A stretch of DNA of 64,000 bases from Crocinitomicaceae bacterium (lineage in GTDB: Bacteria > Bacteroidota > Bacteroidia > Flavobacteriales_D > Crocinitomicaceae), in assembly GCA_014762645.1 (NCBI GenBank), contig JABURP010000099.1, positions 1 to 64,000 on the forward strand, written 5' to 3'. Positions within the stretch are counted from its first letter, which is position 1, and every line of letters begins with the position of its first letter. This document shows positions 1 through 64,000 of this stretch, piece after piece. The notes under the pieces were generated by a model. That model searched no databases. It was not told the origin of the DNA and saw only the letters and a list, made by a program, of their open reading frames with translations. The position numbers and the translations under genes are program-made.

Positions 1-55
1 AGAATTAGTTGAAGTAAAGGCAAAAGTTCAGGTCTTTAAAAAATAATAGTTGAAG

Positions 56-844
56 ATGAGTGAAATAAAGGTTCCAACAATGGCTGAAATGATGGCGTCA
101 GGAGAGAAACCGGATGTGCTTTTCTGGGTAGGATGTGCCGGTAGTTTTGATGACCGCGCTAAAAAAATTACCAAGGCTATTGTTAAAATCTTAAATAAGT
201 GTGACGTTAAGTTTGCTGTACTTGGTACCGAGGAATCATGTACGGGAGACCCTGCTAAGCGGGCTGGTAACGAATTTTTGTTCCAAATGCAAGCCATGAT
301 GAATATTCAGGTTCTGGATGGATATGAGGTAAAAAAGATTGTTACGGCATGTCCCCATTGCTTTAATACATTAAAGAACGAGTATCCTGAACTAGGAGGA
401 AACTACGAAGTTGTTCACCATACACAACTGATTCAGGAGTTGTTTAAGTCAGGAAAACTCACTGTAGAAGGCGGAGCATTTAAGGGAAAAAAAATAACAT
501 TTCACGATCCCTGTTACCTCGGGCGAGCAAATGACGTTTATGAAGCCCCACGTGAATTAATTTCAAAATTAGATGCAGAACTCGTTGAAATGAAGCGTTG
601 CAAAGCAAAAGGACTTTGTTGCGGAGCTGGTGGAGCGCAAATGTTTAAAGAAGCCGAACCCGGAACAAAAGAGGTAAATGTAGAGCGCACAGAAGAAGCT
701 TTAGAAAATAACCCGAATATAATCGCAACCGGTTGTCCTTTCTGCAATACAATGATGACAGATGGGGTTAAAAATTTCAATAAAGAAGACGATATAGAAG
801 TTTTAGATATTGCCGAGATGATTGCTTCGGCATCAGATTTGTAG
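56..844 (+). CDS. (Fe-S)-binding protein, HdrB/GlpC-type CCG domain family
   Basis: Two CCG-like motifs: HDPCYLGR...GLCCGAGGAQMF and ATGCPFCNTMM. The ORF track starts at 50; MSEIK at 56 is an equally plausible start. Confidence 0.85.
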   Translation: MSEIKVPTMAEMMASGEKPDVLFWVGCAGSFDDRAKKITKAIVKILNKCDVKFAVLGTEESCTGDPAKRAGNEFLFQMQAMMNIQVLDGYEVKKIVTACPHCFNTLKNEYPELGGNYEVVHHTQLIQELFKSGKLTVEGGAFKGKKITFHDPCYLGRANDVYEAPRELISKLDAELVEMKRCKAKGLCCGAGGAQMFKEAEPGTKEVNVERTEEALENNPNIIATGCPFCNTMMTDGVKNFNKEDDIEVLDIAEMIASASDL

Positions 845-900
845 GGGAGAGTTTATAACCTCGTTTACCTATAATGGTGAACCCCAAATTACGCGAAATG

Positions 901-1938
901 AAAAGACATTACTTTTTTTATTTGTTTTTTGTTTTACTTGGTGTTACAGCCTGTAAGCAAAAAGTATATCTCACTGTTTATGAACCTGCAGCTGTTTTTC
1001 TAGAAAAAGAATATGAAACCGTAGGTGTTATTAACCGAACCTATTCGTCTGGTGCAACAAAAGTGTTGGATGTGGTAGACAATGCATTGACACTTGAAGG
1101 AAATCTTGACCACAAAGGGTCAAAATCTGCTGTTACCGGACTCTACGATCAACTCACCGTGAATGAACGTTTTAAACGAGTGGTGATGTTAGATAGTATG
1201 ACAGTGAAAGATGGAGGAATTGATATATTCCCTGCTCAGTTGGAATGGGACGAGGTACAACGCATTTGTGATGAGAATCAGGTGCAGCTGTTGTTCGTGT
1301 TGGAAGTATTTGATACAGATACAAAGGTTGATGTGACACCTGGAACAACAACAAAAAACACACCGCTCGGCCAGGTGACAGTTCCGACAAGTGATGCTAC
1401 CATGACCACAAAAATTAAAACTGGATGGAGAATCTATGATCCAAAAAATAAATGGGTGAGAGATGAATTCTGGTTGCAGGACAGAATGGTTCAAAGAGGA
1501 AGAGGAACGGTACAAACTTTCGGAACGCTGGCTAAAAGAGGACAGGCAGTCACACAACTTTCTATGCAAATTGGCAGGTTTTACGCAGGTAGAGTGGAAA
1601 ATCAAGCATTTAGAGTCTGGAGAAATTATTTCAAATCAGGATCACGCAATCTTCGCACAGCAAAACGTATGTCTGAAGTTGGTGATTGGGATGGTGCTGC
1701 TCAACTTTGGGAAGAAGATACGAAAAGCCCGAAACGAAAAGTGGCCGGAAGAGCCTGTTATAATATGGCCATCTACGCAGAAATTAACGGTGACCTTTAC
1801 GGTGCACTTGAATGGGCACAAAAATCATACTCAAAATATGGAAATCGTGAAGCTAAGAATTACGCAAATATCTTGAGAAGACGTGTGCAGAGGTGGGAAG
1901 AGAATCAAAGGCGTAAAGAGGTGGATGACCAAAATTAG
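901..1938 (+). CDS. Lipoprotein with TPR-like C-terminus, DUF6340-like
   Basis: MKRHYFFYLFFVLLGVTAC lipobox; C-terminal alpha-helical repeat-like segment. The ORF starts at 874; 901 gives a cleaner signal peptide. Confidence 0.7.
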   Translation, partial: KRHYFFYLFFVLLGVTACKQKVYLTVYEPAAVFLEKEYETVGVINRTYSSGATKVLDVVDNALTLEGNLDHKGSKSAVTGLYDQLTVNERFKRVVMLDSMTVKDGGIDIFPAQLEWDEVQRICDENQVQLLFVLEVFDTDTKVDVTPGTTTKNTPLGQVTVPTSDATMTTKIKTGWRIYDPKNKWVRDEFWLQDRMVQRGRGTVQTFGTLAKRGQAVTQLSMQIGRFYAGRVENQAFRVWRNYFKSGSRNLRTAKRMSEVGDWDGAAQLWEEDTKSPKRKVAGRACYNMAIYAEINGDLYGALEWAQKSYSKYGNREAKNYANILRRRVQRWEENQRRKEVDDQN

Positions 1939-1951
1939 GTCCATATAAATC

Positions 1952-2905
1952 ATGAAACAATCCCTTAAGGACATTTTAGGTATTAAATATCCGGTAATAA
2001 TGGCACCAATGTTTTTGGTTACCAATGCCCGGATGATGATAGAAGCTTGTAACGCCGGAATTGCTGCTGCAGTTCCGGCGTTGAATTATCGTACAGATGA
2101 AGAATTTAGAGCTGCACTGGACGAAGTTCGTGAAAAGACGGAAGGTTCTGGATCAATTGGTGTCAACCTGATTGTCAATAAATCCAATCCAAAAATGCCG
2201 GGTCAACTCCAAACGTGTCTGGATAAAAAGATTGATTTCATTATTACTTCGTTAGGTAGCCCGGAATCAGTGATCAAGGCGTGTAAACCTCATGGAATAA
2301 AAGTGTTTTGTGATGTAACGGATTTGAAATACGCTAAGAAAGTGGAGTCATTGGGTGCGGATGCTTTAATTGCCGTAAATAGCCGGGCTGGAGGCCACGC
2401 CGGCAATATTCCACCGGAAGAACTTATTCCTCTATTAAATGAAAACTGTACGATTCCTGTGATTTCTGCTGGTGGAGTAGGTAATAAGGAGGATTTGGAT
2501 AGGATATTGGGACTTGGAGCGGCCGGAGTTTCCGTTGGAAGTATCTTTATAGCCTCTGAAGAATCCGGTGTCTCAGAAGATTACAAGAAAGCGTGTGTGG
2601 ATTACGGTAAGGACGATATCGTAATGAGCACTAAAATTTCTGGAACACCTTGTACTGTAATTAATACACCTTATGTTCAGAAAATAGGTACAAAGCAAAA
2701 TTGGTTCGAGAAATTACTATCAAAGAGTAAACGGTTAAAAAAATGGGTGAAAATGCTGACTTTTGCCAGAGGCATGAAAAAGCTGGAAAATGCTGCTTTT
2801 AGTGCTACCTACAAAACAGTTTGGTGTGCTGGTCCGACTATAGAGAATACCGATAAAATTAAGCCGGTCAAAGAAATTGTGAAAGATTTGGTCAGAGATG
2901 AGTAA
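1952..2905 (+). CDS. Nitronate monooxygenase / 2-nitropropane dioxygenase family flavoprotein
   Basis: PVIMAPMFLVTN start, SRAGGHAGN, PVISAGGVG and GAAGVSVGS TIM-barrel flavin-binding motifs. Confidence 0.85.
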   Translation: MKQSLKDILGIKYPVIMAPMFLVTNARMMIEACNAGIAAAVPALNYRTDEEFRAALDEVREKTEGSGSIGVNLIVNKSNPKMPGQLQTCLDKKIDFIITSLGSPESVIKACKPHGIKVFCDVTDLKYAKKVESLGADALIAVNSRAGGHAGNIPPEELIPLLNENCTIPVISAGGVGNKEDLDRILGLGAAGVSVGSIFIASEESGVSEDYKKACVDYGKDDIVMSTKISGTPCTVINTPYVQKIGTKQNWFEKLLSKSKRLKKWVKMLTFARGMKKLENAAFSATYKTVWCAGPTIENTDKIKPVKEIVKDLVRDE

Positions 2906-2928
2906 TATTACGTGATCAATTGCTTTGA

Positions 2929-3558
2929 TCAATTATCCCCCTTTTTTAAAATGCTAAATACAGCAACGGTAGACCCATTGGTCGTTTCATGCTCAATTAT
3001 TTCAAATCCTTGCTCAACAAACATTTCTTGAAGCGTGTTCGCACTGAACTTGTGTAGATAGGGTAGACCTGCAAGCTTTGTAAATCCTTTTAGGAGGCCC
3101 GTCCAAATACGATTGGTAGTCGCTAAACATGGACTTTCTGTAATCAGTAATCCACCTGGTTTAAGAATATCATTTATCGCGTTCAGAGTTTGTGTAGGAT
3201 GCTCAACTAAATGCAATACATAGAATGCCAATACCACGTCATATTTCCTTTCCAGAAGCTTATTCTCAACAAGATTGTCATGGAAGTAGGATACATTTTC
3301 TATACAAGAGGTATTCGCCTTTTGCTTTGCGATTTCAATCATTTTAGAAGAAATATCGAGCCCATCAACGTGTTGAACATCTTGCGCTAATTCACGAGAT
3401 AAACTTCCTGTCGCGCATCCAAAATCTAAAACAATAGCGGTGGGTTTTAGGTGATTTCTAATCTTTTCGTACTTCTCTTTCCTTATCGCACTGTTAGGAT
3501 TATCTCTTTTATCAAAGTCCTTCGCTCTTTTATTCCAAAACCTTTCTGATCGATCCAT
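2929..3558 (-). CDS. Class I SAM-dependent methyltransferase
   Basis: VLDFGCATGSLSRELA motif I, DVVLAFYVLHLVEHP, LKPGGLLITESP. Confidence 0.85.
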   Translation of the reverse strand: MDRSERFWNKRAKDFDKRDNPNSAIRKEKYEKIRNHLKPTAIVLDFGCATGSLSRELAQDVQHVDGLDISSKMIEIAKQKANTSCIENVSYFHDNLVENKLLERKYDVVLAFYVLHLVEHPTQTLNAINDILKPGGLLITESPCLATTNRIWTGLLKGFTKLAGLPYLHKFSANTLQEMFVEQGFEIIEHETTNGSTVAVFSILKKGDN

Positions 3559-3559
3559 T

Positions 3560-3778
3560 TTAATCTTTTAAAACTTCACACGCAATACCAGCAGCATTAA
3601 CCAATTCAATGATCTCTGTTTCTGAAACGTCTAAATTCGTTTCTATGCGTAGAACTTTATCCACATCCTCCGTGTCTACTGACCAATTGATTATTTCAGG
3701 GTGTTCAGCTAACAATGGCGATAAGTATTCCACCATTCTTTGATTTAGAATATTTGTTTTAAAGACAAGTACATTCAT
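3560..3778 (-). CDS. Small HMA-like fold hypothetical protein
   Basis: 72 aa, beta-alpha-beta pattern resembling HMA domains but lacking CxxC; adjacent to the methyltransferase gene. Confidence 0.5.
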   Translation of the reverse strand: MNVLVFKTNILNQRMVEYLSPLLAEHPEIINWSVDTEDVDKVLRIETNLDVSETEIIELVNAAGIACEVLKD

Positions 3779-3797
3779 AATGCGTGTTCTTAAGGGA

Positions 3798-4061
3798 TTA
3801 TTTTTTCTTTCGTTTTTTAACTTTTTCTAATTGAGGATCACTGGTTGAGTCATAAGTAAAAACTTCGTCGAGCGTAGTACCAAATACATGTGAAATTCGA
3901 AAGGCTAATTCAAGAGTGGGGAAGTATTTCCCTTTCTCTATAGCAACAATGGTTTGTCTGGTAACACCACATTTGTCTGCCAGCTCTTGCTGGGTCATTT
4001 CGTCATTAAAAAAACGCAGCTTTCGAATGTTGTTTTGAATGTGTTCTTTTTTCTTAGCCAT
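3798..4061 (-). CDS. XRE-family transcriptional regulator
   Basis: MTQQELADKCGVTRQTIVAIEKGKYFPTLELAFRISHVFGTTLDEVF. Start placed at MAKKKEH, downstream of the ORF-track start. Confidence 0.85.
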   Translation of the reverse strand: MAKKKEHIQNNIRKLRFFNDEMTQQELADKCGVTRQTIVAIEKGKYFPTLELAFRISHVFGTTLDEVFTYDSTSDPQLEKVKKRKKK

Positions 4062-4062
4062 C

Positions 4063-4509
4063 TTAAATTCCTTTTCTATAGAAGTAAAATTTCCAAAGTT
4101 CACTGGTGATTTCAGAAATTAATCCGCTACCAGCCATGCATGCAAACAAGGTCCAAAGTGGATAATCAAGGGCGATAAAAGCAAAGCCTGCAATAAAGCC
4201 GAAGTAGAAAATGAAATTACCGTTCCTTTCAGCTTTCAATTGTATTAACTTATCAAATTCATCTTCAAAACCCGGGTCATCCTCATCTGTAACGGCCTTG
4301 TTGATCATTAAAAAGACAATGTATATGATCACTTTTGCCACAATAATTATCGGAATATAGGACAGGATGATAAATGCCCAGAATTTAATGTCATTTACTT
4401 CTGCCAGGTTCTCTTCACCGTTCAAACCGAAAACATAGTAGCAGTAACTACCAAAGATTAGTAAGCTTCCAAAGATATTGACGAGTACTTTCTTTTCTTG
4501 TATTGACAT
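4063..4509 (-). CDS. Integral membrane protein paired with XRE regulator
   Basis: Multiple hydrophobic segments; immediately upstream of the XRE gene. Start placed at MSIQEKK. Confidence 0.6.
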   Translation of the reverse strand: MSIQEKKVLVNIFGSLLIFGSYCYYVFGLNGEENLAEVNDIKFWAFIILSYIPIIIVAKVIIYIVFLMINKAVTDEDDPGFEDEFDKLIQLKAERNGNFIFYFGFIAGFAFIALDYPLWTLFACMAGSGLISEITSELWKFYFYRKGI

Positions 4510-4571
4510 AATCTTATTGTTATATATTTTATACAATTAGTAAATTAATTATGACACAAAGATAAAAATAA

Positions 4572-4599
4572 TATACATAATGTAAAAAATAGTATACAT
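4572..4599. promoter_or_regulatory. Candidate operator: two TATACAT direct repeats 21 bp apart
   Basis: TATACAT at 4572-4578 and 4593-4599, in the AT-rich upstream region of the membrane protein/XRE pair. Confidence 0.35.
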
Positions 4600-4735
4600 T
4601 TATTTTTTTATACCACTGAGAAGTGTGTTCGTTTCTTACGACTATATGAGGATTTGGGGCAGATGATAAAATTAGATGGCAAGTAAACTCGCAAATAAAA
4701 TTTCAGTGAAACATCAATTTATGCTTAGTACCTGA

Positions 4736-5464
4736 TTAAAAAATATGAGTGAAGTAGGGTACTTCTACGAATTCAGCAAAGTTGGCCATGAAATTCCAAC
4801 AGATATGAAATAATATAGGATAGATCACCCGCGAATATTTAATGTACAACCATCCCGCCATTAATCCACCCAAAAAAGTAATGACCAATACGCTCAAGTT
4901 GATAACGTTAGGATTGTACCAGTTGAAGTGGAGCGCCGCAAAGAGCAATGAAGAGATCAATATCGCCCAAACAGGTCGATATTTATGAAGTAATCCTCGT
5001 AACAGAAAACCTCTAAAAAAAAGCTCTTCTGTTATCGGACCAATTAAGATGGCAGCGAGTAAAGAGGGAATGCGCCAAAAATGAAATATTTCTGTTCCAT
5101 AACTAGGACCGTCATAGGCAGGGTAACCCGGTATGAGCGAGAATGCCTCTTTGATCAGAGGTTGAGAAAACACGATACATACCCCCAGAAGTAGGGCAAA
5201 AGCCACACCTGGAATTAGGATGTTTTTAAATTCATCTTTGAGTTGAACTTCTGAAAAGATGTACTTTCTAAGTAGAAAAAAGACCAACAGGAGAAAGATA
5301 AACTTGTAGAGGAAGGTGAGGCTGTGAATGGTCAGAAAGACCATATCCAATCCACCTGAAATTGGCACGTAAATAGACAAGAGTACTGTAAAGCCTAATA
5401 GCTCCAGAACCACCAGGTAAATTACTGTTGCCAGTAAGGCTTTCCATACATTCAGATTGGTCAT
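4736..5464 (-). CDS. CPBP family intramembrane metalloprotease
   Basis: EELFFRGFLLRG, ALHFNWYN and HICWNFMAN motifs in a multi-TM protein. Confidence 0.9.
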   Translation of the reverse strand: MTNLNVWKALLATVIYLVVLELLGFTVLLSIYVPISGGLDMVFLTIHSLTFLYKFIFLLLVFFLLRKYIFSEVQLKDEFKNILIPGVAFALLLGVCIVFSQPLIKEAFSLIPGYPAYDGPSYGTEIFHFWRIPSLLAAILIGPITEELFFRGFLLRGLLHKYRPVWAILISSLLFAALHFNWYNPNVINLSVLVITFLGGLMAGWLYIKYSRVIYPILFHICWNFMANFAEFVEVPYFTHIF

Positions 5465-5609
5465 TGTTCTGTGCGTGATGTGCTGTAAATCTAGTAATTA
5501 TTGTGTTGGAACACATGAATTTTATATTAAAAGAGCGTGGTATGTCTAAAGGTGTCCTTTGTTACTTAGGATACTTCAGAATGATGTGTAAATCGTATCT
5601 TTGTTTGCT

Positions 5610-6161
5610 ATGAAACCTATGCTCAACATAATTGGTGTATTGCTCTTATTTACTGCTTGCAATAAGGGAAAAAACAATCCAGAGTCGTGTAATGGAGAAA
5701 GTACCCGTCGCGATATTAAACTGGTAATTGATGATGCAGCTATGGAGGTGGATACCATTCCTATAGTCACAACAGTGGATTCTATCGGGTCTATTGAATT
5801 GCCCGAAGCGGATAAAAACACGGAAAGGCTGGAAATTGAAAAGAGAACTTTCACAGTAACAGGGTTGGTTCACAAAGTTTCCAAACACCGGGACGGTGAT
5901 TACAAGATTAAGTTTATCAGCGACAACGAAAAATACCTGAATTGCGAAGCGCCAAATACAGGATGTGCTTATGCAGACTCATCAAGGTTTTATGAGCAAT
6001 TTAAAGCTGTGCGAGCCTTTATAGAGCAATATGAGGATGAGCTGGAAGGAGAAACATTGACCATTACCGGAGTGGCGTTTATCGATATCGATCACAAGTA
6101 TCCACGAAATGCTGCTGAAAACGAAATTGAATTGCACCCCATACTAAACATCTCCTTCTAA
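5610..6161 (+). CDS. Hypothetical lipoprotein
   Basis: MKPMLNIIGVLLLFTACNKG lipobox. Confidence 0.6.
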   Translation: MKPMLNIIGVLLLFTACNKGKNNPESCNGESTRRDIKLVIDDAAMEVDTIPIVTTVDSIGSIELPEADKNTERLEIEKRTFTVTGLVHKVSKHRDGDYKIKFISDNEKYLNCEAPNTGCAYADSSRFYEQFKAVRAFIEQYEDELEGETLTITGVAFIDIDHKYPRNAAENEIELHPILNISF

Positions 6162-6204
6162 ACCCTTGTCAACTAAGGGATTTTAAAAATTATTTTAACA
6201 TTCC

Positions 6205-6237
6205 TTTGGAATTTAAATTTAATTCACATTACCTTTG
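6205..6237 (+). promoter_or_regulatory. Bacteroidota-type promoter (-33 TTTG, -7 TACCTTTG)
   Basis: TTTG at 6205-6208 and TACCTTTG at 6230-6237, 21-nt spacer, just upstream of the SAM riboswitch. Confidence 0.6.
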
Positions 6238-6271
6238 TGGCGTCGATTACACAGTTCTTGTGACTTGTAAT

Positions 6272-6388
6272 TGATTTATAAAGAAGAGGCGAGAGATCAG
6301 GCTCAATGACCCTCTGGCAACCGCTCGGTTAAACAGCTGAGAAACGGTGCCAAATCCTGCCCCCGGTGTTCGGGGGAAAGATAAATGA
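6272..6388 (+). ncRNA. SAM-I (S-box) riboswitch
   Basis: P1 TGATTTAT/ATAAATGA region; P2 AGAGG...CCTCT; GGCAACC; GGTGCCAAATCCTGC; P4 CCCCCG-gtgtt-CGGGGG; GAAAGATAA. Lies directly upstream of metX. Confidence 0.88.
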
Positions 6389-6395
6389 TTACAAG

Positions 6396-7427
6396 ATGGC
6401 AACTTACAATTATTTTATACATCCTCATGGATTGGCACTAGAGTCAGGTGAAAAACTTGATGAACTTCGTATTGCGTATACTATTTTCGGGAATCCTCAA
6501 GCCAGGAAGACGGTATGGGTTTGTCATGCATTGTCTGGCAATTCATTGGTTGCTGAGTGGTGGAGTGGACTTTTTGGTGAAAATAGGTTCTTCAATTTTT
6601 CAGAATATCGCATAGTTTGTGCTAACGTCATTGGTTCATGTTATGGTTCCACTGGTCCCGAAGATCTGGCTGATAATGAAGGTTTTCCGCTAATTACAAT
6701 AAAGGATATAGTGAAGGCGCATATACTGCTCCGCCGGTATCTGAAAATTGAAGAGATTGATATTCTTATTGGCGCATCACTTGGGGGTCAACAAGCTGTT
6801 GAATGGGCCATTGAGGAGTCTGACAGAATAAAAGAGCTGATACTTATAGCGACAAATGCAGATCACTCGCCATGGGGAAAAGCTGCAAATGAAGCTCAAC
6901 GCCTGGCCCTGTTGGCAGATTCATCCTTCGGTAAGAAAGGCGGTGGTAAAGAAGGTTTAAAAGCCGCACGAGCAATAGCCATGCTTTCTTATCGCTCGTA
7001 TGATGATTTCACGATTAAACAATCAGAAACAGTAGCTAAACCGGACGATTATAGAGCATGTTCATACGTCCGATATCAGGGAGAAAAGTTCATTGATCGC
7101 TTTTCTGCCCGGTCATACTATACGCTAACCAAAGCCATGGATTCACATAACGTGGGAAGAGGAAGAGATACTATTAAATCTGCCCTACAGAGCATAAAAG
7201 CGCGAACATTGGTTGTGGGTGTTGATTCGGACACTTTATTCCCCTTGTGCGAACAAGAATTTCTCGCAGACTACATTCCAAATGCCGAGTTGGGAGTGAT
7301 CCATTCAAAACATGGCCATGACGCCTTTTTGATAGAATATGAACAACTCCAAAAATTGCTGGATGAGTTCATTTATAATGATTTTAAAGGGTTTAAGCCC
7401 ACCATATTTAAAACGCTAACACAATAA
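6396..7427 (+). CDS. metX: Homoserine O-acetyltransferase family alpha/beta hydrolase
   Basis: GASLGGQQAVEWA nucleophile elbow, HGHDAFLIE catalytic His region; follows a SAM riboswitch and precedes hom. ORF track start (6366) lies inside the riboswitch. Confidence 0.85.
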   Translation: MATYNYFIHPHGLALESGEKLDELRIAYTIFGNPQARKTVWVCHALSGNSLVAEWWSGLFGENRFFNFSEYRIVCANVIGSCYGSTGPEDLADNEGFPLITIKDIVKAHILLRRYLKIEEIDILIGASLGGQQAVEWAIEESDRIKELILIATNADHSPWGKAANEAQRLALLADSSFGKKGGGKEGLKAARAIAMLSYRSYDDFTIKQSETVAKPDDYRACSYVRYQGEKFIDRFSARSYYTLTKAMDSHNVGRGRDTIKSALQSIKARTLVVGVDSDTLFPLCEQEFLADYIPNAELGVIHSKHGHDAFLIEYEQLQKLLDEFIYNDFKGFKPTIFKTLTQ

Positions 7428-7430
7428 AAA

Positions 7431-8663
7431 ATGAGAAATAAACTGAAAATTGGACTATTTGGTTTCGGATGCGTGGGCTCCGGATTGTATGAAGTATTAA
7501 ATCAAAGCGGATTGTTTAACGCACATATTGAAAAGATCGTGGTAAAAGACCCTGCTAAGGATAGATCCCTACCGAAAAATCAGTTTTACTATGACCCGGA
7601 TGTCATTTTGGAAGATCTAGAGATTAATGTCGTTGTGGAGCTGATTGATGATGCTGAGGCGGCGTATGAGATTGTTACCAAAGCCTTTAAAAAGGGAAAA
7701 CATGTGGTTAGCGCCAATAAGAAACTTATCGCTGAGCATTTAATCGAATTACTCACCCTGAAAGATGAGTACGGAGTTTCCTTCCTTTATGAAGCATCAT
7801 CATGCGCCAGCATTCCCGTTATTCGAAATCTTGAGGAATATTACAACAATGACAGTCTTACAGGGATTGAAGGAATATGTAACGGCACAACCAATTACAT
7901 CCTAACCCGGTTGAACAATGAGTTACGATCTTTTGAGGAAATTTTGAAAGATGCACAGGATGTTGGGTTTGCGGAAACGGACCCCACATTGGATATCGAC
8001 GGTTTTGACAGTAAATTCAAGCTTCAGATTCTCATTTTACATACTTTTGGATTAATCACCACACCTCAGGAGGTCTTGAATATTGGTATCCGACACATTA
8101 AGGAAAAAGATATTTTGTTTGCCAAGGAAAAAGGATACCGTATTCGTCTGGTGTCTTTTGCAAGAAGGATAGAGGAGAAGATCGTGGCTTATGTTGCTCC
8201 GCAGTTTGTGAGAGATAGTTCATTTGCTTATGACATCAATTTTGAATTCAACGGTGTGTCCATTGAGGCGTTATTTTCAGATAAGCAGGTGTTTATTGGG
8301 AAAGGAGCCGGTAGTTTTCCGACTGCATCTGCAGTATTGTCGGATATTTCGGCTTTACAGTTTGACTATAAATATGAATACAAAAAGTTGGATGAATGCA
8401 AAGCTACTCTTGCAAATGAAGCATTTTTACGGGCTTTTGTGTCTTCCTCTGATCCTGAATCATTGAAGCAAATTGAGTTTCTAGAAGTGGATGAAGAGTT
8501 TGTCTCACAGGATTATGCGTACAAGGTGGGTACGATTTCTTTATCACAAATCAATCACGATCTGTACAGGACACACCCCGAGTTATTTATATCTTTCTTT
8601 GCGGACAGTGAAATATGCCTTCACGATCCAACTAAAGAAAATAAAAAAGCAGTAAACGTATGA
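7431..8663 (+). CDS. hom: Homoserine dehydrogenase
   Basis: GLFGFGCVGSGLYEVL Rossmann motif, VVSANKKLIAEH, GICNGTTNYILTRL, DPTLDIDGFDSKFKLQIL. Confidence 0.9.
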   Translation: MRNKLKIGLFGFGCVGSGLYEVLNQSGLFNAHIEKIVVKDPAKDRSLPKNQFYYDPDVILEDLEINVVVELIDDAEAAYEIVTKAFKKGKHVVSANKKLIAEHLIELLTLKDEYGVSFLYEASSCASIPVIRNLEEYYNNDSLTGIEGICNGTTNYILTRLNNELRSFEEILKDAQDVGFAETDPTLDIDGFDSKFKLQILILHTFGLITTPQEVLNIGIRHIKEKDILFAKEKGYRIRLVSFARRIEEKIVAYVAPQFVRDSSFAYDINFEFNGVSIEALFSDKQVFIGKGAGSFPTASAVLSDISALQFDYKYEYKKLDECKATLANEAFLRAFVSSSDPESLKQIEFLEVDEEFVSQDYAYKVGTISLSQINHDLYRTHPELFISFFADSEICLHDPTKENKKAVNV

Positions 8664-9073
8664 AATTGACGCTAAAGCGAATTGGGGAGCCTTTCCATTT
8701 ACAAGGAGAAAATGACACCGGACAGACGATTGAGTTTGATGGCAGTGAGGATATTGGAGGTACCGGTAAGGCTATTCGACCCATGCAAGGTGTAGCAAGT
8801 TCCCTGGCAGCTTGTTCATCAATTGATGTCTTGCTTATTCTGAAAAAGCAAAAAATAGAATTGGAAGATTATCAGGTGAATATTTCTGCTGAACGTCGGG
8901 AAGAACATCCACAGGTTTTTACATCCATTCACATGGAATTTGAATTTAAAGGGAAGGCCCCAAGAGAAAAGCTTGAACGTGCGGTTAAACTCAGTGTAGA
9001 AAAGTATTGCTCTGTGGCAAGAATGTTAGATCACAGTGTTAAAATAACTTCAAGCATTAAAGTAAATGAGTGA
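8660..9073 (+). CDS. OsmC family protein
   Basis: MQGVASSLAACSSIDVLLILKKQK and KYCSVARML: the two OsmC cysteine regions. Confidence 0.85.
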   Translation: MKLTLKRIGEPFHLQGENDTGQTIEFDGSEDIGGTGKAIRPMQGVASSLAACSSIDVLLILKKQKIELEDYQVNISAERREEHPQVFTSIHMEFEFKGKAPREKLERAVKLSVEKYCSVARMLDHSVKITSSIKVNE

Positions 9074-9093
9074 CCCTATACATTTGTATATCA

Positions 9094-10251
9094 ATGAGAA
9101 AGGAAACATATTTAATTCGTAGCCAAACAGAACGTTCAAAGCATAAAGAACACTCCGTACCGCTTTATATGACATCATCTTACACCTTTGATGATGCCGA
9201 TCACATGGCAGCATTATTCAATGATGAAGAGGAAGGGTATATCTACAGTAGATATTCAAACCCTAATATCACTGAATTTGTAGATAAAGTGGCGAGGTTG
9301 GAAGGAACAGAAACCGGTTGGGCTACAGGTTCGGGAATGGCCGCCATATTTTCAACCTTTGGAGCATTTTTATCTTCCGGGGATGAAATCTTGTCTTCGC
9401 GATCAGTTTTTGGTTCTACTCACAAACTGTTTACAGAGATTTTTCCCAAATGGGGCATAAAAACCAATTATGTAGCCTTTGATGATATAGATAACTGGGA
9501 ACAGGCGGTAACCCCGTCAACAAAGATCCTTTACCTGGAAACTCCTACCAACCCAGGAGTTGATATAATTGACCTGGAAAAAGCAGGGAAGATTGCCAAA
9601 ACACACAACCTGTTATTTGTTGTAGATAATTGTTTCGCCACTCCCATTAATCAACGACCGGCAGAATTTGGAGCAGATTTAATCATTCATTCGGCAACAA
9701 AATATTTTGATGGACAGGGTAGAACTATGGGGGGAATCATTTTAGGTAGTGAGGAGCATATCAAAACCATTCAGGGATTTGCAAGACATACTGGGCCGGC
9801 ACTCTCGCCTTTTAACGCATGGACACTTTCGAAATCACTGGAAACATTACCAATTAGAATAGAGAGGCATAACCTTAATGCCTTAGAAATTGCAGAAAAA
9901 TTAGAGAAGCATCCGAAGGTCAATTGGGTAAAGTATCCGTTTTTGCCTTCACACCCTCAATTTGAGATTGCTAAAAAACAAATGGATGGAGGAGGGGGCC
10001 TGGTAACCTTTGAGATTAAAGGAGGGCTGCAAGAAGGCAAACGATTCCTGAATTCACTCAAAATGTTGAGTCTAACAGCAAACCTTGGTGATTCGCGATC
10101 AATTGCCACGCATCCTGCAAGTACAACGCACTCCAAACTCACTGAAGCGGACCGGGAGAAAGTTGGTATTTCAGCCGGTTTAATCCGAATTTCAGTGGGT
10201 CTGGAGCACGTAGATGATATCTGGGAGGATATGGAACAAGCCTTAGGTTGA
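9094..10251 (+). CDS. metZ: Cys/Met metabolism PLP-dependent enzyme (O-acyl-homoserine sulfhydrylase-like)
   Basis: YSRYSNPN, LEGTETGWATGSGMAAI, ETPTNP, HSATKYFDGQG PLP-lysine motif, SLGDSRSIATHPASTTH-like motif. Confidence 0.85.
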   Translation: MRKETYLIRSQTERSKHKEHSVPLYMTSSYTFDDADHMAALFNDEEEGYIYSRYSNPNITEFVDKVARLEGTETGWATGSGMAAIFSTFGAFLSSGDEILSSRSVFGSTHKLFTEIFPKWGIKTNYVAFDDIDNWEQAVTPSTKILYLETPTNPGVDIIDLEKAGKIAKTHNLLFVVDNCFATPINQRPAEFGADLIIHSATKYFDGQGRTMGGIILGSEEHIKTIQGFARHTGPALSPFNAWTLSKSLETLPIRIERHNLNALEIAEKLEKHPKVNWVKYPFLPSHPQFEIAKKQMDGGGGLVTFEIKGGLQEGKRFLNSLKMLSLTANLGDSRSIATHPASTTHSKLTEADREKVGISAGLIRISVGLEHVDDIWEDMEQALG

Positions 10252-10569
10252 TAGTTGATTTACTGCTTTATCAAACTTATAAAGTAGGGTCATCAGGTTT
10301 TTAGCTTCCGGAACAGGACTGTGATAGTCATATTGCCGAAAAGCCATTAAACCAACTTGAGATTTTTTTGGAAACTCACCGGTTTGTACAGCTTTTCGAG
10401 CATTCGGAATAAAAACACATTGTAACCAAAGCTCGAAACTTGGTGCTTTAGTATAATGCTCTACTTCAATAGCTTTCGCACTATCATCCCAGAAGTTAAT
10501 CTGCTTCATCTCCTGCTCAATTTGATCAAGGAGATGACTGATTTGTCGTATTTGTTCAATTCTACCCAT
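10243..10569 (-). CDS. YqcC-like family protein
   Basis: Small helical protein with the FELWLQCVFIPNARKAV signature resembling YqcC WLQWVLIPR. Confidence 0.55.
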   Translation of the reverse strand: MGRIEQIRQISHLLDQIEQEMKQINFWDDSAKAIEVEHYTKAPSFELWLQCVFIPNARKAVQTGEFPKKSQVGLMAFRQYDYHSPVPEAKNLMTLLYKFDKAVNQLST

Positions 10570-10590
10570 GCATTACAGGCAACGTTCTTT

Positions 10591-11877
10591 TTAGAATATT
10601 GCATAATTCAAACCAACGCTAAAGGAGTAGTATCTCGGTTGGCTCGTAGGCAAATATCCCCTTTCACTTGAAAGATAGGTCAAATTGTGATTGTTATAAT
10701 CCTCTCTGGCGTTGAAATAGAAACTTCCTTCAAGTCTTAATTTTGGAGAAACGTAGTAATAACTATTCACACCAACAGATACTTTCCTTCCAGTAACACC
10801 ATTAACATGAGAAATGCCACCTAATACACCAGCTCCCAGGTATGTTCGTGTTGTTGGAAACCAGCCAAAGTTATACGCTATGGTGCCAGTAACGGCTGAG
10901 CTACTATCCAAATCAACTGCAGTCATAACTTCAAAATCATGCTGAATGCTGTACGATTGAGGTAGATGATATGAAAACAAATTGAAAACCTGCGGATTAA
11001 AGCTTGCCGTGTCGCTACTTATACCAGACGTGTTTTTACTATAGGTATAATCAAAATTTGCAGCAAAACCAATCTGATTTCTCCAGCCGCTAAGGCGTTG
11101 AACAAGATTATTATATAAATATGCATCCTGGAGTCTGCTGTAGTAGCGAATATCACGAGAAGTAACCAAGCCCATATCACCCATTACTGAATCAATCGCT
11201 TCTAATTGATAAATTCGCCCTAAACGTATATCGTAGAATCGTTTATTCTCAATTTGTGCAATTTTATTCGCAAGCTCTGTTCGTTGTTGCTCATTGAAGT
11301 TCCCGGAAATTCTTCCGGTTTTTAAAAGTAAACGCTCAATGTCCATAGCCTGTCTTCCAAAAGTTACTGGTTCTAATCGGCCATAACCAATGGTTGGAGA
11401 CGCAGACACATTCAAATTTAATTGTGTGGTTTGCAAGCTTATTGAAGTGTCTTTAACCCTGTTATAGTTTTGCGACAATTGCGCATAATTATGGAATCCT
11501 GCAAACCACTGTCCCTTTAGGTACCAGAAATTTTGACTTTGAGCTCTGAGGAGATAGTCATATCCCAGAATATTTACGTCAGAAATAACGTTTTTACTGT
11601 GGCTAAAATCCTGACTAAATAGGGAAGTAACCGATCCCTGATAGCGTTCTTGATTGGAGCGTTGAAAGTAGAATAAATCGTTGGAAAAATATTGTTGATT
11701 GCTCGTAATACTACTTGTTCCACCACCAGATGCCAGGGCGTCAAAATACACATTAAGCCCACGAATTCTAAAATTTGGAGCTTTGTAGTTTTTTAAATAA
11801 TCCTTATCATTTTGAGATAAAGCGGAATAAGAGGTGAATAGGATTATCCCTACCACCAATGCGATCATTTTTTTCAT
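10591..11877 (-). CDS. Putative outer-membrane beta-barrel protein
   Basis: Signal peptide, alternating aromatic/polar strands, C-terminal SVGLNYAIF. Confidence 0.55.
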   Translation of the reverse strand: MKKMIALVVGIILFTSYSALSQNDKDYLKNYKAPNFRIRGLNVYFDALASGGGTSSITSNQQYFSNDLFYFQRSNQERYQGSVTSLFSQDFSHSKNVISDVNILGYDYLLRAQSQNFWYLKGQWFAGFHNYAQLSQNYNRVKDTSISLQTTQLNLNVSASPTIGYGRLEPVTFGRQAMDIERLLLKTGRISGNFNEQQRTELANKIAQIENKRFYDIRLGRIYQLEAIDSVMGDMGLVTSRDIRYYSRLQDAYLYNNLVQRLSGWRNQIGFAANFDYTYSKNTSGISSDTASFNPQVFNLFSYHLPQSYSIQHDFEVMTAVDLDSSSAVTGTIAYNFGWFPTTRTYLGAGVLGGISHVNGVTGRKVSVGVNSYYYVSPKLRLEGSFYFNAREDYNNHNLTYLSSERGYLPTSQPRYYSFSVGLNYAIF

Positions 11878-11983
11878 TGTTACGTAGATTAAAAGATTTA
11901 GACGTGATTTAACAAAAGTTATACCAATCTACAACTATGATTATCGTTGAGTTTGAGGTGGGTTATCTGCTTTGTGCCTAAAC

Positions 11984-13225
11984 CTAGTAACGGATGATTT
12001 TCTGACTTAATCTTTCTTTTTGATCAATCAATACTTCAGCAAGATAAATTCCAGAGTGGAGTAGGGTACCATCTATCTCATACAAAAGCTCGTCACCAAT
12101 GTTGTCTGTTAATTTCTCTGACAAAACGAGTTGACCCCTAATATCAAAGATGTTTATTATGACTTCATTCATGTTTTCACTCTGAATATGTAGTGTGGTG
12201 TTTTGATTAAATGGATTAGGCTGTACTGTAAGAAGTCCATTTGAATTATTGCTAGAATTTAGCCCTACAAAACCGGATGAAACAATCGGGACGTACTGTG
12301 TGTTTTCCAGTATACCGGTATTCATGTCAAAGTATTCGATTGTAATATTTTCATTTCCTTCATAATTAAGCGTGCCTAATACACCGTATCGCTCTCCTGG
12401 AAAAATTAGGACCGTATCTGAATACTCTATATTTGGGAATGGTCTTCCGTCTGAATCGATAATTTGAGTTCCAAAAGTTGATGGTAAAATAACCCGGCAG
12501 CCCTTGAAACCAATATTTGCCAACCTTAAATAATTAACCGCTCCTGCAGAAGTATTTAGCTGCATAGAACTATCCGCTATTTGCTGATCGGATAAACCAT
12601 TTACAAGATAAAACTGAGGTTTATACTCGGGAACAGCAACATAATTCACCATGAGTGAAGTGTCATAAGTATGCAACATAACACTATCGGAGTGCCAGGT
12701 GGTGTCAATTTCACTCATCAGTAAAGACATTGAATTGTCATAATCGTAACCGCCATTCCATGTCGTTTGACTTCCATCTGAAGGATGAACGATTAACAAT
12801 CCATACATTCCAGCCTGAACATGTACTGAAGACACCACATGACAATGATAAAGATAGGTTCCGGCGTGTGGCGCTTTAAAGTAATAAAAGCCATGATCCA
12901 TGTGATAAACCTCGAATGACAAATGAGGAACTCCATCATTTTGCTGATCCACATCCAAGCCATGTAAATGCACAGTGTGTGGTGCGCCCTGAGAAAAATT
13001 CCACAAATCAATTTCAACCGAGTCACCTTCGTAAAATTCTAATGTAGGACCAGGTATTGCGGGATTTTCCATAATTGTTTGCGCGAAGCCCATTACCGGT
13101 ATTGCATTCCCATCCGCTAAGGTTTTTGTTCCTGTGTTTCGCGCTATGAGTAGTTCAGAGGCATCAATTTGAGCAACTCCGTTTGTTAGAGAAAGGGTCA
13201 ATATGGTAACTAGAACATACCTCAT
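11984..13225 (-). CDS. Multicopper oxidase domain protein with T9SS C-terminal sorting domain
   Basis: HTVHLHGLDVD and YHCHVVSSVHVQAGMYG copper motifs; C-terminal VQPNPFNQNTTL...GIYLAEV T9SS domain. Confidence 0.8.
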   Translation of the reverse strand: MRYVLVTILTLSLTNGVAQIDASELLIARNTGTKTLADGNAIPVMGFAQTIMENPAIPGPTLEFYEGDSVEIDLWNFSQGAPHTVHLHGLDVDQQNDGVPHLSFEVYHMDHGFYYFKAPHAGTYLYHCHVVSSVHVQAGMYGLLIVHPSDGSQTTWNGGYDYDNSMSLLMSEIDTTWHSDSVMLHTYDTSLMVNYVAVPEYKPQFYLVNGLSDQQIADSSMQLNTSAGAVNYLRLANIGFKGCRVILPSTFGTQIIDSDGRPFPNIEYSDTVLIFPGERYGVLGTLNYEGNENITIEYFDMNTGILENTQYVPIVSSGFVGLNSSNNSNGLLTVQPNPFNQNTTLHIQSENMNEVIINIFDIRGQLVLSEKLTDNIGDELLYEIDGTLLHSGIYLAEVLIDQKERLSQKIIRY

Positions 13226-14079
13226 TGAATAATCATGGTTAAGAACATGCCGTTGGGGTAAATTCCGCCACCAGTGACAGCAACAAGGTTGTGGTCGTGT
13301 ACCGGATACTCGCCCGTTTTATCTGGTATTAACTCTAAGATTAGACTTTCCATTGGGTAAACCGAAAATGTATCTTTTTCCCGATCAACGTGGGCTGCAT
13401 CTTTACTGGAAAATACAATTCTCAAATGGTAGCCATGAAAATGTATGGAATGAATGCTTTGTCCCGTGTTAGTAACACAAATTCGTAATGTATCGCCAAC
13501 GTTTCCGGTTACTTTCGCCAGTGGATCTGCATTAATTGCAGGATTTGAATTACCGTTTATGGTAAAATATTCCGGGTAATAAGTTGACCAATTAACTGTT
13601 CCGTTGTTTTGGATAGAATCGTTAAATGATAACTGGTGTTCTTTAATGTTCCAGGAAAATATTGATCCGGCAAAATTATCTACCACAATTGGAGTGGACA
13701 AACCAAAATAAGCCATGTCCGGATAATTCAGATGATCATGTAATATATAAATTCCAGTTTGATTAAATTGACACGCAAGGGTAGTAGTAGCACCGGCTCC
13801 TACGGTAGTTGTATAACCAGTTGTGTTTGTGATGTCCACACCATGTGGTTGAGTGTCTGTATTTATAATTGTCAGATAAAGCGAGTCACCGACACCAATA
13901 AAAAGTTGAGTGTTTTGTTGATCAAAAGTTGAACTTGAATTAAATGCCGTGTAGGGCAGGGTATTACTATCAACAGTTGTAAAAAGTCCGTTATTGATGT
14001 ATACAGTATCTTCAACCACAGCGGCTTGCGCCGAAACAACAACCAGACTAAGTAATAACGTCGATAATAACTTTCTCAC
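13222..14079 (-). CDS. Two-cupredoxin-domain multicopper-oxidase-like secreted protein
   Basis: HSIHFHGYHL and VHDHNLVAVTGGGIYPNGM motifs; signal peptide; 4-nt ATGA overlap with the downstream MCO gene. Confidence 0.75.
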   Translation of the reverse strand: MRKLLSTLLLSLVVVSAQAAVVEDTVYINNGLFTTVDSNTLPYTAFNSSSTFDQQNTQLFIGVGDSLYLTIINTDTQPHGVDITNTTGYTTTVGAGATTTLACQFNQTGIYILHDHLNYPDMAYFGLSTPIVVDNFAGSIFSWNIKEHQLSFNDSIQNNGTVNWSTYYPEYFTINGNSNPAINADPLAKVTGNVGDTLRICVTNTGQSIHSIHFHGYHLRIVFSSKDAAHVDREKDTFSVYPMESLILELIPDKTGEYPVHDHNLVAVTGGGIYPNGMFLTMIIQ

Positions 14080-14771
14080 TAACGCTTAATGACTTTTTCA
14101 GTTCTTCGAATTCCTTCAGATGTAGTGAAGCTAACGAAGTAAATTCCTGAAGGTAATTTACTCATATCAACTACTTCTGTTTCGTTTACGGTAACAACGC
14201 CGTTAGCAATTCTGGCACCAACGACATTCAAAATGTCGTATTGAACAGAAGTATTTCCGTTGTTCTTAATATTAAGGTTATCACTGGTTGGATTCGGATA
14301 AGTACTTAGACTTACGATTTCATTTTGGTTAATTCCAACCGAAGAAACATGGTTGAACTCCATGGTTACCGTATCTCCAATGTTATAATCTGTTTGATCA
14401 TAAACATATATTTCAACCACACCAGACCCCGCAATAGCTTCCGGGTTTATGGTTAACTTGAAAAATCCGTAAACACCATTTTGAGCATCATTGGTAGTGA
14501 TACTTTGCATAGTGCCGCTGTTAGGAATTCCAGGGTAACAACCATTGTAATCACACAGTGAATACCACCATCCTGAAGGCAGTGTATTAGACACTAACTC
14601 CCAGGCGTAACTAACTCCGGCTGTGTCATTTACAATATCGATATGACATTCACCATATTGAGAGGTTTGTAATTCTGTAAATACATATTGGCTTGGAGAA
14701 TAGGTAAAATCCTGAGCAGATAAGTTAAAGTTTAACAGAGCTACAAATAATAACGTGTAAAGGTATTTCAT
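14079..14771 (-). CDS. T9SS type A sorting domain-containing secreted protein
   Basis: Signal peptide; STYPNPTSDNLNIKN...LPSGIYFVSF...EKVIKR C-terminal domain. Confidence 0.8.
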   Translation of the reverse strand: MKYLYTLLFVALLNFNLSAQDFTYSPSQYVFTELQTSQYGECHIDIVNDTAGVSYAWELVSNTLPSGWWYSLCDYNGCYPGIPNSGTMQSITTNDAQNGVYGFFKLTINPEAIAGSGVVEIYVYDQTDYNIGDTVTMEFNHVSSVGINQNEIVSLSTYPNPTSDNLNIKNNGNTSVQYDILNVVGARIANGVVTVNETEVVDMSKLPSGIYFVSFTTSEGIRRTEKVIKR

Positions 14772-14967
14772 GTGTTAATTTTTCGGGGTTGATTATTTAT
14801 CTCCGCTAAAATACGGAAAATATGTCTGGCTGGCAATTATTAAAAATTAAGAAATAGCCGAATTATTGGGTTTCTAAGTTGGGTCCACTTGGGAAATAGC
14901 TGGTCCGGACATAATACTATCATTCAAAACTCTGGCTTTTTTGATATCAGTTTTGAGATAACGGTTA

Positions 14968-16668
14968 TTAATTTGTTACTAAAAAACGCTGTGATTGAGT
15001 TATACTTCCCCATTCATTATAAACAAGGAGTTGATACATGCCAGAGCTTAATTCAGGGTAGAGGAGGTGTTCATTTCCCTCATTTAGGTGCTTGCTGTAA
15101 ACAACTTGCCCTGTCATATTTACGACCTTAATTTCTGTTGATGTTTGGTTATTTAAATAAAGGGTGATGACTTCATTAGAAGTTGCCGGGTTGGGGTAAA
15201 TGATAGCTAAATTGTCAGTTTCACATTTTACAACCCTCACAAAACCGCAAAGTTTAGACTCGCCATTATTGTCTACCTCTTTAATAGTATAGTAAACTGT
15301 ACCAATAGCTGGGTTAGGGTCAATGAACGAATAGCTTGTGTTTGTTTGTCCTCCCCGTGCGTTCACACTACCAATGTCCTTGAATTTCTGTCCATCTTCG
15401 GAACGCAAAATGACAAAGTGATCCAAATCAACTTCTACAGCGGTTACCCAATTTAATACTGGGCCATTATTTGTACAGTTTATATCAAAGCTGGTCATTT
15501 CTGCAGGTAGTAAGATTGCTGGATTGCAAAATGTTTGTTCGTTCGATAATCCACCGGTAGCCGCAGTAAACCCAAAGTATGGTGAAGTGGTTCCGAATAG
15601 AGTTGCCGGATCAAAAGAATAGGAAACACTACTGTATATTGTGGATAGCGCCTGATCCAGAACAGATGCCGTGAAGGTTCCTGGTGACCCCGGAGTCCAG
15701 CTAATACGTAATATATGATCAAGTCCGTTTTCTATATTGTAAAGCACTCCACTGTTCAACAGAGGTTCAGCTGTGGGGATAATACGGGCTCCTGGAGACG
15801 TATTGCAAATTGTTCCAGGTGGATTTACAGTACCGTTGAGCCAAATGTCGAGATGGTCGGGTTCAGATCCTCCTGAGCACAAGACTCCTTGATTGTACAT
15901 ATTGGTACCATCATCCCGATCTTCGGTGTTAAGGTAGGTGTCAATCTCAACAATGAGTGAATTTGAGATACCTGATGCTGCAAATCCACCTCCTGAACCT
16001 CCACAAGCACAAATGCCGGCTGGATCATTTTGAATGACAAACGCCAAACCATCTGCACCGCCATCATTGCTGCCAAGGTTTACCGTAAAATCATAAGAGA
16101 ATGAACTGTTGAAATCAAGGGTGGAGTTGGCATCCCAGGCACAACCTGTTTGACCCGCAGTGTTGGCCGTAAGTTGAACGCACTCGTATGGGGAAGGGGA
16201 GGTGGCATCACCTGCCAATGAGTAATCACCAGAAGGTGACAATGAAGAGTTCTTAATGTAAGCCAGGGTTCCGGAATTGCCCGAATTGGAACAATTGTAG
16301 GTCATGATTAAAATGCGGTATGTGCCTGTCGTCGTAGGTGTCCATGTGACTTGTGATTGCAAACTACAAAAATCATCATTGTATCCACCAGCGACGGGTG
16401 AGCCAGAGTTATCGAGTATTGTAATTTGTGTGTCAAAACTGGCCGATCCACCATTGGAGCAGAAGGTAAAGACGTAACTATCGCAGCCTGCAGTTGCTAC
16501 ATCAAAGGTGTAGTAAGTTCCATCAGAAACAGACATGGTTTGATACGTGCTGGTTGGAGCTGGAGCTATTGCTCCACCATTTGTTCCACCTGTGCACTGA
16601 GAGATTGAGTCTGGCATGTACATCCAAACACAAATAATTACCGAGACTATTGTTTTTTTGAGGCTCAT
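14968..16668 (-). CDS. L-type lectin-like T9SS cargo protein
   Basis: DFNSSFSYDFTVNLGSNDGGADGLAFVIQND...IVEIDTYLN legume-lectin-like segment; C-terminal T9SS domain (IYPNPATSNEVITLYL...GMYQLLVYN). Start moved to MSLKKTIVS. Confidence 0.75.
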   Translation of the reverse strand: MSLKKTIVSVIICVWMYMPDSISQCTGGTNGGAIAPAPTSTYQTMSVSDGTYYTFDVATAGCDSYVFTFCSNGGSASFDTQITILDNSGSPVAGGYNDDFCSLQSQVTWTPTTTGTYRILIMTYNCSNSGNSGTLAYIKNSSLSPSGDYSLAGDATSPSPYECVQLTANTAGQTGCAWDANSTLDFNSSFSYDFTVNLGSNDGGADGLAFVIQNDPAGICACGGSGGGFAASGISNSLIVEIDTYLNTEDRDDGTNMYNQGVLCSGGSEPDHLDIWLNGTVNPPGTICNTSPGARIIPTAEPLLNSGVLYNIENGLDHILRISWTPGSPGTFTASVLDQALSTIYSSVSYSFDPATLFGTTSPYFGFTAATGGLSNEQTFCNPAILLPAEMTSFDINCTNNGPVLNWVTAVEVDLDHFVILRSEDGQKFKDIGSVNARGGQTNTSYSFIDPNPAIGTVYYTIKEVDNNGESKLCGFVRVVKCETDNLAIIYPNPATSNEVITLYLNNQTSTEIKVVNMTGQVVYSKHLNEGNEHLLYPELSSGMYQLLVYNEWGSITQSQRFLVTN

Positions 16669-16715
16669 AGCACCAGTTTTTTGATGATATAGCCACAAAT
16701 GTAGTGTATTAAACT

Positions 16716-16870
16716 TTAATCTCAAACGATTTAGGAGAATATAGAAGTTGTCTTGTGTGCAAAAAACATCTATTTTAATTGACTGATTATCAGAACTAAT
16801 CAGTTTTAGGTATGGATATAAATTTTCTTGAAAAGATGTTAATAAAAAAATTAATCTCAAACGATTTAGG
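16716..16870. repeat. 20-bp perfect direct repeat pair TTAATCTCAAACGATTTAGG
   Basis: Copies at 16716-16735 and 16851-16870, 135 bp apart, upstream of the lectin-like gene. Confidence 0.85.
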
Positions 16871-16963
16871 TGTAATTCAACTGAAAATTGGTGAATTATC
16901 GGTTTTTCTGGGTCAATTCAAGCATTTTGATTCGATTTCGTTTTGACTAGCTAAGCCTGTTCG

Positions 16964-18319
16964 TCAAAACTTCACCCCAATGATGCAAACGTCATCAACT
17001 TGCTCTAAATCACCTTTCCATCTTTCAAATTCTTCACGAATTCTGGCTGAATGTTCTGAGATCTCTATTTCCTCAAGACTTTGAAGAAAACGTTTAAATG
17101 GTTTGTATTTGTATTTTTTGCCTTTTTCACCTCCAAACTGATCGGCAAAACCATCTGTGAAAAGGTATACAATATCATTTTGTTGAAGCTCAATCCTAGT
17201 TGTGGTAAAAGGTGACGGTGAATCATAATAACCAATGGGTTCTTTGTCGGGCTTAACCTCATTGAGTTCTCCATTCCGTAGCAGATACATCCCATTGTTT
17301 GCCCCGGAAAAATTCAATTGATTATTCTCTCTGTCAAAGGAGCATAAGCCAATATCCATGCCGTCTTTTACTTTTTGATCTGACCGGTCAAAAGTTTGAA
17401 TTACCAGTTCTCTGGTTTTGTCCAGGATTTGTCCTGGATCGGTTAAATTGTATTCATGCAGCGCCTGGTTCAGAGCATTGTGGCAAACTACAGATACCAT
17501 TGCTCCCGGAACACCATGCCCTGTACAATCAGCAGCAGCAAAGAACACTTTACTTCCTTTATGTTCGATCCAGTAAAAATCACCTGCAACTATGTCTTTT
17601 GGTTGATATAAAACAAATGAATGAGGAAGATACTTTTCCTGAAAAGCCTTTGGCGGAAGTATGGCTTCCTGGATTCGTTTGGCATATTCAATGCTCTGCT
17701 TTACTTCTTCGTTCTTCTCTTCTATAATTTCATTTTTCTGTTCTATCTCCTTTTGGTAGCCAAAAATTTCATTCTTAAATAGTTTGAGAAGGAAATAAGT
17801 GAAAGTAAAGATCATGACAATGTTCAAGGTCTTATATATGACCAACTGATCCGGTGCTATGTAAGCGATAGGAACCACATATTGTTGCGCAACTTCTATC
17901 ACAAAAAACATGACGAAATTGAACAAGAACAACAGGATATAAATCCACTTTTTTCTAAAAAGTATCAAAGGAATGATAGAACTGCAAAATATATAATACT
18001 TGTCGTTACCCGCTTCACCTGCTGCGAACACAGAGAACATGGTAACAATCAACACTGGCATGATGGTGAAGTATATTTTAGCAAATAGGTAATTGAAGAA
18101 CTTGATATTGAAAAAATGAAGAATACAGAGTATAAAAGCTATTGCCAACAGTACTAGATCCTCATAAACGCCAAATGCCGTGACAAAACAAGCAAACATC
18201 AACATGGATGCTGCCATAACAAAGGCCATTGCATTCATGAATCGAAGGTTGCGACTATCCCAGTTCAGGTTTTCGGAATCAATTCCGTGATTAATAATCT
18301 TACTGAACTTAACCATCAT
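16964..18319 (-). CDS. Membrane PP2C/SpoIIE-type serine phosphatase
   Basis: N-terminal TM region, coiled coil, then ILPPKAF...DIVAGDFYWIE...AADCTGHGVPGAMVS...YLFTDGFADQFGG. Confidence 0.88.
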   Translation of the reverse strand: MMVKFSKIINHGIDSENLNWDSRNLRFMNAMAFVMAASMLMFACFVTAFGVYEDLVLLAIAFILCILHFFNIKFFNYLFAKIYFTIMPVLIVTMFSVFAAGEAGNDKYYIFCSSIIPLILFRKKWIYILLFLFNFVMFFVIEVAQQYVVPIAYIAPDQLVIYKTLNIVMIFTFTYFLLKLFKNEIFGYQKEIEQKNEIIEEKNEEVKQSIEYAKRIQEAILPPKAFQEKYLPHSFVLYQPKDIVAGDFYWIEHKGSKVFFAAADCTGHGVPGAMVSVVCHNALNQALHEYNLTDPGQILDKTRELVIQTFDRSDQKVKDGMDIGLCSFDRENNQLNFSGANNGMYLLRNGELNEVKPDKEPIGYYDSPSPFTTTRIELQQNDIVYLFTDGFADQFGGEKGKKYKYKPFKRFLQSLEEIEISEHSARIREEFERWKGDLEQVDDVCIIGVKF

Positions 18320-18426
18320 TGTATTTCCCAGGGGTTTTTCTTGTCAATTCTTTGCTACACAGGTCTACCGTAGTCAAAAAGGCATGTTGTTTCTCGCTCG
18401 GCCTAACTTATGGCTATATATGTTTA

Positions 18427-19014
18427 TTAGCGATACTTATCGTGTAATCCTTTTCCTTCAAGTATCATTGGGATGGCTTTTTCCAAACGGTTGAGTCGTG
18501 TTTTTTCCTGTTTGGCAGACCCAATATGTTCTGAATATTCTTTTTGCTTTCCCGGTGTAAGATCATTGAATTTTGACTGTAAAGTTTTGTCTTTAGCCAA
18601 TGCTTTTTTCAATTCATCCGGCATTTCAACTTTTTTTGATTGTGGCTTCATTTCCTTACCGGCTTTCTGATTCGAAATAGCCTCCTGTACGTAAGATTTG
18701 ATCAACTTAGGATCCATGTCTTCCACAGATTCAAACCGCCATTGCCTTAACGCTTTTGTTGTGCCTTCCTGTGCATTTATGAGAACATTTTTTGGGTCTT
18801 TCAAAAACACACCCTGATAAAACCATAATCCAACATACGATTTGAATGCTCCGATTCCAACAACATTTTTTCCATTAACCGTATATGTTGGTGCTCCCCA
18901 CTTTATCGTTTCTTCCAATTCACATTCTTTTAAAATATCCCGCAGAGTGATCAGTTCTTCTCGTCGGTCCGCATGTGATTCTATGTAGTCCTGTACGGTT
19001 TTCGTTCCTTTCAT
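18427..19014 (-). CDS. YdeI/OmpD-associated (DUF1801-type) family protein
   Basis: TVQDYIESHADRREELITLRDIL, TIKWGAPTYTVNGKNV; C-terminal MPDELKKALAKDKTLQSKFNDLTPGKQKEYSEHIGSAKQEKTRLNRLEKAIPMI. Confidence 0.8.
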   Translation of the reverse strand: MKGTKTVQDYIESHADRREELITLRDILKECELEETIKWGAPTYTVNGKNVVGIGAFKSYVGLWFYQGVFLKDPKNVLINAQEGTTKALRQWRFESVEDMDPKLIKSYVQEAISNQKAGKEMKPQSKKVEMPDELKKALAKDKTLQSKFNDLTPGKQKEYSEHIGSAKQEKTRLNRLEKAIPMILEGKGLHDKYR

Positions 19015-19015
19015 A

Positions 19016-20053
19016 TTACTTCAGTGCAATTTGTATTTTAAATGTTCCGGTGGTAAGCCCTTCAGCCCCGGCTACACCAATTACAACCCGGTAAGGGTTA
19101 TTTATCGCATTTAAGGATACTGTCCTTGTGTGATCCTGAGTCTTTCCACGCTTTGGATAATCCCACTTATGTTCAGCTTCACAGCTCACACAAGATGACA
19201 ACTCAGGTGGGTATTTATCACTGGTGGTTCCATCCTGATAGGCATAAAGACTCATGTTATGCTTTTTATTATCCGGAATTAAGGTTATTTCCATTTCTGA
19301 TCTCGGTGGAATTTCTGTGACAAAAAAGATATGATTACCTGTAAACTTCGAATTTTGAGTGGCGGGAAAACAAGCAACACTGCTATTTGCCGCCCAACTG
19401 AGATCATGAATTTTGCAACCATCCGCCAAATCTCCTTTGAATGCCACAACCTTTCCTTTTTCTACTTCAGCTGAGTAGATTTTTAAAGGTTTTTGCTCTT
19501 CCGTATTCTCAATTTTTGACTTTAAATCAATCTCAAGTGTATATCCTCCTTTTACCAAATCATCTGCTCCTGCTACACCAATGAAAATATTGTATCCGTT
19601 TTTAATAGAATTAAAACCAATAGATCTTGTATGGTCCTGGGTTTTACCTCTTTTTGGATAATCCCATTTATAATCTGCCTCACAGGTCACACATGATGCA
19701 AGGTCAGGTGGAACAGAATAATTGGTTGTACCGACCTGATAACCATATAAACTAAAATTTGCTTTTTTATCATGAGGTATCAGTGTTACTACAACTTCCG
19801 AATATGCGGGTATTTTAAACATGTGAAAAACATGATTGCCCCTGAATTTTGAATTTTGAGTGCCCGGAAAACACGCTACACTACTATTTGCAGCCCAACT
19901 GAGGTCTTCTATTTTCTGACCATCCTCTAACTTGCCATCAACGCGAGTTACTTTATTGGGTTCAGCCTTTATTTTTTTAACGTGTTCAGGGAGTTGCGCT
20001 ATGACAGCCGAAAATGTGAATACAGATGCGAAGAGTGTTGTTAGTAATTTCAT
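19016..20053 (-). CDS. Secreted protein with two tandem ~135-aa homologous repeats
   Basis: Signal peptide; DLSWAANSSVACFPxTQNSKFxGNH and CxxCEAxxKWDYPKRGKTQDHTR each occur twice. Confidence 0.75.
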   Translation of the reverse strand: MKLLTTLFASVFTFSAVIAQLPEHVKKIKAEPNKVTRVDGKLEDGQKIEDLSWAANSSVACFPGTQNSKFRGNHVFHMFKIPAYSEVVVTLIPHDKKANFSLYGYQVGTTNYSVPPDLASCVTCEADYKWDYPKRGKTQDHTRSIGFNSIKNGYNIFIGVAGADDLVKGGYTLEIDLKSKIENTEEQKPLKIYSAEVEKGKVVAFKGDLADGCKIHDLSWAANSSVACFPATQNSKFTGNHIFFVTEIPPRSEMEITLIPDNKKHNMSLYAYQDGTTSDKYPPELSSCVSCEAEHKWDYPKRGKTQDHTRTVSLNAINNPYRVVIGVAGAEGLTTGTFKIQIALK

Positions 20054-20143
20054 ACGGTTATTATTTTCTGAAATTAAATGTAATGAAAATAGAAAGAAGT
20101 AGAATGGATAAATTATAAAGTTGGCACCTAGCGCTTTATAAAT

Positions 20144-20869
20144 TTATGCAGGTAGAAGGTCGCAGTACCAATAGCCAATTTTATCATTTGTATTGACGTG
20201 TATATCATCCTTAGTTTTTGGTTTTGGATATTCTCTATAGATTTTTTCACCAATACTAAAACTAATGGGATGTTTAAAAATCGGACCATCATAACAAAAT
20301 GTATGAAACTCTCCATTCTCGCCACAGGGGTCAACATTTTTTGGCAAATTGTCGATAATTTCGTGTGTGAGTGTCTGGCCTACAAAATCTTCATCCAGGT
20401 ATGTGGAATTAGCTGATACCACGACAGCTTTAAACCCCAAATCAATGAAATCATGGATCAGTTTTGAGGTATCTGCTTGCCAAAGTGGGTATACTGTTTC
20501 TATGCCAAGGGGCTGTAATTGTTGATCTCTGTAATTTTTAAGGTCTTCCAGAAAGATATCACCGAATACGGCATGTGTATAATTTTTGGCTATAAGATTC
20601 TTAACCGTTTTAGTCATTGTTTCTTTGTATTCCTCCATTGTAGGGGATTCCGGGAGTTCTATCGTTTTCAAAACGATTTCTAAAGAAGATGCTTGTGCTT
20701 CAAGTAGTGATCTTCTTAAGCCATGCATAGAAACTCTGTTAAAATGACTGTTGACGGAGGTAAGCAGAAGTTCAATGGAATACTTTGGGTCCTGTTGCAG
20801 TTTATAGAGTGCAAAAGCCGAGTCTTTTCCTGTGCTCCAATTAAAGTATGTTTTGTATGGTTTACTCAT
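20144..20869 (-). CDS. Dph6-like ATP-pyrophosphatase (adenine nucleotide alpha hydrolase family)
   Basis: FNWSTGKDSAFALYKL PP-loop; GDIFLEDLKNYR; DPCGENGEFHTFCYDGPIF. Confidence 0.85.
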   Translation of the reverse strand: MSKPYKTYFNWSTGKDSAFALYKLQQDPKYSIELLLTSVNSHFNRVSMHGLRRSLLEAQASSLEIVLKTIELPESPTMEEYKETMTKTVKNLIAKNYTHAVFGDIFLEDLKNYRDQQLQPLGIETVYPLWQADTSKLIHDFIDLGFKAVVVSANSTYLDEDFVGQTLTHEIIDNLPKNVDPCGENGEFHTFCYDGPIFKHPISFSIGEKIYREYPKPKTKDDIHVNTNDKIGYWYCDLLPA

Positions 20870-21131
20870 TTTCTTTCTTCTTTCTATTGCTGATCCATCT
20901 CATTAGGAAAATATAGATAAACAAAACAGGAATTAGTGAAAAAGCCAACAGGGTTGACAAGAAAATGTCATGGATTACTTGCATTAACAAAGCAAAATAA
21001 ACTAAAAAAAGACCAAAGAAGCCTAGAAAGGTTAAGTACTTCCCGTTTTTAATTACATCAAGTACCAGACCTATAAGTGGTGCAAGCAATAACACGCCAC
21101 CAATCAATCCTAATATGAATGAAATTATCAT
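20862..21131 (-). CDS. Small integral membrane protein
   Basis: 89 aa, three hydrophobic segments; overlaps the following gene by 8 nt. Confidence 0.5.
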   Translation of the reverse strand: MIISFILGLIGGVLLLAPLIGLVLDVIKNGKYLTFLGFFGLFLVYFALLMQVIHDIFLSTLLAFSLIPVLFIYIFLMRWISNRKKKENE

Positions 21132-22064
21132 TTATAGTTCCTTCATTAAAGCTTCGTAAAGTTCTACCATTGCTTTGATATCTTTTTTATTCACTTTCTC
21201 GTTTGGGGAATGTACATGTTTTTCCGGAGCACCAATAAAGCACCAGTCAATGGGTTGATCGGTCATTTGAAGCATGGTTCCGTCTGATCCACCTGCACTC
21301 TCTACTTCAATTTGGTAAGGTATTCCGGTGAGATTAGCAATGTGTAAAATCCTATCTACAAATTTTCTGCGGGGTATACCTTTGTCATGCAAGGATATTG
21401 CTACACCTTCTCCTTCTAAAATTCCTTCGGTAACCCAAGTTATGTCTGAGATCAATGCTTGATTCACATCCCATTCGTTCATCAGATACTTTCCTAAAAA
21501 GCCAACTGAGCCTCCACCATGTTCTTCGTAGGTTGAAAAAACAATAGCACCATTTTCAAGTGTTTCAGCCACTTTTAGTGCTACCCAGGCACCAAGGCGG
21601 TTATCCATGTAGGGAGATTGGACGTATTCATCCGTTTCTCTGTAGTTCGGTTTGAAAGTGAGATTCGTTCCGCGATCAACCGGACGGTCCGAAACTAGTT
21701 TAAGAATCTTACTGCCATCTTCGTGGTCAATCACCATCATTTCCGTATCAATCTCTCCTTTACTATCTGTGCCAACCAGCTCGGTACCATCAATATTTCT
21801 TGGCCCACCAATCGGAACTAACTCGTTGTCGTAACCAACCATATATCCAATGGAATCCATGTGGGAAAAAATAGCGGTAGTAGGCTTGCCGAAAATTAGG
21901 ATCATTGCATCCTGAAACCCTTTCCCTTCAATAATCTTAGGTTTTACTTTCCAGTTATCCTGATTCTTTTTGACATAATCCAGTATATATTCCTTGATTG
22001 GGCCTTCATTTCCTGAAGCACTTCTAACGGCAACCAGGTCTTCTAATCCTTTTAAATCTATCAT
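21132..22064 (-). CDS. M42-like family metallopeptidase
   Basis: FSHMDSIGYMV, SPYMDNRLGAWVAL, STYEEHGGGSVGF and HSPNEKVNKKD metal/active-site motifs. Confidence 0.8.
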   Translation of the reverse strand: MIDLKGLEDLVAVRSASGNEGPIKEYILDYVKKNQDNWKVKPKIIEGKGFQDAMILIFGKPTTAIFSHMDSIGYMVGYDNELVPIGGPRNIDGTELVGTDSKGEIDTEMMVIDHEDGSKILKLVSDRPVDRGTNLTFKPNYRETDEYVQSPYMDNRLGAWVALKVAETLENGAIVFSTYEEHGGGSVGFLGKYLMNEWDVNQALISDITWVTEGILEGEGVAISLHDKGIPRRKFVDRILHIANLTGIPYQIEVESAGGSDGTMLQMTDQPIDWCFIGAPEKHVHSPNEKVNKKDIKAMVELYEALMKEL

Positions 22065-22675
22065 GTATTTATTTCAATCGTGTAATAAGGTGAGTGCGCA
22101 AAAATATTGATTATCTCTTTTGCTTTTGCTTTTTGCATGGACACCTTTACCAGATGTTTTTGTCCTTCAAACCCATGTTCATGTATTTCAACGCCATATT
22201 TATTGAGAGTAGACATTAAATTTCCGGTATGGGCGGGATCAAAAATAATTGCAGCTTTTACCACCTCATGTCGGTTTACAATCTTTGCCTTGTCCAGGGC
22301 AACTTTAGCCGCTGTTTTATATGCTGTAATCAAACCACCAACGCCCAGCTTGGTCCCACCATAGTATCTGACAACAGCTACCATAGTATTGGTGAGGTCC
22401 AGGGCCAGTATTTGACCGAAAATGGGTTTGCCTGCGGAGTTATTCGGCTCACCGTCGTCTGAAAAACGATCTTCGAATTGTTCTGTTCCAATGCGCCATG
22501 CAAAGCAGACATGTACCGCTTTAGGGTGAAGGTCACGCAATTCCTGAACTTTTTGCTTGGCTTCTTCTACGGAAGTAATAGTGTAAGCAAACGCCAGAAA
22601 TTTAGATCCTTTTTCCTTATAAAGACCTTCAGATGGTTTTGCTATGGATCTGTAAGCACCGATTATTGACTCCAT
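22061..22675 (-). CDS. YigZ/IMPACT family protein
   Basis: KEKGSKFLAFA, DDGEPNNSAGKPIFGQI, VVRYYGGTKLGVGGLITAYKTAA. Confidence 0.9.
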   Translation of the reverse strand: MESIIGAYRSIAKPSEGLYKEKGSKFLAFAYTITSVEEAKQKVQELRDLHPKAVHVCFAWRIGTEQFEDRFSDDGEPNNSAGKPIFGQILALDLTNTMVAVVRYYGGTKLGVGGLITAYKTAAKVALDKAKIVNRHEVVKAAIIFDPAHTGNLMSTLNKYGVEIHEHGFEGQKHLVKVSMQKAKAKEIINIFAHSPYYTIEINT

Positions 22676-23760
22676 TTTTGCACCCATTCCTTCTCTTCCG
22701 GTGTAAGATCATCCATAGATGATTCGGTTTCAGGATTTGGGATGTACCAGTATTGACTTCTAAAGTACTCATTGAGTTCTTTGGTTTTAAAAATGTAACC
22801 ACGTCTTGCAAAAGGTAGGTTTCTAAGTACTTTTTTTGACATGGCATCAACCGGTTCTGGAATCATATTTTGAGCGGTTATTGCAAATGGTAAATCATGT
22901 TCTTTATAGTTAAATTCACTGGCATCCTGAAGATGACGCCATGCAATCAATTGCAATTCTCCTTTGGGTTGAAAATTCTTTTTACTAAAGACAATGGCTC
23001 CATCTGTTATGGCAAATTGTGCTACCGGATCTTCCACATCTCCATAACCAAACTCTTTGTTAACCGCTTTACCCAAACCAGTTATCAGCCATTCGGATGC
23101 ATGATCAAAAAACGTTCTGTTAATTCTGAACTCCTCAAATACGCCCATATCTATTTTAAGGGTGAAGTCATCAATCTGCTCGTTGGCCCAGCGATTAGCG
23201 GCAGTAAGAACATAATCAAATTCGTAACGAGTCATAACAGAAGATGACAGGTCAAAATTGTAGGTATGTTTTACAATGTTTACGCCGGGTTTAAATTTTG
23301 CCTGGAAGTGATAAACGTAGTAAAACGAAACATAATTCGGATGCTCGTCATAGTTGAGACTTTCAGGTTTGACGGGTTTGAAGCGATCATTTTCATAATA
23401 AATTTCCTCATCTACCATAGCCACATCAAAAGGGATGCTGAGTCCATTCATCTCAACACTGAATTCTCTTATATAAGGGTGTCTGCCATTTTTAGGAGAT
23501 GCATTGACGTCACCATCAGGCGAGGTGGCTTCAAATCCAACCAGTACTTCTTTGGTGTTGCCTGGGTTGAAAAATTCATAGTATACTGAAATGTCTAGTG
23601 TATTGTCACTTTTTCGAGTGATTTTGAGAATCTCTTTCTGGACGGATATGTCAGCATCAACTATCGGAATAAGTTGGTTTCCTTTCGCGAAAAATGCTCC
23701 GTCATTAGCGAACAACTGTATCGAAGCTAGTAAAGAAAATGAGAAGGTTAAAAATTTCAT
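22663..23760 (-). CDS. DUF4424-like secreted protein
   Basis: Signal peptide; NDGAFFAKGNQLIPIVDADISVQKEIL; VYYEFFNPG. Confidence 0.6.
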   Translation of the reverse strand: MKFLTFSFSLLASIQLFANDGAFFAKGNQLIPIVDADISVQKEILKITRKSDNTLDISVYYEFFNPGNTKEVLVGFEATSPDGDVNASPKNGRHPYIREFSVEMNGLSIPFDVAMVDEEIYYENDRFKPVKPESLNYDEHPNYVSFYYVYHFQAKFKPGVNIVKHTYNFDLSSSVMTRYEFDYVLTAANRWANEQIDDFTLKIDMGVFEEFRINRTFFDHASEWLITGLGKAVNKEFGYGDVEDPVAQFAITDGAIVFSKKNFQPKGELQLIAWRHLQDASEFNYKEHDLPFAITAQNMIPEPVDAMSKKVLRNLPFARRGYIFKTKELNEYFRSQYWYIPNPETESSMDDLTPEEKEWVQKWSQ

Positions 23761-24173
23761 TACAGTTCATCTGTAAAAAAGAAGAAGAAAAATCCAGCGA
23801 CCCAATGTACTGGGACGGACTCGTCATAATAACCGATAGTAGAGTAGGAGCTATTTTGAACACGTCCGTCTTTTACATATCCTATTGTTGAATAGCTACT
23901 GTTTTGTACACGGCCATCATCATCAATGTAACCTATCGTTGAGTAGCTTGAATTTTGCACCCTACCATCATCATTGATATAACCGATTGTTGAATAACTT
24001 GAATTTTGTACCCTGCCATTATCGTTATAGTATCCAATTGTGGAATAACTATCATTTTGTACACGCCCGTCGGTGTTGATATAACCGATAGTAGAGTAGC
24101 TTGAGTTCTGGATGCGTTGAGAAATACCGGTAAAACTCAATAGTGCAATAATTAGCGTAAGGATAAACTTCAT
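23760..24173 (-). CDS. Secreted 17-aa tandem-repeat protein (5-fold beta-flower-like)
   Basis: Six copies of (R)VQNSSYSTIGYxxDDG after a signal peptide; repeat DNA spans ~23820-24116. Confidence 0.8.
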   Translation of the reverse strand: MKFILTLIIALLSFTGISQRIQNSSYSTIGYINTDGRVQNDSYSTIGYYNDNGRVQNSSYSTIGYINDDGRVQNSSYSTIGYIDDDGRVQNSSYSTIGYVKDGRVQNSSYSTIGYYDESVPVHWVAGFFFFFFTDEL

Positions 24174-24368
24174 AACGTAAAATTTTGATAAATGTACTTA
24201 AAAATCACTCCCTTCATTTCAATCTTTGTTCACGATTTATCAAATTAGATGCCAGGATGATTGGCTTAAATTGTCGCACGCAATATATCAGTACACTTAA
24301 GGTAGAATACCTAAGTACGTTTGGAAATCAGGATAAAATGGTTATTTTTGAGAGTCTCTGAATGGGAT

Positions 24369-24451
24369 AGGATGATTTCTCTCCATCATCCTCTTGCTTT
24401 TTGCTTCTGAGGATTAATGAGGAAAGGATGGGCACTCTCCGTGACGAGCCT
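24369..24451 (+). promoter_or_regulatory. Candidate structured leader of rocD (two hairpins)
   Basis: AGGATGAT(24369-24376)/ATCATCCT(24385-24392) and GGGcaCTC(24430-24437)/GAGCCT(24446-24451), followed by a T-rich tract, 28 nt before rocD. Confidence 0.35.
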
Positions 24452-24479
24452 GTTTTATTAATCAAAAATCTTTTTAATT

Positions 24480-25721
24480 ATGGAAACTATGGAAAAGTTA
24501 TCTTCTGAACAACTCATGCAAATGGAAGACAAGTATGGTGCGCATAACTATCATCCGCTACCGGTTGTTTTGGCACGTGGAGAAGGCGTTCATGTTTGGG
24601 ACGTAGAAGGAAAGAAATATTATGACTTTTTATCAGCATACTCAGCCGTTAATCAGGGACACTGTCATCCAAAGATTGTAAATGCATTGGTAGATCAATC
24701 TAAAACACTGGCATTAACTTCAAGAGCATTTTATAATGACTCATTGGGGCCTTATGAAAAATTTGCCACTGAATTTTTTGGGTTTGACAAACTGTTGCCA
24801 ATGAATACAGGTGCTGAAGCGGTTGAAACAGCTATTAAGCTTTGCAGAAAATGGGCTTATGAAGTAAAAGGAGTAGAAAAAAATAAAGCTAAGATTGTTG
24901 TTTGTGAAAAGAACTTTCATGGAAGAACCACAACAATAGTATCCTTTTCAAGTGATTCAGGGTCAAAAGAGAATTTTGGACCATTCCCGGATGGGTTTGA
25001 AGCGATACCTTACAACGACCTGGACGCATTGGAAAAGGCTATGGATGATCCGAATATTGCCGGATTTATGGTGGAGCCTATTCAAGGTGAAGCTGGTGTA
25101 TTTGTTCCAGATGACGGTTATTTGAAAGCTGCTTATGAGATTTGTAAAAAGAATAATGCGCTTTTTATTGCAGACGAAGTTCAAACCGGAATTGCACGTA
25201 CAGGAAAACTGTTGGCGTGTGATCATGAAGGCGTTAAACCAGATGTGTTAATCCTCGGAAAAGCCATGTCAGGTGGTGCCTACCCGGTATCTGCTGTTTT
25301 GGCAAATGACGATATAATGATGGTGATCAAACCCGGTCAGCATGGTTCAACATTTGGTGGAAATCCGGTTGCAGGTAAAGTAGCAATAGCTGCTCTTGAG
25401 GTTGTACGGGATGAAAAACTTGCTCAAAATGCACAAGAACTTGGTGAGTTATTCCGAGCAGAAGTGCAAAAGCTTGTGGATAAGTACAATATTCTCAAAT
25501 TAGTACGTGGAAAAGGGTTGTTAAATGCATTGGTGGTGAACGATTCGCCGGAGAGCAAAACAGCCTGGAATATGTGCGTTAAGTTGAAAGATAACGGCAT
25601 GTTGGCGAAACCGACTCACGGAAACATTATTCGTTTTGCGCCACCGCTTGTTATGAATAAAGAACAGATTCTGGACTGTGTATCGATTATCGATAAGACG
25701 GTTGCAGAGTTTGAGAAATAA
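24480..25721 (+). CDS. rocD: Ornithine--oxo-acid transaminase
   Basis: [69 protein letters not shown]. Confidence 0.93.
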
Positions 25722-25752
25722 GAATAAGTAGAATCGATATAAACCCTAGGAA

Positions 25753-25798
25753 GCCTGTTTCACAAAACCATTGTTTGGTTTGAAACAGGTTTTTTTTA
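25753..25798. terminator. Bidirectional intrinsic terminator between convergent genes
   Basis: CCTGTTTCA...TGAAACAGG 9-bp stem (extended by AAAACCA/TTGGTTT) followed by T8. Confidence 0.88.
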
Positions 25799-26830
25799 TC
25801 GTGAAAAATTAATGGTAATGGATTTGCTTCCTTCCACATAGTTTCCGTCAAATACTGCAGGAACCCACCTTGGCATATTGTTTACCAAGACCTGAATTTC
25901 CTCATATTGACAGGCATTTACATTTCCGGAGATGATTTGTTCAAGCGTTACTTTTCCTGTGGTTGAAATATTGACCAGAATGATTACCTCATTTTTAAAT
26001 CCATCTTTACAACGACCGACATGGTGATCCAGGAAATCTTCTAATCCGCGCATTCCCGTGGGGAAATAGGCTTGGCGCTCAAGAGATGAAAAGACATCTT
26101 TTTTACCATTGTCATACATCTCACCTTTAATAAATCGCCCACGCTTAAACATCATTTTACAGGATATTTTCTTTTTATGCCCTGAATATTTGATCCATTT
26201 TCCATGTGGTAAGCCATTTTCATACTGAATTTTGCTTTTGAGACGACCAGAGAGGAAGTACTCCCGGTATTCACCTTTCCCGTCCATCACCTGAACTTCA
26301 CCTTCTTCACTATACGCTTGTATTAGGAGCTGTTTACTAAATTTATCAGAAGGATTCTCCTCAGAAAAATCTTTATTCAAAATCATCAGTTTATGAAGTT
26401 GTCCATTTTCAAAATAGGTCCAGGTAGTATCTACTTTGGTTCCCATGTTGAATTGTTCAATTGACTGAATAGATCCACTTTTATAATAACGGTGCAATTC
26501 ACCGTGAATAATTCCGAGATAATAATCGTAAACGGCTTTTAAATTGCCATTTTCATAGTAATAATGGAACTTCCCGTGCTGATTAGCCGGCTTCATACTG
26601 TGAATATAGGTACCGATCATTTGGAGGTTACCTGTAGACATGTAGTAGTCATGTACCAGTAGGGTAGAATCGGTATTACCGCGATACATTTGCCGATAAT
26701 ATGTGGCATTCTCTCTGTATTTGGTAATGTTCCACTCCGAATCAAGAAATATTGTATCCGGTGAAGCCGCATGTTGCTGAGCTATCCCAAAAGCAGGAAT
26801 TAAAATCAATATATATATGAAGTATTTCAA
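25796..26830 (-). CDS. YwqK/MORN-variant repeat protein with TonB-C-like C-terminus
   Basis: Repeated YYENGNLKAVYDY / YYKSGSIQSIEQF / YFENGQLHKLMI / YFLSGRLKSKIQY; C-terminal VIILVNISTTGKVTLEQI...WVPAVFDGNYVEGSKSITINF. Confidence 0.75.
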   Translation of the reverse strand: MKYFIYILILIPAFGIAQQHAASPDTIFLDSEWNITKYRENATYYRQMYRGNTDSTLLVHDYYMSTGNLQMIGTYIHSMKPANQHGKFHYYYENGNLKAVYDYYLGIIHGELHRYYKSGSIQSIEQFNMGTKVDTTWTYFENGQLHKLMILNKDFSEENPSDKFSKQLLIQAYSEEGEVQVMDGKGEYREYFLSGRLKSKIQYENGLPHGKWIKYSGHKKKISCKMMFKRGRFIKGEMYDNGKKDVFSSLERQAYFPTGMRGLEDFLDHHVGRCKDGFKNEVIILVNISTTGKVTLEQIISGNVNACQYEEIQVLVNNMPRWVPAVFDGNYVEGSKSITINFSR

Positions 26831-28137
26831 GCTACGGTTTCTGCTACTTTTATTTTTACCAATCCATCCCGGTCGATTTCAGCCAATTCAACATCAACTA
26901 TTTGATTCACGAGTTCAGGACGATAGTCTGTTTTTATCTTAACGTAATTTTCCGTAAATCCGTTAATTAAACCACCATTTTCTTCAGCTTCAAAGAGTAC
27001 TTTCTTCGTTTTACCCATTTGAGTAGAGTAAAAATGTCTTTTCTTCTTTTCAGATAAGATCTGAAGTTGGCGGCTCCTATCTCTTCTGACGTTTACCGGC
27101 ACAACATCTGACATTTTGCGGGCCGTTGTGTTTGCTCTTTCTGAGTAAGTGAATACGTGTAAATAAGATATGTCAAGATCTTTGATAAAGTTCACTGTCT
27201 TTAAAAATTCATCTTCCGTTTCTCCTGGAAATCCAACAATAACGTCTACTCCAATGCAAGCATCCGGCATCATCTCCTTAATTTTATTTACGCGGTTTCT
27301 GTAGAGTGTTGTATCATATTTACGGCGCATGGCCTTTAGTAAATCGTCAGATCCTGATTGAAGTGGAATATGAAAATGTGGAACAAAGTTGGTGGATGAA
27401 GCTACAAACTCAATTATTTCATTGCTGAGCAGGTTCGGTTCAATCGAAGAAATTCTCCAGCGATCAACCCCGTCTATTTTATCAAGCTCCTGAACTAATT
27501 CATAGAAATTTTCAGCACCTCCCTGGCCAAAATCACCGATATTAACTCCGGTGAGCACAACTTCCCGAACATCAGTAATAGCCAATTCGCGAGCTTCTGC
27601 CAGTGTCTCTTCTATGGATGCATTTCTACTCGTTCCCCTGGCAAGAGGAATAGTGCAAAACGTGCAGAAGTAATCACAACCATCCTGTATTTTTAGAAAG
27701 GAGCGCGTTCGGTCGCCCTGACTGTACGAAGGTACAAAGGTGCGTGTCTCTTTTATATTATTGGAAAGAACCTGAGCATTTTCCTTTTTCTCCAGGCTCT
27801 CTATATGATCGAGAATATTGAATTTCTCATTGGCTCCTAAAACGAGGTCTACTCCTGGAATCTCGGATATTTCAGAAGGTTTAAGTTGAGCATAACAACC
27901 AATCATGGTGATAAAAGCATCCGGGTTGATCTTCAGAGCACGCCTTACTACACTGCGACATTTCTTGTCTGCATTTTCAGTTACAGAACAGGTATTGATA
28001 ACAAAGATATCCGGTGTATCTGAAAAATCAACTTTTGCAAACCCTTGATCCTCAAAATTCCTTGCAATGGTGGAGGATTCTGAAAAATTTAGTTTGCACC
28101 CCAATGTATAAAAAGCGACCTTCTTAAATTGACTCAT
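26827..28137 (-). CDS. mtaB: tRNA t6A37 methylthiotransferase MtaB
   Basis: YTLGCKLNFSESS, NTCSVTENADKKCR, QDGCDYFCTFCTIPLARG radical SAM motif, C-terminal TRAM-like domain. Confidence 0.93.
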   Translation of the reverse strand: MSQFKKVAFYTLGCKLNFSESSTIARNFEDQGFAKVDFSDTPDIFVINTCSVTENADKKCRSVVRRALKINPDAFITMIGCYAQLKPSEISEIPGVDLVLGANEKFNILDHIESLEKKENAQVLSNNIKETRTFVPSYSQGDRTRSFLKIQDGCDYFCTFCTIPLARGTSRNASIEETLAEARELAITDVREVVLTGVNIGDFGQGGAENFYELVQELDKIDGVDRWRISSIEPNLLSNEIIEFVASSTNFVPHFHIPLQSGSDDLLKAMRRKYDTTLYRNRVNKIKEMMPDACIGVDVIVGFPGETEDEFLKTVNFIKDLDISYLHVFTYSERANTTARKMSDVVPVNVRRDRSRQLQILSEKKKRHFYSTQMGKTKKVLFEAEENGGLINGFTENYVKIKTDYRPELVNQIVDVELAEIDRDGLVKIKVAETVA

Positions 28138-28233
28138 TAATGCAAAGTTATGAAAATGAAATCGAGTATTAGGCCCTGAAAATCAATATTAATTCACAAA
28201 GCATGTTGAATACAGAAGTGATATAAAATGAAA

Positions 28234-28259
28234 AAACCCTGACAATGTTGCCAGGGTTT
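28234..28259. terminator. Intrinsic terminator
   Basis: AAACCCTGaCA-atg-TTGccAGGGTTT hairpin with flanking A/T tracts. Confidence 0.75.
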
Positions 28260-28280
28260 CAGAATTTTATGTCTATTTAT

Positions 28281-28592
28281 TTAGAGTTCATCAAAGGTAA
28301 CTTCCTCTTTTTCTTCTCTTGGTTCTGGAGTTTTATATTCTCCTGTTTCCCATAATTCTTTGATCTTATCAAGGGCTTCGCTCATTCCTGAACTGAACTT
28401 GTCAAAGTCTTCTTTGTAAAGGAATATTTTGTGCTTTTCATACTCTGGTCTTCCGTCGTATTCTCCTGTCCGCTTACTCTCTGTGATTGTAAGGTATAGA
28501 TCTTTACCTCTTGTCGTCTTTACATCAAAAAAATAAGTCCTTTTTCCTGCTTTGACACGCTTCGAAAAAACTTCGTCGTTTCTCTCGTTCAT
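28281..28592 (-). CDS. DUF3276 / PUR-alpha-like nucleic-acid-binding protein
   Basis: VFSKRVKAGKRTYFFDVKTTRGKDLYLTITESKR. Confidence 0.85.
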   Translation of the reverse strand: MNERNDEVFSKRVKAGKRTYFFDVKTTRGKDLYLTITESKRTGEYDGRPEYEKHKIFLYKEDFDKFSSGMSEALDKIKELWETGEYKTPEPREEKEEVTFDEL

Positions 28593-28656
28593 CTTTCCCT
28601 TTTTAATTTATAGATACACAAATTTAAAATTTCTATTGAAAATCGAAAATTTAATT

Positions 28657-29571
28657 TCATTTATTTGATTGGATATGTTGCAGTATTTCACTCCATTGAT
28701 CCACCTGAAACCATTTAATTTCCTCATTTTTTCTGAACCATGTATACTGTTTTTTTGCAAATCTTCGGGTATTCCTTTTTATGAGTTCAACGGCCTCTTT
28801 TAGGTCAATTTTACCGTCTAAGTGATCAATCATCTCCTGATATCCGACTGTTTTTAATGCCTTGAGGTCCTTATATTTATAAAGTGACTTTACTTCATCT
28901 AACAGACCTTGTTCCATCATGACATCAACACGCTTGTTGATTCTATCATATAATTCTTGTAGGTCCATTTCCAATCCAACCCACAAGGTCTTAAAGTCTC
29001 TTGGTTTTTTGGACATATTACGAAAAGAGGAGTATTTTTTTCCGGTGATTTCATAAACTTCAAGCGCTCTCATGACACGACGTGGGTTTTTCATGTCTGA
29101 AGCTTCATAAAATTCAGGATCAATTTGCTTTACTTCCTTTTGAAGTGCTTCAAGTCCTTCATTATCTAATCGTTCGAATAACCTTTCACGGATTTCTTCA
29201 CTGGCGGGAATGTCATCAATTCCATAGCACAAAGCGTTGATGTATAAGCCGCTTCCACCTACTGCTACACAAATTTGGTGTTTCTGATAAATGCTGTTGA
29301 GGCAGTTGATGGCGTCTGTCTCAAACATTCCGGCTGTGTATCGGTCGTGGATGGATCTTGAGTTAATGAAATGATGTTCAGCCTGACTAAGCTCTTCCGG
29401 GCTGGGCTTTGCTGTGCCTATTGACATTTCCTTATAAAATTGTCTGGAATCTGTTGATAGGATAGGGCAATTAAAGGTTTTGGCGAGTTCAAGGCTTAGA
29501 GATGTTTTTCCTACGGCAGTAGGGCCTACCAAAACAATAAGCAATTTTTGCGTATGTTTTAACTCATCCAT
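28657..29571 (-). CDS. miaA: tRNA dimethylallyltransferase
   Basis: VLVGPTAVGKTSLSLELA P-loop, STDSRQFYKEMSIGTAKP, VGGSGLYINAL, RRFAKKQYTWFRK. Confidence 0.95.
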   Translation of the reverse strand: MDELKHTQKLLIVLVGPTAVGKTSLSLELAKTFNCPILSTDSRQFYKEMSIGTAKPSPEELSQAEHHFINSRSIHDRYTAGMFETDAINCLNSIYQKHQICVAVGGSGLYINALCYGIDDIPASEEIRERLFERLDNEGLEALQKEVKQIDPEFYEASDMKNPRRVMRALEVYEITGKKYSSFRNMSKKPRDFKTLWVGLEMDLQELYDRINKRVDVMMEQGLLDEVKSLYKYKDLKALKTVGYQEMIDHLDGKIDLKEAVELIKRNTRRFAKKQYTWFRKNEEIKWFQVDQWSEILQHIQSNK

Positions 29572-30224
29572 TCATCTACGAGCTCTCGTATACAACCTTC
29601 ACCACCTCGCTTACACAGTATGATGTTCACCATTTTTTTAATTTCTTTAACGGCGTCAGCAGGGCAAGCTGTTAGACCTACGGCTTCCATGATATCTAAA
29701 TCGTTGATATCATCTCCGATATAAGCTACCTCTGAGAGTTCAATTCCCAGTTTTTCCATCCATTTGTTCAGGATTCCAAGTTTGCTGTCAGGCCCGACAT
29801 AAACATGTTGAATACCTAACATATCTGCACGATCCTGAATCACCTTGTGCTTGGTGCCGTGAGAAATAATCCCCACATGAATACCTTCTTTTACCAATCG
29901 TTTGATAGCTAAACCGTCTTTGGCGTTATACTTTTTAATTAAGTCACCATTTTCGGTGAAATACATGCCGCCATCTGTCATGGTACCATCTGCGTCAAGA
30001 ATTAGAAGTTTGATTTTTTTAGCATCAAAATCGGCAGACTTTTTCAGGTCTTTCAAGACAAGTACATCTAACGACACATCAAAGTATTCAGCAATTTGAA
30101 TCAGTTCTTCTGGTGTAGGATCCATTATGCGAACCTTTGGAATATGTATGGACCTCTCAAATTCAGAGATCGTCATGTCCTTGTTTTTACATAAGAAGTT
30201 CAAATTGCTGTTGTAATGATTCAT
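29559..30224 (-). CDS. N-terminal HTH-like domain fused to KdsC-like HAD phosphatase
   Basis: N-terminal XRE-like segment (NFLCKNKDMTISEFERSIHIPKV...ELIQIAEYFDVSLDVLVLKDL), then LLILDADGTMTDGGMYFTENGDLIKKYNAKDG...YIGDDINDLDIM. Confidence 0.8.
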   Translation of the reverse strand: MNHYNSNLNFLCKNKDMTISEFERSIHIPKVRIMDPTPEELIQIAEYFDVSLDVLVLKDLKKSADFDAKKIKLLILDADGTMTDGGMYFTENGDLIKKYNAKDGLAIKRLVKEGIHVGIISHGTKHKVIQDRADMLGIQHVYVGPDSKLGILNKWMEKLGIELSEVAYIGDDINDLDIMEAVGLTACPADAVKEIKKMVNIILCKRGGEGCIRELVDEWMS

Positions 30225-30253
30225 GTCAGGTTATTTGGATGAATTTACATATT

Positions 30254-31252
30254 CTAGATGATTTTACAACCAACGGCCTGAGCAACGGGTGGCAAGGATT
30301 TCAATAAGTTCTTAAACATATCATGATCCAGTTGTTGTGCAGCATCTGATTTTGCCACGGATGGATCTGGATGAACCTCAATAAGCAATCCGTCAATCCC
30401 CATAGCTACACATGCTCTTGTAAGGTCAGGAACACCATATCTGTGGCCCATAGCGTGAGACGGATCCAGAACAACTGGTAAGTTTGTGTGTTCTTTCAAA
30501 AAGGCTACACCACATAAATCCAATGTGAATCGCGTTTTAGTTTCAAAGGTACGTATACCCCTTTCACATAAAATTACATTTTCGTTTCCACCGGAGAGAA
30601 CAAATTCGGCACATTGTACAAATTCTTGTAAAGTAGATCCAAATCCTCTTTTAATTAAAACCGGCTTATTTGTTTTGGCACAAGCGCGCAAAATACCCTG
30701 ATCATACATGGCTTTAGCACCAACCTGAATCACATCTGAATATTCAATCACATCATGAACGTGTGTGGCATCACGTACCTCTGTTATTACGTTCAGGCCA
30801 TATTCTTCTTTCATTTTCTTCAGGAGCTTCAATCCTTCCAGTCCAAGGCCCTGAAAACTATAAGGAGACGTTCTGGGTTTATAGCAACCGCCTCTTAGGG
30901 TAGTTAACCCGAGTTCTTTCAATAAATCAGATGATTGCCTTATTTGTTCTTCAGATTCAACAGAACAAGGTCCTGCGATTACAAGGACATTACCTGTATT
31001 ACCGCCAATAGTTACATTACCAATTTTTACTTCTCTTGTATGCTCCAGATACTGTCTGGAAGACAATTGCATGTCATTTTCAAAAACATATTTGTCATGC
31101 ACGAGTGGTTCAAGCTCAACAGGTATCTCTTTCATTCCTGATGATGAAACCAATACAAATTTGTCCTCTGCTTCTATAACAAAAGCTTTTATATCGTTGC
31201 CAATTTGTTTAGCTCTTTCTAGCCCGGTTTCTTTGCTTAAGTGAATGATCAT
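30254..31252 (-). CDS. 3-deoxy-7-phosphoheptulonate synthase (type I-beta) family
   Basis: [68 protein letters not shown]. Confidence 0.88.
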
Positions 31253-32262
31253 AGTTCTCCTTTGATTAGGTTCATAAAGTTGATACTTCCAAGTGCTTTT
31301 CCATTATCGTCCAGCACAGGAAGATACATGATAGTTTTTGTCTCCTTTTTAATAAATCGCAGTAATTGATGTACCGTAAAGGTTCCTTTTACAGTGAGGG
31401 GCTGATTGTTTATAAGATCAGGAACTTCCAGGCTGTTCAAATCATCAATGTGTTCCAGAAGTCCTCTACGCAGATCTGCATTTCCAATAATACCTACTAA
31501 ATCATGATTATCTGATAAAACCAGTAAAAATCCCAGTTTACCCTCATTCATTTTAATCAGGATATTCTTAATCGTGAGTTCAGATTCAAATATCACAGGT
31601 GATTCATCCAGTCCGCGCATGAAATCCTGAACCTGAAAATGGGATTCAATTTCGTTTAGCTTTAAATTTAAAAGTGCGGTATTAATGTTAGAAGAGTTAA
31701 AAAGGTACGACCCAGAGACAGAAGCATAAACTCCCATATTTCTTAAGATAAAGGATACTTCTCCATTTACACCGCCATCAACATGTACGCGTTTGTTGGG
31801 GTATTTCTGTTGAAATTCCCTGATTTTTCTGAAGTTACTTTTGTCAAAATCCCCACCGCTTTTACCCGGAATGGTAGCCATAAACAAAATGAAATCGAAA
31901 TCTTCTGCGTATTGTTCAAAGACGTCAATACTGGTTTCAGATGTAATAGCTAATCCTAACTGACCAGAAAATTCTTTTGGTACATCCAGCGTTTTATCTT
32001 TAAGGTCCTCATACTGAAATGTCACAAATTCAATATCAAAACTGGATAGTGCTGGCATGAATCTTCGTGGATCAGGTGTTATAATGTGCAGATCAATCGG
32101 AATGTGCGATTCTCGTTGAATAATTTCAATATCAGTAAATACGTTTAGATCGTCATTGCAATCTACATGGATCATATCCACATGACTTTCATTGAGGTTC
32201 TTAATCGTATCGATTAATTTCTCATTTTTCTTGTCAGAGTATATGGACGCAGATATTTTCAT
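31249..32262 (-). CDS. Ribulose-phosphate-3-epimerase-like TIM barrel fused to tandem CBS domains
   Basis: [52 protein letters not shown]-terminal CBS-type [23 protein letters not shown] and [20 protein letters not shown]. Confidence 0.75.
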
Positions 32263-32621
32263 TCTTCGCTTTTCAATTCAACAAAATTTTCATCACAAAC
32301 AGCAATCCTGAAACTTGCGTTTCCAAAAACTTCTTTCTTGAGGTCCTGTTCCAATAAAGTAATATTGGTTTTGCGTTCATCTGAAGGTATGTCTTTGTCC
32401 TTGTTTGCAACCATTTTTAAAATTAACGAACCTTCACCGTCTCCTAGTTTTGAACTTGTTAACATGATGGAGTGTGTGTGCTCAAAAATCAGGTTGTTTT
32501 GTTCAAAATAGTCCGCTACTGGTTCTACATAGCTTTGCATTTCTTCTGTGTAATAAATTTCCAGATTTCCTCTCGTGTACTTTTCACCAAAACTGGTTTG
32601 GCAGGATGTTACAGGAAACAT
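32259..32621 (-). CDS. Hypothetical, probably lipoprotein
   Basis: ORF begins MFPVTSCQTSF; in-frame upstream extension gives a lipoprotein-like signal without an ATG/GTG/TTG. Confidence 0.5.
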   Translation of the reverse strand: MFPVTSCQTSFGEKYTRGNLEIYYTEEMQSYVEPVADYFEQNNLIFEHTHSIMLTSSKLGDGEGSLILKMVANKDKDIPSDERKTNITLLEQDLKKEVFGNASFRIAVCDENFVELKSEE

Positions 32622-32723
32622 GGCTAAAAGTAAAATGAAGTATGTAATTTTAGGTCTGATAGGGGTCCCTTTTTATAAACACAAAAGTACGTTCTCAACG
32701 TTTGTCGCGCAAAGATAGCAGTT

Positions 32724-33563
32724 ATGATTGATTTTAGGAATAAGGTTTATACAGGAAGTCAAAACAGAGATTCGCTTTTTGATTGTACGATAGATGATAA
32801 TGCTAAAGGGGTTGTGATATTTGTTCATGGTTATAAAGGCTATAAAGATTGGGGAGCATGGAATCTGGTTCAAAAGGAATTTGTCAAAAACAATTTTGGA
32901 TTCGTGAAGTTCAACATGTCTCACAACGGTGGGACCGTGGATGAGCCGATTGATTTTCCTGATTTGGAAGCTTTTGGCAATAATTGCTACACTTTTGAGC
33001 TTCAGGATCTTGAAACTATTATTTCAGAGACATATAGAATGGTAAATTCAGAGCTCAAAATGGATATTCCTATATTTTTATTGGGGCACAGTAGAGGAGG
33101 AGGGATTGCAATTTTGCAGGGAGCCAGAGATAGCCGTGTTAAAGCCGTAATCTCACTTGCCGGCATATCTGATATTGGCGCACGATTTCCAACCGGCGAA
33201 GAACTTGAGAATTGGAAAAGGGAAGGAGTGCGTTATGTGTTGAATGGTCGTACGCATCAGGAGATGCCTCATTATTTTAGCATGCACAAAGATTTCAAGG
33301 CACACGAAAAAGAATTAGATATTCACTTGGCCTGTGAGCAACTTGAAAAACCATTTCTTCAAATTCATGGGGATATGGATCAATCTGTATCTATTTCAGA
33401 AGGATTGAATTTGGCACAATGGACCAATACACGAGTAAAGATTATAAAGGGAGCTGAACACACTTTTGGCACCAAACAACCCTGGGAAAGAGATGAACTA
33501 CCACATGAAATGAAAGAAGCGGTAGCAGCAGGCATTGAGTTTTTTAATAAACTGCCATTTTAA
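32724..33563 (+). CDS. Alpha/beta hydrolase
   Basis: VIFVHGYKGYKDWGAWN, LLGHSRGGGIAI, QIHGDMDQSVSI, GAEHTFG. Confidence 0.85.
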   Translation: MIDFRNKVYTGSQNRDSLFDCTIDDNAKGVVIFVHGYKGYKDWGAWNLVQKEFVKNNFGFVKFNMSHNGGTVDEPIDFPDLEAFGNNCYTFELQDLETIISETYRMVNSELKMDIPIFLLGHSRGGGIAILQGARDSRVKAVISLAGISDIGARFPTGEELENWKREGVRYVLNGRTHQEMPHYFSMHKDFKAHEKELDIHLACEQLEKPFLQIHGDMDQSVSISEGLNLAQWTNTRVKIIKGAEHTFGTKQPWERDELPHEMKEAVAAGIEFFNKLPF

Positions 33564-35025
33564 CCATCAACTTTTCAAAGTACTTTCGTATTTGACTGTT
33601 AGAACAGTTGTGATTGTTAATAATCATAGAGTATGCAAGAAGTTTGCCACTGGTACTGTGTACATAACCCGCGTATGACTTTATCCTGGTCATAGTACCA
33701 CTTTTTCCATATACACGCCCAGAAGCAGAAGTTCCCCTACACATACCAGACATAGTACCTCTTTTACCTGCAAGCGCCATACTCGTCTCAAGTCGGTCAT
33801 AATTCTTGGTGCGTTTCATATAACTCAGCATATCAACTAGAAACTTAGAACTCACGGAATTAGATCTGGAAAGTCCGCTTCCATCTGTCATATTTAGTGC
33901 CGTAGCACCGATTTTATCCCGCCAATACCCCATGCAGATCATAGCACCATTATAGGTGCTTCCATATCCTGATCGTTCAACAGAGATCTGACAGAGAATA
34001 TGCTCTGCAAACAAATTGATGCTTCTTCGGTTCGTAACATTAATGATAGTCGATAAATAGGGTGAATGGTGTTCGTATAACTCAGTTAATTCTGGCTTTT
34101 CGAACGGATCGTCTTTTGTAAGTTCTCTCATTGTAGTTACCGAATATGCCACATCAATACCAGATTGTTCCAGTGCATAATCCAATTCAAGTGCTGCAAC
34201 AAGTTCAGGATCGGGCATACTGGCTTTTACTTCAAAATCGTCTTTTTGCTTAGGGATAGAACCCTGAACAAACCAGTCATACGACCAGGGAGCGCCATAC
34301 ACATAAGCATTATCCTTACTCGAGTTGGCAGAAGTAACGTAGTTCTTAACATGAATTCCCGGCACATGCGGAGTGATACAGGTAAGGATAGTGGAATCTC
34401 CTTCTTGCTCGCCGGTTTCAAAGTGGAATGTGCATAAATTATCAAAAATGGTAAGACCTGCGGGGCCGGCACCATAATAGTTGCCCATGTCTCCCCAAAC
34501 CCAACCCGAAGGCATTCCTTGGTATCCATATAATGAACCGTCCGCGATTACGCGTCCGTTTATGCGTTTAATTCCTCTAGCCTTTAAGGTGTCTGCCCAT
34601 TCGTACAAAAAGTCACGCTCCTCACCATATTTAGTAAAATATCTTGACCCTAATGTTGGATCTCCTCCGCCGATTATATATAAATCTCCATTTAATGTTC
34701 CGGATGAATCAATTTCTCCGGAATGCATTAGGCTTGTTTTAAACCGGTAGCCTGAACCCAACAGTTGCAGAGCAGTAGCTGTTGTAACCAGTTTCATGGT
34801 AGAAGCTGATGGAATACTCATATCTCCATTTACATCAGCAACAATAGCTCCTGAATTGAGATCTTTAACGTAAAAACTAAAAGCAGCATGACGTAACTTG
34901 CTGAAGGTGAGTAAAGATTCACCGGCATTCTGAATTACCGTGTTTGGCTTTTCCGGTTGAGTTTGGGACCGGGAGATTGTCGTGTTGAAGACAAGTGCCA
35001 GAACTATGAATAAATACTTCGTCAT
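33544..35025 (-). CDS. dacB: D-alanyl-D-alanine carboxypeptidase/endopeptidase (PBP4 family)
   Basis: SIPSASTMKLVTTATAL (SxxK), DGSGLSRSN (SxN-type), YGKSGTMTRIKSYAGY (KSG). Confidence 0.9.
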   Translation of the reverse strand: MTKYLFIVLALVFNTTISRSQTQPEKPNTVIQNAGESLLTFSKLRHAAFSFYVKDLNSGAIVADVNGDMSIPSASTMKLVTTATALQLLGSGYRFKTSLMHSGEIDSSGTLNGDLYIIGGGDPTLGSRYFTKYGEERDFLYEWADTLKARGIKRINGRVIADGSLYGYQGMPSGWVWGDMGNYYGAGPAGLTIFDNLCTFHFETGEQEGDSTILTCITPHVPGIHVKNYVTSANSSKDNAYVYGAPWSYDWFVQGSIPKQKDDFEVKASMPDPELVAALELDYALEQSGIDVAYSVTTMRELTKDDPFEKPELTELYEHHSPYLSTIINVTNRRSINLFAEHILCQISVERSGYGSTYNGAMICMGYWRDKIGATALNMTDGSGLSRSNSVSSKFLVDMLSYMKRTKNYDRLETSMALAGKRGTMSGMCRGTSASGRVYGKSGTMTRIKSYAGYVHSTSGKLLAYSMIINNHNCSNSQIRKYFEKLMVKMAVY

Positions 35026-35080
35026 TTTATTGTAATGCTTAACCTTCGGTATATATTTGTAGCGCTAAAATTAGAAACTT

Positions 35081-36937
35081 TTGTGCGGTATAATTGGCAT
35101 ATGGGCAAAAAATAAAAATGGGGAATTGCAATTCCAAAAAATGCCTTCCGCCCTAAAGGAGTTAGCGCACCGTGGTCCTGATAATCAATCTATCAAAACA
35201 TATTCCAAAGTTTGCCTCGGTCATGCCCGACTTTCAGTCATTGATTTGGAAGAATCCGCCAATCAACCTATGTCAGATTCTTCGGACCGGTATCATTTAG
35301 TGTTTAATGGGGAAATTTATAATTACAAAGAACTCCGAGAACAACTTATCAGGGAAGGTGTACAGTTTAAAACGCAGTCAGATACTGAAGTCTTATTGTA
35401 CATGCTCATTCACTACGGTGAAAAAGCACTGGAAAAACTCAACGGATTTTTTGCTTTTATTTTTTATGACCAGCAGCACGATAAGATTCTTTATGCCCGT
35501 GATCGTATGGGTATTAAGCCACTTGTCTTTTATGAAGATGAGGATAAGATTATACTGACATCTGAATTACATGCATTGTTTCGATTTGATATAGAAAAAT
35601 CAATTGACGAAGTCCCTTTTAATGAGTACTTCAGGTTGACCTATATTGCTGCTCCAAATGCGATTCTTAAAAATACATATAAGGTAAAAGCGGGTCATTT
35701 AGGCGTAATTGATGACGGAGGACCAAGATTTACCGCATATTACGAAAACAAAAGACAACCCATGGCCAGGCTGTCTTTTCAGGATGCTGCTGACGAGCTA
35801 CGTTCAATACTCACAACTGCCGTTAAAAAACGATTGGTCGCGGATGTACCTTTGGGAACATTTTTAAGTGGCGGCCTGGATTCTTCAATTATTTCAGCAA
35901 TTGCCAGGAAACATAAAGAAGATCTAAAGACTTTCTCCATAGGATTTGATCATGAGTACTTTAATGAATCAGATTATGCCAGAAAAGTGGCAAAACATAT
36001 TGGTTCAGATCACTACGAATTTATTCTGACACGAAAACATTTCAAGGAAAATTTTGGTGCTTTTTTGGATGCAATTGATGAACCATTTGGTGATTCATCT
36101 GCGTTCGCTATGTACTTATTAGCTCGTGAAACAAAAAAGCATGTAACGGTTGCACTCAGCGGGGATGGTGCGGATGAGTTGTTTGCTGGATATCGGAAAC
36201 ACAGGGCTGAAATGATGGTTCGCGATATGACCAGCACGCGTAAAATGGGTGTCAAAGCAGCTTCCGGATTACTAGCTAAGCTGAGAGTATCCCGTTCAGA
36301 TAAGTTTGGTGACCTAAATCGTAAGCTACAGAAGCTAGGTAAGGGAGTTGACCTCAGTAACGAACAGCGTTACTTTGAATGGTGTAGTTTTATTTCTCAG
36401 GAAGAAGCTACTCAGCTTATTCAATCAGAGATGAAGCAAAAAGTAGGTTGGACAGGCAGTGAAATTTATGATATGTCTGACTATCTTATAGCGGATCAGA
36501 AATTGGTACTGGCCAACGATATGCTCAAAAAAGTGGACCTTATGAGCATGGCCCATGCATTAGAAGTCAGAACGCCGTTTCTGGACCATAATGTGGTAGA
36601 ATTTGCTAATTCATTGCCTTTTCATCATAAATTGGATATGAAAACGGGGAAATTAATCCTAAAACATGCTTTTGAATCTATGCTTCCACCGGAAACATTA
36701 AACAGAAAGAAACAAGGGTTTGAAATTCCAATACAGGATTGGTTAGGGGATGAGATTCAAGAGGTTTTGTCATCAGACCTCTTCAGTAAGGCCTTTATTG
36801 AAGAACAAAACCTGTTCAACTATGGATATGTAAAGGATCTTTGTAATTCTGTAAAGTCAAAATCATTTGGAGAGAAAATTTACGTCATCTGGTCGCTGAT
36901 TATCTTTCAACACTGGTATAAAAAGTATTTCTTGTAA
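35081..36937 (+). CDS. asnB: Asparagine synthase (glutamine-hydrolysing)
   Basis: MCGIIGIWA, LAHRGPDNQS, FLSGGLDSSIISA, ALSGDGADELFAGY, EVRTPFLDHNVVEFA. Confidence 0.93.
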   Translation: MCGIIGIWAKNKNGELQFQKMPSALKELAHRGPDNQSIKTYSKVCLGHARLSVIDLEESANQPMSDSSDRYHLVFNGEIYNYKELREQLIREGVQFKTQSDTEVLLYMLIHYGEKALEKLNGFFAFIFYDQQHDKILYARDRMGIKPLVFYEDEDKIILTSELHALFRFDIEKSIDEVPFNEYFRLTYIAAPNAILKNTYKVKAGHLGVIDDGGPRFTAYYENKRQPMARLSFQDAADELRSILTTAVKKRLVADVPLGTFLSGGLDSSIISAIARKHKEDLKTFSIGFDHEYFNESDYARKVAKHIGSDHYEFILTRKHFKENFGAFLDAIDEPFGDSSAFAMYLLARETKKHVTVALSGDGADELFAGYRKHRAEMMVRDMTSTRKMGVKAASGLLAKLRVSRSDKFGDLNRKLQKLGKGVDLSNEQRYFEWCSFISQEEATQLIQSEMKQKVGWTGSEIYDMSDYLIADQKLVLANDMLKKVDLMSMAHALEVRTPFLDHNVVEFANSLPFHHKLDMKTGKLILKHAFESMLPPETLNRKKQGFEIPIQDWLGDEIQEVLSSDLFSKAFIEEQNLFNYGYVKDLCNSVKSKSFGEKIYVIWSLIIFQHWYKKYFL

Positions 36938-38118
36938 TGATCAAAGTTTTGCGAATAATAAACCGGTTTAACCTGGGTGGACCTACGTATAATGCTACCT
37001 ATCTTACGGCATTCTTGTCAGATGATTTTGAAACAAAACTTATTGGTGGTAAACATGAAGAACATGAAGGGGCGTCAGTATTTATTCCTGAAAAATATGG
37101 GGTTGAGTTTGAGTTGGTGCAGGAAATGCAAAGAGAAATTTCCTTTTCACAAGATCGAAAAGCACTGAGGAGGATTCGCGAGATCATTAGAGAATATCAA
37201 CCTGATATTGTACATACTCATGCGTCAAAAGCTGGTTTTTTAGGAAGGTATGCAGCTTATAAAGAGAACGTACCGGTTATTGTGCATACGTTCCATGGTC
37301 ATGTTTTTCATTCGTATTTCAATAAACTGAAAACAACCCTCTATAAAAACCTAGAACGATTCGTTGCGAAGCGTTCAGACGCAATTATTGCTATTTCAGA
37401 GATTCAAAAAGACGAACTGTGCAGTATTCATAAAATAGCACCTGAAGATAAGTTCCGAGTAATCCCATTGGGCTTTGATTTGGACAGGTTTCAGGAAAAT
37501 CACGAAGTAAAAAGACAAAAATTCAGGGAGGACTACGATCTGTCTCCAGAGACACTTGTCATTGGAATCATTGGAAGACTGACAGCCATCAAGAACCATG
37601 AACTTCTGTTTGACGCGGTAAAGCTTATAGTTGGAAAAACAACACAACCTTTTAAAGTGATTGTAATAGGTGATGGAGAACTGATGACTGATCTTAAAAA
37701 CAAAGCGAGATTGATAGAAAATCAACTGAATGAAGAAATATTTGTTTTCACTTCCTGGATAAAAGATATTGATAAGGCATTGCCAGGTTTGGATATGGTT
37801 TGCTTATCTTCGTTGAACGAAGGTACACCAGTGAGTTTGATTGAAGCGCAGGCAGCAGCTGTGCCCGTAATTACAACCAACGTTGGTGGTGTTAAAAACG
37901 TAGTTGATCATGGAAATACGGGACTTGTAGTTGATTCCTTTGATCCCGTAGCGTATGGTGAAGCCATGTTGTCTCTTTTGAATTCTCAAGAAATTAGGCG
38001 AAAAATGTCACAAAATGGCTGGATTCACGTAAAAGATAAATTCCACTACTTACGTTTATGTAAGGACGTGGAGAATTTGTATAAAGAACTGTTGAAGAAA
38101 AAGGGCGTTAAAAAATGA
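36937..38118 (+). CDS. Glycosyltransferase family 4-like
   Basis: HTHASKAGFLGRYAAY, FHGHVFHSYF, VIGIIGRLTAIKNHELL, SSLNEGTPVSLIEAQAAAVPVITTNVGGVKNVV. Confidence 0.88.
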   Translation: MIKVLRIINRFNLGGPTYNATYLTAFLSDDFETKLIGGKHEEHEGASVFIPEKYGVEFELVQEMQREISFSQDRKALRRIREIIREYQPDIVHTHASKAGFLGRYAAYKENVPVIVHTFHGHVFHSYFNKLKTTLYKNLERFVAKRSDAIIAISEIQKDELCSIHKIAPEDKFRVIPLGFDLDRFQENHEVKRQKFREDYDLSPETLVIGIIGRLTAIKNHELLFDAVKLIVGKTTQPFKVIVIGDGELMTDLKNKARLIENQLNEEIFVFTSWIKDIDKALPGLDMVCLSSLNEGTPVSLIEAQAAAVPVITTNVGGVKNVVDHGNTGLVVDSFDPVAYGEAMLSLLNSQEIRRKMSQNGWIHVKDKFHYLRLCKDVENLYKELLKKKGVKK

Positions 38119-38900
38119 AGAATTGGTTAGGAATTATTGGAATAACTACTTTGCTTCTTATGGTGCAAAGCTGTGGTGTTAACAGCAACTGGATGCTTCG
38201 GACGGATAAGGATTTTAAGTTTGATCCTATAGATAGTTTGAATCAAACAAAAAACGATTACCGGATCGATATTAACGATATCCTTCAGTTGAGATTTTTT
38301 ACCAATAACGGAATAAAAGTTTTGGACATTAGTTCAACTTCAACCGGAAATCAACAAGCACAAATATTAAACCCTAACAATTCATTGAATTACGTCATTC
38401 AGAATGATTCATTAGTCAAATTACCTGTGATTGGAGATGTAAATCTCGTTGGGATGACAATTAGAGAGGCTGAACTTTATTTACAGGACAGGTATAGCAG
38501 CAAATATATTGACCCATTTGTTCAAATTTCAGTGACTAATAAGCGGGTTGTTGTTTTTCCAGGAAATGGGGGTGATGCCAAGGTTTTGTATTTGGCAAAT
38601 AACAATACAACATTGTTAGAAGTTATTGCTCTTGCTGGCGGAATCACGGAAAGGGGTAGGGCATCCCGAATTAAATTGATCAGAAAAGGTAAGGATGGTG
38701 AACGCGAAGTATATAAAATTGACCTGTCAACTATTGAGGGGCTACAGTATACAGACATTATTGTTCAGGCCAACGATTATATTTACGTTGATCCCGTTCC
38801 TGAATTGGGAAGAGAAATTTTAAAGGAAGTGACGCCGATTGTATCACTTATTTCAAGTGCTGCTGTCATAATAGCAACCATTTCAGCATTAACGCCATAA
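38115..38900 (+). CDS. Polysaccharide export (Wza-like) lipoprotein
   Basis: Lipobox LLLMVQSC; YRIDINDILQLRFF; VNLVGMTIREAELYLQDR; LAGGITERGRASRIKLIR. Confidence 0.85.
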   Translation: MKNWLGIIGITTLLLMVQSCGVNSNWMLRTDKDFKFDPIDSLNQTKNDYRIDINDILQLRFFTNNGIKVLDISSTSTGNQQAQILNPNNSLNYVIQNDSLVKLPVIGDVNLVGMTIREAELYLQDRYSSKYIDPFVQISVTNKRVVVFPGNGGDAKVLYLANNNTTLLEVIALAGGITERGRASRIKLIRKGKDGEREVYKIDLSTIEGLQYTDIIVQANDYIYVDPVPELGREILKEVTPIVSLISSAAVIIATISALTP

Positions 38901-38904
38901 AATT

Positions 38905-41280
38905 GTGATTGAAAGCAATAAACCAATTAAAAGGAACAGTCTGAATAGGGATCTTGACCTTAATCTGGCTGTAACGGTACTGAAAAGAAATTTTTATGTG
39001 CCCTTGATATTCCTTTTTATTGGCTTAGGAGCCAGTTTTGTTTACTTGAGGTATACGAAACCAGTTTTTCAGTCAACAGCAGTTATTCAACGGAGTTCTC
39101 AAGATGAAGGTAAACGGATTCTAGATATTGAAGGTTTTGAAAAAGAGAACGACCTTTCTGAGGATGTTGAGCTTCTACATTCTACTTTTTTACTTGAAAA
39201 AGCACTGAGAAATCTCAATCTTGAAATTTCTTATTACGCCGAGGGTGATATTTTAACCGAAGAAAGGTATTTGCTTTCAAGTTATCATGTCACGCTGATG
39301 GAATTAAAAGACAGTTCACTTGTAGGAGTCCCTATTTTTATTACTAATACCGGTAGTGCGGTAGACTTAACCTTTGAAAAGCAAGGAGTTTCACAAACAA
39401 TTTCAATTCAACCCAATACACCAGTTAATAATGAATACTTTAACATGGTGTTTAAAGTGAACAATGAAGCCCAGTTCAATCATAACTCACGTGTCAATAA
39501 ACTCTATTTTGTTTTTAATGATTACGAGATATTGACCACTCAATTAATGCCCAGACTGGATGTCTTTACACTCAACCCAGATGCTCGAACTATTCAGATT
39601 TCTTTCAAGTCAAATAACCAACGCCTCAGTCGGGATGTGGTTTCATCATTAATCAATACATTCTTTGAGTACGATCTGGATAAAAAAAGGCAAAGTTCTG
39701 CCAATATTCTAGATTTTATTAATTCGCAATTAGATACTGTATTTGTACAGTTAAAGGAATCTGAACATGCTATACAATCCTTTAAGGACAGTAGCTCAGT
39801 TAATGATCCTGAATATTTTACCAAGTCGGTGATGGACCGCAGTAATGAACTTCAAAACCAGTTAATTGAAGTTGACTTTGAACTTGAATTGATTGAAGAA
39901 GTCTCCAACAAGGTTGAATTAAATGATCGAATGGAGATATACAAAGTAATTCCTGCAGTTACAGGTACAGCTTATGAAGATTTACTTGTGGGTGAGCTAA
40001 AGGAACTACATGAAATACTTGTCGAAAAGGAAGATCTATCTTATAAAATTCAACCAGAACATCCTGATCTAAAGAAAGCTGAATCCAGGGTAGATAAACA
40101 GGTGAAGAATATTTTGCGCATTCTCAATACTATCCGTAGCCAATTAAATTTCAAACGTAAAAGTCTTGAAAAACGCATTTATAAAGTTGAATCTGAGTTG
40201 TATGGGGTTCCTGCCAAAGAGATGGAGTTGAGTAGGTTAAATAGAATGTTTAATCTCAATGAAAAATACTATACGCTATTAATTGAGAAGAAAACGCAGT
40301 ACTCCATTTCAAAAGCTGGTTTTACCATGGATAATATGGTGTTACAGGCACCCACACTTGCGGTAATGATATCTCCCAATAAAAAGTTTGTTTATGCACT
40401 TGCAATCATTCTGACCTTTATTGTGAGTCTCATCTTCCTGTTAATTAGATATATTACGTTTAACGATATATATGAGCCGGAAGAGCTTAAGCGCTTGCTA
40501 CCTTCAAAGGTTGGATTTTTAGGAATTATCCCAAAAGTGGTTACAGATGAAAAAATGTCCACTTTAATAGTGCATTTACAACCTAAATCGGCTTTAGCAG
40601 AAAGTTACCGGCACATTCGTTCAAACCTTCAGTTTATTTTGAAAAACAACGAGTCTAATGTCATAGCAGTGTCCTCTTCGGTTTCAGGTGAAGGTAAGAC
40701 GTTTGCAGCTGTTAATTTGGGCGGTATAATTGCCATGTCTGGTAAAAAAGTATTGGTGATTGATCTTGACTTGCGTAAACCTAAAGTACATCACGCTTTT
40801 AAGGCCGAAAACCATGAAGGTATGAGTTCTATTCTGATTGGCTCGGCTAAATGGAAAGATTGTATTCAAAATAGTGAGCTTGAAGGCCTGGATTTCATTA
40901 CCGCGGGACCCATTCCTCCAAATCCATCTGAGTTAATCATTAGCGGGGAGATGGAGAAATACATTGAGAAATTCAAGGAAGAATATGATATTGTAATGAT
41001 CGATAATCCTCCTGTAGGAATTGTTTCTGATGGTATTACGATCTTAAATAATGCAGATTGTCCAATTTATGTGTTTAGGGCCAATTATTCTAAGAGATTC
41101 TACACGCAAAGGGTTAGGGAATTATTGAATAATGAGCAGGTTAAAAAGTTATTTGTTGTCTTAAACGGTATCGAACTAAGTAAGAAAGGATATGGCTACG
41201 GATATGGATACGGATATGGAGATTATTACACAGAAGAGAAGAAAACCAAAAAAGTTTGGCAATTTTGGAGAAAATCTTAG
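38905..41280 (+). CDS. Wzc-like polysaccharide chain-length/tyrosine autokinase
   Basis: Wzz domains, coiled coil, SVSGEGKTFAAVNLG Walker A, VLVIDLDLRKPKVHH, IVMIDNPPVGI, Tyr-rich GYGYGYGYGDYY tail. GTG start. Confidence 0.88.
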   Translation: MIESNKPIKRNSLNRDLDLNLAVTVLKRNFYVPLIFLFIGLGASFVYLRYTKPVFQSTAVIQRSSQDEGKRILDIEGFEKENDLSEDVELLHSTFLLEKALRNLNLEISYYAEGDILTEERYLLSSYHVTLMELKDSSLVGVPIFITNTGSAVDLTFEKQGVSQTISIQPNTPVNNEYFNMVFKVNNEAQFNHNSRVNKLYFVFNDYEILTTQLMPRLDVFTLNPDARTIQISFKSNNQRLSRDVVSSLINTFFEYDLDKKRQSSANILDFINSQLDTVFVQLKESEHAIQSFKDSSSVNDPEYFTKSVMDRSNELQNQLIEVDFELELIEEVSNKVELNDRMEIYKVIPAVTGTAYEDLLVGELKELHEILVEKEDLSYKIQPEHPDLKKAESRVDKQVKNILRILNTIRSQLNFKRKSLEKRIYKVESELYGVPAKEMELSRLNRMFNLNEKYYTLLIEKKTQYSISKAGFTMDNMVLQAPTLAVMISPNKKFVYALAIILTFIVSLIFLLIRYITFNDIYEPEELKRLLPSKVGFLGIIPKVVTDEKMSTLIVHLQPKSALAESYRHIRSNLQFILKNNESNVIAVSSSVSGEGKTFAAVNLGGIIAMSGKKVLVIDLDLRKPKVHHAFKAENHEGMSSILIGSAKWKDCIQNSELEGLDFITAGPIPPNPSELIISGEMEKYIEKFKEEYDIVMIDNPPVGIVSDGITILNNADCPIYVFRANYSKRFYTQRVRELLNNEQVKKLFVVLNGIELSKKGYGYGYGYGYGDYYTEEKKTKKVWQFWRKS

Positions 41281-41281
41281 T

Positions 41282-41830
41282 GTGGAATTTAATACGTACG
41301 AAATAGAAGGGCTCGTTTCATTCAAATCAAAAGTGTTCGGTGACTCTCGTGGTTACTTTTTTGAATCCTATAATAAACAGCAACTACTACCAATTTTAGG
41401 GGATTTAGAATTTGTACAGGATAACCAATCTCTCTCTCAAAAGGGTGTTTTAAGGGGCTTGCATTTTCAAAAACCACCTTATGCCCAAGGTAAGTTAGTG
41501 CGTGTTATTAAGGGGGCTGCATTGGATGTTGCAGTGGACATAAGAGAGGGTTCACCTACCTACGGACAATATGTAAAAGTTCTTCTATCAGAATCAAACT
41601 TCATGAATTTCTGGATTCCACCAGGGTTTGCTCACGGATTTTTGGCTATGGAGGATGACACCATCTTTAGTTATAAATGCACGGAATTTTATAATGCCGA
41701 TAGTGAGGATGCGTTGCTTTGGAATGATCCTGATATCAATATAGACTGGGGTGTGGATAATCCAATTATTTCAGAAAAAGATAATGAAGCTCAACCTCTT
41801 AACCTCTTTAAATCTCCATTTAAATTGTGA
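41282..41830 (+). CDS. rfbC: dTDP-4-dehydrorhamnose 3,5-epimerase family
   Basis: SKVFGDSRGYFFESYN, FVQDNQSLSQKGVLRGLHFQKPPYAQGKLVRV, IPPGFAHGFLAMED. GTG start chosen 2 nt after the wzc-like stop. Confidence 0.85.
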   Translation: MEFNTYEIEGLVSFKSKVFGDSRGYFFESYNKQQLLPILGDLEFVQDNQSLSQKGVLRGLHFQKPPYAQGKLVRVIKGAALDVAVDIREGSPTYGQYVKVLLSESNFMNFWIPPGFAHGFLAMEDDTIFSYKCTEFYNADSEDALLWNDPDINIDWGVDNPIISEKDNEAQPLNLFKSPFKL

Positions 41831-42900
41831 AAGAAAGCCTTTACTCTATAGTGAATTTATTGGGGTTCTACGCTGGTGCGTTTGTTCTGTCTGCACTTAT
41901 AAATAACTTATTATTAAAGTTCGCTAAAAGTTTAGGAATCCGTGACCGCGATAATATGACCATTCGCTGGAGTAATGAAGCAAAACCTTCCCTTGGCGGA
42001 ATTAGTTTTTACCTGTGTTTTCTTTTGGGTTTTATGATCTACGCCATCATTTTTGGTCAGGAGGATGTCTTTCAAAACAAAGATCTATTAGGGCTTTTCT
42101 TCAGTATTAATGTGGCTTTTCTTTTAGGCTTATCTGATGATGCCTATGATACACGTCCATATATAAAGTTAGGGAGCCAAATACTCTGCGGTGCACTCCT
42201 GGTTTCAACTGGAAGTGGAATTGAACTGTTTCCGGAGGATTGGATGAATATTACACTTACCATTTTATGGGTGGCAGGAATGATGAATTCTATCAATATG
42301 TTAGACAACATGGACGGAATCACTTCCATTACTTCCATCTTTATTATTCTTACGATTCTTGGGATTTCACTACCGTTTAAACTCACCAATAACGTCGATC
42401 TCTTTTTGTTAATTACCACACTGGGGTCAATCTCAGGTTTTTTGATCTTCAACTGGAATCCTGCGAAATTATTTATGGGAGACACGGGATCTCAATTTCT
42501 CGGTATGTTTCTGGCTTATTTTTCAATAAAGTTTTTGTGGAATCATAACATAGAAGGAGGCGATTACTCTATTTTTTCAAATGTTTCTCTGGTTTTGATA
42601 ACCTTTGCTATCCCTATTGTAGATACAGCCTTTGTTACCATTAGAAGATTGCGAAAAGGCAAATCTCCTATGGTAGGCGGAAAAGATCACACCACACATA
42701 CACTATCATACAGAGGTTTAACTGACCGACAAGTGGCCTTGATTTATGTGGTGTTAGGGATTATATCAAGCCTCCTGGCCTATAATGTTGCCAATTTTAT
42801 CGCGCCGAATTCATTGAGTCTGGTGCTTATCTGGGCGTACGTTATAATGCTTCTGGTGATCTTCTTCAGTATTGCAAAAAAGACGAACAAGAAGTCATAA
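41827..42900 (+). CDS. MraY/WecA-family polyprenyl-phosphate sugar-phosphotransferase
   Basis: SLGGISFYLCF, LGLSDDAYDTRPYIKLGSQI, NSINMLDNMDGI, KLFMGDTGSQFLG, KDHTTHTLSYRGL. Confidence 0.88.
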   Translation: MKESLYSIVNLLGFYAGAFVLSALINNLLLKFAKSLGIRDRDNMTIRWSNEAKPSLGGISFYLCFLLGFMIYAIIFGQEDVFQNKDLLGLFFSINVAFLLGLSDDAYDTRPYIKLGSQILCGALLVSTGSGIELFPEDWMNITLTILWVAGMMNSINMLDNMDGITSITSIFIILTILGISLPFKLTNNVDLFLLITTLGSISGFLIFNWNPAKLFMGDTGSQFLGMFLAYFSIKFLWNHNIEGGDYSIFSNVSLVLITFAIPIVDTAFVTIRRLRKGKSPMVGGKDHTTHTLSYRGLTDRQVALIYVVLGIISSLLAYNVANFIAPNSLSLVLIWAYVIMLLVIFFSIAKKTNKKS

Positions 42901-42952
42901 AAAATGTTCTGATTGGTGGATAGTTTGTAACTTTAATCCTCCTTAACAGACC

Positions 42953-45790
42953 ATGTCAGAAGAAGTTTCACAAGAAGAATATATAGAGATCTATGGTGCC
43001 AAAGAGCACAATCTCAAGAATATAGACCTTAAAATACCTCGAAATCAACTCGTTGTATTTACCGGTTTATCCGGAAGTGGTAAATCTTCCCTGGCTTTTG
43101 ACACCATTTTTGCCGAGGGTCAACGGCGTTATTTGGAAACTTTCTCAGCTTACGCCAGACAGTTCTTAGGCGGATTGGAACGCCCGCATGTGGATGAAAT
43201 CCTGGGACTGAGCCCCGTTATATCTATAGAACAGAAAACTGTAAACCGTTCACCGAGGTCAACAGTTGGAACCGTAACCGAAGTGTATGACTTTATGCGC
43301 CTTCTCTTTGCAAGAGCTGGAGAGGCGTATTCTTACAATACCGGTGAAAAAATGGTCAAATACACGGATCAACAAATTATTGATTTGATCATTGAACGGT
43401 TTAAAGACAGAAAGATCATTATTCTGTCCCCAAAAGTAAAGGGACGTAAGGGACATTATCGCGAGTTATTTGAACAGATAGGGAAACTAGGGTACTCTAA
43501 GGTTCGCATTGATGGAGATATACAGGACATTAAATCCGGTATGCGGGTTGATCGTTACAAGATACATGACATAGAAATTGTTGTTGACAGAATAAAAGTA
43601 TCTGAAGAACATAAAAACAGGGTAACACAAGCCGTTCAGGCGGCATTGAAATATGGGCAGGATGTGATGATGGTGCAGGATCATGAAACCGGAGATATCT
43701 CACAGTTTAGCCGTTTTTTAATGTGTCCAACCACCGGAATTTCGTATGCAGAACCGGAACCCAACTTATTCTCGTTTAACTCCCCTTACGGTGCCTGTAA
43801 AAAATGTAATGGTCTCGGAATTATATCTGAAGTTAACATGAAGAAGGTCATTCCGGATCCTAAAATCAGCATTAAAAATGGTGGAATTGAGCCTTTAGGT
43901 AAACTCAAAAGCAATTGGATAGCTTCCAAGATAGATTTTATACTTACTGCATTTGGTTATTCTGTAAAAGACCCTATTGAGGATATACCGGAAGAACTGA
44001 TCAACAAAATTCTATACGGTTTTGAGGAAGTAATGGAAGTGGATGGATTAAATAAGAATTACTCTTTTGAAGGCGTCACAAATTACCTGACCAGGCAATA
44101 CGAAGAAGCTCCTTCACCGGCGGTTAGGAGATGGGTGGAGAATTTCATGAATAAGAAAACCTGTGACGTGTGTAATGGAACACGTTTGCGTAAAGAAGCC
44201 GACTACTTTAAAATAGATGGTAAAAACATTGGTGAATTATCCAACTCTGACCTTTCTACATTGCGCGATTGGTTTGAGAAGCTACCCGAAAAGTTGAGTA
44301 AAAAGCAAATGGCTATTGGTTCCGAGATTCTTAAGGAGATTAAAAATCGCTTACGCTTTTTAATGGATGTAGGATTGCATTATCTCACGCTGAACCGATC
44401 TTCTAAATCTCTGTCTGGAGGTGAAGCGCAACGGATACGACTGGCTACGCAAATTGGTTCTGAACTGGTGAACGTGCTGTATATTTTGGATGAACCCAGT
44501 ATTGGACTTCACCAAAGGGACAATGCGCGTCTGATTACTTCACTGAAGCGTTTGAGGGATGCAGGAAACTCTGTGATTGTTGTGGAGCATGATAAAGAAA
44601 TGATGGAAGAATCTGACTTTATCGTAGATATTGGTCCATATGCTGGAATTCATGGTGGTAAGATTGTTCAGGCTTGTTCCATAGATGAATTAATGAGTGG
44701 AGATAGTACCACAGCAGCTTATTTAAAGGGAGAGAAACAGATTGAGGTCCCATCAGAAAGAAGGAAAGGAACGGGAAAAAATATAGAATTGCTAGGTGCT
44801 GAAGGACACAACCTGAAAAAAGTAGACGTGAAGTTCCCATTGGGTAAATTTATTTGTGTCACGGGAGTTTCAGGTAGTGGAAAATCCTCCCTGGTCAATC
44901 AAACTTTATATCCTATCCTTAATCAATATATCTACAAAGGGGTAAAACGTCCTTTGCCTTATGACAAGATAAAAGGACTGGAACATGTCGACAAAGTGAT
45001 TGATATAGACCAGTCACCTATAGGAAGAACACCACGTTCAAATCCTGCAACTTATACAGGTCTTTTTACAGATGTACGTTCGCTTTTTGCGAACATCAAC
45101 GAATCTAAAGTAAGGGGATATAAACCCGGACGGTTCAGTTTTAATGTAAAAGGAGGAAGATGTGAAACCTGCAAGGGTGGAGGAGTGCGTGTGATTGAAA
45201 TGAACTTTCTTCCGGATGTATACGTGGAGTGCGAAGATTGTCAGGGAAAACGATATAACCGCGAAACGCTTGAAGTCCGTTTCAAAGGAAAAAACATCAA
45301 TGATGTTCTTGAAATGACCATTGAGGATGCCGTGGAGTTTTTTGAAAGTATCCCAAAGATTAAAAGACGTCTTAAGACATTAAACTCAGTAGGATTGGGT
45401 TATGTAAAACTTGGACAACCATCTACAACACTGTCAGGTGGTGAAGCGCAACGTATTAAGTTGGCTACTGAATTATCAAAGAAAAGCACCGGCAAAACGT
45501 TTTATATACTGGATGAACCCTCTACCGGATTACATTTTGATGATATAAAAATGTTGCTGGATGTACTGCAAAGACTGGCAGATGAAGGCAATACGGTGTT
45601 GGTTATCGAGCATAATCTGGATATCATCAAGGTAGCTGATCACATTATTGATATAGGGCCGGATGGAGGTCAACATGGGGGTGAAGTAGTGGGAGTTGGC
45701 ACACCAGAAGAATTCGTTAAAAAGTATAAATCAGAAACAGCAAAATATCTGAAGAAAGAATTGGAAGCTTCAAACGCTTTGATCGATTAA
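42953..45790 (+). CDS. uvrA: Excinuclease ABC subunit A
   Basis: GLSGSGKSSLAFDTIFAEGQRRYLE, SLSGGEAQRIRLATQIGS, GVSGSGKSSLVNQTLYP, Cys-rich zinc motifs. Confidence 0.97.
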   Translation: MSEEVSQEEYIEIYGAKEHNLKNIDLKIPRNQLVVFTGLSGSGKSSLAFDTIFAEGQRRYLETFSAYARQFLGGLERPHVDEILGLSPVISIEQKTVNRSPRSTVGTVTEVYDFMRLLFARAGEAYSYNTGEKMVKYTDQQIIDLIIERFKDRKIIILSPKVKGRKGHYRELFEQIGKLGYSKVRIDGDIQDIKSGMRVDRYKIHDIEIVVDRIKVSEEHKNRVTQAVQAALKYGQDVMMVQDHETGDISQFSRFLMCPTTGISYAEPEPNLFSFNSPYGACKKCNGLGIISEVNMKKVIPDPKISIKNGGIEPLGKLKSNWIASKIDFILTAFGYSVKDPIEDIPEELINKILYGFEEVMEVDGLNKNYSFEGVTNYLTRQYEEAPSPAVRRWVENFMNKKTCDVCNGTRLRKEADYFKIDGKNIGELSNSDLSTLRDWFEKLPEKLSKKQMAIGSEILKEIKNRLRFLMDVGLHYLTLNRSSKSLSGGEAQRIRLATQIGSELVNVLYILDEPSIGLHQRDNARLITSLKRLRDAGNSVIVVEHDKEMMEESDFIVDIGPYAGIHGGKIVQACSIDELMSGDSTTAAYLKGEKQIEVPSERRKGTGKNIELLGAEGHNLKKVDVKFPLGKFICVTGVSGSGKSSLVNQTLYPILNQYIYKGVKRPLPYDKIKGLEHVDKVIDIDQSPIGRTPRSNPATYTGLFTDVRSLFANINESKVRGYKPGRFSFNVKGGRCETCKGGGVRVIEMNFLPDVYVECEDCQGKRYNRETLEVRFKGKNINDVLEMTIEDAVEFFESIPKIKRRLKTLNSVGLGYVKLGQPSTTLSGGEAQRIKLATELSKKSTGKTFYILDEPSTGLHFDDIKMLLDVLQRLADEGNTVLVIEHNLDIIKVADHIIDIGPDGGQHGGEVVGVGTPEEFVKKYKSETAKYLKKELEASNALID

Positions 45791-45791
45791 T

Positions 45792-46640
45792 TCATTCTTC
45801 TTCATAGTACTCAATGTACCTTTCTACTGCGTATTGCAGTTCATCACCTAAGTAGATTAATTTCTGTATCCAATCGCCGTAGACATTGAATTTATACTCA
45901 AATCGATAATCCGTTACTTGACCTTCAGATTGGGATGACCACGTTATTTCACGAATTTCATAACCTTCTTCATTATACGAAGTTTGGATATACTGGGAAG
46001 TATCCTCACCGGAAATGACGTAATATCCAGCATTCCTACCCAAAGAATCCTTAAAGTAATTTACGGTATGTTCCAGCTGGTTATTTGAATTAAATTGTTC
46101 GGTTTTTTGAATAGTACTGTCGTCATAGTAGTAGATTATCTCACTATAAATAGGTTCATTATTAATTCGAAAAACCTTCCTGGCCTCAATGTTTTGGTTG
46201 TAATCCTTGGCTGACTTGGTATAAATAGTTGGTTTACCTTTTGAGTTGAATGATGTATCACGATAACAGAAATTATAGCGATCATAATAGTATTTCACTG
46301 TGCGATCTAAAACTTCTTTGTTTACTACATATTTGTACAGTTCCATACGTGTAACGTTCATTTCCGTTGAGTACGAAAAATTTGTTTTAGATTCGATTTG
46401 ACCATTGTCATCATAGTCAATAATTTGCAAGGTGTTTCCCTTTTTATCAAACAGGTATTGCGTATCGTACCGGTAACTATTGTACCATTCGCGTTCTCCC
46501 TTAACAACATTGCTATCCTTCATAGATGCTTTGTAGCATATTGTATAGATAGATTTGATTTGAGGTGATGAGTCCGGCCGGTCCGTAATGAACGGAAGTA
46601 CAACAAGCGGAAACAATATGAATGCTGACAAGCTTCGCAT
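45792..46640 (-). CDS. Hypothetical secreted protein
   Basis: Signal peptide; YDxxGQIES/FNxxGKPTIY-type repeats. Confidence 0.45.
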   Translation of the reverse strand: MRSLSAFILFPLVVLPFITDRPDSSPQIKSIYTICYKASMKDSNVVKGEREWYNSYRYDTQYLFDKKGNTLQIIDYDDNGQIESKTNFSYSTEMNVTRMELYKYVVNKEVLDRTVKYYYDRYNFCYRDTSFNSKGKPTIYTKSAKDYNQNIEARKVFRINNEPIYSEIIYYYDDSTIQKTEQFNSNNQLEHTVNYFKDSLGRNAGYYVISGEDTSQYIQTSYNEEGYEIREITWSSQSEGQVTDYRFEYKFNVYGDWIQKLIYLGDELQYAVERYIEYYEEE

Positions 46641-46649
46641 AGACCTAAA

Positions 46650-47537
46650 TTACAAGTTTTTAGCGATTTCATCTGCTAACAATGTTGCTGCAGGAGGATG
46701 TTTTCTGAACCACAATTCAGGCTCGATCAGCTCTACTTCACTGATGGCTAACTTATCTTCATTATCCCAAACCACGTCAATTCTGGCGTAAGCGGGTAGG
46801 GGATCACAGGCTTTAGCTACCTGTTCAGCAAAGTCTATTTCTTCTTGACTAGCCTGGTAATCATGTACAGCGCCTCCAAAATCATCTTGCACTCTATAAT
46901 CACCGTCTTTAGCTTTTTTCAACACAGAATGGGTATACTTTCCTCCCATGACCATGTGGCTCACCTCTCCTTTATCAATAATTTGTTCCTGAAAAGGTTG
47001 TAAGATCATGGCTTCCTTTGAAATCAACTCTGCATACACCTCTTCGTGGTCAGCATAGTTTTCGGAATTCAGTAAGTAGGTATGCCTGCCTCCTCCAGAA
47101 ACACAGGGCTTTAATACTGTTTTTTGCCAACCTAATTCTTTGTGAATCTGCTCAAGTGTTCTTGCATCACCTATTTCTAAAAAACAGGATTCGACTATCG
47201 GGATTCCTTTTTGTTCCAAATCCAGCAGGTAATGTTTGTCCATGTTCCATTTAATTTGAGTAATTGGATTGATAAAATGAGTTAAACCGTCTACCTTACC
47301 TAAAAAGCGTTCAAATTCATTAAACCGGTGAAAATAATCCCAAACAGACCTGAAAATACATGCTTTTGGTTGGCTCCAATCCATATTGGGATCTGCCCAA
47401 TCTAATTTAGTACAGCTAAAGCCCCTTTTTTCCAATGCTTTCATCAGCAAACCGTCTTCTTGTAATACCTGTTCGGTATACCAGTTTATTTCTTTGGGTG
47501 AAACGTATTTGCCTTCGGTGAGAATGACGATATCCAT
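46650..47537 (-). CDS. ATP-grasp protein (DcsG/RimK-like)
   Basis: CIFRSVWDYFHR, TVLKPCVSGGGRHTY, ILQPFQEQI, YARIDVVWD, ISEVELIEPELWF. Confidence 0.75.
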   Translation of the reverse strand: MDIVILTEGKYVSPKEINWYTEQVLQEDGLLMKALEKRGFSCTKLDWADPNMDWSQPKACIFRSVWDYFHRFNEFERFLGKVDGLTHFINPITQIKWNMDKHYLLDLEQKGIPIVESCFLEIGDARTLEQIHKELGWQKTVLKPCVSGGGRHTYLLNSENYADHEEVYAELISKEAMILQPFQEQIIDKGEVSHMVMGGKYTHSVLKKAKDGDYRVQDDFGGAVHDYQASQEEIDFAEQVAKACDPLPAYARIDVVWDNEDKLAISEVELIEPELWFRKHPPAATLLADEIAKNL

Positions 47538-47539
47538 AA

Positions 47540-48289
47540 CTAGAAATTGAGACTAAGTGTGTTTTTAAGTATATAATTGGTCTTACGGACACCTTCAAGA
47601 TTTCTTGAATCGTGAACCACGCTATAAATCAACTTAAAACTAAGGTATTTATTGATTTTAAATCGAACGTATGTTTCGTTGGCAAATCGATAATTCCCAA
47701 AGTCAATGAATTTTGGTTGGAAGTACGAGATGGTATTCATTCCTACGTTTTCGGTGAATTGCCCATCAAAAGACACATAAGAGGTTGACAAAATATCTCT
47801 TGAAATTCCATAATCTATAAGCTCCTCGTATTCTCCCATTACGCCTGTGCCCACACTTAACTGATAATTTTGTTGATCCACCAATTTAAATCGAAAACCG
47901 GTACCTAGCAGTAATCTCAGATTGATTTTCTGAATTTTATTAAACTGACTTTGCTGAAAGGCTTCGTAAACAACTCTTCCGGAATCCTTTAAAGTGTAGT
48001 TATATCGTAAATGCTCGTATCCCCGATTAATGAAGCTATCATCATCCGATTTCACAAAAGCATGATCTGTGATTACCATAATATGATTCCTCTTCCAGGC
48101 GTATCCTAATTTCAATTTATCACCAATTTGTAATAGTTGTTTAGTGTTCATGGTGAAGTTTAGGTGAAGATCGGCAGAACCATGAAAACCTTCTATATCG
48201 CCATGCAAGCGTTTGTTCTCAATGTTAACTATTTGAGCGTGTAAAGCGTACTGGAACAGGAAAAAAAGTAGAATAAACGGTAACTTCAT
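47540..48289 (-). CDS. DUF2490-like secreted protein
   Basis: Signal peptide; barrel-like strands; C-terminal KNTLSLNF. Confidence 0.55.
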   Translation of the reverse strand: MKLPFILLFFLFQYALHAQIVNIENKRLHGDIEGFHGSADLHLNFTMNTKQLLQIGDKLKLGYAWKRNHIMVITDHAFVKSDDDSFINRGYEHLRYNYTLKDSGRVVYEAFQQSQFNKIQKINLRLLLGTGFRFKLVDQQNYQLSVGTGVMGEYEELIDYGISRDILSTSYVSFDGQFTENVGMNTISYFQPKFIDFGNYRFANETYVRFKINKYLSFKLIYSVVHDSRNLEGVRKTNYILKNTLSLNF

Positions 48290-48343
48290 TTGACAAAATT
48301 TTTGCCAAATTTAATTACTCTCCACTAAGTTACAGGAACAATT

Positions 48344-48727
48344 CTAGATACTTTCCAACCAGATTTTCGCTTCTTCAACAGTTGTGAACACTTTTACAGG
48401 ATGCGATTGGCCCATAAGGGCACTTGCACCTTTTAAAAACTCAAGTGTTCGAGGATTATTTGATACCAGGGCTTCCCCTTTTTTAGGACGAATTCTATCG
48501 GCTAAATATCGTTCACTGATATCGTGTGATATTTCAATAGATCCTTCAAATTCTACCATTAGTTTGATATCCGATAAATCATCTTGTCCTTCCAGTATCT
48601 CTGTGTAGAGAATCCGCATATTTTCAAGATGTACAGCATTCAGTACGTAATTGTCGCAGTATTGTGTGTGAATAAATTTGGGTTCAATCAAACGAACTTT
48701 TATTCCTTCAATGTTTGAAAGGTTCAT
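48344..48727 (-). CDS. Hypothetical, SpoIIAA/STAS-like fold
   Basis: VSNNPRTLEFLKGASALMGQSHPVKVFTTVEEAKIWL pattern. Confidence 0.45.
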   Translation of the reverse strand: MNLSNIEGIKVRLIEPKFIHTQYCDNYVLNAVHLENMRILYTEILEGQDDLSDIKLMVEFEGSIEISHDISERYLADRIRPKKGEALVSNNPRTLEFLKGASALMGQSHPVKVFTTVEEAKIWLESI

Positions 48728-48760
48728 TTAAGTCAATAAAATTTTAATATGAGTGATAAT

Positions 48761-49639
48761 TTATGCTTTTACTCCAAGCACTTCAGCCATTTTCATGCCA
48801 ATTTCTGCTGGAGAATCTACAACATGTATTCCATGTTCTCTCAAAATTCTCTTTTTAGCTTCTGCCGTGTCATCTTCACCTCCTACAATTGCACCTGCGT
48901 GCCCCATTGTTCTTCCTTTAGGAGCAGTAACACCGGCAATAAACCCTACCACCGGTTTCGTACCATGTTCACTAATCCATTCTGCTGCCTGAGCCTCAAG
49001 ATTTCCTCCAATCTCACCAATCATTACAATTCCTTCCGTCTCCGGATCAGCCATCAACAATTGAATAGCTTCTTTTGTAGTCGTTCCAATAATTGGATCC
49101 CCACCAATACCTATGGCAGTTGTAATTCCCAATCCTGCTTTTACTACCTGATCTGCGGCTTCATACGTCAATGTTCCTGACTTAGAAACAATTCCTACAT
49201 TACCTTTTGTGAAGATAAACCCTGGCATAATTCCAACTTTTGCTTCATCCGCTGTCATTACACCTGGACAATTCGGTCCTACCAACCTACAGTCATAAGC
49301 CTTAATATATTCTTTGGCTTTGATCATATCCTTTACAGGTATTCCTTCTGTGATTGCTATGATCACTTTAATTCCTGCGCTTGCAGCTTCCATAATGGCG
49401 TCTGCGGCAAAAGCCGGCGGCACAAAAATTATGGATACATCAGCTCCTGTTTTCTCTACAGCTTCTGATACCGTGTTAAATACAGGCTTGTCCAGATGTG
49501 TTTGGCCTCCTTTACCTGGTGTAACACCACCAACGACATTCGTGCCATATTCAATCATCTGACCGGCGTGAAATGTACCTTCACCTCCCGTAAAACCTTG
49601 AACGATAACTTTTGAATCTTTATTGACTAGAACTGACAT
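48761..49639 (-). CDS. sucD: Succinate--CoA ligase subunit alpha
   Basis: VIVQGFTGGEGTFHAGQMIEYGT, GPNCPGVMTADEAKVGIMPG, GIGGDPIIGTT, GHAGAIVGG. Confidence 0.95.
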   Translation of the reverse strand: MSVLVNKDSKVIVQGFTGGEGTFHAGQMIEYGTNVVGGVTPGKGGQTHLDKPVFNTVSEAVEKTGADVSIIFVPPAFAADAIMEAASAGIKVIIAITEGIPVKDMIKAKEYIKAYDCRLVGPNCPGVMTADEAKVGIMPGFIFTKGNVGIVSKSGTLTYEAADQVVKAGLGITTAIGIGGDPIIGTTTKEAIQLLMADPETEGIVMIGEIGGNLEAQAAEWISEHGTKPVVGFIAGVTAPKGRTMGHAGAIVGGEDDTAEAKKRILREHGIHVVDSPAEIGMKMAEVLGVKA

Positions 49640-49756
49640 AATTTTGTTTTGTGAATTGTCCGGTCAAAAATATGTTTTTGTTGTCGTAAAACAAAGACAA
49701 TAGTTAATAAGATTTGCAAATCTTTGTAATATCTTTAATCGAATAAAAATAATACG

Positions 49757-51130
49757 GTGAAGTTTCAGAATCCGGAAGATACCATATGTGCATTAAGTAC
49801 TCCTCAGGGAATGGGGGCAATTGCTGTTATAAGACTATCAGGATCAGATACATTTAAAATTATTAACGAGGTTTTTTCCAGAGATATTACGGAAATACCT
49901 TCTCATAAAGTCATTTTTGGAACCATAAAAGATGGCGAAGAGATTATTGACGAAATAGTTCTTTCCATTTACCGAAACCCAAATAGTTTCACCGGAGAAG
50001 ATATTGCTGAAATTTCTTGCCATGGATCAACCTATATTCAGGAACGAATTCTCAACTTATTGATAAACAAAGGTGCACGCTTGGCTGGGCCGGGAGAGTT
50101 TTCATTAAGGGCATTTTTAAACGGTAAAATGGACCTGTCGCAAACGGAAGCCATAGCCGACCTGATCTCCTCACGTTCAAAAGCCGCTCATAAAGTAGCT
50201 ATGAACCAAATGCGGGGCGGATTTTCTCAGGAAATATCAGCATTGCGACAGGAACTACTGAATTTTGCTTCGCTCATTGAACTGGAATTGGATTTTTCTG
50301 AAGAAGATGTTGAATTCGCTGACAGAAAAGAGTTGACGGATCTGTTGGATAAAATTGATAAAAAAGTAAATAGCCTTGTGGCTTCATTTCAGTACGGAAA
50401 CGTGTTGAAAAGTGGTGTTCCGGTAGCCATTGTAGGCGCACCAAATGCAGGAAAATCAACCTTGTTGAATGCATTGTTGAATGAAGACCGGGCCATTGTG
50501 AGCGATATTGCTGGAACTACACGAGATACGGTAGAAGACACCATAGTTTTGGATGGAATTGAGTTCCGTTTTATAGATACAGCAGGAATTCGTGATACCA
50601 AAGACAGCATTGAAACAGAAGGAATTCGAAAAGCCTTTGAAAAAATCAAGAAGGCACGGATCATTCTTCTTTTGTTTGATCTGGAAGGGGTAAGAGATGA
50701 TGAAATCATTGAACAGATCAGTCTTTTTGAGAAGAAGAGCGTGCAGGAAGATCAGGAACTTATTTGTCTCTTTAACAAATCTGATAAGGTGAAAGTAGAC
50801 GATCGCGTTAACTTAAAAGATATTGGCTTGTTCATTTCCGCCAAGAAAGGGGAGGAGATAGATGATCTGAAGAAGATCCTGGTAAGCCGCGTCAAGAGCG
50901 TGAGTTCGTATGACGATACGGTTGTAACCAATGTTCGTCATCACGAAATCCTCAAAAAAGTGGCAGCTTCTATCCAAAAAGTCAAAGACGGTATGGATCA
51001 ACAAATCACTGGAGACCTGTTGGCCATGGATATTCGTGAAACCCTGAATTTACTGGGGGAAATCACCGGTGAAATCACCACAGATGATTTGTTAGGGAAT
51101 ATTTTTGCAAATTTTTGTATTGGAAAGTGA
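49757..51130 (+). CDS. mnmE: tRNA modification GTPase MnmE
   Basis: VGAPNAGKSTLLNALL, DIAGTTRDT, DTAGIRDT, C-terminal ..NIFANFCIGK; GTG start. Confidence 0.95.
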   Translation: MKFQNPEDTICALSTPQGMGAIAVIRLSGSDTFKIINEVFSRDITEIPSHKVIFGTIKDGEEIIDEIVLSIYRNPNSFTGEDIAEISCHGSTYIQERILNLLINKGARLAGPGEFSLRAFLNGKMDLSQTEAIADLISSRSKAAHKVAMNQMRGGFSQEISALRQELLNFASLIELELDFSEEDVEFADRKELTDLLDKIDKKVNSLVASFQYGNVLKSGVPVAIVGAPNAGKSTLLNALLNEDRAIVSDIAGTTRDTVEDTIVLDGIEFRFIDTAGIRDTKDSIETEGIRKAFEKIKKARIILLLFDLEGVRDDEIIEQISLFEKKSVQEDQELICLFNKSDKVKVDDRVNLKDIGLFISAKKGEEIDDLKKILVSRVKSVSSYDDTVVTNVRHHEILKKVAASIQKVKDGMDQQITGDLLAMDIRETLNLLGEITGEITTDDLLGNIFANFCIGK

Positions 51131-51199
51131 AGTTGTTTTCCTTTGTTTAGTTATTCCTTGTTTTTCAATACTTTCAGCGTATTTTATCTACTGTAACTT

Positions 51200-51367
51200 G
51201 TTGCCCGTTTGCACTTTTTTAGCTATATTTGTTGCTATAATGTTGCCCTTATTTGTTGCCTTTGTTTCTGGGCAACAGATTTTTAAGAAATGGCGAAATG
51301 TTGCTACATACAGCAACAAGCAGCAACAAGCAGCTACAAGAAGCAACAGAAAGCAACTTTAGGCTAC
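51200..51367. repeat. GTTGC/GCAAC pentamer array at element left end
   Basis: GTTGC at 51200, 51231, 51242, 51255, 51300; GCAAC at 51272, 51313, 51323, 51343, 51353; variant GCTAC at 51333 and 51363. Confidence 0.85.
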
Positions 51368-51369
51368 AA

Positions 51370-51729
51370 ATGAGCAGTAAGATTAGAATAGAGAAAACAT
51401 GTATGTTCTGCGGTGAGAAGTTCACCGCCAAAACAACTGTTACTAAATACTGCTCACATAAGTGCGCCAGTCGTGCATACAAGGTAAGAGCTAAAGAAGA
51501 TAAGATACAAAAGGCAACAGAACAGGAAACAGAAAATGAGATCCTGTTCAATCCCATTGTAAACAAGAAAGAGTTCCTGAGCATCAAGGAAGCCTGTATG
51601 CTTCTTGGTGCCAGTCGTTGGACAATTTATAGAATGATCGAGAAAGGACAGCTTCCTGCTGCTAAAATTGGCAGGAGAACCATCATACAGAAAGTAGATA
51701 TTGAAAACCTCTTTAATAAAGCATTATGA
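51370..51729 (+). CDS. Cys-motif plus excisionase-like HTH protein
   Basis: CMFCGEKFTAKTTVTKYCSHKC zinc-like motif; FLSIKEACMLLGASRWTIYRMIEKGQLPAAKIGRRTIIQKVDIENLF. ORF track start 51253 would include the repeat array; MSSKIR at 51370 preferred. Confidence 0.75.
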   Translation: MSSKIRIEKTCMFCGEKFTAKTTVTKYCSHKCASRAYKVRAKEDKIQKATEQETENEILFNPIVNKKEFLSIKEACMLLGASRWTIYRMIEKGQLPAAKIGRRTIIQKVDIENLFNKAL

Positions 51730-52832
51730 AAGTCACACTGAGAAAACGCAAGAAGGGAGATAAAATCAGTTTGTACCTGGACTATTACCGAAATGGACAG
51801 CGCAAGTATGAATATTTGAAATTATACCTCCACCCCGAACCTGAAAAGGGAAAGCTAACCACCAAACAGAAAGAGGAAAACAAACAGACATTGGCACTTG
51901 CTGAAAGCATCCGTTCCAAACGTCATTTGGAAGTACAGAACGGCATTTATGGTTTTCAGGATCAATCAAGGTTAAAGGGTAGTTTTCTTAGGTACGTTGA
52001 ACTATTGGCAGAAAAGCGTAAATCCAGTAAAGGCAACTACGATAATTGGGATAGTATGCATAAGCATCTGAAGAAATTTGCCAAGCGTGATGTTACTTTC
52101 GCAGAGATAGACAAGAGATGGTTAGAGGACTTCAAAGACTACCTAAAAAATGAGGCAAAGACTTCTGCCGAAAAAAACCTTTCTCAGAACACCTGCTACT
52201 CTTACTTCAATAAAGTTCGTGCTGCGCTCAAGCAGGCTTTAAAGGATGGTATTATCTCAAAGAACCCTGCTGAACAGGTTTCTACTTTCAAACAAGGTGA
52301 ACCCGAACGAGAATTTCTAACGCTTGAAGAACTGCAAGCTGCGGCAAAAGCAGAATGTGATATACCAATTCTAAAAAGAGCGTTTCTATTCAGTGCATTA
52401 ACCGGGTTACGTTGGTCAGATGTTCAAAAGCTACTCTGGTCAGAAATTCAACATTCAGATGAAATGGGCTGGTATATCCGTTTCCGACAACAGAAAACGA
52501 AAGGCGTTGAAACTTTGCCTATATCTGATCAGGCTCGTGATCTGTTAGGTGATGAAGGTCTGGCAGAAGAAAGAGTATTTAAAGGATTGAAGTACAGCTC
52601 TTGGCACAACATGAGATTACAACAATGGATGATGCGTGCCGGCATTTCCAAAACCATTACTTTCCATTGCGCCCGTCATACCTACGCCACTCTGCAACTT
52701 ACATTGGGCACAGATATATACACTGTTTCAAAATTGCTTGGACACCGAGAATTAAAGACTACTCAGATTTACGCTAAGATCATTGATGAGAAGAAGAAAG
52801 AAGCTGCTAACAAAATTCATTTAGACTTATGA
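51726..52832 (+). CDS. Tyrosine recombinase/integrase
   Basis: Core-binding SAM-like domain; LTGLRWSDVQKLLW (Arg I), FHCARHTYATL (HxxR), LLGHRELKTTQIYAKI (His/Tyr). Confidence 0.93.
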   Translation: MKVTLRKRKKGDKISLYLDYYRNGQRKYEYLKLYLHPEPEKGKLTTKQKEENKQTLALAESIRSKRHLEVQNGIYGFQDQSRLKGSFLRYVELLAEKRKSSKGNYDNWDSMHKHLKKFAKRDVTFAEIDKRWLEDFKDYLKNEAKTSAEKNLSQNTCYSYFNKVRAALKQALKDGIISKNPAEQVSTFKQGEPEREFLTLEELQAAAKAECDIPILKRAFLFSALTGLRWSDVQKLLWSEIQHSDEMGWYIRFRQQKTKGVETLPISDQARDLLGDEGLAEERVFKGLKYSSWHNMRLQQWMMRAGISKTITFHCARHTYATLQLTLGTDIYTVSKLLGHRELKTTQIYAKIIDEKKKEAANKIHLDL

Positions 52833-53845
52833 CAGATATAACTATATCATTAGATCAATTAATATATGGCAATCAAGCGCCCTGGAAAGAGGCCAATGCC
52901 ATTGACGAGAAGTTTGCCTCTGAAATCCACAAAATCCAGCAAAAGACACCTTCTTTTGAGTATAAATATGTAGTTAATTTTGAACGACCCTTTAATCACA
53001 AAACGAAATATTACGCCAAACTAATCACCAATGAAACTATCGCTACAATTACACAATTCCACGACATTATTTCGGCTGACGATAACGAAAAGATAAAGGC
53101 GTACTGGCTTGATAAATTGCTTGAAAAAAAGCTCAAAACGAGATTATCAGACATAGGTAAAATCATCAAGGAAAAGGATTACAGTTTAAGCTACATAAAT
53201 CCGAAACAAACGTCCATAGAATTGGATGAAATTCATAAATCTGACACCTATGTAATGCAGTTGCTCAAAGTGTCCTTAATGCATCTGTATTTAGAATTGC
53301 AAGAAGCGTTTAAGGAATCTATTTCCGACACCCTCATAATTAATGACTTCTATACTCAACTATTACGTGAACCTATCCCGGATACTGCTTACATATCAGA
53401 AATCAAAATTATCGAAATTGAACCTCAGCAAGAGCAAATTAGTACACCTCAACCTTCTCCTGTTGAAATCACCCTGCAGTCATTCATTTATAAGCAACTG
53501 GCCACAAATTCAGACAAACTTGCCGACCTGCATGACAGTCTGAAAAAGAACAACTTCATTGCCCAAGACACCACGCTGACCAATTTCAAAAAAGTATTTT
53601 CAGGCAAGGAGATTTCCACCCCCGTACATTGGACGGGCAACATAAGTGAGTTCTATTACTTCATTAAACTCATCTATACGGAACATGAATTGGTTGAGAA
53701 TCTAAAACAGAAGCAATGGGAAGTTGCTTGCAAGTGTTTTGTTCAGTCTGACGGGTCAGCGTTTGAACGCTCAAAACTTAGAAGCCTCAAGAGACCAAGT
53801 GCAACAGGAGACATACTTGATAAGGCTGTAGAACTGATTAAGTAA
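52829..53845 (+). CDS. Element-associated hypothetical protein
   Basis: 338 aa; overlaps the integrase stop by 4 nt; C-terminal FKKVFSGKEISTPVHWTGNISEFYYFIKLIY. Confidence 0.55.
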   Translation: MTDITISLDQLIYGNQAPWKEANAIDEKFASEIHKIQQKTPSFEYKYVVNFERPFNHKTKYYAKLITNETIATITQFHDIISADDNEKIKAYWLDKLLEKKLKTRLSDIGKIIKEKDYSLSYINPKQTSIELDEIHKSDTYVMQLLKVSLMHLYLELQEAFKESISDTLIINDFYTQLLREPIPDTAYISEIKIIEIEPQQEQISTPQPSPVEITLQSFIYKQLATNSDKLADLHDSLKKNNFIAQDTTLTNFKKVFSGKEISTPVHWTGNISEFYYFIKLIYTEHELVENLKQKQWEVACKCFVQSDGSAFERSKLRSLKRPSATGDILDKAVELIK

Positions 53846-53846
53846 T

Positions 53847-53971
53847 CCACTCTGCACTATACACCTTCTTCTTTTTTTAGGTTTTTCTTTTCCTATCATT
53901 TTCGCCATTCTGCAACTATCAAGTTTTTGAGGTGCCACTCTACACTCTGCACTCTACACTACACCCTTCTG
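53847..53971. repeat. CACTCTR short tandem/direct repeats
   Basis: CCACTCTGCACTATACACCTTCT (53847-53869) and CCACTCTACACTCTGCACTCTACACTACACCCTTCT (53935 onward). Confidence 0.7.
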
Positions 53972-54077
53972 TAACTCCCAAATAGCAGGCGTTTTCACCC
54001 CAAATTTGTACTGTCTTCGATAAACGGAGATGACTTTAGCGCTAAGGTCCATTTCATAATTAAAATTTGATTAAGTC

Positions 54078-54374
54078 ATGGACGAAATATTAAAACGTCT
54101 CGAAATAATTGAGAAGCATGTTTTGGATCAAAACATCATTCTCAAAAACGTACTGAACTTCAATGAAGCATGTCAGTACCTGGAACTATCACAGTCGCAC
54201 TTGTACAAACTAACAAGTACGGGAGCGATACCGCATTACAAACCTAACGGTAAGAAGATCTATTTCAACCGTCAGGAGCTGGACGAGTGGTTGCAACGCA
54301 ACCGCCAATCCTCTCAGGATGAAATAGAGCAGCAAGCTGCGGATTACATAATCAATAAAGGAAGGAGGTTTTGA
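54078..54374 (+). CDS. Helix-turn-helix (excisionase/MerR-type) DNA-binding protein
   Basis: LNFNEACQYLELSQSHLYKLTSTGAIPHYKPNGKKIYFNRQELDEWLQ. Confidence 0.85.
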   Translation: MDEILKRLEIIEKHVLDQNIILKNVLNFNEACQYLELSQSHLYKLTSTGAIPHYKPNGKKIYFNRQELDEWLQRNRQSSQDEIEQQAADYIINKGRRF

Positions 54375-54676
54375 TTATGAGAAATATTGTTATCACAGAA
54401 GAAGCCTATCAGGAAATTACGGAACGCCTCACAAGTATTGAGGTGTTCCTAAAGGCCAAGCAATCTGATGTTGAGAACGTATTTCTTGACAATCAGGAGT
54501 TCCTGCAGCTCATGTATATCAGTAAACGGACTGCGCAATCATGGAGAGACCAGGGTGTAATTGCCTACTCTCAGATTGGCGGAAAAATATACTACCGCAT
54601 GAGCGACATTCTCGAAATGCTCGACAAGCACAAAGTGCCTGCTGCGATCAATTCCAATAACCTTAAAAATGATTAG
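54371..54676 (+). CDS. Helix-turn-helix DNA-binding protein
   Basis: FLDNQEFLQLMYISKRTAQSWRDQGVIAYSQIGGKIYYRMSDILEML. Confidence 0.85.
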   Translation: MIMRNIVITEEAYQEITERLTSIEVFLKAKQSDVENVFLDNQEFLQLMYISKRTAQSWRDQGVIAYSQIGGKIYYRMSDILEMLDKHKVPAAINSNNLKND

Positions 54677-54678
54677 TA

Positions 54679-56883
54679 ATGGCTACAGCTACAGTATATA
54701 AAAACTTCACTCAGATTGTTGAGCACCGTTCCTTGCTCCTGATTACGAAAGACATTCAGGAAGGGAAATATCAGGGTGAAATTGAACAAATAAGAAGGTG
54801 CCTTGAAGATGGTAAGAAAGATGAAGCCGACAAACTCAAAAAACAACTCCCTGCGTTCACGGCATCCGGGAAGTTTGAAGGAGGTAGAACAGCAGAGATG
54901 CTCCAACAATACAGCGGTTTCATTATTCTTGACCTGGACAAACTGAACGAAAAGCAACTGGGAGATGCATTAAACATTGCACGTATAGCAGTCTACACCT
55001 TTTGTTGCTTCCGTTCTCCGAGTGGCAACGGTCTAAAAATTCTCGTTGAAGTTGATTCAGATGCAGAAAATCACGTAACTGCTTACAACCAGGTGGCAGA
55101 CTATTACGAACGTGCTTTGAACTTAGAAATAGACCGTTCCGGGAAAGACATACCACGCTTATGTTTCTTTTCATCAGATCCGGATTGTTACCGCAACATT
55201 CAGCATGAGAAATTCCATGTGCAGTTAGTACAGGAAGATCCCGAAATTGTGAAAGAACCCGAAAGCAATTGGTATGAAGTGTTTGAAAAGTGCATCACAT
55301 TTACAGAACAGAAAGCAGCTTACATTGAAGGTAACCGAAACAACTTTGTTTATCTACTTGCTTCCAACTGTAACCGTGCAGGAATGCCGGAAGACGTTGC
55401 AATTGATTTAATTGGGGGTAAATATGACCTCAACCATTCTGAAATTGAAACATCTGTCAAAAGCTCATATCAACATCATGTTCATGAGTTTGCAAATTTT
55501 GCTTCCGCAAAACCCTTGCAAACTGAGAACAATGAGCAGGACAATGAAGACTATCTACTCAATTCACCTGTGATACCTGATTTAGTTTACCAGGCACTTC
55601 CTGATGTTCTGAGAGAAGGAGCACACGGCTTTCCTGATGTACGGGAAAGGGATGTATTTCTCACTGGGGCAATTTGCATCCTTAGCGGATGCTTGCCCAA
55701 TGTTTCAGGAGTATATGCTCAACGCACGGTCTATCCAAATCTTTTCGGTTTTATTATAGCCCCTGCCGCCAGCGGCAAAGGTGCTTTATTATCTGCAAAG
55801 AATTTAGGAGATGTGTTTCACGATACCATGCGCAACAATTCTGATGAAGCACGAAAAGCGTATGAAGCCGAGTTGGAGCAATACAAACAGGCACAACGTG
55901 CAAAGAAAAAGGATAGTGATGAAACACCTGAACCACCGGAAGAACCTCCGTTTAACGTGTTGTATGTTCCAGCCAACACCAGTAACGCTAAAATTCTGTG
56001 GCACTTACAGCAGAATAATGGAAAGGGTGTGATATGCGAAACAGAAGCCGACACAATGGGTAACGTGTTCAAACAAGAATGGGGTTCATACTCTGATATG
56101 CTCCGAAAGGCTTTTCACCATGAGAAAATCTCATGCAGTAGAAAGACTAACAATGAGTTCATAGAAGTAAAAGAACCGCAACTTTCAGTTGCGTTATCTG
56201 GCACTCCTAATCAGGTAGGCAACCTGATAGGGTCAGCAGAAGACGGATTGTTCAGTCGTTTCCTGTTCTATGCTTTCAAAACTGAGCAGAAATGGCGTGA
56301 TGTTTCTCCGCTGGGCGGTGGCGTTAACCTCACTGAACTGTTTAACAGACTTTCGCAGAAAGTCTTTGAACTCACCAACTTCCTGGCACAGTCAAAAACG
56401 GATGTATTACTAACGTCCAACCAATGGCAACGAATCAATTCAACCTTTGAACTTTGGCTTACAGAGGTGGCAATCTTTACAGGTGATGAAGCCGGAAGTG
56501 TTGTTAAGCGTTTAGGGCTGATCCTGTATAGAACGTGCATGTTGTTTACCGCACTTCGTAAGCACGAAAATGGGGAGTTAACGGTGCAGGTAACCTGTAC
56601 GGATGAAGACTTTGAATCCGCATTGGCATTGGCAAACACCTATTTACAACACAGTTTGCTGATGTATAACAACCTGCCTAAGCAGGAAGATAAACAAGCG
56701 TTCAAAGGACGAGACAACAAACGTAAGTTCTTTGATGCACTACCTGATAGCTTCAAAAGATCAGAAGCTGTTGAGATAGGTGGTAGGTTTAAGCTATCTC
56801 CACGCAGCGTTGATGGCCTACTGAAGAAGTTGCAACCACAATATCTGATACCTGAAGAATACGGCCATTACAAGAAGGTATAA
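54679..56883 (+). CDS. VirE-N/BT4734-like plus DUF3987-like protein
   Basis: GFIILDLDKLNEKQLGDALNIAR, CFRSPSGNGLKILVEVD, IIAPAASGKGALLSA P-loop-like, large C-terminal DUF3987-like region. Confidence 0.8.
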   Translation: MATATVYKNFTQIVEHRSLLLITKDIQEGKYQGEIEQIRRCLEDGKKDEADKLKKQLPAFTASGKFEGGRTAEMLQQYSGFIILDLDKLNEKQLGDALNIARIAVYTFCCFRSPSGNGLKILVEVDSDAENHVTAYNQVADYYERALNLEIDRSGKDIPRLCFFSSDPDCYRNIQHEKFHVQLVQEDPEIVKEPESNWYEVFEKCITFTEQKAAYIEGNRNNFVYLLASNCNRAGMPEDVAIDLIGGKYDLNHSEIETSVKSSYQHHVHEFANFASAKPLQTENNEQDNEDYLLNSPVIPDLVYQALPDVLREGAHGFPDVRERDVFLTGAICILSGCLPNVSGVYAQRTVYPNLFGFIIAPAASGKGALLSAKNLGDVFHDTMRNNSDEARKAYEAELEQYKQAQRAKKKDSDETPEPPEEPPFNVLYVPANTSNAKILWHLQQNNGKGVICETEADTMGNVFKQEWGSYSDMLRKAFHHEKISCSRKTNNEFIEVKEPQLSVALSGTPNQVGNLIGSAEDGLFSRFLFYAFKTEQKWRDVSPLGGGVNLTELFNRLSQKVFELTNFLAQSKTDVLLTSNQWQRINSTFELWLTEVAIFTGDEAGSVVKRLGLILYRTCMLFTALRKHENGELTVQVTCTDEDFESALALANTYLQHSLLMYNNLPKQEDKQAFKGRDNKRKFFDALPDSFKRSEAVEIGGRFKLSPRSVDGLLKKLQPQYLIPEEYGHYKKV

Positions 56884-56892
56884 CCCCATCAA

Positions 56893-56920
56893 AAGCCCGC
56901 CAACATTAGCGGGCTTTCTT
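56893..56920 (+). terminator. Intrinsic terminator
   Basis: AAGCCCGC-caacatta-GCGGGCTT followed by TCTT. Confidence 0.85.
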
Positions 56921-56968
56921 CTGCTCGAATCTTTTCTTTTGTTTAATCCTTTTCTTCTTTTTCTTTCT

Positions 56969-56990
56969 TATATTTGTCAATTATTGACAA
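56969..56990 (+). promoter_or_regulatory. -7 box TATATTTG overlapped by perfect palindrome TTGTCAAT-T-ATTGACAA
   Basis: TATATTTG at 56969-56976; 17-bp palindrome at 56974-56990; XRE start codon at 57009. Confidence 0.75.
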
Positions 56991-57008
56991 GTCATAATTT
57001 GAAAGGTC

Positions 57009-57299
57009 ATGGAATTTGGTGAACAAATAAGAGAATTAAGAGAGAGCAAAGGTCTTCTTCAAAGACAGTTGGCAGCAAATCTTGAAATTGACACGCCACT
57101 ATTCAGCAAGATTGAAAGGGGTGAAAGAAAGGCAAGAAAAGAGCATGTAGAGAAGCTGAGCACCTTACTTGAAACTGATAAAGATCAACTCCTATCCTTA
57201 TGGCTGGCTGATCAAGTCATTGATTTATTAAAAGACGAGCCGCAAGCAAAGGAGGCATTAAAAATAGTACAACGAGAAATTAAGAAATATGGGCATTAA
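57009..57299 (+). CDS. XRE-family regulator of the R-M operon
   Basis: FGEQIRELRESKGLLQRQLAANLEIDTPLFSKIERGERKARKEHVEKLSTLL; overlaps hsdM by 11 nt. Confidence 0.88.
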   Translation: MEFGEQIRELRESKGLLQRQLAANLEIDTPLFSKIERGERKARKEHVEKLSTLLETDKDQLLSLWLADQVIDLLKDEPQAKEALKIVQREIKKYGH

Positions 57300-59358
57300 T
57301 ATTCTGAAATACGAATCAGACGTATGGCGAACAGCCGACTTGCTAATTGGGGCAGGTATCAAGCAAAGTGATTTTCCTAAATACATGATGCCCTACTTTG
57401 CGCTTCTCATGGTCGAGAGTAGGTTGATTAGAGAGGCTCAAAGATTGGAAGAAGAAGTAGGTAAAGACGACATGGAGGATTTTGTCGAAATGTTCCAGTT
57501 AGAAGGTTTAGGGTATAATGACTACCTCATCCGAAAAGGAAAATCCCTCAAGGACATCTGCAAAAACGACAAAACATTTGATGCTGATTTTCACCTCTAC
57601 CTAAAATCATTCGACCCTGAAACCAGATATTTATTAGGGGTTGATAAAGGCACGGAAGAAGAAAAGTTCCTGGACATAACAGGTATAAGTGGGCAGCTTA
57701 AAAAGAAAAGGATCCTATTCGAGACCGTACAAGCATGGAGCGAAATTGATCTTACGCCATTCAATAACTCCGAAATAACCACGCTTGAAGAACACATTAA
57801 AAGAAGATGGGCAGATATTTCAGCAGAAACAGCAGGAGAGCAGTATACACCAGACGACATTATTTCATTGATCTCCGAATTAATTGCTTCTAAAATTGAG
57901 GATAACGGCAAGTTCCTGACAATCTACGACCCTACTTGTGGCGGTGGTAACTTACTCTTTGGTGTAGAGGATAAAATCAAGGAAAGATTCAAAAGACCAA
58001 CAAAAACATACGGTGAAGATTGGAGTGACAGTCTTTACGCATTGGCAAAGATTGAAAGCCGTTTCAGAGCAGATTCTGAAATAAAATATGGGAACACACT
58101 AACCAACATTTCTTTCATTGAGAAACGCTTTGATATTGTAGTTGCCAACCCACCTTACGGTGTGGATTGGAAAGGTTATCAGAAAGACATCAAGAACGAC
58201 ACTACAGAGCGTTTTGTGGCACTCCCGTCCATTTCAGACGGGCAGTTTTTATTTACGCAACACATTCTTTACCATTTGGAAAATGACGGTCTTTCGGTTG
58301 TTGTTCATAATGGTTCCACCTTGTTTAGTGGTGATGCAGGTAGTGGTGAGAGTACCATCCGAAAACATTTCTTTGACAATGACTGGGTAGAAGCCATCAT
58401 TCAAATGCCTACGGATGAGTTTTTCAACACGGGTATCTACACTTACCTCTGGATTTTCAATAAGAACAAGCCTGCTGAAAGAGAGGATAAAGTAATCCTG
58501 ATAAATGCCAGTGAACTTTACGAACCTTTGAAGAAAAGCAAGGGTAAGAAGCGTAAGCAGATGAACCCGAACAACAGGGCTGAAATAGTTAAAGCCTTCA
58601 CCGAGTTCAAAGACAATGATTTCTGTAAAGTTTTTGACAAGTGGCAATTCTATTACAATCGTCAGAGCATAATGCTTACCAATTTGGATGAAAACGGGAA
58701 GCACATTGAAATGCCTGTTAAGGAGAACAAGGAAGGTGAAAAAGTAGAAGCCAAATCTATTAAACTAACCCCGCTAAAAATAAGTGTTGATTCAGATACT
58801 GATCCAATTGAAATAACTGAGTTTGAAATCACTGATTTTGACAAGGGCAAATTCAAAAACCTAAAAGAACGATTTGATGAGGAGTTAAAACCTATGATAG
58901 CAGCCCTGGATTACAAGGAGCAAAACTTGAAGGTAAAGGCTAAAAAAGCAGTGTACTGGTATGATAATGACAAGGACACGATCATTGAAGAAGTAGGCGG
59001 TAAACAAACGGAATTAGGTTGCGGAAAAATAGTCATCAAATCGTCATACAAGAAGCCAACTAAAACAAAAGGAGCATCAGTAGCAATTTCAGTCACACTA
59101 ACCAAAGACCTTCAAAAAGATTACGAGATAATACCTTATTCCCCTAATGAAGTTGAAAACCAACAATGGATTGCAGATTTTATGGCTAAGTACGTTACCA
59201 AGCCGTTTGAGTATTTAGATAATGTTGTTGGGGTGGAGATTAACTTCAACAAGGTGTTTTATCATCCTGAGAAACTGCGTGAAGTTTCAAGCATCAATTC
59301 AGATTTAGAAGCACTGGAGAACGATTTAACCAAATTAGAAAAGGAATTGGCTTTATGA
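57289..59358 (+). CDS. hsdM: Type I restriction-modification DNA methyltransferase subunit
   Basis: YTPDDIISLISELI, YDPTCGGGNLLFG (motif I), IVVANPPYGVDW (NPPY). Confidence 0.92.
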   Translation: MGINILKYESDVWRTADLLIGAGIKQSDFPKYMMPYFALLMVESRLIREAQRLEEEVGKDDMEDFVEMFQLEGLGYNDYLIRKGKSLKDICKNDKTFDADFHLYLKSFDPETRYLLGVDKGTEEEKFLDITGISGQLKKKRILFETVQAWSEIDLTPFNNSEITTLEEHIKRRWADISAETAGEQYTPDDIISLISELIASKIEDNGKFLTIYDPTCGGGNLLFGVEDKIKERFKRPTKTYGEDWSDSLYALAKIESRFRADSEIKYGNTLTNISFIEKRFDIVVANPPYGVDWKGYQKDIKNDTTERFVALPSISDGQFLFTQHILYHLENDGLSVVVHNGSTLFSGDAGSGESTIRKHFFDNDWVEAIIQMPTDEFFNTGIYTYLWIFNKNKPAEREDKVILINASELYEPLKKSKGKKRKQMNPNNRAEIVKAFTEFKDNDFCKVFDKWQFYYNRQSIMLTNLDENGKHIEMPVKENKEGEKVEAKSIKLTPLKISVDSDTDPIEITEFEITDFDKGKFKNLKERFDEELKPMIAALDYKEQNLKVKAKKAVYWYDNDKDTIIEEVGGKQTELGCGKIVIKSSYKKPTKTKGASVAISVTLTKDLQKDYEIIPYSPNEVENQQWIADFMAKYVTKPFEYLDNVVGVEINFNKVFYHPEKLREVSSINSDLEALENDLTKLEKELAL

Positions 59359-60698
59359 TGAAATACAAATCATATAAGGATTCCAAAATTGATTGGTTAG
59401 GAGATGTTCCAAATCACTGGACTAATCACAGAATAGACTGGATTGGCGAGCTTGTAAGAGGTAATACTGGGTTTAAGAAAGATGAATTATTAGAGAGCGG
59501 TGAATACGTTGCTTTACAGTATGGTAAAACTTACCAAGTAGATGAAGTGAACAATGACTTTCAGTACTATGTAAATAGTGAGTTTTATAAAAAAAATCAA
59601 GTTGTAAATCAGGGAGACACGATTTTAATATCAACGTCTGAGACTATAGAGGATTTAGGTCATTCGTGCTTTTATAATAAGGAAGAATTGGGATTATTAG
59701 GGGGTGAACAAATCCTCTTTAAACCCAATAGAAAGGTTCTTATAGGAAAGTATCTGTATTACTTTTCAAAGAAATTCAGCACTGAATTACAGAAGTATGC
59801 TACAGGTTTAAAGGTCTTCAGGTTCAACATTGATGACCTAAAACAGATATTTATTGCCATACCTCCTATTGAGGAACAAAAGGCAATTGCCGAATACCTT
59901 GACAACAAAAGCCAAGCGATTGACAAGAAAGTAAGTTTGTTAGAAAAAAAGATTGGCTACTATCAGGAGTTGCGTAAAAGTCTGATCAATGAAACGGTTT
60001 CAAAGGGACTGAATAAAAATGCCGAACTACACATCAACGAACTGGGTTTTGCAACTCCTAAAGAATGGCTCAGGTATCGGCTTAAAGATTTAGGCTCATT
60101 GTACAGTGGTCTTTCTGGTAAAAGTGGGGATGACTTTAACCAGGACGATAACCCGGATAATAAAGGCTTTATTCCATTCACCAACATTGCTAACAACACT
60201 TATTTGAAGCGAGACCATTTGGGCACGGTGGTAGTTTATGAGGGCGAAAAACAAAATCGGGTAAGAAAGGGAGATATTTTCTTCCTGATGAGTTCAGAGG
60301 GATATGAAGATATTGGCAAGTCAGCAGCCTTAGCGGAAGACATTGAGGAAACCTACCTGAATAGCTTTTGTAAGGGTTATAGGGTTAACTCTCGTAAAAC
60401 TAACCCTTACTTCCTGAACTACCTGATGTTATCAGACTACTACAGGCAGTTACTTATCGTTGAAGGCAAGGGTTTTACACGAATCAACCTGAAAATGGAG
60501 AAGGTTAATGACTTTTTTGTTTACATACCCGATTCATTTAAAGAACAAGAAGAAATAGTCAGTTTTCTTGACGCTAAACTGGACACCATTGCTAAGATCA
60601 TTGAAAACATGCAGAAACAAATCATTACACTGAAAGAACTCCGCAAAGCACTTATTAATGATGTGGTTACAGGCAAGATAAAAGTATTAAAAGATTAA
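59355..60698 (+). CDS. hsdS: Type I restriction specificity subunit
   Basis: Two target-recognition domains with conserved PPIEEQKAIAEYLDNK...LLEKKIGYYQELRKSLINE and KEQEEIVSFLDAKLDTI...LKELRKALINDVVTGKI. Confidence 0.92.
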   Translation: MMKYKSYKDSKIDWLGDVPNHWTNHRIDWIGELVRGNTGFKKDELLESGEYVALQYGKTYQVDEVNNDFQYYVNSEFYKKNQVVNQGDTILISTSETIEDLGHSCFYNKEELGLLGGEQILFKPNRKVLIGKYLYYFSKKFSTELQKYATGLKVFRFNIDDLKQIFIAIPPIEEQKAIAEYLDNKSQAIDKKVSLLEKKIGYYQELRKSLINETVSKGLNKNAELHINELGFATPKEWLRYRLKDLGSLYSGLSGKSGDDFNQDDNPDNKGFIPFTNIANNTYLKRDHLGTVVVYEGEKQNRVRKGDIFFLMSSEGYEDIGKSAALAEDIEETYLNSFCKGYRVNSRKTNPYFLNYLMLSDYYRQLLIVEGKGFTRINLKMEKVNDFFVYIPDSFKEQEEIVSFLDAKLDTIAKIIENMQKQIITLKELRKALINDVVTGKIKVLKD

Positions 60699-60699
60699 C

Positions 60700-63600
60700 A
60701 TGAAGGAATTAGACTTACAAGATAAATACCTCATCCACTTTCTTTGCGAAAGACCGGACGGCCTTTTGTACAAAGAGGCAAAAGCGAATACGGTTTCGCC
60801 AAATTTCTTCATCATTGAAGACTTAAAGCACTTCATCTCAGAGACGGATCTGAATAAGAGTAACTACAGAAAGCTGCTCAAAAAATTCGCAAGTGAAAAA
60901 GACCTGCTAAATGCCTTTACCAAATTCTTGGATGAAAAAATAAAGTCATCCATGAACATGGCTATTTTCATTAACACCAACAAATCTGTTACGTTTGAGG
61001 GTGTAAAACTGCATTTGTTTTATCCCAGTGGCAGTGAATTTGAAGAAGACAACCTGTTTGATCAAAATGTATTCTCAGTCGTTCAGGAACTGCCTTATAC
61101 GTTCCGCTTTGAAGGAAAACAGTATTTCTCATTCCGTCCGGACTTATCCTTCTTTCTTAATGGAATATTCTTGGGCTACAGTGAACTGAAAAGCAATTGG
61201 ACCAATCAAACAGCACAGAAGAACGGAAGAAAGAAAGTAAGTAAAGACTACCTAAATGCAGTCCAGGAGTATTTGACCATTGCTGATAAAAATGACCTAT
61301 CACAATCCATCCGCAAAGACTTCCTGAAAATATTTGAAAAGGCAATACACATCACTTCAACGGACATTTCCGACACTTATGTTATAAGGAATATTGCAAA
61401 CCAGTTTGACGAAATAAAAAACACAGTAGCCAGCGGTAGTTATGATTTTGAGCAATATGAAAAGAAAATATTAAAAGACTTCAAACCTTATCCATTAAGA
61501 AACAGGGAAGCCTCTAAAACAGAGCGATTTGAAGAAGTGTTTAAGGCTCTGTACGATAAGAAAATGATAGAGAAAGAAATCCTCTATTACAATTTCATTG
61601 AACGTGAGCTGATTAAAAAGGAAGGAAGCAAAACAAAAGAGTACAAGCATAATGATGGTAGGCTAATTGCCCCAAGACCCAAACAGAAATTTGGTACAGA
61701 TAAGGTGCTTTCTAAGATTGGTGAGTTTTTAGAGAACGAAAATGACCCGGACTACTTCATTAAGAAACTGGAAAGGGAGCTAAGAGCGAAAGGCATAGGT
61801 GAAAATCAAATAAAAGAACTGATTGCTAAGCGCCAGAAGTATCAAAACAACAAAACAGTTTACTCCCTACTTCTGCAATATGCAGCAGGTTTTGGTAAGA
61901 GTAATATCATAGGCTGGACTGCCTTACAACTCAAAGACCTTCGCAAAGACGGCCACTACGTCTATGATAAAGTGATGCTTGTTGTGGATAGATTGCAATT
62001 AAGAGATCAGTTAGATTCTAAGCTGCACAACATGAACATTCAAAAAGGGATGTTCATTGAGGCAACAGATAAGAAGTCCTTTATTTCTGCATTAAGTAGC
62101 GATAAAAGGATTGTTGTGGTTAATCTTCAAAAATTCACTTCTGTAAATAACATCTTAGATGAAGCAGTTGTGAAGAAGCTGTCAAAATTAAGAATAGCAT
62201 TCCTGATAGATGAGATTCACAGAAGTAACAGTGGAGTTCAGCATGAAGAAATGGTAAGTGTCTTTGATGAACTACAAAGCAGTTTCGATCAAAGCAAAGA
62301 ATATCAGAAGCAGCACACTAAAAAGAACTTAATTGTCGGTTTCACCGCTACACCAAGCGACCATACATTGGCCCGCTTTGGTGAGTTCAATAAATATGCT
62401 GAATCCGAAAAAATCTGGATTCCATTTGATAGCTACACTATGCGTGAAGCTATTCAAGACGGATATATATTAAACCCGATTAAGGGCATAGTTCCTGTCT
62501 CCGCTAAAATGTTCTTTGAAGTGCCTGATAATGAACTGGAAGGCTTTGAAGGCGATAAGGGCTATGGATTTGAAGAAATACCGGACGATACGGACACAGG
62601 TATTGATGAAGCAGGAAAGAAATACGCTATTCGTAAAAAGAGAATCTATCTTAATACAGAACGAATTGAAGCCATATCAAAATTCGTTGTTGAACGCTTA
62701 CTGTCTTCTGTGTATCACAATATAAGAGGCACAGCAAAAGCAATGCTGGCAGTTTCATCTATTCCGGCAGCGATTAAGTATAAGGGCTTTATTGATAAGT
62801 ATTATGCAGAACTAACAGCCCAAAAGAAATATGAACGTTTTGCGGATGCTCCTATTTACATTGTGTATTCGGATAGTCAAGAATATAGAAGCGCAAGCGG
62901 CCTGAATGGTGGATTAAATGAGGAAAAAGTTCTGCAAAATTTCGCTATCAAGAAGAACGGCTTAATCATAGTGGTTGACAAATTGCAAACCGGATTTGAT
63001 GAACCCAAACTTCACACCCTGTTCTTAGATAAGGAAATAAGAGGCATCAACGCTATTCAAACCATTTCCAGAGTAAACAGAACTACCAAGTACAAGAACG
63101 ATTGTAAAATAATTGACTTCTCATACAAGAACGTCAATGTTAAGAATATCAAAGCAGCTTTCGAGCACTTCAGTAACGTTGTGGTTTCAGATTTTGACCC
63201 ATTAGGTGATGAAGACAAGTTGATCGATCTGTACAAGGAATTAAATGGACACTCATTATTTAAGAAGCATTTCCCTGCATTTAAAACCTTTCACACTACC
63301 AACCCTGATATTGCCTTAATAAGAGAAATTGAGGATGGATTAGACCATTATATAAGGGCATCAAAAGAGGAATCAAAGAAGCTCAAGGAGAAAGTATTAG
63401 GGTACTTCAAAATTCTCAACCTTATTGAGTTTGTAATTGAATTAGACCCTAAATACAGTGAAAAATTGCTGTTGGAGTTTTGGCGTAAATACAATATGCT
63501 GTATAACCAAATCAACAAGCAGGATGAAATAATTGATGATGTAGAAATCTACTTTGACAATCGCATTGGAATTGTGGCACCGGCTGAGCCAAAGGAAAAA

Positions 63601-64000
63601 GGCAAGAGAACAAAGAACGATAAACCAACAGATCCCAATAAGCCAAATAAATACAAATACAACATTCTCAAAGTCATTGAGAAGCGTAACCAGGAAGAAG
63701 AAGCCATTGCCGAACTGATTGCTGATTTTGAAGGGAAAATCACTTCTCTGTTTGAATTTATCAAGTCAGACGATACAGGCCAGCGTTTAATTGCAAAAAT
63801 CAATGATGACGGCTCTGCTTTTTCTCAGGATGAGATTTATTCTGACTTTTCCAAACTCTACAGAAAATACACCATTCGTCATAAGAACTTAGGCGATTTC
63901 TTCCTGCGAGAAACAAAAGACAATCTCAATCAATTATGTGATGACTTTGAAAGAACGCTTCAATCAAATAGCAATGCCAGCATAATAACAGAGTATGCTG
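60700..64000 (+). CDS. hsdR: Type I restriction endonuclease subunit R (3'-truncated by window)
   Basis: Open from ATG at 60700 to the window end. FRPDLSFFLNGIFLGYSELK (PD-ExK), QYAAGFGKSN (Walker A), AFLIDEIHRS (DEIH), VGFTATPS, IQTISRVNRT. Confidence 0.9.
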   Translation, partial: MKELDLQDKYLIHFLCERPDGLLYKEAKANTVSPNFFIIEDLKHFISETDLNKSNYRKLLKKFASEKDLLNAFTKFLDEKIKSSMNMAIFINTNKSVTFEGVKLHLFYPSGSEFEEDNLFDQNVFSVVQELPYTFRFEGKQYFSFRPDLSFFLNGIFLGYSELKSNWTNQTAQKNGRKKVSKDYLNAVQEYLTIADKNDLSQSIRKDFLKIFEKAIHITSTDISDTYVIRNIANQFDEIKNTVASGSYDFEQYEKKILKDFKPYPLRNREASKTERFEEVFKALYDKKMIEKEILYYNFIERELIKKEGSKTKEYKHNDGRLIAPRPKQKFGTDKVLSKIGEFLENENDPDYFIKKLERELRAKGIGENQIKELIAKRQKYQNNKTVYSLLLQYAAGFGKSNIIGWTALQLKDLRKDGHYVYDKVMLVVDRLQLRDQLDSKLHNMNIQKGMFIEATDKKSFISALSSDKRIVVVNLQKFTSVNNILDEAVVKKLSKLRIAFLIDEIHRSNSGVQHEEMVSVFDELQSSFDQSKEYQKQHTKKNLIVGFTATPSDHTLARFGEFNKYAESEKIWIPFDSYTMREAIQDGYILNPIKGIVPVSAKMFFEVPDNELEGFEGDKGYGFEEIPDDTDTGIDEAGKKYAIRKKRIYLNTERIEAISKFVVERLLSSVYHNIRGTAKAMLAVSSIPAAIKYKGFIDKYYAELTAQKKYERFADAPIYIVYSDSQEYRSASGLNGGLNEEKVLQNFAIKKNGLIIVVDKLQTGFDEPKLHTLFLDKEIRGINAIQTISRVNRTTKYKNDCKIIDFSYKNVNVKNIKAAFEHFSNVVVSDFDPLGDEDKLIDLYKELNGHSLFKKHFPAFKTFHTTNPDIALIREIEDGLDHYIRASKEESKKLKEKVLGYFKILNLIEFVIELDPKYSEKLLLEFWRKYNMLYNQINKQDEIIDDVEIYFDNRIGIVAPAEPKEKGKRTKNDKPTDPNKPNKYKYNILKVIEKRNQEEEAIAELIADFEGKITSLFEFIKSDDTGQRLIAKINDDGSAFSQDEIYSDFSKLYRKYTIRHKNLGDFFLRETKDNLNQLCDDFERTLQSNSNASIITEYA

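Follow-up and report, generated by a model that had tools for sequence, protein, structure and literature searches.

Probable integrase and excisionase site arrays in the left attachment arm of an mnmE-targeting integrative element from a Crocinitomicaceae bacterium

Introduction

The directionality factors (RDFs) of tyrosine integrases bind tandem repeats placed one turn apart, head to tail and cooperatively, and they bend DNA (PMC7498355). Lambda Xis contacts Int and also bends an arm, which allows Int to bridge (PMC4880445). Lambda Xis, Apl of phage 186, Pukovnik Xis, and P2 Cox are all small winged helix-turn-helix (HTH) proteins encoded beside a tyrosine integrase; near the att core, they have direct repeats spaced by one helical turn (PMC7498355). 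The mechanism itself, with its head-to-tail filament, bending, excision, and autoregulation, is already known for lambda Xis, Apl, and Pukovnik Xis. RdfS of ICEMlSym R7A, which belongs to the HTH_17 group, forms filaments and binds both its own promoter and the att site (PMC11963761). Known directionality factors have been described as loosely specific, and RdfS as having sites without a consensus motif (PMC7498355, PMC11963761).

The gene mnmE is also a known target for integration. Salmonella genomic island 1 (SGI1), which has both int and xis (PMC8409611), integrates into the last 18 bp of thdF/trmE/mnmE and is flanked by 18-bp direct repeats (PMC2297512). Its integrase has been placed in the IntCTnDOT subgroup, and elements of the CTnDOT/NBU1 group, from Bacteroidota, have a tyrosine integrase with an arm-binding domain and subterminal arm sites (PMC8138268).

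Here, we describe a locus in a 64,000-nucleotide stretch of DNA from a Crocinitomicaceae bacterium (the window, taken as a whole). It is very probably the left arm of the attachment site (attL side) in an integrative element that targets mnmE; GTTGC[CT] pentamers would be integrase arm-type sites and seven decamers the array of the adjacent excisionase. The gene pair, the one-turn repeats, and the subterminal arm sites recall the systems above, and the excisionase belongs to the same HTH_17 group as RdfS. There are also differences. Unlike the arrays of lambda Xis, Apl, Pukovnik Xis, and P2 Cox, those of this family have five to seven near-identical 10-bp units that covary strictly with a recognition residue, and the array in the window has a clear repeated unit where RdfS sites have none. 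The protein carries an N-terminal CxxC...CxxxC part that lies outside the coverage of the matched solved RDF structures. The array sits on the integrase-proximal arm, whereas the X sites of lambda belong to the P arm, in attR (PMC4880445). The CTnDOT/NBU1 group does not share the mnmE target, and SGI1, likened here by target site, direct repeats, integrase subgroup, and gene content, is a mobilizable island of Gammaproteobacteria in which xis lies downstream of int. The open-access literature searched, including that on the CTnDOT/NBU1 group, yielded neither the array–Xis arrangement nor any account of this family of islands at mnmE or of a recognition rule for RDFs; as evidence of novelty, this is weak. 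The new part is the residue-to-base covariation, together with the exchangeable cassette that we propose from it.

Results

The preliminary description of this left end had counted five GTTGC and five GCAAC pentamers, and every one is present: GTTGC at 51200, 51231, 51242, 51255, and 51300, and GCAAC at 51272, 51313, 51323, 51343, and 51353. GCTAC occurs at 51303, 51333, and 51363. The exact 10-bp spacing of the phased run also held, but the run has seven units rather than the six first counted, with the first unit (GCTACATACA) at 51303 and the end of the array 2 bp upstream of the xis ATG (Table 1). Within 240 bp, there are 13 GCWAC/GTWGC pentamers, compared with a mean of 0.59 and a maximum of 4 in 2000 simulated Markov sequences of window composition; the richest 170-bp stretch elsewhere in the window has 4, versus 12 in the cluster. 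Across the 4.23-Mb genome, a triple of GCWAC at exact 10-bp spacing is found in the array only, and the reversed control pattern of this triple had zero matches. The density of pentamers and their exact spacing are far beyond chance. A coding origin of the repeats was ruled out because their 10-bp period is not a multiple of 3. The GTTGC at 51300 is probably not a separate site, since it shares bases with the first decamer and relatives do not conserve it.

Table 1. Features of the mnmE-proximal end of the element and of its probable right end (window positions, unless a contig is named).
Feature	Position	Strand	Remarks
mnmE (tRNA modification GTPase)	49757-51130	+	Host gene, 3' end = attachment site; single best match to relatives' mnmE
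attL core TTTTGTATTGGAAAGTGA	51113-51130	+	mnmE 3' end; 18-bp repeat
Four probable integrase arm-type sites GTTGC[CT]	51200-51204, 51231-51235, 51242-51246, 51255-51259	+	Recurrent offsets
Probable xis-int promoter	51201-51231	+	TTG (51201-51203), 20 bp, TATATTTG (51224-51231); overlaps arm sites 1 and 2
Putative inverted arm-type site GCAAC	51272-51276	-	Recurrent offset
Conserved lead-in GGCGAAATGTT	51292-51302	+	Directly 5' of array
Decamer array, seven head-to-tail 10-bp units GC[AT]AC+N5	51303-51367	+	Probable excisionase binding array
Xis/RDF, 119 aa	51370-51729	+	N-terminal CxxC...CxxxC zinc-ribbon-like part; C-terminal winged HTH, recognition helix 83-92
Tyrosine integrase, 368 aa, with arm-binding domain	51726-52832	+	Arm-DNA-bind_5, Phage_int_SAM_5, Phage_integrase
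Element body	52829-64000	+	DUF6617 gene, two HTH_17 genes, DUF3987/BT4734-N primase-like gene, HTH gene, type I R-M genes (Pfam, PADLOC)
Probable right end of the element (L249)	C115:1271-2778		SNase gene, opposite-strand gene, GTTGCC, core repeat; syntenic with Flavobacterium soyangense element

The attachment site lies in mnmE, whose product ends ...FCIGK with the stop codon at 51128-51130; the mnmE of the closest relative is 74% identical. In four relatives, an 18-bp repeat of the mnmE 3' end (TTYTGYATCGGRAAGTAA, with one end finishing AAATAA) flanks elements of 24.7 kb (L018), 17.6 kb (L015), 17.8 kb (L020), and 40.5 kb (L010). The right core copy was not found on the window's own contig (C18), which stops at 68889. 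A search among contig starts of the same genome found a copy, TATTGTATTGGAAAGTAA, at C115:2761-2778, so that a core direct repeat is present at both ends in the four relatives and, with C115, probably in the window's element. GTTGCC lies 45 bp inside this copy, as in L018 and L020. Immediately interior to the copy are an SNase gene and a gene on the opposite strand, both of which match right-end genes of the L020 element from Flavobacterium soyangense at 46-48% identity. Taken together, the GTTGCC, the core copy, and the gene matches make it likely that C115, a separate contig not joined to C18, carries the right end of this element. For the host flank of C115, a search against G003 (mnmE locus and downstream, 15 kb) gave no match. 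In the closest relative, G001, of the same genus, mnmE is occupied by a different Xis-Int element, with GTTAC arm repeats instead of GTTGC and with GANAC decamers (L257:100-2700). Just inside attR in three relatives' elements (L259, L261, and L262), there is a long conserved protein ending ...SVTVA.

The 119-aa protein encoded 3' of the cluster, 257 bp from the core, falls in the excisionase family: it scores 47.1 bits against TIGR01764 (cut-off 28.8) and 49.6 against the Pfam family HTH_17 (cut-off 27), both above the curated cut-off, and it matches the excisionase PHROG 66 at 2.4e-11. Its sole PDB profile match is Pukovnik Xis (4j2n, E 1.6e-4). In the AlphaFold2 model (mean pLDDT 84.9), the N-terminal part is zinc-ribbon-like and includes a long helix, and a winged HTH follows it. 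The closest folds by Foldseek were Pukovnik Xis, RdfS, BldC, and P2 Cox, with probability 1.00 and E-values (0.02-0.06) that are weak because the domain is small. The predicted fold thus resembles that of solved RDFs, with Pukovnik Xis and RdfS as top matches (E about 0.02) and a TM score of 0.82 by target length for Pukovnik Xis. The gene stands near the att site and beside that of the tyrosine integrase, which it overlaps by 4 bp in a two-gene operon.

The family was sampled from 1314 genomes and one contig scan. About 40 related integrase loci at mnmE 3' ends, across Bacteroidota, share the layout. Searches of viral, phage, and plasmid sequences returned distant integrases only. A representative set of 25 elements, all carrying xis, was drawn up. 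Absence of the array from related elements, the objection that the preliminary description had foreseen, did not materialize: the layout was found in all 25, with the array in its place and the 10-bp period kept almost throughout. The array starts at +178/179 or +185 to +190 from the core in 23 of these elements, two classes that differ by about one helical turn, and at +167 and +202 in the remaining two; the decamers run toward the xis start codon. In most relatives, a lead-in of the form G[CA]GA[AG]AT.[AT]T precedes the first unit. The one-turn spacing of the putative sites, seen in the seven units of the window, extends to 28 distinct relatives, where mean identity at lags of 10, 20, and 30 was 0.42, 0.43, and 0.36, compared with 0.22-0.30 at other lags. 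In two elements (L120 and L121), the array is intact and int has in-frame stop codons near its start (TAA, TAG), which suggests that they were recently disabled.

The GTTGC[CT] pentamers have a spacing of their own. In the window, they lie at +87, +118, +129, and +142 from the core, with the inverted copy at +159. Offsets of +85 to +87, +116 to +118, +127 to +129, and +140 to +150 recur in most of the 25 representatives with any xis type, and an inverted GCAAC recurs at +157 to +159 in 14 and at +165 in one more. A matching array at the right end, for which the preliminary description had suggested looking, exists for one motif only. Among the five right ends read, one or two GTTGC[CT] sites recur (GTTGCC at -45 in three of the five elements, with others at -77/-66 or -67), but decamers are absent from all five. 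With arm-type repeats apparently on both sides of the core and a fixed spacing in relatives, we read the GTTGC[CT] pentamers, by their layout, as probable arm-type sites of the tyrosine integrase. The first two overlap a pair of motifs at 51201-51231 that we take to be a promoter of the Bacteroidota -33/-7 type. The pattern TTG-N20/21-TAnnTTTG is present at the matching offset in 16 of the 25 representatives, and TAnnTTTG is retained in some elements without the GTTGC of site 2 (L124, L126, and L128).

Elements without xis between the core and int provide a natural counterpart. A GNNAC decamer array was not found in three of them (L129, L092, and L017); the lag-10 signal in L017 (p 0.02) is apparently due to its own arm repeats. 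L122, where xis does not adjoin int, retains a few GCTAC units. Downstream of int, both L129 and L122 contain additional HTH_17-like frames and may thus still encode an excisionase. At mnmE, elements without an adjacent xis have other arm repeats, GGGCACAA / TTTGTGCC and TTTGTGTTA (L017:8860-9060, L092:1311-1500), and from these the arm specificity of the integrase appears to drift as well.

The sequence of the decamers differs among elements, with units of GCWAC (the window and others), GCACC, GATAC with a first GTTAC, GTCAC/GGCAC, and G[AG]CAG. These variants track one residue of Xis: W84 goes with GCNNC, M84 with G[AT]TAC, and R84 with GNCA. The three array states match residue 84 in 25 of 25 representatives, with a normalised mutual information of 1.0 and a next best column at 0.64 among 487 Xis and Int columns. 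As the states had been defined after inspection of the data, a class-free test was added, in which residue 84 was again the best of the 487 columns at predicting array base 2 (0.78; runner-up 0.55) and base 3 (0.71; runner-up 0.41). Beyond the model set (Int 44-50%), R84 accompanies GNCAC in L104, L107, and L108, and M84 accompanies GTTAC in L110; L102 (R84) has a mixed array, and no array stands out in L105. In distant elements, T84 or S84 is found with GAAAC and GANAC. A relation between residue 83 and array base 5, perfect in the 25 elements, failed out of sample. The AlphaFold2 model places residue 84 second in the recognition helix. The pairing of arginine with C3, and hence with a G on the complementary strand, agrees with the usual Arg-G contacts. 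In the MerR family, recognition-helix residues 1, 2, and 6 point toward the bases, and the strongest correlation with operator bases is that of residue 2 (PMC5045206).

Joint switches of residue 84 and the array number three on the Xis tree and six on the Int tree. Given these six switches, the array appears to follow the excisionase, not the integrase. For example, the sister integrases of L011 and L012 are 83% identical, yet their arrays differ and their Xis proteins are only 50% identical. Sign tests on independent pairs had only 2-3 pairs, too few for significance. Partial Mantel tests gave r 0.32 (p 0.0006) for array and Xis given Int and r 0.29 (p 0.004) for array and Int given Xis, and alone they do not separate Xis from Int as the partner of the array.

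Discussion

The preliminary description had treated the cluster as a single array with three candidate readings: arm sites, Xis/RDF sites, or iterons. The comparisons instead point to two arrays. An arm-type reading suits the GTTGC[CT] sites, with their fixed spacing and presence at both ends, and does not suit the 10-bp-phased decamers. A Xis/RDF-like reading suits the decamers, which the right end lacks and which covary with the recognition helix, and does not suit the GTTGC[CT] sites. From this covariation, we infer that the decamers are bound by Xis.

A quite unlikely alternative is that the decamers are an autoregulatory operator of the xis-int operon and nothing else, with no role in recombination. 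Their position, downstream of the probable promoter and upstream of the xis start codon, would fit an operator, and Apl and RdfS also act as regulators (PMC7498355, PMC11963761); however, the distance to the core is kept in helical-turn steps, which would be needless for an operator alone, and the protein belongs to an excisionase family.

It is very improbable that all of the pentamers, including those of the decamers, are integrase arm-type sites. GCAAC is the reverse complement of GTTGC, the decamer pentamer of the window, GC[AT]AC, resembles the inverted arm site, Int has an arm-binding domain, and some residual correlation links the array to Int. In the relatives, however, the decamers turn to GATAC, GTCAC, GACAG, or GCACC, and the arm sites remain GTTGC[CT]. 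Integrase arm domains that are 79% identical go with different arrays (L011/L012, L083/window), and GTTGCC is present at attR without decamers. Any reading with one protein for all sites was rejected because the decamer letters vary while GTTGC[CT] is constant. Replication iterons for an initiator of an excised, replicating form, which the short repeated sites near the element end and the primase-like DUF3987 gene might bring to mind, are hardly credible, as classical iterons have longer units about two turns apart, the protein adjoining this array is of the excisionase family, no initiator was found next to the array, and the array is tied to the att core by a fixed distance and to the Xis helix by covariation.

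With the decamers read as excisionase sites and GTTGC[CT] as arm-type sites, a course of events can be proposed for this element by analogy with the described factors. One Xis protomer would bind per decamer, all on the same face of the helix, and five to seven protomers would form a short head-to-tail filament along the left arm. The filament would bend the arm so that integrase could bridge arm and core sites, and the bridging integrase could then synapse attL with attR, leading to excision. The array lies in the probable xis-int leader, and the promoter overlaps arm sites; from these positions, both Xis and Int probably damp their own operon. Filament formation, bending, direction control, and autoregulation are all inferred at this locus.

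Xis and its array may form an exchangeable specificity cassette, although we propose this only tentatively. Residue 2 of the helix (W, M, or R) would set the array bases, and exchange of the cassette among integrase backbones would let islands with a common mnmE site keep orthogonal directionality control. Matched pairs of protein and array with a readable residue-to-base rule make the specificity of an excisionase filament testable by a swap of one residue or one array. The fixed layout also provides a simple finder for this family of mnmE-targeting islands, at least one member of which carries defence genes.

That member is the element of the window, which continues past position 64,000 with HsdR, a PDC-S18 nuclease, and a PIWI Argonaute to the contig end at 68889. 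The prokaryotic Argonaute, with a PIWI domain, is encoded at L002:5726-7834 (about 65726-67834 of C18; PADLOC pAgo, 880 bits). Upstream of it is a PDC-S18 nuclease-like protein with DUF5655, and both are downstream of the type I R-M set. By their annotation, the Argonaute, nuclease-like, and type I R-M genes are a defence cargo of the element. Two more HTH_17 genes stand in tandem at 54078-54676, 5' of the DUF3987 primase-like gene, and one of them matches TIGR01764.
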